Position numbers and translations under genes: made by a program. A stretch of 43,008 nucleotides of DNA from Treponema sp. J25. Lineage in GTDB: Bacteria > Spirochaetota > Spirochaetia > Treponematales > Breznakiellaceae. Below, in pieces: positions 1 through 43,008 of the stretch (position 1 is the stretch's first letter; every line of letters starts with the position of its first letter). The notes under the pieces were generated by a model. The model searched no databases, was not told the DNA's origin, and was given only the letters and a program-made list of their open reading frames with translations. The stretch covers positions 1-43,008 of the forward strand of contig NZ_PTQW01000024.1 in NCBI RefSeq assembly GCF_004343725.1, in the 5' to 3' direction.

Positions 1-87
1 CCTATTCTATCCCTATCCGTTGGATCGGGGTAGGCCCAGGGGGGTACCATGTCTCTTAACACACCATGAATTATCCAGAAAAAGAAC

Positions 88-117
88 TTGACAGCTTTAA
101 AAATCGGCTGATATACT
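88..117 (+). promoter_or_regulatory. Strong sigma-70 promoter of the porin gene
   Basis: A perfect TTGACA -35 (88-93) and TATACT -10 (112-117) are separated by 18 bases. The transcript would start near 123-125, about 65 bases before the porin start codon. This fits a highly expressed outer-membrane protein. Confidence 0.75.
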
Positions 118-122
118 AGGAA

Positions 123-165
123 CAAGATAAAGGGGAACCTGGCAATCGTAGATTGCTCCCCCTTG
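123..165 (+). other. 5'-terminal mRNA hairpin of the porin transcript
   Basis: CAAG (123-126) can pair with CTTG (162-165), GGGG (132-135) with CCCC (158-161), and GCAATC (142-147) with GATTGC (151-156) around a GTA loop. The hairpin starts at the predicted +1 and ends just before the Shine-Dalgarno sequence AAGGAGGA (173-180), which stays unpaired. Inference: a 5' stabiliser of an abundant mRNA; a regulatory role is possible but not shown. Confidence 0.5.
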
Positions 166-188
166 TCATTTTAAGGAGGATTCTTAAC

Positions 189-1199
189 ATGAAGAAGGCT
201 CTTGTATTTCTCCTTGTGCTGTCCCTGGTGGGAACCATGGCGTTTGCTGAGATCACCGTCGGCGGCTGGGGACGGATCGATTTTATTACGGGGTCCAACA
301 CCACCAATGACACCGTAGTAATGTATAGCGGTCCCAGTTGGGCAAGTGGAGCCCGGGTTGGTATTAACTTCGCGGGCAAGTCCGACAACATGGGCTTTAA
401 CCTGAACATCGATTCGAATGGTGGTAATACCCTTGGTGTTGGTGATCAGGCCAAGATCTGGGCAAAGATCAATGACATGCTCACCATTGAACTCGGGAAA
501 GTCCAGGGGGATAAGCTCCGGGGTAAGCTCGGCGGGCACCAGCTTATTGGTTCTGCGGGTGATGAAGATGCGATTTTCAAGCGCTTCTATCCTACGATGG
601 GAACCCTTATTAACCTGACCCCTGTGGAAGGCCTTTATATAGGAGCTGCCCTTGATCCCAATACCAAGGATGAAGATAAAACCGCCGAAGTGGTTATGAA
701 GAACGTCCAGGCCGGTGCGGGCTACACCATTCCGGATGTGGGGCTTGCCCGGGTACAGTACCTTGGTTCCGATAATGATGATGCTCGCTTTGTGCAGGTT
801 GCGTTCCAGCTGACCGCTGTTAAAAACCTCAATGCGGATGTGGGTGCTAAGTTTGCCCTTGGTAAGGCCCAGCACAGCGCTTCCGGTGCGGTAAGCTACA
901 GCGCCGATGCCCTTGGGGTTATGGGCCGCTTCTTCACCGCCTTTGGAAACAGCCAGGATACGGACCTTGATTTCTCTGCCCAGCTTACCTACAAGCTGAC
1001 CGACCCCTACTCTATCGGGGCTGAATTCGGCTTCTTTAACGCCCTCGTGGAAGCAAGCCGCGAGATCCAGGGTGGTGCCTATCTCCGGCTGAGCTATGGC
1101 AATGGGTATGTCCGAGCTGGTTTCCAGGGAACCCAGGGGCTTGCCAGTGGTTCCAAGTTTGACTGGGCTGTCCCCGTTCGGCTTGAATACTGGTTCTAA
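189..1199 (+). CDS. Outer-membrane beta-barrel porin (Treponema type)
   Basis: This encodes a 336-residue exported protein, probably a beta-barrel porin of the spirochaete outer membrane. The start at 189 is chosen because AAGGAGGA (173-180) lies 8 bases upstream and because a classic signal peptide begins there (MKKALVFLLVLSLVG, then TMAFA before EITVGGWGRI). The mature part is rich in alternating polar/hydrophobic strands with Gly, Asn and Asp turns. It ends in LEYWF, the terminal aromatic residue expected of a barrel recognised by the BAM machinery. The gene is monocistronic, with its own strong promoter and terminator. Substrate specificity cannot be read from the sequence. The fold and location are fairly secure; the exact family name is from memory of similar Treponema proteins. 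Confidence 0.8.
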   Translation: MKKALVFLLVLSLVGTMAFAEITVGGWGRIDFITGSNTTNDTVVMYSGPSWASGARVGINFAGKSDNMGFNLNIDSNGGNTLGVGDQAKIWAKINDMLTIELGKVQGDKLRGKLGGHQLIGSAGDEDAIFKRFYPTMGTLINLTPVEGLYIGAALDPNTKDEDKTAEVVMKNVQAGAGYTIPDVGLARVQYLGSDNDDARFVQVAFQLTAVKNLNADVGAKFALGKAQHSASGAVSYSADALGVMGRFFTAFGNSQDTDLDFSAQLTYKLTDPYSIGAEFGFFNALVEASREIQGGAYLRLSYGNGYVRAGFQGTQGLASGSKFDWAVPVRLEYWF

Positions 1200-1220
1200 G
1201 GTAAACGCCTAATAAGTAAA

Positions 1221-1247
1221 AAGGGCCCCTCCGGGGGCCCTTTTTTT
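1221..1247 (+). terminator. Rho-independent terminator of the porin gene
   Basis: GGGCCCC and GGGGCCC arms around a TCC loop are followed by seven T (1241-1247). An almost identical terminator occurs at 2034-2056, and each is followed by a copy of the same 56-bp repeat. Confidence 0.85.
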
Positions 1248-1269
1248 ATGTGTGTGTGTTATGTGTATG

Positions 1270-1325
1270 GGGCTGTGCAGCCTGAGCTGGCAGGGGCCCG
1301 CAGTGCCCCCGGGCGGGGAAAGGGG
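1270..1325. repeat. 56-bp direct repeat, copy 1
   Basis: Bases 1270-1325 are identical to 2066-2121. The unit begins GGGCTGTGCAGCC, ends GGGCGGGGAAAGGGG, and contains a small inverted repeat (GCCCG...CGGGC). Both copies follow a near-identical GC-rich terminator, so the duplicated block is terminator plus repeat. The two copies bracket the DUF4160/DUF2442 gene pair. The repeat does not show integron attC core sites (no GTTRRRY/RYYYAAC pair seen). Confidence 0.9.
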
Positions 1326-1433
1326 GGAAGCTAATGGTGCGGGGGAGAGAGGGCTTTCTATGGTAATGATGAGGCAAACTATACAAAATCTAAAAGAAAG
1401 AAGTATACTAAAAAAGTAATAGGTATGCGAAAA

Positions 1434-1694
1434 ATGCCCCTTATAAGTGAATTTTATGGTATCAAGATTTATATGTATTGGAATGACCATGTCCCGCCTC
1501 ATTTTCATGCGGAGTATAATGGATTCCATATTATGGTTCATATTCTGGAGGGAAGTGTATTAAAAGGGGTTTTCCCATTAAAACAACTTCAGCTGGTGGA
1601 AAAATGGGTAACGTTGCATAGGGGAGAACTACTTAATAACTGGAATCGGGCAAAAGAAAACAGGGAGATCCTTCATATTTTACCTTTAGAATAG
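1434..1694 (+). CDS. DUF4160 family protein (TA-like partner)
   Basis: A small protein of 86 residues. The sequence MPLISEFYGIKIYMYWNDH, followed by a PPHFHAEY motif, a V-L-x-G segment and LHRGELLNNWNRA, is the typical DUF4160 pattern. Start at 1434 (MPLIS) fits the family; an in-frame ATG at 1425 would add three residues. An AGG at 1421-1423 is a weak ribosome site. A TATACT box lies at 1404-1409 inside the palindrome AGTATACT. DUF4160 genes are commonly found directly before a DUF2442 gene, as here (11-base gap), and the pair is often suspected to be a toxin-antitoxin-like module. No biochemical function is established. The gene is AT-richer than the porin, which suggests transfer. Confidence 0.8.
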   Translation: MPLISEFYGIKIYMYWNDHVPPHFHAEYNGFHIMVHILEGSVLKGVFPLKQLQLVEKWVTLHRGELLNNWNRAKENREILHILPLE

Positions 1695-1705
1695 GGGGAA
1701 CGGAT

Positions 1706-1990
1706 ATGATACAGGTGATTCAGGTGCTTCCTCAGGATAATTATGATGTGGTTATATACTTTAATAATGGGGTTATAAAAAAATATAATGTGGGTCATCT
1801 GGTAGGGAAAGGGGTTTTTAAAGTTTTGGAGGACAAGAAATTTTATCGAGAAAATTGTACTGTTTTGAATCATACCCTTGCGTGGACCCTGGATGGTTCA
1901 TATGACCCGGAACATTGTATCGATCTGGACCCGCTTGTGTTGTATCAAGAGGGGGTGGTGATTCAGGACCCCCTGGAAGTACGGGCATAA
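1706..1990 (+). CDS. DUF2442 family protein (TA-like partner)
   Basis: A 94-residue acidic protein with the DUF2442 layout: a V-x-x-LPQDNYDVVIYFNNG strand pair, then a KGVFKVLEDKKFY segment and a final ALAWTLDG..DPEHCIDLDP block. It is preceded by a good ribosome site (AGGGGGAA) and lies 11 bases after the DUF4160 gene, so the two are co-transcribed. In other genomes this pair is recurrent and mobile. Which partner, if either, is toxic is not known. It is followed by a strong terminator and by the second copy of the 56-bp repeat. Confidence 0.8.
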   Translation: MIQVIQVLPQDNYDVVIYFNNGVIKKYNVGHLVGKGVFKVLEDKKFYRENCTVLNHTLAWTLDGSYDPEHCIDLDPLVLYQEGVVIQDPLEVRA

Positions 1991-2033
1991 AGAAAAATCT
2001 CGTTGGAAATGTTAGCCATGTTCCTATGGGAGA

Positions 2034-2056
2034 GGGCCCCTTCGGGGGCCCTTTTT
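2034..2056 (+). terminator. Rho-independent terminator after the DUF4160/DUF2442 pair
   Basis: GGGCCCC (2034-2040) pairs with GGGGCCC (2044-2050) around TTC, followed by six T. It is a near copy of the porin terminator at 1221-1247. Confidence 0.85.
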
Positions 2057-2065
2057 TATGGGGGT

Positions 2066-2121
2066 GGGCTGTGCAGCCTGAGCTGGCAGGGGCCCGCAGT
2101 GCCCCCGGGCGGGGAAAGGGG
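2066..2121. repeat. 56-bp direct repeat, copy 2
   Basis: Identical over 56 bases to 1270-1325 (offset 796). With the preceding terminator it forms the right boundary of the DUF4160/DUF2442 cassette. Confidence 0.9.
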
Positions 2122-2188
2122 CCGGTATACCTGTGGGGATAGCCCAAAGAGAAGATTGTTCCTTACTATATCAAAAAATAATCTTATC

Positions 2189-2221
2189 TGTACATATACG
2201 TAGTTTTTTGGTATATTATAC
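2189..2221 (+). promoter_or_regulatory. Promoter and candidate operator of the antitoxin-toxin operon
   Basis: TGTACA (2189-2194) and TATATT (2212-2217) are spaced by 17 bases. The -10 box is embedded in a perfect 11-base palindrome, GTATATTATAC (2211-2221). That is a plausible autoregulatory operator, as expected for a toxin-antitoxin operon. The operator role is inference. Confidence 0.5.
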
Positions 2222-2235
2222 GGGTGAGGTGTTGT

Positions 2236-2490
2236 ATGCGGGGTAAGCTTACGTTAACAATGGATAGTTCGGTTGTTACAGAAGCAAAGAAGCTTGCCTA
2301 TCAGAAGGAGGCAAGTCTTTCTCGTATTGTGGAAGACTATCTGCGTACCATAGTACATCTTCATGGAGGATATCCAGGGGTAACCTCGATTACGGCTCCC
2401 ATAACCGAGGGGCTTGTTGGTATGTTTCCTGATGATGGCAAAGAGTATAGAGAACAATTAGAAGAAGCCTTATCTGAGAAATTTTTATGA
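2236..2490 (+). CDS. DUF6364/RHH-like antitoxin
   Basis: An 84-residue protein starting MRGKLTLTMDSSVVTEAKKLA, followed by SLSRIVEDYLRTI. This is the short beta-strand plus two helices of DUF6364/ribbon-helix-helix antitoxins, which bind DNA as dimers and neutralise PIN-domain toxins through their C-terminal tail. The start at 2236 follows GAGGTG (2226-2231); a GTG at 2224 is the alternative. The stop codon overlaps the start of the PIN gene (ATGA at 2487-2490), the usual translationally coupled arrangement. The antitoxin frame is intact even though its toxin gene is broken. Confidence 0.75.
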   Translation: MRGKLTLTMDSSVVTEAKKLAYQKEASLSRIVEDYLRTIVHLHGGYPGVTSITAPITEGLVGMFPDDGKEYREQLEEALSEKFL

Positions 2491-2911
2491 TCCGGAGAAT
2501 CCTGGTTGATACGGACCTGCTCCTTGATGTGGCCTTTGCCCGCGTTCCCTTTGTTGAGGCAAGCAAACTGGTATTAGCCTCCTGGAAAATTACAAAGCCC
2601 TTGGTTTTGTAACCTCTAATGAAATTACCAATCTTTATTATGTATTAAGAAAGGCCGGTGGCGATAGAAAGGCAAGGAAGTTTATATCGGAAATCATAAA
2701 GTATCTTACCGTTATTTCTGTTGAACAGGCGGATGTCGTCGATGCTTTAGCCTCTAGTTTTAATGACTTTGAAGATGCCCTTCAATATTTTGCGGCGGTA
2801 CGAAACCAATGCGACGGTATTGTAACAAGAAACACCAGTGACTATGTAGAAGCTAAATTGCCCGTGTATTCACCGATAGAATTTATCGCCCTCTATAAGG
2901 ATCTATGGTAA
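2487..2911 (+). pseudogene. PIN-domain ribonuclease toxin (VapC-like), frameshifted
   Basis: From the ATG at 2487 the frame reads MIRRILVDTDLLLDVAFARVP and on to KLVLA, then shifts near 2577-2583 and hits a stop soon after. In the next frame it resumes as LENYKALGFVTSNEITNLYY and runs through FNDFEDALQYFAA and CDGIVTRNTSDY to TAA at 2909-2911. Restoring one base in the GCC-TCC run gives a 141-residue PIN domain with the expected acidic residues: Asp in VDTD, Glu in SNEITN, Asp in DFEDA and Asp/Asn in TRNTSDY. PIN toxins cleave RNA. The lesion is one missing base, so it is recent or a sequencing error. Everything else is well preserved. Confidence 0.85.
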
Positions 2912-2944
2912 GCGGATCCCCCGTCTCTGGGGAGCGCTTTTCTT
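2911..2944 (+). terminator. Terminator after the PIN toxin remnant
   Basis: AGCG...TCCCC can pair with GGGGA...CGCT around CGTCTC (with small bulges), followed by TTTTCTTTTTC. Confidence 0.6.
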
Positions 2945-2992
2945 TTTCTCTGTTTTTCTCACTGTTGGAGATATTGGAGAAAGTAGAGAAAA

Positions 2993-3023
2993 TTGATATT
3001 TTAAAAAAGTGAAAGACTATACT
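2993..3023 (+). promoter_or_regulatory. Possible promoter of the binding-protein/kinase operon
   Basis: TTGATA (2993-2998) and TATACT (3018-3023) with a long, 19-base spacer. The leader would be about 95 bases. The spacing makes this a moderate candidate only. Confidence 0.4.
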
Positions 3024-3127
3024 ATGATTACAGAAGGGTCTGAATTTATCCTGTCGCAGGGCAGGATTTCGGCGATTGGGATTTGGCCCTGCTATCCCTA
3101 TCATACTACAAGGAGCGTATGCCGATA

Positions 3128-4279
3128 ATGAAAAAAGAAAAGTGCGGGTACCATCAAAAAGTCGTTCGTTTTTTTCTGTACCTGGGATTGGGGGGTATCA
3201 TACTCCTTTTGGTTGGTTGTGGGCTCCGAACGGTAAAGATTGGCTTTATCGGGGGCCTTTCGGGGTATTATGCGGACCTGGGTATTGCAGGCCGCAATGG
3301 GCTTCGGCTTGCCCTGGAGGAGGCAAACAAGAACAAAGAAATGGCCGGTGTTGTTTTTCAACTTATCGCAGAGGATGACAGGCAGGATCCAGAAGAAGCC
3401 CGTCGGACCTATAAGAGGCTGGTAGCCTCCCATGTGGTGGCTATTGTGGGGCCCATGACGAGCAGTATGGCCATGGCTATTGTGCCCGAGGCAAATGGGG
3501 GGACAATTCCTCTGATAAGTCCCACCGTGAGCACCCCTGACCTGAGCGGTAAAGATGATATGTTCTTGCGGGTGGTGGCCCCCAGTACCCAGGAGGCCCA
3601 GGCCCTTGCCTCTCTTGCGGTAGAGGAGGGCTACCACCGGGCCCTTGTGGTGTTTGATGCTTCGAATGAGGCCTTTTCAGGTACCATAGTCCGTAATTTT
3701 ATAAGAACCTATGAAGAAGGATGTAAAGAAAAGAACGAATCTGCCCGGGTGGAGTCGCTCCGATATGTCCCAAGGGAAGAAAAGTCCCATCAATCGATAG
3801 TGGAAGCGGCCCGGCAGCATCGACCAGAGGTAATCCTTCTCATAACTACCAGTATTGATACAGCCCTCCTGGCCCAGCACCTGCGAAGGGCTGGCCTGGC
3901 CGTGCCTTTGTTGGGAACCGGGTGGGGGATGAGCCAGGCCCTTATCGAAAATGGTGGAGCCGCCGTCGAAGGAATGCGCTTTTGTGTCCCCTTTAATCCG
4001 CTTGCGACAAATCCGGAATGGCTTACTTTTAAAGAACGCTATCTAGAAACATATGGAGTTTCGCCGGATTTTGCCGCTTCTCAAGGGTACCTGGCGGGGC
4101 GGATCCTGGTGGAGGCCCTGAAACGGGGAAGTGCCCGTCACATAAAAGAAAATATTCTACAGATAAAAGAATTTCAGGGACCCCAGGGAAAAATTTCCTT
4201 TGATCCCTATGGGGACCCGGTGACGGAATTGCATATTCTGGAAGTACGGAATGGACAATTTGTCACTTCTAAAAGATAA
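3128..4279 (+). CDS. LivJ-like periplasmic-binding lipoprotein (type I, Peripla_BP_6)
   Basis: A lipoprotein of about 383 residues. A basic N-terminus (MKKEKCGYHQK) is followed by a hydrophobic stretch and the lipobox LVGC. The mature protein matches the branched-chain amino-acid binding fold: VKIGFIGGLSGYYADLG, NGLRLALEEANK, the AIVGPMTSSMA segment, PLISPTVSTPDLS and a C-terminal QGPQGKISFDPYGD. Family members bind small ligands in the periplasm. No permease or ATPase genes lie nearby; the next gene, 15 bases on, is a sensor kinase. This suggests ligand sensing rather than transport (inference). AAGGAG at 3110-3115 is 12 bases from ATG 3128 and 3 from ATG 3119, so the start is uncertain by three residues. 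Confidence 0.8.
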   Translation: MKKEKCGYHQKVVRFFLYLGLGGIILLLVGCGLRTVKIGFIGGLSGYYADLGIAGRNGLRLALEEANKNKEMAGVVFQLIAEDDRQDPEEARRTYKRLVASHVVAIVGPMTSSMAMAIVPEANGGTIPLISPTVSTPDLSGKDDMFLRVVAPSTQEAQALASLAVEEGYHRALVVFDASNEAFSGTIVRNFIRTYEEGCKEKNESARVESLRYVPREEKSHQSIVEAARQHRPEVILLITTSIDTALLAQHLRRAGLAVPLLGTGWGMSQALIENGGAAVEGMRFCVPFNPLATNPEWLTFKERYLETYGVSPDFAASQGYLAGRILVEALKRGSARHIKENILQIKEFQGPQGKISFDPYGDPVTELHILEVRNGQFVTSKR

Positions 4280-4294
4280 TATGAGAAGAGAAAC

Positions 4295-5977
4295 ATGACC
4301 GCATCCTTTCGTAAAACCCTGGTTTTTTTATTTGCCCTGGTAATCATTGTGCCCCTTGTCAGTATTTCGGTGGCAGTGTTGGTGTCCATAAATCGAGGAA
4401 TTCAGAAAACGGTTCTGCAAAAAAACGAGGTTATCGTCGCAAGTGTGGCGGTTATGATGGAACAATCGATTCAAGATGCGGGCCGTTTCTTGTACCATAC
4501 CTTTTTGGGGCGGTTGCCTACCCTGGAAGAAGGCCAGTGTGCCATTCTCGAAGCAAGTCTCATCGGCAGTGGTATTTTTGAAAGCGCCTTTTTCCTGGAT
4601 GAGGGGGGAACGGTGCGGGTGGCGGTTCCCCATGAAAGAAGGTACGAGGGTTTTGACTTTTCCTCCCAACCCTATTTTAGCCAGGCCCTGGGCCGAAAGA
4701 ATGGGGTACCAGTGTTTTCCCGGACCTTTATTTCTCCCATCACCGGCGATCCTTCCCTCGTTATCGCATTCCGGGTCACCGGAGGGGTGATCGCGGGGTA
4801 TCTTAACCTGGGCTGGCTTTCCAAGCTCCCCGCGGCGATGGTGCAGGATAGGGTGTACCTTTCCCTGGTGGACCGTTACGGTAATGTGATTGCCGATCAG
4901 GATGAGCGGCTTGTGACACAACAGTTTTCTATCGCCGATACGGATCTTTTTTCCTGGGCTCAGCGGGAACGAAAAGGGACCTATCGTCATACCTTTTTGG
5001 GAACCGAAATCATCAGTTCGGTCCGCTTTATTCCCGGACCCGACTGGTTTGTTATTATCTCCGAATCGGTTCGCCATGCCTTTGCTACCCAATTCCAGGT
5101 CTTATTTATTACCCTTGTAGGATTACTGCTGGCCCTGGTTTTTGCGACTATCACCGGTGCTTTTTTAGGTCGGAAGCTGCTCCATTCTATTTCTCTTCTG
5201 GAAAAGGAAACCCGTCAGGTCCAGGAGGGAACCTACCGGCAAATTATGCATCCCACCCCCTTTAAAGAATTAAATAGCTTTATAGAAAGCTTTAATATCA
5301 TGTCCCGGAAAGTCGAGGAACGGGAGCAACAATACGCCGCGGCGAATCGGGCCCTGGAGCAATCCCTGCGGGAAAAGGAAATACTACTCCGGGAGATTCA
5401 CCACCGGGTAAAAAATAACATGCAGATTATCTCGAGCCTTCTTAATTTACAGATTGATAGCCTCGTGGCCCCCGAAGATGCGGCCCTTATCGAAGAAAGT
5501 ACCCTCCGGATTCAAACCATGGCCCTGGTTCATGAAAAGATCTACCAATCTAGTTCGCTGGAATTTATTTCCCTTAAAAATTATCTTACCGATTTGCTTG
5601 AATACCTGGTAGCATCCCATGCTTCGAAAATGATAGAGGTACAGATTGAAGGGGATGACTGCGAGCTTGATATGGTTCGGGCCATCCCCTGTGCCCTGGC
5701 GGTTTTTGAAGCAACCATGAACGCGGTAAAATACGGCGCTTCCCCGGGAAGGACCGGCATGATACGGGTCCTGCTTTCCCGTCAGAACCCATCATTTGTA
5801 ATCCAGATTCGAGACAACGGCCCGGGATTCCCCGAGGACTTTTCTCCCCAGACAAAGGGGGGCCTCGGTTTTACTCTGATGAAGGGCCTTATGGAACAAC
5901 TCAAGGGCCAGTTCCAGTGGTATACCGATAACGGGGCGGTCGTAGAATTTTCTTTCCCATTGTCGAGTTCCCCCTGA
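4295..5977 (+). CDS. Membrane sensor histidine kinase (Cache-HAMP-HisKA_2-HATPase)
   Basis: A 560-residue kinase. Order: membrane segment about 9-32, extracytoplasmic Cache-like sensor about 35-265 ([21 protein letters not shown], then a [12 protein letters not shown] strand), second membrane segment 267-291, HAMP linker about 292-345, HisKA_2 dimerisation helix with phospho-acceptor His369/370 in [12 protein letters not shown], and an ATPase domain about 450-556. ATP-site motifs are the N box [17 protein letters not shown] and GGLGFTLM. It follows the binding lipoprotein by 15 bases, so the lipoprotein may present a ligand to the Cache domain. No response regulator is adjacent, so its partner lies elsewhere. 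Function is sure at the level of kinase; the stimulus is unknown. Confidence 0.88.
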
Positions 5978-5988
5978 TTCGGTATAAT
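5960..5988 (+). promoter_or_regulatory. Promoter of lysK with almost no leader
   Basis: A perfect TATAAT (5983-5988) is preceded at 17 bases by TTGTCG (5960-5965). The start codon of lysK begins only 9 bases after the -10 box and no Shine-Dalgarno sequence is present, so transcription should start at or within 3 bases of the ATG. The -35 lies inside the end of the kinase gene. Confidence 0.6.
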
Positions 5989-5997
5989 CCCCCTGTT

Positions 5998-7584
5998 ATG
6001 GATAGACTCAGCGTGCATTGGGCGGATCAAACCGCAGAAAAGATTATTCGAGAAAAGGGCGAAAAAGAGCTCTATACCTGTGCTTCCGGGATAACCCCTT
6101 CGGGAACGGTGCATATCGGAAATTTTCGGGAGATTATTTCGGTGGACCTCGTGGTTCGGGCTTTGCGGGATCGGGGAAAAAAGGTTCGTTTTATATATTC
6201 CTGGGACGATTACGACGTGTTTCGGAAGGTTCCCTTGAATATGCCCCAGCAGGAACTGTTGGCCCAATACCTTCGGTTCCCTATTACTATGGTGCCCGAC
6301 CCCTGGGGACGGGACGAAAGCTATGCTCGTCATCATGAACGGGATGTAGAGTCCATTCTACCTGTGGTGGGAATAGAACCGGAGTACCTGTACCAATCCC
6401 AGCGTTATCGGGCGGGGATGTATGCCGAAGGGATACGGCGAGCCCTGGAGTACCGGGAGACCCTGCGGCAGATTCTGGATAAATATCGGGACGAGGATCA
6501 TAAGATAGAAGGGGAATGGTGGCCCGTGAGCGTGTTCTGCCATTCCTGTAACCGGGATACCACCGAGATAGATGGCTGGGATGGCCAGTGGGGTCTTACC
6601 TATCACTGTACTAGCTGTGGAAATACCGAAACGGTGGATCTCCGCACGGCGAAGGGGGTAAAACTCGGCTGGCGGGTGGACTGGCCCATGCGCTGGGCTT
6701 ACGAAAAGGTGGATTTTGAACCCGCAGGAAAGGACCATCACAGTCAGGGCGGTTCCTTTGATACGGCCAAGCATGTGGTCCAGGATGTGTATGGCTGGCA
6801 GCCACCGGTAACCTTCCGTTATGATTTCATCGGCATTAAGGGTACCCCCGGCAAAATGAGTAGCTCCAAGGGAAAAGTCATTGACCTGTATGATGTGCTT
6901 CGGGTGTATACCCCCGAGGTGACCCGCTACCTCTTTGCGGGGACCCGTCCCAACACGGAGTTTTCTATTTCCTTCGACCTGGATGTGATTAAAATCTACG
7001 AAGACTATGATAGGACCGAGCGAATCGCCTGGGGGGTAGAACAGGCAAAGGACGAAGAAACCTTCTTGAAGGAACGGCGCATTTACGAGCTTTCCCAGGT
7101 ACAGCCCGGCATGCCGCCAATGATGGCCTATCAGGTACCCTTCCGCCATCTCTGTAACCTGCTCCAGATTGCGGATGGGGACATCGAAAAGGTACTCGCC
7201 CGCTTGCCTGACATAAAGCCAGAACAAATCCCCGCCTTCCGGCGCCGCTGTGAATGCGCCTGGTACTGGATTCAGGAATGTGCCCCCGAGGATTTCCGCT
7301 ATCGACTGCGGCCTGCGGGAGAACGGGCGGATCTCAGCCCCGAAGAACTTGCCGCAGTTCGTTCCCTCCGGGACGATGTGGTCCTGCGAATCGAAACCTT
7401 CCCGGATGATAAAACCTGTGGGGAGGCCATTTATGCGGTGGCGGCAAAACACAACATGGATGGGAAAACCCTTTTCCGGGCAGCCTACCAGGCCCTGATA
7501 GGGAAAGACCAGGGCCCGCGGCTTGCAAACTTTCTCAGGACCATCGAAAAAGAACGAATCCTGGAGATCCTAAAGGCCTATTAA
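5998..7584 (+). CDS. lysK: Lysyl-tRNA synthetase, class I
   Basis: A 528-residue enzyme that charges tRNA-Lys with lysine using ATP. It is the class I (archaeal/spirochaetal) form, unrelated to the class II LysS of most bacteria. The HIGH-type motif is HIGN at residues 39-42 in TPSGTVHIGNF, and the KMSKS-type loop is KMSSS at 286-290. A Cys cluster (CHSCN...CTSCGN), probably zinc-binding, lies in the connecting region at about residues 180-205. Length and motif spacing are normal for the family. Class I LysRS is characteristic of spirochaetes and alphaproteobacteria among bacteria. The gene has its own promoter and is predicted to be leaderless. Confidence 0.95.
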   Translation: MDRLSVHWADQTAEKIIREKGEKELYTCASGITPSGTVHIGNFREIISVDLVVRALRDRGKKVRFIYSWDDYDVFRKVPLNMPQQELLAQYLRFPITMVPDPWGRDESYARHHERDVESILPVVGIEPEYLYQSQRYRAGMYAEGIRRALEYRETLRQILDKYRDEDHKIEGEWWPVSVFCHSCNRDTTEIDGWDGQWGLTYHCTSCGNTETVDLRTAKGVKLGWRVDWPMRWAYEKVDFEPAGKDHHSQGGSFDTAKHVVQDVYGWQPPVTFRYDFIGIKGTPGKMSSSKGKVIDLYDVLRVYTPEVTRYLFAGTRPNTEFSISFDLDVIKIYEDYDRTERIAWGVEQAKDEETFLKERRIYELSQVQPGMPPMMAYQVPFRHLCNLLQIADGDIEKVLARLPDIKPEQIPAFRRRCECAWYWIQECAPEDFRYRLRPAGERADLSPEELAAVRSLRDDVVLRIETFPDDKTCGEAIYAVAAKHNMDGKTLFRAAYQALIGKDQGPRLANFLRTIEKERILEILKAY

Positions 7585-7618
7585 AAAGAGCGGGATGTCG
7601 TGCCGGTTGCGCCCCTTG

Positions 7619-7646
7619 ACCTGATCCGCAATGCGGTCGGTTTTTT
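7619..7646 (+). terminator. Terminator of lysK
   Basis: CCGC/GCGG stem around AAT, extended by GA/TC and ACC/GGT with small bulges, and ending in six T (7641-7646). Confidence 0.55.
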
Positions 7647-7651
7647 CTCTG

Positions 7652-7686
7652 TTAAAAAATGAAAGTGCGCCTCTTCTGAGAGGCGC
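7652..7686 (-). terminator. Probable terminator of the mazG gene
   Basis: A perfect 8-bp stem GCGCCTCT/AGAGGCGC (7667-7686) with a 4-base loop is followed, on the minus strand, by a T-rich run (complement of 7652-7659). The 140 bases between it and mazG also hold an inverted repeat CTGGCTA (7690-7696)/TAGCCAG (7727-7733) and no gene. Confidence 0.45.
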
Positions 7687-7826
7687 CCCCTGGCTAGGGC
7701 ATCGCCCCCAGGGAGGAATGCCGCGTAGCCAGAACGTTGCCCCCTGTACGGAGGGTCTGGGGCTGCGAGTCAAGGATGCTGCCGGCGGGGGCGACAAAAC
7801 TGCGGGCCAGAGGTACCGCTGGTGGA

Positions 7827-8642
7827 CTAGCCCTTCGTTTCGTTCCAGAGGCGGTCCATGGTGGCAAGATGTTCCTGCCCCATCGGGAGCCCCAGGGCCT
7901 TCATGCCCCGTTCCACCGCTTTAAAGCGTTCGGTAAACTTGATGTTGGCCCGCTGCAACGCCACCGAAGGGTCTACCTGCACATAGCGGCAGAGGTTTAC
8001 CACCGCAAAAAGAAGGTCCCCCAACTCTTCTTCCAGCTGACCCTGCTGTTCAGGGCTGGGGGCCTGGCTGGCGTGCGCCATGGCGGCCCGCACCTCTTCC
8101 TCTTCTTCATGGATTTTTTCCCACACCCCCTCCAGCTGAGGCCAGTCAAAGCCCACCTTAGCGGCCTTCTTTTGTAATTTGTAGGCCCGTTCCAGGGGTG
8201 GAAGGGCCCGGGAAACCTCGTCCAGAAGAGAGTTTTTCGGGGCCCGGCCTTCCTGTTCAACCTTTATGCGGGCCCACTGATCCAGGACTTCCGCACTGGT
8301 GCGGGCGGTGCTTTCACCAAAGACGTGGGGGTGTCGCCGTACCAGTTTTGCCCCAATTTCCTCCAGGGTTTCGGCCACCGAAAAGGCCCCGTCCTGTTCG
8401 TGCATGTAGGCAATCATGGTAACGAGTAAAAACAAATCTCCCAGTTCTTCTCGAATATGGGCAGTGTCTTTTGTATCGATGGCTTCGATGCACTCGTAGG
8501 TTTCTTCGATAAGGGCTCCCCGCAGACTTTCGGGACTCTGTTCCCGGTCCCAGGGACACCCGCCAGGTCCCCGAAGGGTTTGAATGATACGATAGAGTTC
8601 CCCAAAGGCTGTCTGGGTATGTTCGTGTGATGGTTCTTTCAT
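7827..8642 (-). CDS. mazG: Nucleoside triphosphate pyrophosphohydrolase MazG
   Basis: An enzyme of about 271 residues that hydrolyses (d)NTPs to NMP and pyrophosphate, a house-cleaning role. Two MazG domains are visible. The N-terminal one has LRGPGGCPWDREQSPESLRG, the metal-binding EETYE and EELGDLFLLV. The C-terminal one has EEEEEVRAA and EEELGDLLFAVVNLCRY. The start at 8642 gives a normal N-terminus (MKEPSHEHTQTAFGELY); there is no clear ribosome site, and a GTG at 8687 is an alternative. An upstream G/C-rich segment (about 8662-8697) resembles the dispersed repeats at 13836-14175. A single-domain relative lies directly upstream in the same orientation. Confidence 0.9.
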   Translation of the reverse strand: MKEPSHEHTQTAFGELYRIIQTLRGPGGCPWDREQSPESLRGALIEETYECIEAIDTKDTAHIREELGDLFLLVTMIAYMHEQDGAFSVAETLEEIGAKLVRRHPHVFGESTARTSAEVLDQWARIKVEQEGRAPKNSLLDEVSRALPPLERAYKLQKKAAKVGFDWPQLEGVWEKIHEEEEEVRAAMAHASQAPSPEQQGQLEEELGDLLFAVVNLCRYVQVDPSVALQRANIKFTERFKAVERGMKALGLPMGQEHLATMDRLWNETKG

Positions 8643-8727
8643 AAAATCATTAGGAAGGGAAGGGGCCCCTTCAGTCAAGGGGGCCACCAGCCCCCATCAG
8701 AAATAGAAAGGCCGGTTTCTCTCTCCC

Positions 8728-9264
8728 TTACCGGATATCCGCCGAGAAGGGAATAACCTTTTCCCCCTCTGGGGAAGGGGGCGCCTTGTGTTTCAAGTAG
8801 GTAATCCGCTGTCCTTCCTGCCAGAGTTTTTCCAGGGTTTTAGGATCTAACAGGGCGGGGAACAGCCCTTCTTTGCTGCAGTAGGTGCGGACATAGTCGA
8901 GGCTGCGCTCTATCCGTTTGTTGGCGGCCTCAAGGGCTGTGCAGGGATGCACTTGAAGCAAACGGCATACATCGATGATAGCGAACAACAGGTCCCCCAG
9001 TTCTCGCTCCAGGACCTGGTGGGCCTTTGCTAAATCTACCTGGTCCTGGATGGGTACTTCCTGGTGGTTCCCCTCCATGAGGGCGATACGGGACTTAAGG
9101 ACCGCGAGGTCCTCCGAGGCCGCCTTTGCCTCGGCCAATTCCTCGTTAATCCGGGACCAGAGGTCCTTTATCCTGGTGTAATCAATACCGAGGGAAGAAA
9201 GTTCTTCTAGTAGTGTAAGGCTTTTTTCGATGCTTGACAGAGAGCCAGAACCAGTTTTGTTCAT
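8728..9264 (-). CDS. Single-domain MazG-like protein
   Basis: A 178-residue protein with a perfect ribosome site (AGGAGG) before ATG 9264. Its middle (ERELGDLLFAIIDVCRLLQ, then HPCTALEAANKRIERSLDYV) closely resembles the C-terminal domain of the neighbouring MazG (ELGDLLFAVVNLCRYVQ, then DPSVALQRANIKFTERFKAV). An upstream helix, INEELAEAKAA, supplies a partial E-x-x-E motif. The N-terminal domain and the GGCPWD segment are absent. It is probably a duplicated C-terminal MazG domain, either a small NTP pyrophosphohydrolase or a regulatory partner of MazG. The 50-residue tail (PALLDPKTLEKLW...) is not recognised. Catalytic competence is unproven. Confidence 0.7.
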   Translation of the reverse strand: MNKTGSGSLSSIEKSLTLLEELSSLGIDYTRIKDLWSRINEELAEAKAASEDLAVLKSRIALMEGNHQEVPIQDQVDLAKAHQVLERELGDLLFAIIDVCRLLQVHPCTALEAANKRIERSLDYVRTYCSKEGLFPALLDPKTLEKLWQEGQRITYLKHKAPPSPEGEKVIPFSADIR

Positions 9265-9404
9265 AGGCTTCCTCCTGCTATAAAAATATAAAAGATGGAC
9301 AGGGAGAAAGCAAATGATTTTCTCTTTGTTTTTGTTCTGTTTGGTACTGGAGTGGATACTGAAAGCCCCAGCAGGTACCTCGTTTTATTTATGCCCCCTG
9401 GTTT

Positions 9405-10160
9405 CTATACCGAAATTACCTTCTTTTTATTCCACTCGGGTACAAACTGTTCGGGGCCAGATGTAAGCAACGCCTCGAGAAGACGGGCTACCTGCTGGAG
9501 TATGTCGGCAAGGAGTTGCGATTCTTCCCGGGTAAACGGAGAAAGCACGTACCCTGCGATATCCTGATGTTCCGGTCGGCCAATGCCGATTCTCAGGCGC
9601 CAGAAATCGGCGGTTCCTAATTCGGCCCGGCACGACCGCAGCCCATTGTGTCCCCCAAGCCCTCCACCGTATTTGAGTGAGATGGTTCCAAAGGGAAGTT
9701 CAAGTTCATCGTGGACCACGAGAATTTCGCTATGGGGAATCCGATAGAAATCCGCCACCGCTCGTACCGATTTCCCCGAAAGATTCATGTACGTTTCAGG
9801 AAAAAGAAAATAAATCCTGGAAGGAAGGGTGCCTTTTATATCTGAACCCCCGCTGGTAGGGCTGGCGGCAGAATGGGCCTGGGAGGTACCCGCTGTATGA
9901 TGGGCGCCCGTGGCCGGCGAGGGACCCTTTTGGGATTGAGAAATGCCGCCCCCAGTTTTTCCCTCTGGTATACCGGTGTTTTTCTCTGTTAAAGATAGCA
10001 GCTTCTCCTTTTCGAGGATGGCCAGGCGTCCCTGGTGTTTCCGTTGCCAGGAAAGGTCACCATAAAAAGAAAGTCGCTCTGCCAAAAGCCAGCCCACATT
10101 ATGACGGGTTTTCTCATATTCTTTGCCAGGATTCCCTAAAAAAGCCACGAGTTGTATCAT
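9405..10160 (-). CDS. pth: Peptidyl-tRNA hydrolase with an extra low-complexity loop
   Basis: Cleaves peptidyl-tRNAs released from stalled ribosomes. All family signatures are present: Asn10 in FLGNPGKEY, the catalytic His20 in KTRHNVGW, ETYMNLSGKSV, Asp151 in VVHDELELPFG, and GGHNGLRS. At 251 residues it is about 55-60 longer than usual. The excess is one segment, residues about 58-114, rich in Gly, Ser, Thr, Ala, Pro and His (for example GTSQAHSAASPTSGG), inserted between the LAILEKEKLLSL strand and YFLFPETYMNLSG. The rest aligns without gaps, so the enzyme should be active with a disordered surface loop. The start at 10160 gives the canonical MIQLVAFLGNPG. Confidence 0.93.
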   Translation of the reverse strand: MIQLVAFLGNPGKEYEKTRHNVGWLLAERLSFYGDLSWQRKHQGRLAILEKEKLLSLTEKNTGIPEGKTGGGISQSQKGPSPATGAHHTAGTSQAHSAASPTSGGSDIKGTLPSRIYFLFPETYMNLSGKSVRAVADFYRIPHSEILVVHDELELPFGTISLKYGGGLGGHNGLRSCRAELGTADFWRLRIGIGRPEHQDIAGYVLSPFTREESQLLADILQQVARLLEALLTSGPEQFVPEWNKKKVISV

Positions 10161-10187
10161 GGGTATATTCTTTTCTCCTGATTAACA

Positions 10188-10216
10188 TTGAGGATTTTAT
10201 CTTCCCCGTGTATACT
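10188..10216 (+). promoter_or_regulatory. Promoter of the alpha-galactosidase gene
   Basis: TTGAGG (10188-10193) and TATACT (10211-10216), spacer 17. The +1 falls just upstream of the ribosome site AAAGGAGG (10222-10229). Confidence 0.55.
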
Positions 10217-10234
10217 ACCAGAAAGGAGGAAAAA

Positions 10235-12142
10235 ATGGAAATACCTAATATAAAAAGACTTATGACGAAAGACGTGGGCTCAGATCAAAAAAGAATCACC
10301 CTTCAATATATGGCCACAGGAGAACACACGGTAGATGAGTATGGTCATCTCCTGGATAGTTTTTCCTATGATGAACTAGCTTCCTGGGTGAGGGAATTAG
10401 AAGGGGCAGCGGATTTTTTCTCCAATTCCCGGGAGCTGGTGGTGCATCCAGGGGGCTGGCAGTCCTGGTCGGCGGGATGGGAATTGGGGCCGGGAGAGGT
10501 GCTTCCCCGGAAGGTTGCGGTGGTGCCGGAACTGATACGCTTTACCAATCGGGATGGGGATGCTCCGGCCAGAGGAGAGATTGTTGGACACTGGATCGTG
10601 TATTTTCGAAGGGGCTCTCAGTATGTGGTTCTGGCTAGTAAAGAAGGCAGTCGTTTCCCCCCTACCACATACCGGATATGTCCCCGGGCCCGGCGGGTTT
10701 CTATAGAGATCTTTGCCAGGGGAAAAACCTGGAAAGCCGGCGATATTCTTGCGGAGCTCTCCCTCTTTTTTGCTCCTGATTATTTTTTGTTGAAGGATAC
10801 CCTTCGTTCCCTGTACCGCCAGGACCATAATTTTCATACCCTTGCCTTCCTTACTGCCCCGGATGCTTTGCCGGGGGGCTATGAGTCCTGGTATAACCAT
10901 TACACCCACATCGACGAAGCCCTTATTCGTCAGGACTTAGAAGATCTCTCTTTGAACGATAACTTCATTAAACGATACTATCTGGATAAAAACCGTCCCC
11001 TTGTTTTTCAGATTGATGATGGATGGGAACGGGCGGTGGGTCAGTGGGAGATTGATGAGCGAAAATTCCCCCGGGGATTAAAGCCCCTTGCTCAGGACAT
11101 TGAGGAGCGGGGCTATATCCCCGGGCTCTGGATAGCCCCTTTCCTGGTAACCCGGCGGGCGGAGCTGTTTCATAAACACCCCGACTGGCTTCTGCGGGAT
11201 GAAAAGGGCGATCCCGTGGTGGCGGGCTTTAACGACAAGTGGGATGGAAGGTTTTATACCCTCGATCTTTCCCTGCCGGAGGTGCTCGCCTACCTTTCGC
11301 AGCTCATGGACACCATTATTGATGGATGGGGCTTCCGGTATCTTAAGCTGGATTTCATGTATGCGGGGCTCTTACACGGGGCTTTCGGCGGCGGCGGGGC
11401 GGCCTACCAGTGGTACCATCGGGCCTGCCAGATCCTCACCCGCCGGGTTCAGGACGGCAGGGGCAGGCCCGTGGCGTACCTTGGGTGCGGCGTTCCCTTT
11501 GGGCAGTCCTATCCCTATTTCCCCCTTTCCCGTATTGGGGCGGATACCCGGGAACACTGGGAGTGGCCCAAGGTACGCCTTATTGGCCACGTAGGCCGCC
11601 CCGCCGCCCGGGTAAACCTGCTGGATACCATCGGCCGCTCCTACCTGAACGGGACCCTTTTTTTAAACGACCCGGACGTGATTTTCTTTCGCTCCGAAAA
11701 TTGTAGCCTTTCCTGGAACGAGAAGGAACTTATCGCCCTGGTCAATTTCTGCCTTGGCAGCCAGCTCATGGTTTCCGACGACCCCCGCCGGCTTACCCCG
11801 GAGGATTTGGATTTTACGGGGCGCGTCCTTTCTCTGTACGAAAGGCTTGCGGGCTATGAATACGGTGTTCAGGCCTTAGCACGCGAGGTCTACCATCTCT
11901 TTAGCCGCTGTGGTACTATCCAGGGACTTATCAACCTGCGGCGGCGGCCTATTCGTCTTAGCCCGGGGGGAAAGGCAGGTTCTGACTGGAAAAGCGCCGT
12001 CATAAAGACCCCGCCTCTACTGGAGGCTGCCCTTCAGAAAGGGGAAGCCCTGGTTTCCCATGGGAAACCCTATCCGGATGGCACGATGCTTTTTGAGGGC
12101 CCCAGTATCAGCTTGTATAGTGCCAAAACCATTCAGGGATAA
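10235..12142 (+). CDS. Alpha-galactosidase-like glycoside hydrolase, GH36
   Basis: A cytoplasmic enzyme of 635 residues, with no signal peptide, expected to remove terminal alpha-galactose from oligosaccharides such as melibiose or raffinose. The (beta/alpha)8 barrel shows FQIDDGWERAVGQWEID, the strand YIPGLWIAPFLV, the nucleophile Asp in YLKLDFMYAG, and a likely acid/base Asp in RIGADTREHWEW. A beta-sandwich N-domain precedes it (residues about 1-210). The start at 10235 has an ideal ribosome site; the GTG at 10208 does not. It is somewhat shorter than classical GH36 enzymes of about 720 residues. No sugar transporter is adjacent, and the pyrophosphatase gene follows 13 bases downstream. Other GH-D activities are possible. 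Confidence 0.8.
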   Translation: MEIPNIKRLMTKDVGSDQKRITLQYMATGEHTVDEYGHLLDSFSYDELASWVRELEGAADFFSNSRELVVHPGGWQSWSAGWELGPGEVLPRKVAVVPELIRFTNRDGDAPARGEIVGHWIVYFRRGSQYVVLASKEGSRFPPTTYRICPRARRVSIEIFARGKTWKAGDILAELSLFFAPDYFLLKDTLRSLYRQDHNFHTLAFLTAPDALPGGYESWYNHYTHIDEALIRQDLEDLSLNDNFIKRYYLDKNRPLVFQIDDGWERAVGQWEIDERKFPRGLKPLAQDIEERGYIPGLWIAPFLVTRRAELFHKHPDWLLRDEKGDPVVAGFNDKWDGRFYTLDLSLPEVLAYLSQLMDTIIDGWGFRYLKLDFMYAGLLHGAFGGGGAAYQWYHRACQILTRRVQDGRGRPVAYLGCGVPFGQSYPYFPLSRIGADTREHWEWPKVRLIGHVGRPAARVNLLDTIGRSYLNGTLFLNDPDVIFFRSENCSLSWNEKELIALVNFCLGSQLMVSDDPRRLTPEDLDFTGRVLSLYERLAGYEYGVQALAREVYHLFSRCGTIQGLINLRRRPIRLSPGGKAGSDWKSAVIKTPPLLEAALQKGEALVSHGKPYPDGTMLFEGPSISLYSAKTIQG

Positions 12143-12155
12143 GGATACGGAGTGT

Positions 12156-13811
12156 ATGGAATCCATAGTGTATGTTCTTGGTCATCGAAATCCCGATACG
12201 GATTCGGTGGTGTCCGCCGCGGCCTATGCCCGGCTTAAGCAATTGCAGGGGTTTACGAACTATCGACCTGCCCGGGCGGGAAAAATCAATCCCCAAACGG
12301 AATATATTTTTACTCGTTTCGGGGTGCCCATTCCGGAGTATTTGCCAGACCTTATCCCAAAGGTGGGGTACTATCTCTCAGAACCGGCGGTGACGGTGAC
12401 GGCCGATATTTCTCTCTGGGAGGCCCTGGAACGGATGGAACAGGATGGCCTTAAGGTGCTTCCCATCGTGAACGCCGACGGGACCTATCGAAGCCTGTTG
12501 CATTACAATGCCTTCGCCCGTTATATCCTTAAAAAAATCAATCCCCATAAAAAAGCGGCGATTCCGACGTCTATCCAATTGTTACTGACTACCCTCCGGG
12601 CTCAGCCCCTTACCCTCTTTGATGAGAAGGACGTTCGACCTTCTCCGGTGGTGGTGGCGGCCCTGGCGGGAGACACCTTTCAACGTCACCTGGAGGCGGA
12701 GGTCCCCGAAAATGCCCTGGTGATTGTGGGGGATCGGGAAGATATCCAGCGGTTTTGTATCGAACGGCGGGTTCGGGCCCTTATCATTACCAACGGCAAT
12801 ACCATCGATAAGGAATTGATAGCCCTGGCAGAGGCCCGTCGGGTTTCTGTGATGATAAGCCCCTTTGATACAAGTTCTACCTCCTTGCTTATCATTTATT
12901 CTACCCCGGTGGGATTTATGGGGGATGAGTCGGTGGCCCCTGTCCATGAACGGGAGCCGGTTCGTCGGGTTCGGCAAGCCCTGAGCCAGTCTATCTCCCG
13001 CTGTGTCCCGGTGGTAAACGATGCGAGCCAGGTAGTGGGCATCCTTTCTGAGGGGGATCTTATCAAAGAACCCCAGGTTCAGGTGATTATGGTGGATCAT
13101 AACGAGCCCAGTCAGGCTATCGAAGGCATAGAAAATTATCGTATTCTAGAAGTTATCGATCATCACCGGCTGGGAAATCTTTCTACCCGCTATCCTATCA
13201 CCTTTATCAATCGAGTCGTGGGTGCCACGAGTACCCTGATTACCAACCGCTATCGGGAAGAACGGATTCCGCTCGATCGGCCGACCGCTTCTATCCTTCT
13301 GTGTGGAATATTGGCGGATACCCTGGTACTCCAGTCGGCTACCACCACCCCGGTGGACCTGGAGGCGGCCGAATACCTGGCTTCGATTACGGGGCTGGAT
13401 ATTCAAAGCCTGGGGCAGGACCTTATGGCTGCGTCCAGTACGATTAATGCCCGGCCGGCGGATGAACTTATTCGGATGGATATGAAAGAATATGATGAGG
13501 GGAGCCTGCACTTTACGGTGAGTCAGGTCGAAACCGATGCACCGGAAGAATTGGTACGCCGAAAGGGCGAAATTCTCCAGGAACTGGAAGGGCTGCGGAA
13601 GGCCGAAAAGGCCCTGTTCAGTGGCCTTATGGTGACCGACGTGACAGAACTCAATTCCCTCTTTTTTGTTACCGGTGATAGGGCCTTTGTTTCCCTGTTA
13701 CCCTTCCCAAAGGTAGAAGAGGGGGTGTATCTCCTACAGGATATGGTTTCCCGAAAGAAACAACTCCTGCCCCTTCTCTCGGAGGTGGTGGAAAAACTCC
13801 AGACCCTGTAA
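12156..13811 (+). CDS. CBS/DRTGG-containing manganese-dependent inorganic pyrophosphatase (family II)
   Basis: A 551-residue protein that hydrolyses pyrophosphate to phosphate. The DHH phosphoesterase domain is split. Its N-terminal part has VLGHRNPDTDSVVSAAAYA, and after an insert it resumes with VDHNEPSQAIEGI, the VIDHHRLG triad and FINRVVGATSTLI, followed by a DHHA2 domain with the SSTINARPADELIRMD region. The insert holds two CBS repeats flanking a DRTGG domain (residues about 70-310). In known homologues these bind adenine nucleotides and tune activity (AMP/ADP inhibition, ATP or diadenosine polyphosphate activation). ATG 12156 follows GGAG; it begins 13 bases after the alpha-galactosidase stop, so the two are probably co-transcribed. 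Confidence 0.9.
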   Translation: MESIVYVLGHRNPDTDSVVSAAAYARLKQLQGFTNYRPARAGKINPQTEYIFTRFGVPIPEYLPDLIPKVGYYLSEPAVTVTADISLWEALERMEQDGLKVLPIVNADGTYRSLLHYNAFARYILKKINPHKKAAIPTSIQLLLTTLRAQPLTLFDEKDVRPSPVVVAALAGDTFQRHLEAEVPENALVIVGDREDIQRFCIERRVRALIITNGNTIDKELIALAEARRVSVMISPFDTSSTSLLIIYSTPVGFMGDESVAPVHEREPVRRVRQALSQSISRCVPVVNDASQVVGILSEGDLIKEPQVQVIMVDHNEPSQAIEGIENYRILEVIDHHRLGNLSTRYPITFINRVVGATSTLITNRYREERIPLDRPTASILLCGILADTLVLQSATTTPVDLEAAEYLASITGLDIQSLGQDLMAASSTINARPADELIRMDMKEYDEGSLHFTVSQVETDAPEELVRRKGEILQELEGLRKAEKALFSGLMVTDVTELNSLFFVTGDRAFVSLLPFPKVEEGVYLLQDMVSRKKQLLPLLSEVVEKLQTL

Positions 13812-13813
13812 AA

Positions 13814-13842
13814 AGGGGCCTATGAGTACCCCTGGTTTTTTT
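13814..13842 (+). terminator. Terminator after the pyrophosphatase gene
   Basis: AGGGG (13814-13818) pairs with CCCCT (13829-13833), followed by GG and seven T (13836-13842). Confidence 0.5.
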
Positions 13843-14175
13843 CAAAGGTGACAATTCTAGGCACCCTTGTCTCTTTTCAAGGGGGCAACAGCCCCAGGCT
13901 CCCCTGGTCTCTCTTCAAGGGCGACAACTCCAGGCGCCCCTGCTCTTTTTTTAATCCCCCGGGCCGGCATGGCTGTGGCCCTGGCCGAATAGCGGAGGGG
14001 TTGCCTCAGGGCCATCCTGATAAGGGTCCGCCGCCGCTCCCTCTTTCATCAAGGGTCGTCATTACCGTAGCCCCCGAGGCTTTTGTTCCAGGGCCGCCGC
14101 CCGCCCCTCTGTCATCAAAGACCGTCATTCCCAGAGTCCCCCGAGGATCTTTGTTCTTGTTCCTGGGCCGCCGCC
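13836..14175. repeat. Intergenic array of degenerate repeats (gene-free gap)
   Basis: The 395-base gap 13812-14206 holds no convincing gene. It contains imperfect tandem units of about 35 bases at 13836-13869, 13870-13907 and 13908-13942 (core TCTCTTTTCAAGGGGGCAAC, then CCAGGC and CCCCTGG). Two longer related units lie at 14038-14101 and 14103-14175 (TCATCAAGGGTCGTCATT, then CCCCCGAGG, TTGTTCC and GGGCCGCCGCC). Related units occur at 18229-18391 and weakly at 8662-8697. Origin and role are unknown. Confidence 0.6.
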
Positions 14176-14206
14176 GACCGGGGTGTTTCCCCTGGATTCA
14201 ATCTTC

Positions 14207-15100
14207 TTACGGATGTTTTACCGGTGCCGACAGGATTTGATAGGGGTCTACCGATAACTCGGCGGGAAGGGAAAGCCGGATCTCTTCATCCGCATTCCGG
14301 GCAATACGAAAGCCCACCGAATTGCTTTTAAAGGTGGGGGTGTTCCAGTAGCGGTAGGTAGTTCTGGTAAGCTTAGCCGGCGTAAACCAGGCCCCTCCCC
14401 GCAATACCCGGTAGCCGGTGGATTTCTCCGGTCCCGTGGGGTTGGTTACCTCGCCGCTGGGATATTCGCCATACCAATCCCAGCACCATTCCCACACATT
14501 GCCGCTCATGTCGTAAATACCCAGCTCGTTGGGAGCTTTGGTGGCCACCGGTTTGGAGGCTTTCCCGCTGTTGGCGTCATACCATGCGATCTGGTTTATA
14601 TCAAAACCGCCTGAGTAGGGTGAACGGGTAAGGGGTTCCTCAGTGATGGCCCCCTTTATACCCCCCCGGGCTGCATATTCCCATTCTGCCTCGGTGGGTA
14701 GTCGGTAGCCATTGGCTTCCCGGTTCCACTCTACCGTCGATCCAGAAATCGTATACGCGGGGGTATAGCCGTGACGTTCGCTCAGGGCATTGCAGAATTT
14801 AACCGCATCGAGCCAGCTTACATTTTCCACGGGTCGATCCTTGCCGGAGAAACGGGAAGGATTGGTTCCCATTACGGCGGTCCACAATTCCTGGGTAACC
14901 TCCGTTTGGGAAATATAAAATGAAGAAAGGGTAGTTCGATGGGCCCGTTCGTTTGAACTGTAGGGAGCCTCTTTACTCCCTTGCCAGAAGGTCCCCCCTT
15001 CCACAAAAACCATCGCCGGAACGGGAACCTCCTGCTGGGCAGGAAGAACGCCGAGCACGGCGCACCAGAACACACTTATGGTGATGAGATATTTTGTCAT
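14207..15100 (-). CDS. Secreted SUMF1/FGE-fold protein lacking the catalytic cysteines
   Basis: A 297-residue protein with a signal peptide (MTKYLITISVFWCAVLGVLPAQ) and a complete formylglycine-generating-enzyme fold. It shows MVFVEGGTFWQGS, FYISQTEVTQELW, RPVENVSWLDAVKFCNALS, YRLPTEAEWEYAARGG, GIYDMSGNVWEWCWDWYG and YRVLRGGAWF...NSVGFRIARN. True FGE enzymes carry two copper-binding cysteines, one in the GFRCA ending. Here that ending is GFRIA and the preceding stretch has no cysteine. No sulfatase is nearby. It is therefore probably not a sulfatase-activating enzyme but one of the many exported SUMF1-like proteins of unknown role in treponemes. A GGTAGG-like ribosome site precedes ATG 15100. 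Confidence 0.85.
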   Translation of the reverse strand: MTKYLITISVFWCAVLGVLPAQQEVPVPAMVFVEGGTFWQGSKEAPYSSNERAHRTTLSSFYISQTEVTQELWTAVMGTNPSRFSGKDRPVENVSWLDAVKFCNALSERHGYTPAYTISGSTVEWNREANGYRLPTEAEWEYAARGGIKGAITEEPLTRSPYSGGFDINQIAWYDANSGKASKPVATKAPNELGIYDMSGNVWEWCWDWYGEYPSGEVTNPTGPEKSTGYRVLRGGAWFTPAKLTRTTYRYWNTPTFKSNSVGFRIARNADEEIRLSLPAELSVDPYQILSAPVKHP

Positions 15101-15180
15101 CCTTCAAATCCTACCTTGTGAAAGTTATGCGTATATAACATTTTGAATCATCCTTTGGTTACACTATAAGCCCCTGGGCG

Positions 15181-15801
15181 TTACGATTCTAAATCTTTGC
15201 GGTTCTGGATAATTCGGGAAATAAGTCCGTACGAAAGGGCCTCTTCCGCATTCATCCAGAAATCCCGGTCTGTGTCCCGGGCCACCCGGTCTACCGGTTG
15301 TCCTGTCTCGTCTGCGATAAGCCGGTTTATCCGTTCCCGGAGTTTTTCAATTTCCCGGGCATGGATTTCGATATCCGTGGCCACTCCCCGGATACCCGAC
15401 AGGGGTTGATGAATGAGATAGTGGCTGTTCGGAAGTCCTACCCGCCGTTCCCGGGGGGCCGCAAGCAACACCAGGGCGGCCGCACTGGCGACCAGGCCCA
15501 TCCCAATGGTCCATACGGGGGGATTCACAAAACGGATCATATCGAAAATAGCGTATCCCGCATCGGCATCGCCGCCGGGGGAGTCGATGAAAATCCGAAT
15601 AGGATCGGTTCCCATGTCTTCCAGCAACAACAACTGGCGGATCGTTCGTTCTGCCAGTTCCTTGTTTATTTCTCCTGACAGAAGAATGGTCCGGGTCTTG
15701 AGCATCCGTGCCAGGAGTGGATCCGGTCCCGGCATGTTCTGTGCTTCCTGATCGGTATCTTCTTCCTGTTCTTGCATATGAACATACTTCTTATATGGCA
15801 T
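15181..15801 (-). CDS. clpP: ATP-dependent Clp protease proteolytic subunit, ClpP family
   Basis: A 206-residue ClpP-like serine protease subunit. Core motifs: the ILLSGEINKELAERTIRQLLLLE strand-helix, IFIDSPGGDADAGYAIFDMIR, nucleophile Ser in GLVASAAALVLLAA, catalytic His in SHYLIHQPLSG, and Asp in DTDRDFWMNAEEALSYGLI. The sequence around the Ser differs from the canonical GQAASMG. An acidic, Gln-rich N-terminal extension (QEQEEDTDQEAQN) precedes the core. This suggests the divergent second ClpP found in several spirochaetes, which would pair with a canonical ClpP in a mixed ring (inference). The start at 15801 follows GAAGGAG at a slightly long spacing. It has its own promoter, back-to-back with the next gene. 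Confidence 0.88.
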   Translation of the reverse strand: MPYKKYVHMQEQEEDTDQEAQNMPGPDPLLARMLKTRTILLSGEINKELAERTIRQLLLLEDMGTDPIRIFIDSPGGDADAGYAIFDMIRFVNPPVWTIGMGLVASAAALVLLAAPRERRVGLPNSHYLIHQPLSGIRGVATDIEIHAREIEKLRERINRLIADETGQPVDRVARDTDRDFWMNAEEALSYGLISRIIQNRKDLES

Positions 15802-15838
15802 CGATATGGTTACTCCTTCTCTCAATACTAATTACCTG

Positions 15839-15867
15839 AATATACGCTCTATTCTGATTTGGGTCAA
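15839..15867 (-). promoter_or_regulatory. Promoter of clpP
   Basis: On the minus strand, TTGACC (complement of 15862-15867) and TATATT (complement of 15839-15844) are exactly 17 bases apart. It is back-to-back with the plus-strand promoter starting at 15882. Confidence 0.7.
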
Positions 15868-15881
15868 TAAATGAAATAACC

Positions 15882-15910
15882 TTGACTATATATATCAAAT
15901 TATATATATT
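15882..15910 (+). promoter_or_regulatory. Promoter of the CoA-disulfide/persulfide reductase gene
   Basis: TTGACT (15882-15887) and TATATT (15905-15910), spacer 17, embedded in an almost pure A/T run with alternating TATATATA blocks (15887-15920). Its -35 is 14 bases from the -35 of the divergent clpP promoter, so a shared regulator could act on both. Confidence 0.7.
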
Positions 15911-15944
15911 TTATTATATATTTACAGAGGAGATCCAGCGATTT

Positions 15945-17741
15945 ATGGCGAATAATCGGTACGTTATTGTGGGCGGTGTGGCGGCGGGGGCTACCGCCGC
16001 AGCCCGGATCCGTCGGCTTGATGAGGATGCGGAAATAGTGCTCCTTGAACGGGGTCCCTATGTTTCTTTTGCTAACTGTGGGTTGCCCTACCATATTGGG
16101 GGGGATATCGAAAAGCGGAGTAAGCTCTTACTCCAGACGCCGGAGGGGTTTTTCAGCCGGTATCGGGTGAACGTCCGGCTTTCGACAGAGGTGGTAACCA
16201 TTGACAGGGCCGCTAAAAAAGTGCAGGTCCGTAGCACCCAGCCAGGGTCGGACCCCGATAAACTTGAAGAAGTCCCCTACGATGCCTTACTCCTTGCCCA
16301 GGGGGGCACGCCGGTGATTCCGCCCTTACCGGGGGTGGAGCTTCCCCATGTTTTTAAGCTCTGGACCATTCCCGATATGGATCGGATTCTTGCGTTCCTT
16401 AAAACGAAAAATCCTAAAACAGCCGTTGTAGTCGGTGGGGGCTTTATTGGGCTTGAAACGGCAGAAGCCTTTATCCAGCGGGGCCTTTCGGTAACCATTG
16501 TGGAACTGACGGACCATCTGATGCCGCCGATGGATTATCTGTACGGGAAGAAAATTCAGGAACGCTTTGAAGAGGCCGGCGCCCGGGTATATGTGTCCCG
16601 GGGAGTCGCGGCGATTCAGGAGGGGTCGGTTCAATTAAATGATGGAACCATTGTCCCCGCCGATATGGTGTTGCTGTCGGTGGGGGTTCGGCCCAATGTG
16701 GAGCTTGCAAAGGATGCGGGCCTTGCCCTTGGTTCCACGGGAGCCCTGCTGGTGGATGAGTATCTCCAGACATCTGACCCGTGGATCTGGGCGGCCGGCG
16801 ATATGGTGGAGATTGTTTCCCGTGTTTCGGGAGAAAAGGTCCGGATTCCCCTGGCGGGGCCTGCGAACCGGCAGGGGCGGCTTGCGGCTACGAACATGGT
16901 GGCCCGTGTAAGGGGAACTGCTCTGGAAGGGGCCGCCGCCCGGGGAAACACCGCTGCGGCGGCTTTCCACGCCGGGAATTCGGCCCTTTCTCAAGACCAG
17001 GCCTCCCTTCCGAAGGAGCATCCTGCGCCACGGGCCTATCGGGGTGCCCTGGGAACGTCGGTGGTTAAGGTCTTTGACGAAACCGCCGCCCTTACGGGGC
17101 TTTCTCTGGCGGCGGCCCGACGGATGGGCTTTTCCGCCCGGGAAGTCACCATTCAGAAGGCCCACCACGCCACCTATTATCCGGGAGCGGAGGATCTATT
17201 GCTTACCCTGGTCTTCGATGAAAGGAGCAGAAAGCTCTTGGGCGCCCAGGCCTACGGAAAGGCCGGTGCGGATAAACGGATCGATGCCCTGTCAGTAGCG
17301 CTTTTTGCAGGCCTTTCTATTGATGATCTGGGGGAACTCGATTTTGCCTATGCCCCTCCCTATTCTTCGGCGAATGATCCTATCAACATGGCGGCCTTTG
17401 TGGCCCAGAATAGTCTTGATGGGTATAGCCCCACCATATCGGTATCCGAGGTGGTCCAGGAGCTTGCCAGAGAGGAATCGCAGCGGCCCCTTCTGGTGGA
17501 TGTTCGTACCTATGGGGAATACGCCCGGGAACATATGGCCTCGGCCCTGCACATCCCCTTAGATGAACTGCGGGATCGGCTCGAAGAGATTCCCCGGGAT
17601 CGGCCGGTGCGGTTTATCTCTGCCGGTGGCTTTGAAGGGCACCTGGCATCCCGAATTCTCCTGCAAAAAGGGTGGTCCCAGGTAGCAAGCATATCCGGAG
17701 GGTGGGCGGCGCTCCGGTATTCGGTGCCTTTTGAAGCGTAA
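15945..17741 (+). CDS. CoA-disulfide/persulfide reductase with C-terminal rhodanese-like domain
   Basis: A 598-residue FAD/NAD(P)H-dependent reductase of the CoADR-RHD/Nox family, which reduces CoA disulfides, persulfides or polysulfide. Order: FAD-binding YVIVGGVAAGATAAARIRR; redox Cys45 in SFANCGLPYH; NAD(P)H site VVVGGGFIGLETAEAF; second FAD motif WAAGDMVE; dimerisation domain LGTSVVKVFD onward; rhodanese domain about 505-598. The rhodanese loop reads FISAGGFEGHLASR, so the sulfur-carrying Cys is Ser559. An extra Ala-rich segment sits at about residues 324-366 (AAARGNTAAAAFHAGNSAL), where relatives have a short turn. The start at 15945 follows AGAGGAG (15926-15932) at a long 12-base spacing. 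A small intact rhodanese follows at 17900. Confidence 0.88.
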   Translation: MANNRYVIVGGVAAGATAAARIRRLDEDAEIVLLERGPYVSFANCGLPYHIGGDIEKRSKLLLQTPEGFFSRYRVNVRLSTEVVTIDRAAKKVQVRSTQPGSDPDKLEEVPYDALLLAQGGTPVIPPLPGVELPHVFKLWTIPDMDRILAFLKTKNPKTAVVVGGGFIGLETAEAFIQRGLSVTIVELTDHLMPPMDYLYGKKIQERFEEAGARVYVSRGVAAIQEGSVQLNDGTIVPADMVLLSVGVRPNVELAKDAGLALGSTGALLVDEYLQTSDPWIWAAGDMVEIVSRVSGEKVRIPLAGPANRQGRLAATNMVARVRGTALEGAAARGNTAAAAFHAGNSALSQDQASLPKEHPAPRAYRGALGTSVVKVFDETAALTGLSLAAARRMGFSAREVTIQKAHHATYYPGAEDLLLTLVFDERSRKLLGAQAYGKAGADKRIDALSVALFAGLSIDDLGELDFAYAPPYSSANDPINMAAFVAQNSLDGYSPTISVSEVVQELAREESQRPLLVDVRTYGEYAREHMASALHIPLDELRDRLEEIPRDRPVRFISAGGFEGHLASRILLQKGWSQVASISGGWAALRYSVPFEA

Positions 17742-17818
17742 CGTAGTGTATGAAGGCGGAGCCTCAGGACGATGTTCCGCCTGCCTCGTGGGGGAGAGAA
17801 AAACCCCACCAAAATTCG

Positions 17819-17834
17819 AGGCCCTTGGCCTTTT
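17819..17834 (+). terminator. Weak hairpin after the reductase gene
   Basis: AGGCC/GGCCT around CTT, ending in four T. It is weak, so read-through into the rhodanese gene is likely. A second inverted repeat, AGGCGGA...TCCGCCT, lies just upstream (about 17754-17782). Confidence 0.3.
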
Positions 17835-17899
17835 AGAAAAGCGGCCGTACAGGCCGTACCAACAAAATGATAAACGAAATGATAAGAGAGGAGTGTAAG

Positions 17900-18178
17900 A
17901 TGGCTGTCAACATAGTTGAAGAAAAAATTAAAGCGGGCGCCCTGGTGGTGGATGTTCGTACCGTGGACGAATTCATGGATGAGGCCTATCCGGGGGCCAT
18001 CAATATTCCTGTTCATGAGCTTATGTCGCGTCTTTCGGAACTGGAGCCGAAGACCCGTCCTGTGGTTCTGTATTGTGCCTCCGGTTCTCGCAGTGCCCTG
18101 GCCGCAAAGCTTCTTAAAAACGCGGGCTGGACCGACGTGCTAAATGCGGGGGGCCTCTACGATATGCCAGGGTTTTAG
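17900..18178 (+). CDS. Single-domain rhodanese (sulfurtransferase)
   Basis: A 92-residue cytoplasmic rhodanese. The domain has LVVDVRTVDEFMDEAYPGAINIP and the active-site loop YCASGSRSALA with Cys59, which carries sulfane sulfur as a persulfide, followed by GWTDVLNAGG. The start at 17900 has a near-perfect ribosome site (AGAGGAG, 17887-17893). It lies downstream of a persulfide/CoA-disulfide reductase whose own rhodanese domain lacks the cysteine, so this protein may be its sulfur carrier (inference). Confidence 0.9.
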   Translation: MAVNIVEEKIKAGALVVDVRTVDEFMDEAYPGAINIPVHELMSRLSELEPKTRPVVLYCASGSRSALAAKLLKNAGWTDVLNAGGLYDMPGF

Positions 18179-18228
18179 TTGTCCTGTAGTCCCCTGGCTT
18201 TTTGGAATGGAAGGACCGACGGCCCTTT

Positions 18229-18391
18229 TTCTCTTAATCAGGGAGGAAAAAAGCGCTCCCTCTCTTTCTCCAGGGGGAAGGACCGGCGGACCTGTATCTC
18301 TGCATCAGAGAGGAAAATGTCTCCATTAGGGAGGAAAAAAGTGGGGCCCCCCTTTATCTCTCTTCATCAGGGAGCAATAGGCCAGGCCCCC
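18229..18391. repeat. Intergenic degenerate repeats after the rhodanese gene
   Basis: The gap 18179-18467 holds no gene. Imperfect units are seen at 18229-18261, 18262-18292, 18296-18318, 18319-18352 and 18353-18391, with a core like TCTCTTCATCAGGGAGGAAA followed by a G/C block. The last unit (CTTCATCAGGGAGCAATAGG, then CCAGGCCCCC) closely parallels 13870-13907, which links the two loci. Confidence 0.55.
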
Positions 18392-18467
18392 TTCCTTCCT
18401 CCACAGATAATGATTAGGAAAGGCTGCCTACTTTTTGGGCCCTGTTTTTCGGGAGGCCCCGACGATA

Positions 18468-20270
18468 CTAGCTCAGTCCCTGGATGTTTCCCTGTTCATC
18501 AATATCGATGTTCATAAAAGAGGGTTTGCTGGGGAGCCCCGGCATGGTGGTGATGTCCCCGCACAGGGGATAGACAAAACCTGCCCCTGCCGCAAGGCGC
18601 AGCTCCCGAATGGGAAGACGCCAGCCCCTGGGGGCGCCCTTCAATTCGGGGTCGTGGGAAAGGGAATACTGGGTCTTGGCCATGCAGATGGGAAGGTTCC
18701 CGTAGCCTTTGCTTTCCAGGTGTTCTAGTTCCTCGCGGGCCTTGTCGGTGTAGTCCACCCCATCGGCACCGTAAATTTCCCGGGCGATGGTTTCTATTTT
18801 TTGTTCCAGGGACCACTCCAGCGGATACAGGAAGCGGAACGTTGAGGGGGTCTCGCAGGCCCGTACCACCGCCGCGGCCAGTTCTGCGGCCCCTTCGCCA
18901 CCCCGGCCCCAATGGTGGCTTACCACGGCGTCAAAGGCTCCTGCTCTGAGAGCGGCCTCTCGAATACATTCCCATTCGGCTTCCGTGTCGGTGGGGAAGG
19001 CGTTAATAGCAACCACCGCGGGAATCCCAAAGCGCTGGACAATGCGCAGGTGGGCTTCCAGATTGACCAGGCCTTTTTTGAGCAATTCTAGATTTTCTTC
19101 TTTATATACATCGGACAAAGGTTTCCCGGCCACCACCGCCGGTCCTCCCCCGTGGACCTTCAGGGCCCGGACGGTACAGACAAGAACCGCCGCATCGGGG
19201 GTGTAGCCCGAGGTTCGACATTTGATATCCGCAAATTTCTCAAACCCCATATCGGCCCCAAAGCCACTTTCTGTTACCACGTAGTCCGCATACTGCAGGG
19301 CCAGTTCATCCGCCAGGATAGATGAATTGCCGTGGGCGATGTTTGCAAAGGGCCCCGTATGGATAAAGGCTCCCTGGCCTTCCAGGGTCTGAAGGAGATT
19401 GGGCTTTATGGCATCCCGCAGAAGGGCGGTCATGGCTCCCGCCACACCGAAATCTTCGGCGGTCAGGGGCTTCCCCTTGGTATCGTAGGCTACTACCATT
19501 TTACCAATCCGTTGCCGGAGGTCCGCTATGTTTTTGGCCAGGGCAAGGATGGCCATTACCTCGCTGGCCACGGCAATATCAAAATGACTTTCCCGCAGGG
19601 GCCCATCCTCCGGGGAACCCATGCCAATCGTCACGTGTCGAAGTACTCGGTCGTTCATGTCCACCACCCGGCCAATGAGAATGCGAGTGGGGTCTATGTG
19701 CAGTTTGGAAAGGCCTATTTTTTCAAAATAACTGTCGGACCAGCGATTCTCGTGGTAGAGCCGGGCATCGATAGCGGCGGCACAAAGGTTGTGGGCCGCC
19801 GCCACCGCATGGATGTCCCCCGTAAGATGCAGGTTTATGTCTTCCATCGGGATTACCTGGCTGTAACCGCCCCCGGCGGCGCCCCCCTTTATCCCAAAAG
19901 TGGGGCCCAGCGAGGGTTGCCGCAGGGTTGCCACGGCCTTTTTCCCCAGGAATCCCAATCCCTGTACCAGGCCTACGGTGGTGGTGGTTTTCCCTTCCCC
20001 GAGGGGAGTGGGGGTAATGGCAGTTACATCAATGTAGTGGGCCCTTCGTTGTGGTGAACCATCCTGCAACCTTCCCTGAAGCCCTTTATAATGGGCTTCC
20101 CTTTGTTCTGAAATGGCTTCTAATCGGATTTTGGCTTTGTATCGGCCATAGGGTTCTACCATGTCGCGGGGAATTCCTAGCTGATGGGCGATTGTTTCAA
20201 TAGGCTGAATGGGGGCGCGTCGGGAAATCTCGATGTCGGAGAGCAGGGGGAGGGTTTGCGGTGCCTTCAT
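18468..20270 (-). CDS. fhs: Formate-tetrahydrofolate ligase
   Basis: Makes 10-formyl-tetrahydrofolate from formate, tetrahydrofolate and ATP, feeding purine synthesis and one-carbon metabolism (and, in acetogens, the methyl branch of the Wood-Ljungdahl pathway). It has about 600 residues. The ATP loop is TPTPLGEGKTTTTVGL, and the conserved FGIKGGAAGGGYSQV, TGDIHAVAAAHNL, GFGADMGFEKF and the C-terminal MPGLPSKPSFMNIDID ending are present. ATG 20270 is preceded by AAGGAG; an in-frame ATG at 20291 has no ribosome site. It lies downstream of alr with an 85-base gap. No other folate genes are in the window, so an acetogenic role cannot be judged. Confidence 0.95.
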   Translation of the reverse strand: MKAPQTLPLLSDIEISRRAPIQPIETIAHQLGIPRDMVEPYGRYKAKIRLEAISEQREAHYKGLQGRLQDGSPQRRAHYIDVTAITPTPLGEGKTTTTVGLVQGLGFLGKKAVATLRQPSLGPTFGIKGGAAGGGYSQVIPMEDINLHLTGDIHAVAAAHNLCAAAIDARLYHENRWSDSYFEKIGLSKLHIDPTRILIGRVVDMNDRVLRHVTIGMGSPEDGPLRESHFDIAVASEVMAILALAKNIADLRQRIGKMVVAYDTKGKPLTAEDFGVAGAMTALLRDAIKPNLLQTLEGQGAFIHTGPFANIAHGNSSILADELALQYADYVVTESGFGADMGFEKFADIKCRTSGYTPDAAVLVCTVRALKVHGGGPAVVAGKPLSDVYKEENLELLKKGLVNLEAHLRIVQRFGIPAVVAINAFPTDTEAEWECIREAALRAGAFDAVVSHHWGRGGEGAAELAAAVVRACETPSTFRFLYPLEWSLEQKIETIAREIYGADGVDYTDKAREELEHLESKGYGNLPICMAKTQYSLSHDPELKGAPRGWRLPIRELRLAAGAGFVYPLCGDITTMPGLPSKPSFMNIDIDEQGNIQGLS

Positions 20271-20355
20271 AGGTATCTTTACTCCTTGCATATGGTGTTC
20301 AGCTTCTCCTCTTGTGTTTCAAAAGAGGGATCAGCGTTGAATGCCGTAATCCGGT

Positions 20356-21474
20356 TCATTCCACATACACCCGGGGTACCCGTTTGTTAATACCACAGGT
20401 GATTTCGTAGGGAATGGTGCCGAGCTGTTCCGCCAGATCGGCGGCGCTTGGACAGGGTAGGGGTCCCCCGAAGATGCTTACCACATCCCAACGTTGTATG
20501 GTGGCCTTCGGCCCCACATCAACCATGCATTGATCCATGCAAATGCGACCTACCTGTGGGTACAGAGCCCCCCGGATAAACACAGAAAATTTCCCCGAAA
20601 GGCCCCGTACCAGGCCGTCGGCATATCCCACAGGGATAGTAATAATGGTGGTATCCTGCGGAGCCTGCCAGGTTCGCCCATAGGAGATGGATGTGCCCTG
20701 AGGAACCCTTTTTATAAACACGACCCGGCTTTGAAGCTCCATTACTGGCCGAACAGGCACTGAGCCTGCCCGCTCTTTTATCGGTGGATATCCATAGGCT
20801 AAAAGGCCGGGACGAACCATGTCAAAATAGGCCTCTTCGTGGAGAACTACCGCTCCAGAATTGGCCGCATGGAGGATGCCCGGATCGTAGCCCCTATCTC
20901 GAATGCGCTCGATTGCTTCTTTAAATGCCCGAATCTGTTTTTGGGTGTATTGAATATCCTCTGGCAAAAGGGAATCGGCCACCGCAAAATGGGTGGCTGT
21001 TCCTTCTAAGCGAAGTACCCCCGTGGCATGAATCCGTTGTACCAATGATGGTGCTTCCTGGGTCTGACAGCCAATACGACCCATTCCTGTATCGATTTTA
21101 AGATGGACTGGCCGGCATTCCCCGGTGGTTGCCACATGGCGGGCGAATTCATCGCAGAATTCTCCATCCGAGACAAGAGGGGTAAGACGGTACCGTACCA
21201 AATCGGGGATTTCTTCGGGAATGGGGAGAGAAAAAAGGAGAATGGGTGCTACGATGCCCGCCTGGCGTAGTTCTATACCCTCCTGGACTGAGGCCACGGC
21301 CAGGTACTTTACCCCCATTTGTAACGCCGCGATGGCTATTCGAACGGCCCCATGGCCGTAGGCATCGGCCTTTACGGGAAGACATATAAAAGGATGGGGA
21401 CCAATTTTTTGGCGAATCGCTTCAAGATTCTTTTTAAAATGCTCTAGATGAATGATTGCCCGAGTGGCGCGCAT
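20356..21474 (-). CDS. alr: Alanine racemase
   Basis: A PLP enzyme of 372 residues that makes D-alanine for peptidoglycan. PLP-binding Lys35 is in LPVKADAYGHG. The substrate-specificity motif near the end (GRICMDQCMVDVG) and the catalytic Tyr in SISYGRTWQ are present. The ATG at 21474 lies only 6 bases downstream of a TACAAT -10 box and has no Shine-Dalgarno sequence. Translation therefore probably starts at the first base of the mRNA. fhs follows on the same strand. Confidence 0.95.
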   Translation of the reverse strand: MRATRAIIHLEHFKKNLEAIRQKIGPHPFICLPVKADAYGHGAVRIAIAALQMGVKYLAVASVQEGIELRQAGIVAPILLFSLPIPEEIPDLVRYRLTPLVSDGEFCDEFARHVATTGECRPVHLKIDTGMGRIGCQTQEAPSLVQRIHATGVLRLEGTATHFAVADSLLPEDIQYTQKQIRAFKEAIERIRDRGYDPGILHAANSGAVVLHEEAYFDMVRPGLLAYGYPPIKERAGSVPVRPVMELQSRVVFIKRVPQGTSISYGRTWQAPQDTTIITIPVGYADGLVRGLSGKFSVFIRGALYPQVGRICMDQCMVDVGPKATIQRWDVVSIFGGPLPCPSAADLAEQLGTIPYEITCGINKRVPRVYVE

Positions 21475-21480
21475 GGGGCT

Positions 21481-21509
21481 ATTGTACCCGTTTCTTTAGC
21501 CGCTGGCAA
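21481..21509 (-). promoter_or_regulatory. alr promoter (predicts a leaderless mRNA)
   Basis: Minus strand: TTGCCA (complement of 21504-21509), 17-base spacer, TACAAT (complement of 21481-21486), then 6 bases to the ATG of alr. Five of six -35 bases match consensus. Confidence 0.7.
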
Positions 21510-21615
21510 TGGTTCGTTGAATTTGGTATACCTGTCATCAACTGTGTACCCTTATTAAGAAGGAAATGAGGGTTTTAAGAAATTAGACTGTTTCAGGGAC
21601 AAACCCATTATGCAA

Positions 21616-21634
21616 GTTCAGCTTTATACTGAAC
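21616..21634. promoter_or_regulatory. Inverted repeat between divergent alr and lipoprotein genes
   Basis: GTTCAG, seven bases, CTGAAC. It lies in the 272-base gap between divergent promoters, which otherwise shows no gene longer than about 25 codons. It could be an operator or the remnant of a mobile sequence; nothing further can be said. Confidence 0.3.
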
Positions 21635-21705
21635 GAAGAAATGTTGCCACCGGGTACCTACCTCAGTATCTGGCCTGTTAACCCACCAATTTTTAGTCTT
21701 CTATA

Positions 21706-21734
21706 TGGAAAAAAATGATTAAATAGTTTATAAT
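21706..21734 (+). promoter_or_regulatory. Promoter of the 21747 lipoprotein gene
   Basis: Perfect TATAAT (21729-21734) with TGGAAA (21706-21711) 17 bases upstream. The +1 falls near 21741, so the leader is 0-6 bases. Confidence 0.5.
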
Positions 21735-21746
21735 AGTAAATTGGAA

Positions 21747-23255
21747 ATGAAAAAAATTAGAGATTTTGGAGATTTTCTGTTTTTCTCTTTCTCTCTATTT
21801 CTCGTTGGCTGTGGAGAGACCTTGGACTTTCTGACCACAGATCCGGCGTATAAAGTTACTATGCAGTATGAGGCACCCCTCTCTGCAGAAGGGTGGTTGA
21901 TCCGGGAAGGTACTCTTATTACTCCTTCACTGGTTTCTCTTAATCTTTCTGATGCTTCGATGCGGGGAGTGACAATTCAAATTACTGATACAAAAAACAA
22001 GGTGATAGGGGACACCCTAACCTATCCCGTAAATGCGAGTAGTATGACCCAGAAAAAAGAAGGGGCTATTTCTTCGGTTGAATCCTTTTCTTTTTCTCCC
22101 TTTTCTCTTCCGCTTACTCTCCTTCCGGGGCCGTATCGCATGGTCTGTGTGGTGGAGGGGGAAGAAGGTGCCCTTGGTACGTCTCAATATGATTTTTATT
22201 ATCTTGGGAAGGAAAATTTTGCTGTTAAAAGTATCAGAACCTATCCTCCTGGCACTGGTTCTGCCTATCCCATGGTTCCTCCGGAGTTTCCTATTTTGAT
22301 AAACACTTCATTTAGTGCGGGGAAGGAACTTACTCCGTACATAGAATGGTATGGGGGAACCACTAAAATAGCTGAGGGGTATATAGAGGGTGGACAACAT
22401 GCTTTCTTCTGGCAAACCCCCAGTAAGGAAGGAACGGTGGTCCTCACGGCCCGGATATATCCGGAGCATCCTCTCAAAATGGGGTTAACGAATCCCCCCT
22501 ACCTTACCCAGAAGATGAGTGTGTTTGTTTCTAAAAAGGCAACCAAGCCTGGATTACAGGATAGGGACTATCCCTATGAAGTTCTTTCTCGTTTTGAGGG
22601 GAATTTAGAAGATGCGGTTACAAAAAAGCCTCTCTGGCGTTCTTCTTCTGGGCAGGCAGAGCCCCGGTGGGAAGGCCGGGGAAATTCCTATGGGATGGTG
22701 ATAGGATCCCAGGATCGATATGTACTCGATACGACTTCCTATCTAAAGAAGCAAGAAACGGTGTCGCATCGTTACCAGTGGCGCTTCTCTCCTTATAGTA
22801 AAGATGTAGAAGGGATCTGGGCGACAATTCAAGAAGGAATGCTTTTAATGACCCTTCGGTTTAAAGAAGCAGCCTTGATTGTAGAAGCGATGTATGGTTC
22901 TGAAAAAAAAGAACTACGCATTCCTTTTCCCTCGGATACGGTAATCGATGAAATATCGGAGTTACGGATTACCGTAAGTTATAAAAACAATTCTTCCCTG
23001 GATAAACAGAAAGGGAGCCCTCTCGGAGTCGAAATTCCTCCTTCAGAAGAAGGAGAGACGGTCCTGCTTCAATGTCAATGGTACGATGCTTCTTCTTATC
23101 TTTTGTTTACAAAACCAGACAAAGCGACCCAAGAAATGGCAGGGCAGGTGGTTCTTGGTTCAGGAAAAGGCCCTTCTTCTGAGGAAGGATCAGAGCCTAT
23201 CCCCAGTTTCCCTGTAGTGATAGTAGATGAATTTGGGCTTTCTTACGAAAAATAA
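21747..23255 (+). CDS. Putative lipoprotein of unknown function
   Basis: About 502 residues. A short N-terminus (MKKIRDFGDFLFFSFSLFLVGCGE) gives a lipobox LVGC, so it is predicted to be a lipoprotein. The rest is beta-rich, with Ig-like strand patterns in the first half (VTIQITDTKNKVIGDT...PLTLLPGPYRMVCVVEG). A concanavalin-like stretch follows in the second half (FEGNLEDAVTKKPLW, a region with an aromatic GNSYGMVIG segment). No family was recognised. There is no Shine-Dalgarno sequence. The start could be the ATG at 21747 or the TTG at 21741, the latter at the predicted +1. The gene is AT-richer than the flanking enzymes. It is followed by three more lipoprotein genes, with a new promoter after it. 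Confidence 0.7.
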   Translation: MKKIRDFGDFLFFSFSLFLVGCGETLDFLTTDPAYKVTMQYEAPLSAEGWLIREGTLITPSLVSLNLSDASMRGVTIQITDTKNKVIGDTLTYPVNASSMTQKKEGAISSVESFSFSPFSLPLTLLPGPYRMVCVVEGEEGALGTSQYDFYYLGKENFAVKSIRTYPPGTGSAYPMVPPEFPILINTSFSAGKELTPYIEWYGGTTKIAEGYIEGGQHAFFWQTPSKEGTVVLTARIYPEHPLKMGLTNPPYLTQKMSVFVSKKATKPGLQDRDYPYEVLSRFEGNLEDAVTKKPLWRSSSGQAEPRWEGRGNSYGMVIGSQDRYVLDTTSYLKKQETVSHRYQWRFSPYSKDVEGIWATIQEGMLLMTLRFKEAALIVEAMYGSEKKELRIPFPSDTVIDEISELRITVSYKNNSSLDKQKGSPLGVEIPPSEEGETVLLQCQWYDASSYLLFTKPDKATQEMAGQVVLGSGKGPSSEEGSEPIPSFPVVIVDEFGLSYEK

Positions 23256-23276
23256 ATAAAAAAATAAAACCTCTAT

Positions 23277-23305
23277 TTGAAAAATCCCTGGCGCTGTTAT
23301 ACAAT
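23277..23305 (+). promoter_or_regulatory. Promoter of the 23334 lipoprotein gene
   Basis: TTGAAA (23277-23282), 17-base spacer, TACAAT (23300-23305). A strong ribosome site (GGGAGGAG) follows before ATG 23334. Confidence 0.65.
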
Positions 23306-23333
23306 TTGATAACAACGAGGGAGGAGAATACCA

Positions 23334-24437
23334 ATGTATAAAAAGATACTCTGGATGGGAGCAGGGATACTGCTTGTGGGATTTCTTTCCTGTGTGAGTA
23401 CGCCGGAAAGTTCCCCTGCTTCTGCAGAACAGCAACCTGCTTCCTCGGGAAGCGGTCAAACTGCTCCTAAGTCGGATGCCCGCCAGAGGGCCGAGTCGTT
23501 AATTACCGGGGAACGGCCCGCCTCTAGCAATGGAACCGCCCAGTCGAATGCCCAGGCCGCTGCTACCGATACGGCAACAACGGCGCAAAGCGGCACAAGC
23601 ACTGGCCTTACCACCCAGGATACCGGCCCGGTGGAGCCACCAGCAGAACTTACCCCACGGGAAAAACAGTTTTTTGAAAATTATCTGAAACGGCTTAAAT
23701 ACATGGTGGTCATGAAAGAGGGCGCCCAGGTTTCGGAATTCCAGAAACGGTCCATCTTAACCAAGGGGAATGAATACCTGTTACGTCAGGGCTACGATGT
23801 GGTGCAATATGACCAACTAGTTAAGAATATGCAAGACCAGCGATCTGCCTACGAAGCAGAAGTAGGGGCTTCTATGTCCCTTGTTCAGTACATAGCGCAG
23901 AAACTGGGGGCCGATATATACGTCGAACTAGATTGTAGTCCCCGGTCCTTTACAGAGAACAATCGTCACTATGGGGAAGCGAATTTTACGGCCAACATGT
24001 ATGATCCTTCTACGGCGGAACTCCTTGGGTCAGTAACATACCGGACCGATCGCTCGGTGAGTACCTCTTCCCAGGAGGATGCGCTCCTGAATGCTTTAAC
24101 GGCGGGGACTGCTCAGCTTATGGGACGGGTGGTACGGGATTCGGTGAATGTTCTCAGGAACCGTTACGCAAACGGGATTCGCTATCAGGTTATTATTCAG
24201 AAAACTCCCGATTCCCGGGCCGTTTCTACGTTCCGGAGGAATCTCCGCAGCCGGGTGCGGGAAATTGTGATGGGGCCCAGCGCGGCGGATCAGACGATTA
24301 TGGATGTATACTTCTTTGGTTCTCTTTCTGATTTGGAAGATGCCTGTTATAGTGCCTTTGAAAAGACTCCGGGAATGGAAAATGCCTATTGGGTATACAC
24401 CCGGGGAAAAACTATAACTTTTAACACGGGGAATTAA
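23334..24437 (+). CDS. Lipoprotein with Ser/Ala/Thr-rich linker and LpoB/DUF6175-like domain
   Basis: A 367-residue predicted lipoprotein with lipobox LSC at residue 20. A disordered linker rich in Ser, Ala, Thr, Gln and Pro spans residues about 21-105. The globular part begins at LTPREKQFFENYLKRLKYMV. It contains a repeated alpha/beta pattern: SILTKGNEYLLRQGYDVVQYDQLVKN, LVQYIAQKLGADIYVELDCS, then a beta pair, NALTAGTAQLMGRVV and a second lobe from residue about 280. This looks like the CsgG/LpoB/TolB-N type of domain seen in periplasmic scaffold lipoproteins (fold impression, not a database match). A long linker after a lipobox is what LpoB-like proteins use to span the periplasm. Neighbours are two further lipoproteins, the second LPP20-like. 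Confidence 0.65.
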   Translation: MYKKILWMGAGILLVGFLSCVSTPESSPASAEQQPASSGSGQTAPKSDARQRAESLITGERPASSNGTAQSNAQAAATDTATTAQSGTSTGLTTQDTGPVEPPAELTPREKQFFENYLKRLKYMVVMKEGAQVSEFQKRSILTKGNEYLLRQGYDVVQYDQLVKNMQDQRSAYEAEVGASMSLVQYIAQKLGADIYVELDCSPRSFTENNRHYGEANFTANMYDPSTAELLGSVTYRTDRSVSTSSQEDALLNALTAGTAQLMGRVVRDSVNVLRNRYANGIRYQVIIQKTPDSRAVSTFRRNLRSRVREIVMGPSAADQTIMDVYFFGSLSDLEDACYSAFEKTPGMENAYWVYTRGKTITFNTGN

Positions 24438-24626
24438 CATTAAGTAAAAAGAATGGCTCGTCGGAAACTTAAAACTTTCGGAGGGCCGACATATGGGGAC
24501 CATAAGGGGTCTGAGGAGAAAAAGTTCTCCGTTTGATTGGCCCTGAAAAATGGTCTTCTCTGTGGTACGTTTATAAAAGAACCCCTGAGGTTCTAAAAAT
24601 TAAATAGAGGTATAGGGAGGTAGAGC

Positions 24627-25304
24627 GTGAAACGGTTAGTATTCGCAGTATTAGCTGTGTTGGCGGTAGGGATTTTCATAGGGTGTGCCAGTCAACCGGC
24701 CGCCACTCCAGAAAAGCCGGCGGAAGTTCCCCAAAAGGGGCCAAACTATGTGGTAGTAGATCACAAAACTATGGCCCTGGGTGGAACTATCCCCGAATGG
24801 CTTGAAGTGTACATGAACGGCGGTGGTTTGAGCGATATAGAGGCTCTTCCCAAATATAAGGACTTCTACTGCTTTGTGGCAGAAGATAACGGTACCAATT
24901 TGAATGCCCTGAAACAGTGGGCCACGGGCTTCTCGGTGACTCAGGAAATTGCCCGAATGGTATCTACTCGGGTACAGGCCCGCTTCGCCGGTGCTGCGGC
25001 AGGGAGCCCCGATGACGAATATGGCCGCTACTTTGAAAACGTGGTAAAGGCCGCCAGCGATGCAAGTTATTCCGGGGCCCGCAAAGAGGCAGATTTCTGG
25101 GTACTTAAGCGGTACTTTAAACCGGATGGGAAAACCGTTGACCGGGAAGTGTACGATTACTATGTGCTGGTGGTTATCAACAAGGATACCCTTAAACAGC
25201 AAATCGATGCTGTCCTGAATGGGGTAAAGCCTGACAAACCCCTTACCAAGGAACAGCAGACCGCGGTGGATCGGGTAAAACAGGCCTTCTACGAGGGCTT
25301 CTAA
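24627..25304 (+). CDS. Small lipoprotein of unknown function
   Basis: A 225-residue lipoprotein starting with GTG at 24627, chosen because AGGGAGG (24614-24620) lies 6 bases upstream and because the signal MKRLVFAVLAVLAVGIFIGC follows directly. A Pro/Glu-rich linker (AATPEKPAEVPQKG) leads to a domain with GGTIPEWLEVYMNGG, a NALKQWATGFSVTQEIARMVSTRVQARF helix and a YDYYVLVVINKDTLKQQID strand-helix. This recalls the LPP20-type fold of the next gene (IPEW / helix with arginine-rich end / YVLV strand), so the two may be distant relatives. Family not recognised with certainty. It ends just before a strong terminator. Confidence 0.65.
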   Translation: MKRLVFAVLAVLAVGIFIGCASQPAATPEKPAEVPQKGPNYVVVDHKTMALGGTIPEWLEVYMNGGGLSDIEALPKYKDFYCFVAEDNGTNLNALKQWATGFSVTQEIARMVSTRVQARFAGAAAGSPDDEYGRYFENVVKAASDASYSGARKEADFWVLKRYFKPDGKTVDREVYDYYVLVVINKDTLKQQIDAVLNGVKPDKPLTKEQQTAVDRVKQAFYEGF

Positions 25305-25359
25305 GCCGGTAGTGATGTAGCTCCCGGGGCGTTGCCAGGGCTACATTAAAGCGTACACC

Positions 25360-25397
25360 CGGGCGGTTCTATCGAAAGAGGAACCGCCCTTTTTTTT
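25360..25397 (+). terminator. Strong terminator abutting the next ribosome-binding site
   Basis: GGGCGGTTC (25360-25368) pairs with GAACCGCCC (25381-25389), followed by eight T (25390-25397). The ribosome site AGGAAAGG (25398-25405) of the next gene starts at the very next base, so expression of that gene depends on read-through. Confidence 0.85.
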
Positions 25398-25407
25398 AGG
25401 AAAGGTC

Positions 25408-26901
25408 ATGAAAAGACATACGAAGATACGGTTGATTTCAGAGGCAATCCTGTGGGCATGGGCCCTTGTGGTTTTTTCCTGTGCGAGTGCGCCGGCCTCT
25501 TCTCAGAGTCAGGTCGCTCCGCCGCCAGCCTGGACCATCGAGACTCCGGCCCCCAGAGATGGATACACCTTCTTTGTGGGATATGCGGATGGCCCCGTGA
25601 ACGGAGAAGTTCAGGCTACCGAGGCGGCAACTGCAAGCCTCGTGGCAGAAATAATGCGCTATATTGGAGTCACGGTGACCGCGGAGTCCACCGCCACTGC
25701 CCGTTCAACCCTGGATAGTTTTCAGGCAGAACTGGTCCAAACCGTAAAACAAAGTTCCACGAGTCGCATGAGTGGCTTCCAGGTAGCAGAACGATACGTC
25801 TTGAAAAAACCAAATGGCGTAACGGTCTACATCCTGGGGCGCTATCTTACCAAGGATCTGGAGGCAGAAAAGCGACGAATCCAGGCGGTGTTCCAGGAGA
25901 AGATCGATGCCGTGGCGGTTCCCGAACGGGAAGGGCAGGAACTCCTTGCTGCGGGGGATGTGATTGGGGCGGTTCGGAAATTCATCACCGCCGCGGTAGC
26001 CGCCTCAGGGGCAAACATCGATAATGCGGCGATCAAACTTGAACGGAACCTTAACAATGCCCGAGAAGCCCTTGCCCGTCTGGAGGTGCGGAAACTGAAT
26101 GACCGCCTCGAGACAAGCTCAGGTGGAACCTTCGCCGAGCCTTTTAAAGCCCAGGTGCTGGTGAGTGGAAAACCCCTGGCGGGGGTTACGGTATTGGTAA
26201 GTTACCAGGGCCGCCAGCCAAATGGCAGAATGGTAACCCGCACTCAAAAGCTCTTGAGCAACGAGCGGGGGGAAGTGCTTTTTGATCATCCCCGGCCGGA
26301 TTTTGTTGGAAAGGCCCAGCTTACCATGCGACTCGACCTTTCGGCGGAGATGGAAGCCCTCTACGGTATCCCGGATAAATATCAGAACCTGGTAGCAAGT
26401 TTAGAGGATGCTATTGCGGCCAAACGGGTTACCTTTGAGTACACCGTCATATCCCGGGCCAAGACTGTTCCCACGGCGGTTCTTATTGTGGATATCAACC
26501 AGGACGGGAAAGGAGAGATAAAGAGTACCAACAGTGCCCTTTTGCAAAGTCTTACCGGCAATGGATTTAGGCTGAGCGTTGCCCCCCTTTCGGCCGAACA
26601 AATTATGGGGTCCGACGATACGGCGATTCTTTCCCTGGCCAGGAAAACCTTAACTGGCAAAGCGGATCGCTTTATTTATGGGACCACCCGCATTGCAGGG
26701 ATACGGGCCGATGGCACCCAGAAGATTGCCACCGTTTCCGCGGAAGTAAAGGTTGTGGAACTGAGCACGGGGGCTCTCCTGTATTCTACCGTAAAACAGG
26801 CCAGTACCGTGGCGGGAAATGATGAAGCCGCCGTAGAGGCTGCCCGTCGTCAGTTAGGGCAGAAGCTTATTGGAGAGGACCTGATGGGTTCCCTTCCCTG
26901 A
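25408..26901 (+). CDS. LPP20-family lipoprotein with C-terminal FlgT/CsgG-like domain
   Basis: A 497-residue lipoprotein with lipobox FSC at residue 26. Residues about 40-170 follow the LPP20 pattern: PPPAWTIETPAPRDGYTFFVGYADG, a helix ATEAATASLVAEIMRYIGV, and YVLKKPNGVTVYILGRYLTKD. A helical linker (about 170-240) and a small beta-domain (GKPLAGVTVLVSYQG, NERGEVLFDHP; about 245-325) follow. The C-terminus has TAVLIVDINQDGKGEIKSTNSALLQSL onward, resembling the nucleotide-free Rossmann-like lobe of FlgT/CsgG proteins. LPP20 proteins include FlgP of the Vibrio flagellar basal disk. A role in flagellar or cell-envelope assembly is a guess from this. The preceding terminator suggests attenuated expression. 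Confidence 0.7.
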   Translation: MKRHTKIRLISEAILWAWALVVFSCASAPASSQSQVAPPPAWTIETPAPRDGYTFFVGYADGPVNGEVQATEAATASLVAEIMRYIGVTVTAESTATARSTLDSFQAELVQTVKQSSTSRMSGFQVAERYVLKKPNGVTVYILGRYLTKDLEAEKRRIQAVFQEKIDAVAVPEREGQELLAAGDVIGAVRKFITAAVAASGANIDNAAIKLERNLNNAREALARLEVRKLNDRLETSSGGTFAEPFKAQVLVSGKPLAGVTVLVSYQGRQPNGRMVTRTQKLLSNERGEVLFDHPRPDFVGKAQLTMRLDLSAEMEALYGIPDKYQNLVASLEDAIAAKRVTFEYTVISRAKTVPTAVLIVDINQDGKGEIKSTNSALLQSLTGNGFRLSVAPLSAEQIMGSDDTAILSLARKTLTGKADRFIYGTTRIAGIRADGTQKIATVSAEVKVVELSTGALLYSTVKQASTVAGNDEAAVEAARRQLGQKLIGEDLMGSLP

Positions 26902-26921
26902 TGGGTAAAAAATGATGATGC

Positions 26922-26953
26922 ATACCCCTTGCTCGCTAGACGAGGAAGGGGTA
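26922..26953 (+). terminator. Hairpin after the LPP20 gene
   Basis: ATACCCCTT-G-CTCG pairs with CGAG-G-AAGGGGTAT around CTAGA. The stem is long and strong but only three T follow, so termination is likely but not typical. Confidence 0.55.
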
Positions 26954-27032
26954 TTTCAGGTAAAAATGAGCTACCCTCCGCTGAAAAGATCGTTGTGTAA
27001 GTAAACAAAGCGCTTGTATGGTGGTGTGCTGC

Positions 27033-27728
27033 ATGGATGTATTGCAACCCAAGGGATATAAAAAAATACTGCCAGCCGGGCTCGAAGGAAGCCTGGTGGC
27101 GGAAAGTGTTCTGGCCCTGCATGCCCTGTATGAAGAGATAACCAGGGCTCAAGAAACCTGGAAGGAAAAGAGCCCCTTTCGCTGTCCCCCGGGATGTGGC
27201 CGATGTTGCGAAACCTTTGAGCCGGATGTGCTGGAAGTAGAGGCCCTGTACCTGGCGGTATGGATGTTCAAGAATCAACGGGAACGACTTGGGACTCTTT
27301 CGTTCGAAACACCTTCTTCCGGCTGTTTCCTGGCGGATTCCGCCAACCCCTATCATTGTACGGTGTATGAGGGTCGTCCCCTGATCTGCAGGCTCTTTGC
27401 CTATGCGGGAGATCGGGACAAGAAAGGCCGGGTCCGGTTCAGGCCCTGTAAATATCAGGAGGGGTACGAAGGTGTAACCTACGGAGAAGAGACCCTCCTT
27501 TCCCTCTTTAGGGGAGTGCCCCCCGTTATGGCCGATTATACTGCCCTCGCCCTTGGTATTATGCCCGCTGAAACAGGGCATCGTTTGCCGTTGCGACAGG
27601 CCCTTCCTTCTGCCCTGAATAAGGTTCGCTATCTGCTTGATCTCGCAGCCTTTTCTGCTTCTTCTGAGTCTCCCTTCCGGGATGATGATACCGACAACGA
27701 CGGACCACCGCTCGATAAGGCGAGCTAA
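27033..27728 (+). CDS. YkgJ/UPF0153-family cysteine-cluster protein
   Basis: About 231 residues. The cysteine cluster typical of the family is clear: CPPGCGRCCETF, then CFL...YHCTVYEGRPLICRLF, then RFRPCKYQ. These residues are thought to bind zinc or an iron-sulfur cluster; the biochemical role is not established. The start could be ATG 27033 (MDVLQPKGYKK, after GGTGGTG) or ATG 27018. The last 20 residues are acidic (RDDDTDNDGPP). It is convergent with the nitroreductase gene. Confidence 0.8.
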   Translation: MDVLQPKGYKKILPAGLEGSLVAESVLALHALYEEITRAQETWKEKSPFRCPPGCGRCCETFEPDVLEVEALYLAVWMFKNQRERLGTLSFETPSSGCFLADSANPYHCTVYEGRPLICRLFAYAGDRDKKGRVRFRPCKYQEGYEGVTYGEETLLSLFRGVPPVMADYTALALGIMPAETGHRLPLRQALPSALNKVRYLLDLAAFSASSESPFRDDDTDNDGPPLDKAS

Positions 27729-27761
27729 AAAACGGAGGTCTCCCCTTTACCTCTTTTCCAA

Positions 27762-27776
27762 GCCCCCTTTGGGGGC
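27762..27776. terminator. Hairpin between convergent genes
   Basis: GCCCCC-TTT-GGGGGC lies between the YkgJ-type gene and the nitroreductase gene. It lacks a T tract on either side, so it is at best a weak bidirectional terminator. Confidence 0.35.
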
Positions 27777-27782
27777 CACGGC

Positions 27783-28331
27783 TTATCGGAATGGTTTTTG
27801 CCAGCCATTTTCCCAGAGGATCTCTTCCAGGGGAAGGCGACTCTTATTTTGCGGAGCCGGTCCTTCCCCGGCCGGATAGCCCAGGGCAACCAATTCCACC
27901 ACCGGAACCTCTGGCGGAATCCCGAGGGTTTTTCGGACCGGTTCGGGATCAAAACTGCCGATCCAGCAGGTTCCCAGTCCCATGGCGGTAGCGGCGAGGG
28001 TAAGATGATCTATCGCAATGGCCACATCGATGGGATAGGCCATTTCGCCGCACCGCATGAGTCGCCGATCGGTTACCGCGCAGGCCACCACAATGACGGG
28101 ACATTGCCGCAAAAAGGGCTGTCCCCCCGCCTGGGCCACCTCTTCCCGCAGGGCAGGGTCGGTAACCACGATAAAGCGCCATTCCTGGGCGTTTCGGGCC
28201 GATGGCGCAAGCCGGACGGCTGAAAAAATAGAAAGCAATTTTTCCCGTTCTACCGGCCGGTCCTGAAAGGAACGAACACTGTATCGCTGAGCGATAGCAT
28301 CAAAAAGGTTCATACCTTTGAATCTAATCAT
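27783..28331 (-). CDS. Nitroreductase-family FMN oxidoreductase
   Basis: A 182-residue flavoprotein of the nitroreductase superfamily. It has the FMN phosphate-binding RYSVRSFQDRPV, SAVRLAPSARNAQEWRFIVV, the SVR/SARN pair, and AIDHLTLAATAMGLGTCWIGSFDPEPV, followed by VALGYPAGEG. It reduces nitro, quinone or related substrates with NAD(P)H; the physiological substrate cannot be read. Start 28331 follows GGGAAG; a later ATG (28313) preceded by AAAGGT is possible. The C-terminus (PLEEILWENGWQKPF) is usual for the family. Confidence 0.85.
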   Translation of the reverse strand: MIRFKGMNLFDAIAQRYSVRSFQDRPVEREKLLSIFSAVRLAPSARNAQEWRFIVVTDPALREEVAQAGGQPFLRQCPVIVVACAVTDRRLMRCGEMAYPIDVAIAIDHLTLAATAMGLGTCWIGSFDPEPVRKTLGIPPEVPVVELVALGYPAGEGPAPQNKSRLPLEEILWENGWQKPFR

Positions 28332-28366
28332 AAACTTCTTCCCTTTCAATATGGGGGGCGTTAAAC

Positions 28367-28395
28367 TTGACCCCTTTGGAGAGGTGCGTTACAGT
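28367..28395 (+). promoter_or_regulatory. Promoter of the alpha/beta hydrolase gene
   Basis: TTGACC (28367-28372), 17-base spacer, TACAGT (28390-28395). The +1 is about 28402-28404, so the leader before ATG 28419 is only about 15 bases and contains AGGAG. Confidence 0.65.
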
Positions 28396-28418
28396 AAACA
28401 GCAATGAGGAGTACCGGT

Positions 28419-29444
28419 ATGACGAGTGTGATGGCAACGATCCTTATCCTTGGGGGTCTGGTGGCCTGTTCTATTCTGGGCCTTTCGATATATTCCTATC
28501 GGGCGATGTTTCATCCCCGTATCCGGAGTTCTGAATACTGTAAAAACTGGGGGCTCGAAGAGGGGGAATATACGGAGGCTATTTTTGCCTTGCCCTGGGA
28601 AGAGGTAGAAATTTTTTCCCCCTATAGTCAGAGCGTGGTACGAGGGCATTACCTCGACCCGCGGACCATTCCCCAGGGGTCACAGGAATATTCCCCGGCA
28701 AAAAAGTCCGTGGCTGGGGTTGCCCTCTTTGTGCATGGAATTACCTGGACCTGGTACGGCATGGTGAAATACATGCAGGGCTTCCTGAAAGAAGGATGGA
28801 TTGTTCTGGCCATCGACCTTCCCGCTCATGGGGCGAGCCCCCAGGGGATTCAGCGATGTCCTTCGTTTGGATACCATGAAAAATATGTGGTAGATGATGT
28901 GGTAGCCTGGCTCAAAAAACGGATGGGAAACCAGAGGCTCCCCCTGGTTCTAGTGGGGGAATCCATGGGGGCTGCCACGGTACTGCAGTATGCCCCCCTT
29001 GCGGCACCGCAGGGGACCTCCCCGGAACAGTGGAAGGTTCAGGCCATCATTGCGGATTGTCCCTATAGTTCTGCGGCGGAAGAACTTGACGCACGTCTTA
29101 AGGCTTCCCATATACCGGCGCTGCTCATCCCCCCTATTCATTGGGGAGTTAATGTCCTTCTTTCTTTTTTGAGGGGCTATCGGCTGGAAGATGCTTCGCC
29201 GCAGAATGCCATCTTGCAGAGTCCCCTCCCTATCATGCTTGTGCATGGAAAAGAGGACACCTATGTTCCTACCTGGATGTCTGAGCACATGGCCCAGACA
29301 CGAAAACAGGCCGCAGTGGGACCCACGGAACTCCTTATAGTTCCCGATGCGGTTCATGCAAAATCCGCCGCAGTCCACCCGGAACTGTGGTTCCCCGCGG
29401 TCTTTCGGTTCTTGAAAGACCACATTCCGGGCTCGCTCTATTAA
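28419..29444 (+). CDS. Membrane-anchored alpha/beta hydrolase
   Basis: A 341-residue serine hydrolase with an N-terminal membrane anchor (VMATILILGGLVACSILGLSI). The nucleophile elbow is GESMG in VLVGESMGAATVL. Oxyanion region FVHGITW, acid Asp in VHGKEDTYVP and His in PDAVHAKSA complete the triad. Relatives are annotated as esterases or monoacylglycerol lipase-like proteins; the substrate is unknown. AGGAG at 28407-28411 supports ATG 28419. An in-frame ATG at 28404 coincides with the expected +1 and could be used as a leaderless start. Confidence 0.82.
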   Translation: MTSVMATILILGGLVACSILGLSIYSYRAMFHPRIRSSEYCKNWGLEEGEYTEAIFALPWEEVEIFSPYSQSVVRGHYLDPRTIPQGSQEYSPAKKSVAGVALFVHGITWTWYGMVKYMQGFLKEGWIVLAIDLPAHGASPQGIQRCPSFGYHEKYVVDDVVAWLKKRMGNQRLPLVLVGESMGAATVLQYAPLAAPQGTSPEQWKVQAIIADCPYSSAAEELDARLKASHIPALLIPPIHWGVNVLLSFLRGYRLEDASPQNAILQSPLPIMLVHGKEDTYVPTWMSEHMAQTRKQAAVGPTELLIVPDAVHAKSAAVHPELWFPAVFRFLKDHIPGSLY

Positions 29445-29486
29445 AAAAGGAAAAGGCGGCCCCTTCCATTTTCGGAGGGCGCCGCC
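29443..29486 (-). terminator. Terminator of ilvE
   Basis: GGCGGC (29455-29460)/GCCGCC (29481-29486), extended by CCCTTCC/GGAGGG with a bulge. On the minus strand it is followed by TTTTCCTTTTTT. It probably also limits read-through from the hydrolase gene. Confidence 0.65.
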
Positions 29487-29515
29487 TGACAATTTTCCCT
29501 GACAATCCTTGAGGC

Positions 29516-30598
29516 TTACACCCGCAGCATCCAGCCCTTTGTATCGGGAAGGGTGCCGTACTGAATCCCCTTAAGGGTATCCCGCAGGGTAGCGGTAAGC
29601 TCGCCCACCTTGCCTCCATTAAAGATGACTTCCTTTCCCTGGTGGTGGAGGCTTTCGATAGGGGTTACCCCCGCCGCCGTGCCGGTGACGAAGCATTCGG
29701 CCCCTTCTGAAAGAACCTCTTCTATAGAAAGCTTTCGTTCGCTTACCCGCACTCCCATGTCGCGGGCCAGTTCTATCACGCTGGCCCGGGTGATACCAGG
29801 AAGAATGGTGTCCCCCAATTCGGGGGTTACCAGTTCCCCGCTCTTTAAGTACACAAAAATGTTGCAGGATGAACCCTCTTCGAGGTACTTTTGTTCCCGG
29901 GCATCTAAAAAGATACACTCCATGAAGCCCGCCTTATTTGCCTCGTACTTAGCCAGGGTAGAAATAACGTAGTTGCTTGCGGCTTTTATCCAGCCAGTCC
30001 CATTGGGGGTGGCCCGGATGCGATTGGTAGTAGTGGCCCGGCTCCGTTCAGCAGAAAAGTAGGCGCTCACAGGGGTAGTAATCACCATGACGTAGGGAAA
30101 TTTCGATGGAGCCACCCCGATGCCCCCCTCTGCATAGCTAAAGGGACGGATATATATCGAGTCGGCGGTCATGAAGCTATCTTTTTCCCATTCTTTTTTG
30201 TAGTGGGGGCGAAAACCAATGGCTGCGTTTCTTCGCACCACCTCTGTAACAGCCTGTAAAAATCGGTCTTCCGGAAAGGCTGGCATCAGGAGCCCCGCCA
30301 TGGAACGAGAAAAACGGCGGCCGTTTTGGTCGGGGCGGAAAATGGCAAGCCCTCCGTCTTTTTGAGGAAGCGCCTTAAGCCCTTCGAAACAGCCAAGCCC
30401 ATACTGGGTGGTATAGTTAACCAGGGGCATATCATCATAGTAATTTCGGCTATTCGCAAGCTTTTCCCGTTCTGCCTCGGGGAGGTTTTCTTCTTCCTGA
30501 GGGGTTTTATGGGGTTTTTCAAGATATTCTTCTTGCCAGCCAGTGGCAGTATATCGAGCCCGGTACACAATAGGATAGGTATTTAACGAAAACGCCAT
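29516..30598 (-). CDS. ilvE: Branched-chain amino-acid aminotransferase
   Basis: A PLP enzyme, fold type IV, of 360 residues that catalyses the last step of valine, leucine and isoleucine synthesis or the first step of their breakdown. It shows YGLGCFEGLKA, SIYIRPFSYAEGGIGV, the PLP Lys in GWIKAASNYVIS, YLEEGSSCNIFVY, and the C-terminal TGTAAGVTPIESL. The layout matches the long BCAT form (about 350-360 residues). The ATG at 30598 is preceded by GGAGG; this Shine-Dalgarno sequence can pair with CCTC immediately before the ATG. No other branched-chain genes are nearby. Confidence 0.92.
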   Translation of the reverse strand: MAFSLNTYPIVYRARYTATGWQEEYLEKPHKTPQEEENLPEAEREKLANSRNYYDDMPLVNYTTQYGLGCFEGLKALPQKDGGLAIFRPDQNGRRFSRSMAGLLMPAFPEDRFLQAVTEVVRRNAAIGFRPHYKKEWEKDSFMTADSIYIRPFSYAEGGIGVAPSKFPYVMVITTPVSAYFSAERSRATTTNRIRATPNGTGWIKAASNYVISTLAKYEANKAGFMECIFLDAREQKYLEEGSSCNIFVYLKSGELVTPELGDTILPGITRASVIELARDMGVRVSERKLSIEEVLSEGAECFVTGTAAGVTPIESLHHQGKEVIFNGGKVGELTATLRDTLKGIQYGTLPDTKGWMLRV

Positions 30599-30632
30599 GA
30601 GGAAATCCTCCTTATGTAATGCTACTGCATCT

Positions 30633-30641
30633 ATTGTATCA
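30633..30641 (-). promoter_or_regulatory. Extended -10 promoter of ilvE
   Basis: Minus strand: TGATACAAT, an extended -10 (TGN plus TACAAT), about 35 bases before the ATG. No good -35 is visible, as is usual for extended -10 promoters. Confidence 0.45.
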
Positions 30642-30721
30642 TTTTTTCAGAAACTAGGGAACAGGAAAAACATAAGAATGAAAATTCGACCATCCCTCTA
30701 CTTAAAATTTTTAATTTACTA

Positions 30722-30727
30722 TATGAT
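30722..30727 (+). promoter_or_regulatory. -10 box directly before the 30734 gene
   Basis: TATGAT ends 6 bases before ATG 30734, in an AT-rich run. The -35 (near 30699-30704) is poor. It predicts transcription starting at the A of the start codon. Confidence 0.4.
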
Positions 30728-30733
30728 GAATTT

Positions 30734-31720
30734 ATGGTATCTCAGGCAGGGGAACAGTTGTTACAAAAAACAGAACTTTTTGTCCGACTCTTACCCGATG
30801 ATTTTCAGTGTGTGTGTACCCTTTCAGAGGAACTTACCCTTCCACCGGGGGTTACCCTTTTTTCTCCCGGTGAGACGGCAACCCGTTTTTATATCCTTAT
30901 TCGGGGAACCGTACGGGTGTTTAAACGAAAGGAGGGAAGAGAGGAAGAACTCGCCCTTTTTACGGCGGGGGATACGGTGGGAGATTTTGATTTTGCCCGT
31001 CAGGGGCGGTATGATGCCTTTGCAGAAACGGTAGAAGAGACGGATCTGATCTGTTTCCCCGCGGCCCGCTTTTCCCTTGCGGACATTACCCGTCAGTATC
31101 CTTCTACCATGGCTCGAGTTCTCCTTCAGTCTCTGGCGATGATTGCAAATCGAATTCGAACAACCCAGCGGCTTATCTCTCGAAATGTCCCCTGGGTTCA
31201 GGAGTTGCAACGACAGGCCTTTGAGGACCCCGGTACCGGTTTATGGAACCGGACCTTTTTTGAAGAAGAGCTCCCCCAGATGCTCAGTATGCCCGTGGGG
31301 CTTATCATGACAAAGCCGGACCGCTTTAAGGTGTTGGTGGACTCCTGTGGTCATAGTGCGGGGGACGAGGCGATGGTAAAAATTGCGGCCCTTCTGCAAT
31401 ACCTCGTGCGGAATTACGGTAAAGGCTGGGCCCTACGCCTTAAGAGCAATGAAACAGCCCTGGTTTTACCCGGTTGTTCCCCCACTATCCTTCGGAGTAT
31501 GGCGGAAGAGCTTTACCAGCGATTTCTCCAGATTCCTCCTGTTGGGTTGCCCGATGGTACTACCTTTACTTTTTCTGCCACCGTGGTGTATGGACTATGG
31601 GGGGAAGAAAAAAAAGATTCCCCTGCTCTGTGGAAGGAGTATGCCCAAACGGTGTATGATACACTTATGAACCGCTGGCAGGAGGGGGGCAATGGGGTCT
31701 ACCCGGCCTTTCCCTGTTAA
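30734..31720 (+). CDS. cNMP-binding protein with degenerate GGDEF domain
   Basis: A 328-residue cytoplasmic regulator. Residues about 15-125 form a cyclic-nucleotide-binding/Crp-like jelly roll (LPPGVTLFSPGETATRFYILIRGTVRVF, then AGDTVGDFDF). Residues about 160-325 follow a GGDEF fold (DPGTGLWNRTFFEEEL, GHSAGDEAMVKIAALLQYLV), but the catalytic GGDEF is KSNET (residues 237-241). It should therefore not make cyclic di-GMP; it may bind nucleotide or act on its active neighbour. ATG 30734 has no Shine-Dalgarno sequence; a TTG 21 bases downstream has AGGGGAA before it and is an alternative start. The gene pairs with the active cyclase 69 bases downstream. Confidence 0.82.
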   Translation: MVSQAGEQLLQKTELFVRLLPDDFQCVCTLSEELTLPPGVTLFSPGETATRFYILIRGTVRVFKRKEGREEELALFTAGDTVGDFDFARQGRYDAFAETVEETDLICFPAARFSLADITRQYPSTMARVLLQSLAMIANRIRTTQRLISRNVPWVQELQRQAFEDPGTGLWNRTFFEEELPQMLSMPVGLIMTKPDRFKVLVDSCGHSAGDEAMVKIAALLQYLVRNYGKGWALRLKSNETALVLPGCSPTILRSMAEELYQRFLQIPPVGLPDGTTFTFSATVVYGLWGEEKKDSPALWKEYAQTVYDTLMNRWQEGGNGVYPAFPC

Positions 31721-31789
31721 GTTTTATGAGTATGGGGCCTGCGATGGAATACAAAAAAGAAAGGTTCTTAAAAATCAGAGGAACTCTGC

Positions 31790-32836
31790 ATGGGTCTTGA
31801 TATTCCTCTCCCTTATCGGCGTCTTTTAGGATGCCCCCTTTTTTCTACCCTTACGGACCTAGAACTCAACGCGGTACTGGCCTTTCTTGAGCGCCGTCAT
31901 TTTAAAAAGGGAGAGGTAATTTTTACCGAAGGGGAAGAAGGAAAAGAGATGTTTATTGTCCTGGAAGGGAAAATTGCCGCTACCATCCAGCAGGGAGGAA
32001 AACATCCCCGGACGATCCATGAATTTGGCCCCGGCGAATTCTTTGGCGAGATGGCAGTCATAGAACAGGAACGGCGCTCTGCCACCTGTACCGCCCTGGA
32101 AGATTCGGATCTGTTGGTGCTGCAGGGAATCGATTTTTTTCGCCTCGTGTTTGAGCATCCCATGATATCTCTGAAGCTCCTTACTTCTATTGGAAAGGTG
32201 ATGAGCTGCTGGCTTGATGAGTCTTCCCGGTATTTAAATGACCTTGTCCGCTGGGGCGAAGCCGCTCGTCACCGGGCAATTACCGACCCTCTTACGGGAT
32301 TGTATAATCGCCGTTTCTTCGAAGAAAACCTTCGGAACCGCCTTTCCCATGGCCTTGGAGGCGGACGGTCTTTAGCGGTAGTGATGGTAGATTTAGACCG
32401 CATCCATGAGGTGAATGAACACTTTGGGTCCAGAATGGGCGATCTGGTTATTCAAGAGGTGGCCCGTTCTTTTACGCGGGTGCTCCGGGACACGGATGTG
32501 GCCGCCCGCCTTGCGGGGGATGAGTTTGCTATTCTTTTGCCCGATACGGATGCCAGGGGCGCCCGGGTGCTCGGAGAACGGCTGCGAAAAATGGTAGAAT
32601 CCTTAAAGATCCTTCTTCCAGCCCTGGAGGGGGCCCAGGACCCAATCCATCCGGAAAAAGCCAGCCCGCCAGCAGAGACCCCTCACAATTTTATACAGAT
32701 TCATACCTCCGTAGGGATAGCTCTGGCTCCCCGAGATGGTACTACTCTGGAGATGCTTCTGGAACGGGCAGACGGAGCCCTCAGGGATGCAAAAGAAACA
32801 GGTCGGAATAAAGTTGTCCTCGCAGGGGATCTTTAG
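31790..32836 (+). CDS. cNMP-binding diguanylate cyclase
   Basis: A 348-residue protein with an N-terminal cyclic-nucleotide-binding domain (KKGEVIFTEGEEGKEMFIVLEGKI, FFGEMAVIEQERRSATCTAL) and a C-terminal GGDEF domain. The latter has DPLTGLYNRRFFEENL, VVMVDLDRIHEVNEHFG and the catalytic loop AGDEF (242-246), and makes cyclic di-GMP from GTP. The inhibitory I-site RDTD (233-236) sits exactly five residues upstream, so product feedback is expected. A 24-residue extra stretch (about 278-302, EGAQDPIHPEKASPPAETPH) lies before the HTSVGIALAP strand. A ribosome site AGAGGAA precedes ATG 31790. It is probably co-transcribed with the degenerate paralogue upstream. Confidence 0.88.
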   Translation: MGLDIPLPYRRLLGCPLFSTLTDLELNAVLAFLERRHFKKGEVIFTEGEEGKEMFIVLEGKIAATIQQGGKHPRTIHEFGPGEFFGEMAVIEQERRSATCTALEDSDLLVLQGIDFFRLVFEHPMISLKLLTSIGKVMSCWLDESSRYLNDLVRWGEAARHRAITDPLTGLYNRRFFEENLRNRLSHGLGGGRSLAVVMVDLDRIHEVNEHFGSRMGDLVIQEVARSFTRVLRDTDVAARLAGDEFAILLPDTDARGARVLGERLRKMVESLKILLPALEGAQDPIHPEKASPPAETPHNFIQIHTSVGIALAPRDGTTLEMLLERADGALRDAKETGRNKVVLAGDL

Positions 32837-32900
32837 AAAAAAGTCGCCAGGCCAGAGGTCTTTCTGTTTTTTGTATATGGGCTGCATAATTATACAGCTA

Positions 32901-32929
32901 TTGACAGGTTATTCGTATATGTATAGAAT
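32901..32929 (+). promoter_or_regulatory. Promoter of the histidine operon
   Basis: Perfect TTGACA (32901-32906), 17-base spacer, TAGAAT (32924-32929). The +1 is expected at 32936-32937, the first base of the leader-peptide ATG. Confidence 0.75.
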
Positions 32930-32936
32930 CCTCTGT

Positions 32937-33008
32937 ATGAAACGGACCCTTATGATCAGGAACTGCCATCATCACCATCATCATTCTTTTTTCTCGGGAG
33001 ATGCATAG
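32937..33008 (+). CDS. hisL: Histidine operon leader peptide
   Basis: A 23-residue peptide, MKRTLMIRNC, then six consecutive histidines (codons 32967-32984), then SFFSGDA and a TAG stop at 33006-33008. A run of His codons in a short ORF between the promoter and a terminator upstream of hisG is the hallmark of ribosome-mediated attenuation. When His-tRNA is scarce the ribosome stalls on the run. No ribosome site precedes either ATG (32937 or the internal 32952), and the first ATG lies at the predicted transcription start, so a leaderless start is expected. Confidence 0.85.
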   Translation: MKRTLMIRNCHHHHHHSFFSGDA

Positions 33009-33079
33009 GGTCCTATCCGTCTGGGACGGTACCGGTGGTACTTATAAGCCGTGGACTCTATGGGTCTACGGCTTTTTTT
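33004..33079 (+). terminator. his attenuator: antiterminator and terminator
   Basis: Terminator: AGCCGTGGAC (33047-33056) pairs with GTCTACGGCT (33064-33073), ten pairs with one G-U, then seven T (33073-33079). Antiterminator: CATAGGGTCC (33004-33013) pairs with GGACTCTATG (33053-33062), ten pairs with one G-U, using the terminator's 5' arm. The antiterminator strand overlaps the leader stop codon, so a ribosome that finishes the peptide masks it (terminator forms). One stalled at the His codons leaves it free (read-through). Two small hairpins (CCGTC/GACGG and GTACC/GGTAC) lie between. Confidence 0.85.
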
Positions 33080-33172
33080 ATATCCCCGGGGGATGCGTAT
33101 AACGGGTTTCCGCCAGGGACAAGCTTCTTGTTAAGAAGTTAGGTTGTTGAAGAAAGAGGAAGGAGTTATAGA

Positions 33173-34027
33173 ATGGGAAAACTGCGGATTCTTATCCCTA
33201 AAGGAAGGATCTACGATAATGTGGCAAAGCTGTTTGCCGAAGCGGGCATACCGATAACCCTGTCTGACCGGACCTATCGTCCCTCCATTGGAGCGGATTG
33301 GCTTGATGGTAAGGTGATGAAGCCCCAGAATGTGGGGGAACTCCTCGAATTGGGGAGTCATGATGCGGGGTTTACGGGTATCGACTGGATTAAAGAGACC
33401 CAATCCGAGGTGGTGGAGGTAATGGACCTGGGCTTTGATAGGGTCCGTATCGTGGCGGCGGTTCCCCATGAGATGGATGACCGGGCGCTGAGGAACAAGA
33501 AAATCGTGGTTGCCACCGAGTATGTGCACCTTGCCGAGGAATGGCTGAATGCCCAGGGTTATCAATACCGTATACTCCGGACCTATGGGGCCACCGAAGT
33601 ATTCCCCCCCGACGATGCGGACATGATTGTGGACAATACCTCCTCTGGCCAAACCTTAAAGGATAATGGTCTTAAAATTATTGGTACCATCATGGAGTCC
33701 AGTACCCGTTTTGTGGCCTCTCCTAAGGCGATGGAAGATCCCGAAAAGCGCTCCCAGATTGAGGAATTGGCCATGTTGTTCCATGCGGTACTAGATGGCC
33801 GAGAAAAGGTGATGCTCGAGATGAATGTCACCAAACTTCGGTTTCCGGAACTGGTGGCAGGGCTTCCTGCCATGCGGAGTCCCACGATCGCTCCCCTTTA
33901 TGGAGATGATGGCTATGCGGTAAAGATTGCGGTGAACAAACAGGAGGTTCCCCTTTTAATTCCCAAACTAAAACGACTGGGGGCTACCGATATTGTAGAG
34001 TATGAACTACGAAAGGTGGTTCCTTAA
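33173..34027 (+). CDS. hisG: ATP phosphoribosyltransferase, long form
   Basis: First enzyme of histidine synthesis: ATP plus PRPP gives phosphoribosyl-ATP. It has 284 residues, the long (hexameric) form with a C-terminal ACT-like regulatory domain (KIAVNKQEVPLLIPKLKRLGATDIVEYEL) that binds histidine. The catalytic part shows LRILIPKGRI, DAGFTGIDWI, and the PRPP loop DMIVDNTSSGQTL. No hisZ is needed for this form. The ATG at 33173 has a good ribosome site (GAGGAAGGAG). First gene after the attenuator. A hairpin CTTCTT/AAGAAG lies between attenuator and hisG (about 33124-33138). Confidence 0.95.
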   Translation: MGKLRILIPKGRIYDNVAKLFAEAGIPITLSDRTYRPSIGADWLDGKVMKPQNVGELLELGSHDAGFTGIDWIKETQSEVVEVMDLGFDRVRIVAAVPHEMDDRALRNKKIVVATEYVHLAEEWLNAQGYQYRILRTYGATEVFPPDDADMIVDNTSSGQTLKDNGLKIIGTIMESSTRFVASPKAMEDPEKRSQIEELAMLFHAVLDGREKVMLEMNVTKLRFPELVAGLPAMRSPTIAPLYGDDGYAVKIAVNKQEVPLLIPKLKRLGATDIVEYELRKVVP

Positions 34028-34119
34028 TAGAAGAGAGCGGTCGCTTTCCTTCTGTCTGGCAGAGGAGTTTTTATTTTGATTCAAAAGGTAAGCTGGATTT
34101 TTATTAAAGGGAGGTGTCC

Positions 34120-34725
34120 ATGGCTCGAACGGCGGAATGGAATCGGAAAACCGGTGAAACCGATATTTTCATAAGCCTTAATCTGGATGGCGAAGGTAAG
34201 GCGGAAATCGATTGTCCCATTGGGTTTATGACCCACATGCTGACCACCTTTGCCCGGCATGGTTTGTTTGACCTCACGGTCCGTGCCCGGGGGGATCTTG
34301 AGGTGGATCAACATCACCTGGTGGAAGATCTGGGCATCGTTCTGGGAACGGTTTTTTCCCGGGCCCTGGGCGATAAAGGGGGCATCCGGCGGGTGGGCAG
34401 TTGTCTCTATCCCATGGATGAAACCCTGGCCCGGGCGGCGGTGGACCTCTGCGGTCGGCCCTACCTGGTGTTCGAAGGGGCCCTCAGCGGTATTCCCCTG
34501 GTATCGGGGGGCGCCTCCTTCCAGACCGATACGGTGACCGATTTCTGGCAGGGGTTCGTAAGCACCGCAGCTTGCGCACTCCACCTGGATATCCTCCGGG
34601 GCCGCAGTGATCACCACAAAATAGAGGCCCTGTTCAAAGCCGCCGCCCGGGCCCTGCGGGAAGCGGTTACGATTGATCCCCGGGAACAACATCGGATTCC
34701 CTCTACCAAGGGGGTCCTGGCATGA
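34120..34725 (+). CDS. hisB: Imidazoleglycerol-phosphate dehydratase
   Basis: A 201-residue monofunctional HisB that dehydrates imidazole-glycerol phosphate to imidazole-acetol phosphate. Metal-binding motifs DQHHLVEDLG and RSDHHKIEALFKA are intact, as is the N-terminal RKTGETDI. The usual FFDHML reads FMTHML here. There is no N-terminal phosphatase domain. The start at 34120 is after GGGAGGTG. It overlaps hisH by ATGA (34722-34725). Confidence 0.95.
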   Translation: MARTAEWNRKTGETDIFISLNLDGEGKAEIDCPIGFMTHMLTTFARHGLFDLTVRARGDLEVDQHHLVEDLGIVLGTVFSRALGDKGGIRRVGSCLYPMDETLARAAVDLCGRPYLVFEGALSGIPLVSGGASFQTDTVTDFWQGFVSTAACALHLDILRGRSDHHKIEALFKAAARALREAVTIDPREQHRIPSTKGVLA

Positions 34726-35378
34726 TTGGGGTATTGCAGTACGGGGCCGGAAACCTGGGGTCGGTGATGAATGCCCTGGCCCATCTGGGGTATGCCGCCC
34801 GTTTTGTCCGGGGCCCGGAGGAACTCCTCTCGGATCGTCCCCCCTTTACGGCCCTTATATTCCCCGGAGATGGCCACTTTGCGACCGCCATGGAAAGCCT
34901 GAATCAGTCTGGATATGCAGGGGCGATTCAGGAGTGGATTAGCCGGGATCGGCCCTTTCTTGGTATTTGTATTGGGCTTCAACTCCTTTTCGAAACAAGT
35001 GATGAAGCCCCTCCGGTGGATGGAAAAGAAGTCCGGGGCCTTTCGCTTATCCCGGGTAAGGTAAAACGCTTTCCGGGAAGAAAGGTTCCCCAGATTGGAT
35101 GGAATACGGCCCGGACCAATAAAGAAAGAGGGGGCCTTTCCCTGTTTCAGGGGCTCCCCTCGGAAGGGTATTACTACTTTATCCATTCCTACTATGTGGA
35201 GCCCCAGGACCCTTCGGTTATTGCTTCCTGGACAGACTATTATCTTCCTTATTGTTCTGCCATTGAGCGGGGTGCCCTTGCGGCTGTGCAATTCCATCCG
35301 GAAAAGTCGGGACCGTTGGGGCTTGCTCTGCTGGATGGCTGGTTACGTCACTATGCTCAAGGAGGGGGCCGGATATAA
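34722..35378 (+). CDS. hisH: Imidazole glycerol phosphate synthase, glutaminase subunit
   Basis: A 218-residue class I glutamine amidotransferase that delivers ammonia to HisF. The catalytic Cys is in FLGICIGLQLLFE, His and Glu in VQFHPEKSG. The oxyanion/YGAGN start (MIGVLQYGAGNLGSV) is usual. Translation is coupled to hisB by an ATGA overlap. Its stop codon overlaps another ATG (TAATG at 35376-35380), which starts a 28-codon ORF bridging to hisF. Confidence 0.95.
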   Translation: MIGVLQYGAGNLGSVMNALAHLGYAARFVRGPEELLSDRPPFTALIFPGDGHFATAMESLNQSGYAGAIQEWISRDRPFLGICIGLQLLFETSDEAPPVDGKEVRGLSLIPGKVKRFPGRKVPQIGWNTARTNKERGGLSLFQGLPSEGYYYFIHSYYVEPQDPSVIASWTDYYLPYCSAIERGALAAVQFHPEKSGPLGLALLDGWLRHYAQGGGRI

Positions 35379-35453
35379 TGCGAAGGACAGTGCTTGCTGT
35401 GTGTATGGGTCCCGGGAATGATTTCCCGGCGTTAAGAGGGAGGAGGCCCCTGG

Positions 35454-36257
35454 ATGCTTGCTAAACGGATTATCCCTTGCCTCGATGTGGATGATGGGCG
35501 GGTGGTGAAGGGCGTAAAGTTTGAAGGTATCCGCGATGCGGGGGACCCGGTGGAACTGGCGCGGCGCTATTACGAACAGGGAGCCGATGAACTCACCTTC
35601 CTGGATATTGGGGCTTCCTACAAAAGCCGGGATACCCTCATGGACGTGGTTCGCCAGGTAGCCCAGCAGGTATTTATTCCCCTCTGTGTAGGCGGTGGCA
35701 TTCGAAGCCTTGAGGATATGCATCGGGCCATGGAAGCGGGGGCCGATAAGGTATCGGTCTGTACCGCGGCGTTGCGGAATCCGGGGCTCCTTACCGAAAT
35801 GTCCCGGGCGTACGGAAGCCAGTGTGTGGTCCTTTCTATCGATGCAAAGCGGGTGGTCCTCCCCGGGAGCCAGCGTGAAGGGGAGCTTGCTTCTGATGAA
35901 CCCCGCTGGCACGCCTTTGCCAAGGGGGGCCGGGAAGATACGGGGATCGACGCCATTCAGTGGGCCATCGAAGCGGTAGAACGGGGGGCGGGAGAAATAC
36001 TCCTTAATTCTATCGATGCGGATGGAACGGGGGCAGGCTATGATCTGGAATTGACCCGCCGGATTGTGGAGGCCGTGCCGGTGCCGGTGATTGCCAGTGG
36101 GGGCGCAGGAACGCTGGATCAGATTGTGGCCGCCCTGGATCCCCAGGGGGGGAATGCCGACGCCGCCCTGGTGGCGAGCATGCTCCATTTTGGAAAGACC
36201 ACCATTCAGGACATAAAAACCTATGTGCAACAGAAGGGAGTAATCATTCGATGGTAG
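35454..36257 (+). CDS. hisF: Imidazole glycerol phosphate synthase, cyclase subunit
   Basis: A 267-residue (beta/alpha)8 barrel that closes the imidazole ring and releases AICAR. The catalytic Asp residues are in [14 protein letters not shown] and LSIDAKRV, and the phosphate-binding [18 protein letters not shown] and IASGGAG are present. After LSIDAKRV there is an extra stretch of about 14 residues ([15 protein letters not shown]), where relatives have a short loop. A strong ribosome site (GAGGGAGGAGG) precedes it. The 75 bases between hisH and hisF hold a perfect hairpin (35412-35429). It overlaps the next gene by 7 bases. Confidence 0.95.
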
Positions 36258-37534
36258 TAGCTTCAATTGATATTCAAGATGGAAAGGTTGTGCAACTGCG
36301 GCAGGGCCAGGAACTTGTCCTTGAGCGGGACGACCCGGAAGCCCTGGCGAGGGAATTCGATCGATATGGAGAAATCGCCCTGATCGATCTGGATGCGGCC
36401 ATGGGAAAGGGGGATAACCGCCCGCTTCTTAAAAAACTGCTTCCCCTCGGAGATTGCCGGGTCGGAGGTGGCATCCGAACGGTAGATCAGGCAAAGGAAC
36501 TCGTGAGCCTCGGCGCCAAAAAAATCATCGTTGGATCGGTGGCGTTCCGTATTTCCGAACGGAAGGGGGCCGGAAAGGAGGGGGGCGAATTTGGCGTAAA
36601 CCATCAATTTTTAGAACAGCTGGCAAAGAAGATTGGCCCTGAAAAGATTATCGTTGCGGTGGATGCCCGAAATGGAGAAATTGTGGTGGATGGATGGAAG
36701 ACCCCCACGGGGCTTCCCCTTGTGGAAACGGCCCAGGCGGTCCAGGCCTACGCGGGGGAACTCCTGTATACCTGTGTGGAACGGGAAGGCACCATGACGG
36801 GGATAGATCTGGAGGCCGTCCGGGCCCTGAAACAGGCCGTCCGGTGCGAGGTGACGGTCGCCGGAGGAGTCCAGAGCCTTGAAGAAATAACAGCCCTCTC
36901 CCGCCTGGGCTGTGACGTGCAACTCGGGATGGCCCTGTATACGGGAAAGGTGGGCCTGGCCGACGCCTTTGTGGCAAGCCTTGCCTGGGATAAGGGGGAG
37001 CTTTTGCCGGTGATAGCCCAGGCGCCGGACGGCCAGGTACTGATGCTCGGCTATGCAGACCGGGAAGCGGTGGCAGAAAGCTTTAAACGGAATAAGCTGT
37101 GTTTCCACAGCCGCAGTCGCAATACCCTGTGGATGAAGGGAGAAACCAGCGGCAACACCCTTGATCTTATCCGCATGCGGGCCGACTGCGATCGGGATGC
37201 CATTCTGGCCACCGTTGCCCCCGTGGGCCCTACCTGTCATCGGGGAAGCTGGTCCTGCTTCGGGGATCAACGGTACACCTGGGAACTGTTGCAGTCTATC
37301 GTTGAAGAACGGTTGCGTAATCCCCGGCCAGGCTCGTACACCGCCAGTCTAGATGATGAATTGGTGCGAGACAAGGTCCGTGAAGAGGCCGAAGAGGTCT
37401 GTACTGCCCAGAGTCATGAGGAAATTGTCTGGGAAGTGGCGGATCTCCTGTATTTTACCACGGTCTTGATGAGCCGTGCCGGCGTATCCGTGGCGGAGGT
37501 GCTGCGAGAGCTGGAAAGAAGGCACAAAAAATAA
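36251..37534 (+). CDS. hisA-hisIE: HisA-HisI-HisE fusion: isomerase, cyclohydrolase and pyrophosphatase in one chain
   Basis: A 427-residue polypeptide combining steps 2, 3 and 4 of histidine synthesis. Residues about 1-243 are a full HisA barrel: Asp in [12 protein letters not shown], Asp in [28 protein letters not shown]. An extra segment lies at about 101-118 ([15 protein letters not shown]). Residues about 247-345 are HisI, phosphoribosyl-AMP cyclohydrolase, with [30 protein letters not shown], the zinc/metal sites DCDRDAI and CHRGSWSCF. Residues about 346-427 are HisE, phosphoribosyl-ATP pyrophosphatase, with [14 protein letters not shown], then [13 protein letters not shown]. HisIE fusions are common; a HisA head is not usual. 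No stop or frameshift separates the parts. Confidence 0.92.
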
Positions 37535-37547
37535 GGAGTCCTGTTCT

Positions 37548-38681
37548 ATGGAAAGTCCCTACTGGAACGTCCGCTGTCGGAGTCTTGCTCCCTATGTTCC
37601 GGGAGAGCAGCCCCGGGAGCGACGGTACATCAAACTGAATACCAACGAGAACCCCTATCCTCCTTCTCCCCGGGTTCTGGAAGCGATTGGTAAGGCCGCT
37701 ACGGACACACTGAGACTCTATCCTGATCCCACCTGTCTTGCCCTGCGGGAAGCCATTGCCCGACGGTATGCCCTGCCAGGGCCTGAATGGGTGTTTGTCG
37801 GCAATGGATCGGACGAAATTCTTGCCTTCGCCTTTGGGGCCTTCTTTGGAGAACATCCCCTTGTTTCCGAGGAAGAGGGTCTTAAGATCCCTTCTGTGCC
37901 CACCCGGGCGCCGCTGCTTTTCCCTGATGTAACCTACAGTTTCTATCCGGTCTATGCGAATTTGTGGGAAATCTCCTACGAGACTATCCCCGTGGCAGAG
38001 GATTTTTCTATTCCCCTCGAGGCGTTTCAGAGACCAAACGGGGGCATCGTGCTGGCTAATCCCAACGCCCCCACGGGACGGGCGCTCCCTGCCCGGGATG
38101 TGAGGGCCCTGGCCCTGTTTCAGCAGCGACAGGGGGCGGTGCTTCTCGTGGATGAGGCCTATGTGGATTTTGGGGCCGAAAGTGTTGTTTCGGCGGTAGT
38201 GGAATTGGATAATCTCCTCGTGGTTCATACCCTGTCCAAATCCCGTTCCCTTGCGGGGCTGCGAGTGGGCTACGCGATGGGGAACCCGGGCCTTATCGAA
38301 GGCCTACGGCGAATCAGGGATTCCTTTAATTCCTATACGCTGGACCGGCTTGCCCTGGCAGGGGCCCAGGCGGCGATAGAGGATCAGGCCTACTATGACG
38401 ATACAAATAAGAAAATAATCGAGACCCGACGGTGGACTGTCCAGTCTTTAGAGGGTTTGGGCTATAGGGTGCTTCCTTCGGCGGCAAACTTTATCTTTGC
38501 CTGTCCCCCCAGCGGGAAGGCTTCTTCAGGAGCTGGGGCGGTGTATGCCTACCTTCGAGAGCGGGGTATCCTGGTTCGATATTGGGATGCTCCCCGCATT
38601 CGGGAATACCTGAGGATCACCATAGGTACGGACGAAGAAATGGCTGCCTTGGTTCGGGCCTTAAAAGAGTATACAGAGTAG
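37548..38681 (+). CDS. hisC: Histidinol-phosphate aminotransferase
   Basis: A 377-residue PLP aminotransferase, fold type I, that converts imidazole-acetol phosphate to histidinol phosphate. It has LNTNENPYPPSPRVLEAI, the VFVGNGSDEILAF motif, IVLANPNAPTGRAL, LLVDEAYVDFG, and the PLP Lys in HTLSKSRSLAGLRVGYAMG. Residues about 107-124 (EEEGLKIPSVPTRAPL) are longer than usual before FPDVTYSFYPVYA. ATG 37548 follows AAGGAG, which overlaps the previous stop codon. Confidence 0.93.
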   Translation: MESPYWNVRCRSLAPYVPGEQPRERRYIKLNTNENPYPPSPRVLEAIGKAATDTLRLYPDPTCLALREAIARRYALPGPEWVFVGNGSDEILAFAFGAFFGEHPLVSEEEGLKIPSVPTRAPLLFPDVTYSFYPVYANLWEISYETIPVAEDFSIPLEAFQRPNGGIVLANPNAPTGRALPARDVRALALFQQRQGAVLLVDEAYVDFGAESVVSAVVELDNLLVVHTLSKSRSLAGLRVGYAMGNPGLIEGLRRIRDSFNSYTLDRLALAGAQAAIEDQAYYDDTNKKIIETRRWTVQSLEGLGYRVLPSAANFIFACPPSGKASSGAGAVYAYLRERGILVRYWDAPRIREYLRITIGTDEEMAALVRALKEYTE

Positions 38682-38699
38682 GGGAGGCATAGAAATCCG

Positions 38700-40097
38700 A
38701 TGAGGTGTATCTGTGGCCTTGAAGAATTTCGTCAGTACTGGCGGGTAGAACAGGAGGGAGATTTTTCCCTACTTGATCCAGGGGTAGACGAAAGGGTTAT
38801 CAAAATTATTGAAGATGTATGGGTGAATGGGGAAGAGGCCCTAAAGCGATATACCGCTCAGTTTGATGGCCTTGTGCCCTCTTCATGGCAGGTTCCTGCC
38901 GGGGAACTGCAGGATGCCCTTGCCAAACTTCAACAGGAAGAGCCGGATCTGTTTGAAAGTCTTTCCTTTGCGGCGGCCCAGATCCGGGCCTTTGCGGAAT
39001 ATCAGCGCTCCCAGTTCCAGAATTTTGAAGTTCCCCTCGGCGAAGGCCTTATGGCGGGCCAGCGGGTGATTCCCGTCCGTCGGGCGGCGGTGTATGTGCC
39101 CGCGGGCCGCTTTCCCCTGGTATCGACGGTGCTGATGGGGGTTATCCCGGCGGTGGTGGCGGGGGTCCCTGAGATTTTTGTGGTTTCTCCTCCCCGCAAG
39201 GCTGGACTGCCAGACCGCCGTATTCTGGCCGCCGCCGCCCTGGCCGGGGCTCAGGGGGTGTATGCCATGGGCGGAGCCCAGGCTATTGCGGCCCTTGCCC
39301 GGGGAACGGAGCATATCCCGCGGATGGATCTCATCGTAGGACCGGGGAATAAGTATGTGGCGGCGGCAAAACGCCTGCTGTATGGGCGGGTGGGCATTGA
39401 TTTTGTGGCGGGCCCCACGGATGTGCTGATTATCTGGGATGGAACAGAAGCAGCTGACACAAAAAAAGGGGAAGGCCCGGTGGGGACTCCTCCGGGAACC
39501 CTTCGCCAGGGGGAGTCTTTTAAAGGGGGGAACCCTTCATCCATCTCTCTTATTGTGGCGGATCTCCTGGCCCAGGCAGAACATGATCCCGATGCCCGGG
39601 CCCGACTGCTGGTTCCTTCTCAGAAACTGGCGGAAGAGATATCCCAGGCGTTAGAAGAGCATGTTCAGACCCTCCCGACGGCCGATATTGCCCGGGCTTC
39701 CTTACAGAAGGGGGGGCTCATGGTGATCTATTCCAGTAAAGAGGAAGCCCAGGAGATAGCCAACCTGATTGCCCCTGAACACCTGGAACTCCATGTGTCC
39801 GATCCTGAGTCCTGGGTTGAAGGGCTGTATAACTACGGATCCCTTTTCATTGGGCCCATGACCGCAGAGGTGTTGGGGGACTATTCGGCGGGGATAAACC
39901 ACACCCTTCCGACCGGAGGGACCGCCCGCTTTACCGGCGGGCTTTCGGTTCGGCACTTCCTGAAAACCCAAACGACCCTCCGATGCACCGAAGGAAAGGC
40001 GGTTTCTCGAGCCTATGAAGCGGCCGAACGGATTGCCCGGGCGGAAGGCCTGGAGGCCCACCGGCGAAGCGCTGCCCTGCGGATAAAGGCAGAATAA
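38700..40097 (+). CDS. hisD: Histidinol dehydrogenase
   Basis: Catalyses the last two oxidations, histidinol to histidine, with NAD+ and zinc. It has 465 residues. Conserved features: RRAAVYVPAGRFPLVSTVLMGVIPA, GGAQAIAALARGTEHIP, the VGPGNKYVAAAK motif, DFVAGPTDVLII, LLAQAEHDPDA, and INHTLPTGGTARFTGGLSV. About 33 residues (about 249-281, EAADTKKGEGPVGTPPGTLR onward) are inserted between DVLIIWDG and SISLIVADLLAQAEH. That is a loop near the zinc site, where relatives have only a few residues. Last gene of the operon; no HolPase gene accompanies it. It is convergent with thiC with a 24-base gap and no clear terminator. Confidence 0.94.
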   Translation: MRCICGLEEFRQYWRVEQEGDFSLLDPGVDERVIKIIEDVWVNGEEALKRYTAQFDGLVPSSWQVPAGELQDALAKLQQEEPDLFESLSFAAAQIRAFAEYQRSQFQNFEVPLGEGLMAGQRVIPVRRAAVYVPAGRFPLVSTVLMGVIPAVVAGVPEIFVVSPPRKAGLPDRRILAAAALAGAQGVYAMGGAQAIAALARGTEHIPRMDLIVGPGNKYVAAAKRLLYGRVGIDFVAGPTDVLIIWDGTEAADTKKGEGPVGTPPGTLRQGESFKGGNPSSISLIVADLLAQAEHDPDARARLLVPSQKLAEEISQALEEHVQTLPTADIARASLQKGGLMVIYSSKEEAQEIANLIAPEHLELHVSDPESWVEGLYNYGSLFIGPMTAEVLGDYSAGINHTLPTGGTARFTGGLSVRHFLKTQTTLRCTEGKAVSRAYEAAERIARAEGLEAHRRSAALRIKAE

Positions 40098-40121
40098 CGG
40101 GGCCGCTGTAGTACCCTAATG

Positions 40122-41426
40122 TTAGCTCCCCAAAGACTCCCCTATCCGTATCGCACAAAAGGGACCACACATAGAACAGCCCTCTTCTTGATAGGGCCGT
40201 TCCTCATAATATTTGCGGGCCCTTTCAGGGTGGATGGCTGTAGCAAACATTTCTTCCCAGTCGAGATGGGACCGGGCAAGGGCCATTCGGTTTTCTAGAG
40301 CAAGGGCTCGAGGGTGATGCCTGGCCACATCAGCAATGATGGCGGCGATGCGGGCTGCTATAACCCCCTCCTGGACTTCGGCTACACCAGGGAGAGACAC
40401 ATGTTCTGAAGGAGTGACATAGCAAAGAAAGTCGGCCCCATAAAAACCTGCGAGGGCACCCCCTACGGCAGCAACGATATGATCGTATCCCACCCCTCTA
40501 TCGGTAGGAAGAGGACCCAAGACAAAAATGGGGGCTCCCTTTCCTATCTTTTTCATGACTCTTATATTGGTTTCTATTTCATCAAGGGGAACATGGCCCG
40601 GTCCTTCAATCATAACCTGGACACCATGGGCCCAGGCCTGTTCAACAAGGGGCTGCAGTTCAAACAGTTCTTCAAGCTGGGCCTGATCGGTGGCGTCGTG
40701 AATTGCCCCTGGCCGCAGGCCATCTCCTAAACTTAGGGTCACATCGTATTCTTTGGCGATATCAAGAATCTCATCAAAATGACGATAAAAGGGATTCTCC
40801 TGTTTGTTTTGCCGCATCCAGCCAGCGAGAATGGCACCCCCGCGACTGACCATCGGGATATATCTACGATACCGATGATGGGTAGCCCCCTGGCGCAACC
40901 CACCGAGGCAATCCAATACCCGCCGGGTTATTCCCGCATGGATGGTCATAAAATCAATCCCATCCTCTGCGTGGGTCCGAACCATCTCGATAAAATCTTC
41001 TTCCGAAAAATCGATAACCCGTTTCCCTTGACTGTAGGCCTTAACCGCCGCATCATAGATGGGAACAGAACCTACAGGAACGGGACTGCGCTCCACGATA
41101 CGCTGGCGCAGTCCCTGTAAGTCCCCCCAGGTAGAAAGCACCATAAGGGCATCCGTCCCGGCTTCGATGGCTACTTCCATCTTTGCAAGTTCCTCTTCCA
41201 GGGAAGAATACCCCCGGGAGGTTCCGATGTTGGCGTTCACCTTTACGGAGAAACCTTCGCCAATTACCATTGGCCGCTCCAGAGTATGCCGCTTGTTTTT
41301 AGGGAGCACGGCCTGTCCCGTTTGAAGTTTTTTCAGAACAAGGGCAGGAGGAACCTGTTCTGTGGCCGCACAGATTTCCATTTCTTTTGTAAGAATCGAT
41401 TTACAGGCCGATTCAAGCTGGGTCAC
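40122..41426 (-). CDS. thiC: Phosphomethylpyrimidine synthase ThiC
   Basis: A radical-SAM enzyme of 434 residues that converts 5-aminoimidazole ribotide to the thiamin pyrimidine HMP-P. It has [56 protein letters not shown], and the C-terminal [4Fe-4S] motif CSMCGPFCA (CX2CX4C). It lacks the N-terminal extension of long ThiC proteins, as in anaerobes and archaea. The start overlaps thi4 by 14 bases, so the two are translationally linked. Under the TPP riboswitch at 42508-42602. Confidence 0.95.
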
Positions 41427-42273
41427 GGGAACCTCCTTTCCCTAAGGCTGCCTCAAGCATTTTGGCAGCTTTTAATCCCGAGAGAATCATTCCACCAAAA
41501 ATAGGGCCCATCCGGGGGGCGCCGCCCACATTTACCGCGGCCATCCCCGTCACATAAAGACCGGGATAGACCTCGCCGGTGTGTTCTACCACAAGCCGTT
41601 CTCCATTTTCCGCGTCCATAGGCATCTCTTGAGGAATGAGGGCCCGAAACGCTGCCGATGTTCTATCCTCGTTATCCTGTTTCTGGAGTGGATGAATGTC
41701 CCCTGTGGGGGAACCGACAGGAATATTTCGTTTTAAAAGAAGGCGTACTAAATGGGCTGGGTGCCCCGTGGCATCTACCACATAGGAGGCCACGATACTC
41801 AGAGGATCCACCTGCATCTTTTCCTTTATTACCGGAAGCCAGTTAATCACCACCCCGTTGATCCGCTGTTCATACATCACCAGGTCTTCTACAAACACGT
41901 TGTTTAAAATGACAGCCCCTGCCTTAGTGGCCTGATAAATAAGGGCTGAGGCAAAATGAACCGAATCCACCACCAGGAAGTCTTCTTTCTTTGTGTACCG
42001 GATATCCTGTTCCTCCAGAAAGGACTGTAATTCTTCTTCCAGAACCAGTTCATTAAACATCATACCTCCGCCCCACACGCCACCACCGGGCTCATTTTTT
42101 GCCTCGAGAACAAGAACCTTCCATCCTTTTTTTGCAAGAACCCCTGCCAGGCTAAGGGCACTGGGGCCTGCCCCTGCAATAGCCACATCTACTTCTAACA
42201 CCTTTTTCAATTTTGCCAGATACTCTTCCACAATGAGTGCACTGATGAGGGGGTCTTTCCTTTTTGTAGACAT
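41413..42273 (-). CDS. thi4: Thi4-type thiazole synthase, sulfide-dependent (archaeal type)
   Basis: A 286-residue flavin-fold (Rossmann) enzyme that makes the ADP-thiazole precursor of thiamin from NAD+, glycine and sulfur. It shows [51 protein letters not shown], and [20 protein letters not shown]. The yeast and plant enzymes donate sulfur from an active-site Cys and act once. Here the whole protein contains no cysteine, so it must use external sulfide and turn over, as known for methanogen Thi4 with Fe2+. This fits an anaerobe. ATG 42273 is preceded by TGGAGG. First gene of the thi4-thiC operon. Confidence 0.9.
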
Positions 42274-42345
42274 ATCAGATTACCTCCATAGGATTGTATT
42301 CCCTTAGCTTCGGCAAGGTTCTGTAAAGGCCAGGTAAACATACAT

Positions 42346-42372
42346 GGGAGCCCTGGGGGGGGGTAGGGCCCC
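42346..42372. other. Hairpin with a 9-G loop in the thi4 leader
   Basis: GGG-A-GCCCT (42346-42354) and AGGGC-CCC (42365-42372) enclose a run of nine G (42355-42363). It lies between the TPP terminator and thi4. A homopolymer of this length is prone to slippage. Confidence 0.4.
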
Positions 42373-42432
42373 TTACCTGTAAGCTATACCCCTTTCAAAG
42401 ACTAACGGGAATCACCAAAATCTTCGGAGGGC

Positions 42433-42460
42433 AAAAAAATCCCTCCGTGTTCGGAGGGAT
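42433..42460 (-). terminator. Terminator controlled by the TPP riboswitch
   Basis: Minus strand: ATCCCTCCG (complement of 42452-42460) and CGGAGGGAT (complement of 42439-42447) form a perfect 9-bp stem with an AACA loop, followed by a run of T. The 5' arm can instead pair with the identical CGGAGGGAT inside the riboswitch (42513-42521). Confidence 0.85.
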
Positions 42461-42507
42461 GTATCATCACAAAAAAGCACCAAAAGTGGTCTTGTTTTTG
42501 CACCTAT

Positions 42508-42602
42508 CCCGTATCCCTCCGCCGGTATTATCCGGTTCAGGTTCAAAGGGTCGAAGGTTTCCACCTTCCTCTCAGCTTTAGGATAAAAGCTCCCCTTCGA
42601 GA
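42508..42602 (-). ncRNA. TPP riboswitch (thi-box)
   Basis: On the minus strand the conserved thi-box is clear: AAGGGGAGC, GCTGAGAGG, the variable stem AAGGTGGAAACCTT, then ACCCTTTGAACCTGA, CCGGATAATACCGG and CGGAGGGA. It senses thiamin pyrophosphate and controls thi4-thiC. Its 3' core CGGAGGGAT (42513-42521) is identical to the 3' arm of the downstream terminator. It can therefore pair with the terminator's 5' arm when TPP is absent (antitermination) and is held in the aptamer when TPP is bound (termination). The outer P1 helix is not resolved by eye. The upstream promoter is unclear. Confidence 0.92.
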
Positions 42603-42724
42603 TGATGTGTTCTATGTACACGGATCAACAAAAAAAATCAAGAGGTGAGAGAGAACGAGAGATAGTAACTTGGCAAAGAATTGTTAAATTTGAGATCTGA
42701 AGGGAGATGGTCCCCCCCCAAGGA

Positions 42725-43008
42725 TTAAGCAGCCAAAGCTCTAAAGACATCTTTGTACATCCCATAGAGGTTGTCAATAATGACAGGTTTCAAACATAAG
42801 ACACCACTGTCTATAGCTGGCTCGATTGCTTGCAATATATCCAGTGGAGAACCTTCTTTGTAGCGGTTATACCGCTGGGTATTAAAATACTCCTGATACT
42901 GAGCAGCTTTACATAAGAAGTCAAAATAGCTCGTAAATTCTTCTCGGGCATAGAACTCATCTTCAATCAAGCGATGGCTTGTTTCTACATCACTTTGCCA
43001 GGTTTTCG
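42725..43008 (-). mobile_element. C-terminal end of a DDE transposase/integrase, running off the window
   Basis: The reading frame is open from the window edge (minus strand) to a stop at 42725. It encodes KTWQSDVETSHRLIEDEFYA, then REEFTSYFDFLCKAAQYQEYF and NTQRYNRYKEGSPLDILQ. This is the end of an integrase-core (IS481/IS3-like) transposase, with the final catalytic Glu in the DVETSH segment. The N-terminal part lies beyond the window, so whether the copy is intact cannot be judged. The 120 bases between it and the riboswitch show no terminal inverted repeat that I can confirm. Confidence 0.75.

Follow-up and report, generated by a model that had tools for sequence, protein, structure and literature searches.

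A probable ribosome-mediated histidine attenuator ahead of the his operon in Treponema sp. J25 and related spirochaetes

According to a survey published in 2010, leader-peptide systems were until then known only from Proteobacteria and Actinobacteria; that survey added the bacilli (PMC2965389). A 2022 survey of his regulation lists RNA attenuators for Proteobacteria and reports new examples from three lineages of Firmicutes, the Bacillus cereus group, Peptostreptococcaceae and Erysipelotrichales (PMC9413887). Ribosome-mediated attenuation on a leaderless mRNA is described for trpL of Sinorhizobium meliloti, whose leader transcript begins at the AUG of the leader ORF (PMC7298713). In the open-access literature no description of a spirochaete his attenuator was found; an earlier mention in older surveys is possible. 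Here we describe an element of Treponema sp. J25, located in a stretch of 43,008 nucleotides (contig NZ_PTQW01000024.1, hereafter the window), which very probably controls the his operon by ribosome-mediated transcription attenuation.

Architecture of the leader region and of the operon behind it

The earlier note on this DNA had proposed a TTGACA-17-TAGAAT promoter, a 23-residue leader with six consecutive His codons and a 10-bp antiterminator helix (33004–33013 with 33053–33062), and a letter-by-letter check confirmed all three (Table 1). The promoter matches the consensus at 11 of 12 positions, and one of the ten base pairs of the antiterminator helix, P1, is a G-U pair. The terminator shares an arm with the antiterminator as claimed, segment 3 overlapping its 5' arm; its stem had been given as 10 bp and is in fact 13 bp long. 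The attenuator reading of that scheme stands, but three things were absent from it: a protector strand, the predicted leaderless start, and the branching of the antiterminator. The protector strand corresponds to leader codons 3–6 and is complementary to 33004–33013, so that the full 1:2 / 2:3 / 3:4 logic is present. In the window the antiterminator is more than one helix, P1 being joined by hairpins P2 and P3, the latter of which holds the base of the terminator's 5' arm. The overlap of the stop codon with the antiterminator strand, also claimed, is real in the window and in a few close relatives (L003, L032/33/41/85 and L111), but does not hold for most relatives, in which segment 2 lies within the ORF, some 10–35 nt upstream of the leader stop. 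The locus thus combines the classic features of an attenuator: a His-rich leader ORF, a position between promoter and first gene, an intrinsic terminator, an antiterminator exclusive with it and a 1:2 protector helix.

Table 1. Features of the his attenuator and operon in the window
Feature	Position	Strand	Basis and remarks
-35 box, TTGACA	32901–32906	+	sequence; TTGAC kept at the same place in relatives
-10 box, TAGAAT	32924–32929	+	spacer to -35 box 17 nt
Leader peptide ORF, MKRTLMIRNCHHHHHHSFFSGDA	32937–33008	+	ATG 32937, TAG 33006–33008; 23 residues; predicted leaderless
Segment 1, protector, GGACCC-t-TATG	32944–32954	+	pairs with segment 2; duplex -15.9 kcal/mol; co-variation in 36 relatives
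Six consecutive His codons, CAT CAT CAC CAT CAT CAT	32967–32984	+	sequence; His-specific enrichment before hisG
Segment 2, CATAGGGTCC, 5' strand of helix P1	33004–33013	+	overlaps leader stop; pairing and co-variation
Antiterminator hairpin P2, CCGTC-TGG-GACGG	33017–33029	+	stem 33017–33021/33025–33029; MFE of 2-3 region; compensatory changes in relatives
Antiterminator helix P3	33033–33051	+	33033–33036 with 33048–33051; folding and alignment of relatives
Intrinsic terminator	33046–33079	+	13-bp stem 33046–33058/33062–33074, 3-nt loop, T-run 33073–33079
Segment 3, GGACTCTATG, 3' strand of P1	33053–33062	+	overlaps terminator 5' arm; pairing and co-variation
Shine-Dalgarno-like site of hisG, AAGGAG	33160–33165	+	sequence
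hisG, ATP phosphoribosyltransferase, long form with C-terminal regulatory domain	33173–34027	+	NCBIfam TIGR00070 and TIGR03455 over cut-off
hisB, hisH, hisF, hisA::hisIE fusion, hisC, hisD	34114–40097	+	profile matches

As the earlier note had it, the attenuator precedes hisG, which proves to be the first gene of a complete his operon lying directly behind it, hisG-hisB-hisH-hisF-hisA::hisIE-hisC-hisD. HisG of the window shares 84% identity with the HisG of a Gracilinema caldarium MAG, as befits a Breznakiellaceae-like spirochaete. hisA and hisIE are fused in frame in one ORF of 427 aa (36251–37534, + strand), an unusual his gene with three functions. The match of HisD (38700–40097, + strand) to TIGR00069 falls into two parts, apparently because of an insertion that follows residue 250 or so.

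Elsewhere in the window, two similar adjacent proteins are encoded upstream of the his operon (30734–31720 and 31790–32836, + strand). The N-terminal part of both resembles, by eye, a cyclic-nucleotide-binding domain, and a GGDEF domain was confirmed for the second. A TPP riboswitch was detected at 42496–42606 on the minus strand (75.4 bits, over cut-off); the ORFs downstream of it, 41413–42273 and 40122–41426, resemble by eye a Thi4-type protein and ThiC.

Conservation in relatives

Upstream regions of hisG were gathered from genomes of the family and order of the window and from GTDB contigs with a named source, giving 155 non-redundant regions, and a His leader was defined as a short ATG-initiated ORF in which four or more of eight residues are His. 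Such a leader was present in 51 of the 155 regions, against 0.3 in dinucleotide shuffles and 0 on the antisense strand; the next amino acid by the same run criterion was Leu, with 14. His leaders stand before hisG in four families of the order (f1, f3, f4 and f5) and also in a further family of the class, f13, whose HisG looks different (L221, L222, L225, L228 and L229). No convincing His leader was seen before hisG in the regions sampled from the other families of the class and phylum, among them what we presume to be Leptospira- and Brachyspira-type groups. Outside the spirochaetes, His leaders were found before hisG in Melainabacteria/Obscuribacterales, Aminicenantes, Fermentibacterales and further bacterial contigs (L073, L075, L076, L077, L070, L078 and L066–L068), with a terminator in most.

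Searches of Rfam returned no attenuator family above cut-off at the locus: in a 301-base search RF00514 (His_leader) scored 26.0 bits against a gathering threshold of 49 (E 0.022), and in 12 relatives it gave no match up to E 0.1. The T-box covariance model gave no match at the locus. Because the His_leader score is below the cut-off, the element is filed as a histidine attenuator by its anatomy and conservation and not by RF00514. These searches also bear on the proposal that a protein or ligand acts on the leader RNA or promoter, in the manner of a HisR-type repressor, a T-box or a riboswitch, the His run being incidental. HisR and T-boxes do regulate his genes in other bacteria (PMC9413887), but at this locus neither a T-box nor any other Rfam family reached the cut-off and the His run is specific both to the sense strand and to histidine, which makes such control highly improbable here.

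A covariance model was built from the antiterminator region only, leaving the His codons out. It matched 45 of 200 family genomes, exactly once in each, and a first set of eight held-out new loci all carried a His-rich leader with hisG directly downstream. Among the weaker or additional new matches a His-rich leader ORF was present in nearly all, the exceptions being L292 and L293. In the genome of the window the sole match was the site described here, no further copy of the element being detected by the model up to E 5. The element is missing from more than half of the family genomes searched, in part owing to incomplete assemblies and in part because hisG follows another gene in them.

The sequences of the Breznakiellaceae were folded as RNAs ending with the last base of the terminator 5' arm, and a three-way junction was common to most of them. 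In relatives P1 pairs segment 2 (RRRTCC) with GGAYTC of the terminator arm, and P3 pairs (A)CGG(T) with (A)CCGT at the base of that arm. P2 is in many of them a local hairpin holding the leader stop codon in its loop (GCGCC-GTATA-GGCGT, GCGTC-TTATA-GACGT). The terminator core, CCGTGG...CCACGG-T, is kept as well. On a MAFFT alignment of 21 sequences, 86% of the cells of the junction were paired and two-sided changes occurred at 8 of 17 pairs. The covariation score of the junction was 0.289, against 0.239 ± 0.016 for shuffled alignments (0/500) and at most 0.162 for slid versions. The signal was strongest in P1 and P2; P3 adds little evidence of its own because it is almost invariant.

Both alternative pairings of segment 2 co-vary. 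For 2:3, true partners scored 570 against 508 ± 12 for permuted partners (0/5000; 36 leaders), and for 1:2 they scored 530 against 490 ± 12 (p 0.0012; the 36 leaders of the Breznakiellaceae set), whereas segment 1 matched against arm 3 as a control gave no co-variation signal in the 36 leaders (p 0.68); these statistics are supporting rather than absolute, because the sequences are related and segment 2, anchored by conserved flanks, had first been located partly by complementarity, which favours pairing. Over 58 leaders combined, the energy gain of the antiterminator exceeded that of shuffles (Fisher 6e-17, a value inflated by the relatives not being independent), and over the wider leader set the 1:2 pairing was marginal (Fisher 0.05, by duplex energy with a long segment 2, an insensitive measure). 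The earlier note had proposed comparing the hisG upstream regions of relatives and its reading was to be abandoned if close relatives had lost the His run and the covariation of the stems. The comparison revealed no such loss: the His run recurs and both alternative helices co-vary.

The comparison of leaders also speaks to the function of the peptide. Runs of 3–6 His could bind metal, transcripts stopping at the terminator would be short peptide mRNAs, and peTrpL, the leader peptide of S. meliloti, is trans-acting (PMC7298713), so the His-rich peptide might itself be the product, for example a metal-binding micropeptide, with the hairpins only ending its transcript. The peptides diverge strongly outside the His run while the RNA pairings are retained, and the element is single-copy and tied to hisG; we regard this explanation as very unlikely, although the peptide could have a function in addition to attenuation.

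Some relatives depart from the common pattern. In L004 and L289 the stems are kept, the His run is replaced by HHQ or HHQHQ and the leader stop is lost, and these attenuators are apparently decaying. Such cases lend the idea of a chance assembly or decaying remnant what force it has; in the window, however, no part is damaged, and chance falls far short of explaining either the enrichment or the co-variation. Chance is refuted for the family by the His-leader enrichment, the one match per genome and the His leaders at the held-out loci, and this last alternative is hardly credible. In L098 an HHHH leader ORF runs without a stop before the terminator to the start of hisG, which reflects either an assembly error or a different logic.

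Insertions between terminator and hisG were also noted. In L294 (G016) a group II intron with a reverse transcriptase ORF (about 690–2550) lies just behind the terminator of the his attenuator, with hisG about 2 kb further on. Group IIC introns insert after terminators, and the intron may therefore have targeted the attenuator. In L032, L033 and L041, from three Gracilinema-type species, about 300 nt with long inverted repeats separate the attenuator terminator from hisG; no Rfam match was obtained for the two stretches of this kind that were tested (L083 and L084).

Together, the His run, the single-copy site before hisG in dozens of genomes and the co-variation of both alternative helices support the histidine attenuator proposed in the earlier note, and only such an attenuator explains all of them.

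Start of the leader mRNA and proposed mechanism

The leader ATG lies 7 nt past the end of the -10 box, which leaves practically no 5' UTR, and no Shine-Dalgarno site for the leader ORF fits within these 7 nt. Transcription usually begins about 7 nt after the -10 box, so the 5' end of the leader mRNA is expected at the AUG or within about 2 nt of it. The same geometry recurs in relatives: the best sigma-70-type promoter ends 5–10 nt ahead of the leader start in 45 of 54 cases, divergent families included, where about 2.4 would be expected by chance, and the distance peaks at 6 and 7 nt. By inspection, most of the distant f13 leaders have the same promoter spacing. From this promoter geometry the leader mRNA is predicted to be leaderless. 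The pattern TTGACA-16..18-TANNNT-5..8-ATG occurs at 20 places in the genome of the window (loci L166–L185), whereas its reversed form occurs at 4. Long ORFs begin at most of the 20 ATGs, so that leaderless genes seem to be common in this spirochaete. Among these 20 places the his leader is the sole leader with an amino-acid run, and no other leaderless attenuator was found in this genome by the pattern.

The same attenuator might instead be transcribed from further upstream, with the leader ORF initiated internally. Only some 100 nt separate the end of the upstream GGDEF gene from the leader, so transcripts reading through from there might extend further in the 5' direction. The near-consensus promoter at nearly fixed spacing, the lack of room for a Shine-Dalgarno site and the excess of promoter-ATG places nevertheless argue for the leaderless start, and we consider an upstream start unlikely, though it deserves to be kept in mind.

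The effect of a translating ribosome was modelled by folding the RNA at equilibrium while a ribosome occupied 31 nt of it. With arm 3 newly emerged, the probability of the 2:3 pairing was 0.53 without a ribosome, 0.99 with a ribosome initiating or at His1 and 0.98 at His2; it fell to 0.04 at His4, 0.03 at His6 and 0.00 at the stop codon. Once fully transcribed, the terminator wins at equilibrium in every ribosome state (P about 0.97), and the choice must therefore be kinetic and made during transcription. That ribosome position alone decides, as the earlier note put it, is thus an inference. In the model a ribosome at His4 or His6 lets the protector re-pair. Control is therefore predicted to lie with the first two His codons, except if a ribosome in the loop sterically hinders the re-pairing of segment 1.

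On this attenuator, with its predicted leaderless start, the following sequence of events may be envisaged. RNA polymerase would begin at the leader AUG or beside it, producing a practically leaderless transcript on which a ribosome loads; because the transcript starts there, the loading ribosome would at once cover the protector strand in codons 3–6. If charged tRNA-His is scarce, the ribosome would pause at the first His codons, which would keep the protector covered and leave segment 2 available for pairing. Together with segment 3 and the two small hairpins it would then form the branched antiterminator, which holds the terminator 5' arm and would let the polymerase read into hisG. If histidine is plentiful, the ribosome would reach the stop codon inside segment 2 and mask that segment, the 3:4 terminator would form and transcription would end near 33079. 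Without translation of the leader, the protector would pair with segment 2, again leading to termination.

Comparison with known attenuators

Judged from sequence, histidine attenuation is present across several Spirochaetota families, an extension of a distribution for which the literature found records only Proteobacteria and a few Firmicutes. The mechanism looks like ordinary ribosome-mediated attenuation; what look undescribed in the literature searched are the spirochaete lineage and the leaderless initiation. The evidence leaves it evenly balanced whether histidine attenuation is an old device of the whole class Spirochaetia, with leaderless leader mRNAs, an initiating ribosome masking the protector, a branched antiterminator and a stop codon often placed in a hairpin loop. 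If it is, then together with the Melainabacteria-type, Aminicenantes and Fermentibacterales leaders, his attenuation would be far wider than recorded. The leaderless promoter spacing is absent from those non-spirochaete leaders that have enough upstream sequence (27–29 nt in L066–L068). The dozens of diverged attenuators offer a natural set for how such a switch evolves, decays and gets lost, and a leaderless start would change, in kinetic terms, how the first ribosome has to be coupled to RNA polymerase.

Like enterobacterial hisL (RF00514), the element lies directly before hisG and has a short leader ORF containing a His run, and its protector, antiterminator and terminator helices are mutually exclusive. 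Textbook hisL has both a 5' UTR and a Shine-Dalgarno site before its leader, whereas the leader described here is predicted to have neither, and its antiterminator is one branched structure including P2 and P3. A histidine T-box in other bacteria likewise senses tRNA-His charging before his genes, as proposed here; unlike a T-box, which found no match, the spirochaete element would sense it through a translated ORF. The Firmicutes His leaders of the 2022 survey are similar in having 3–5 His codons in a row and a terminator and antiterminator before his genes, and they too are missed by RF00514; they belong to another phylum, and the accessible text of that survey mentions neither a leaderless start nor a branched antiterminator for them (PMC9413887). 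The trpL attenuator of S. meliloti responds to tryptophan instead of histidine and belongs to the Alphaproteobacteria, but it shares with the spirochaete leader the feature predicted here from promoter geometry, attenuation on a leaderless mRNA.
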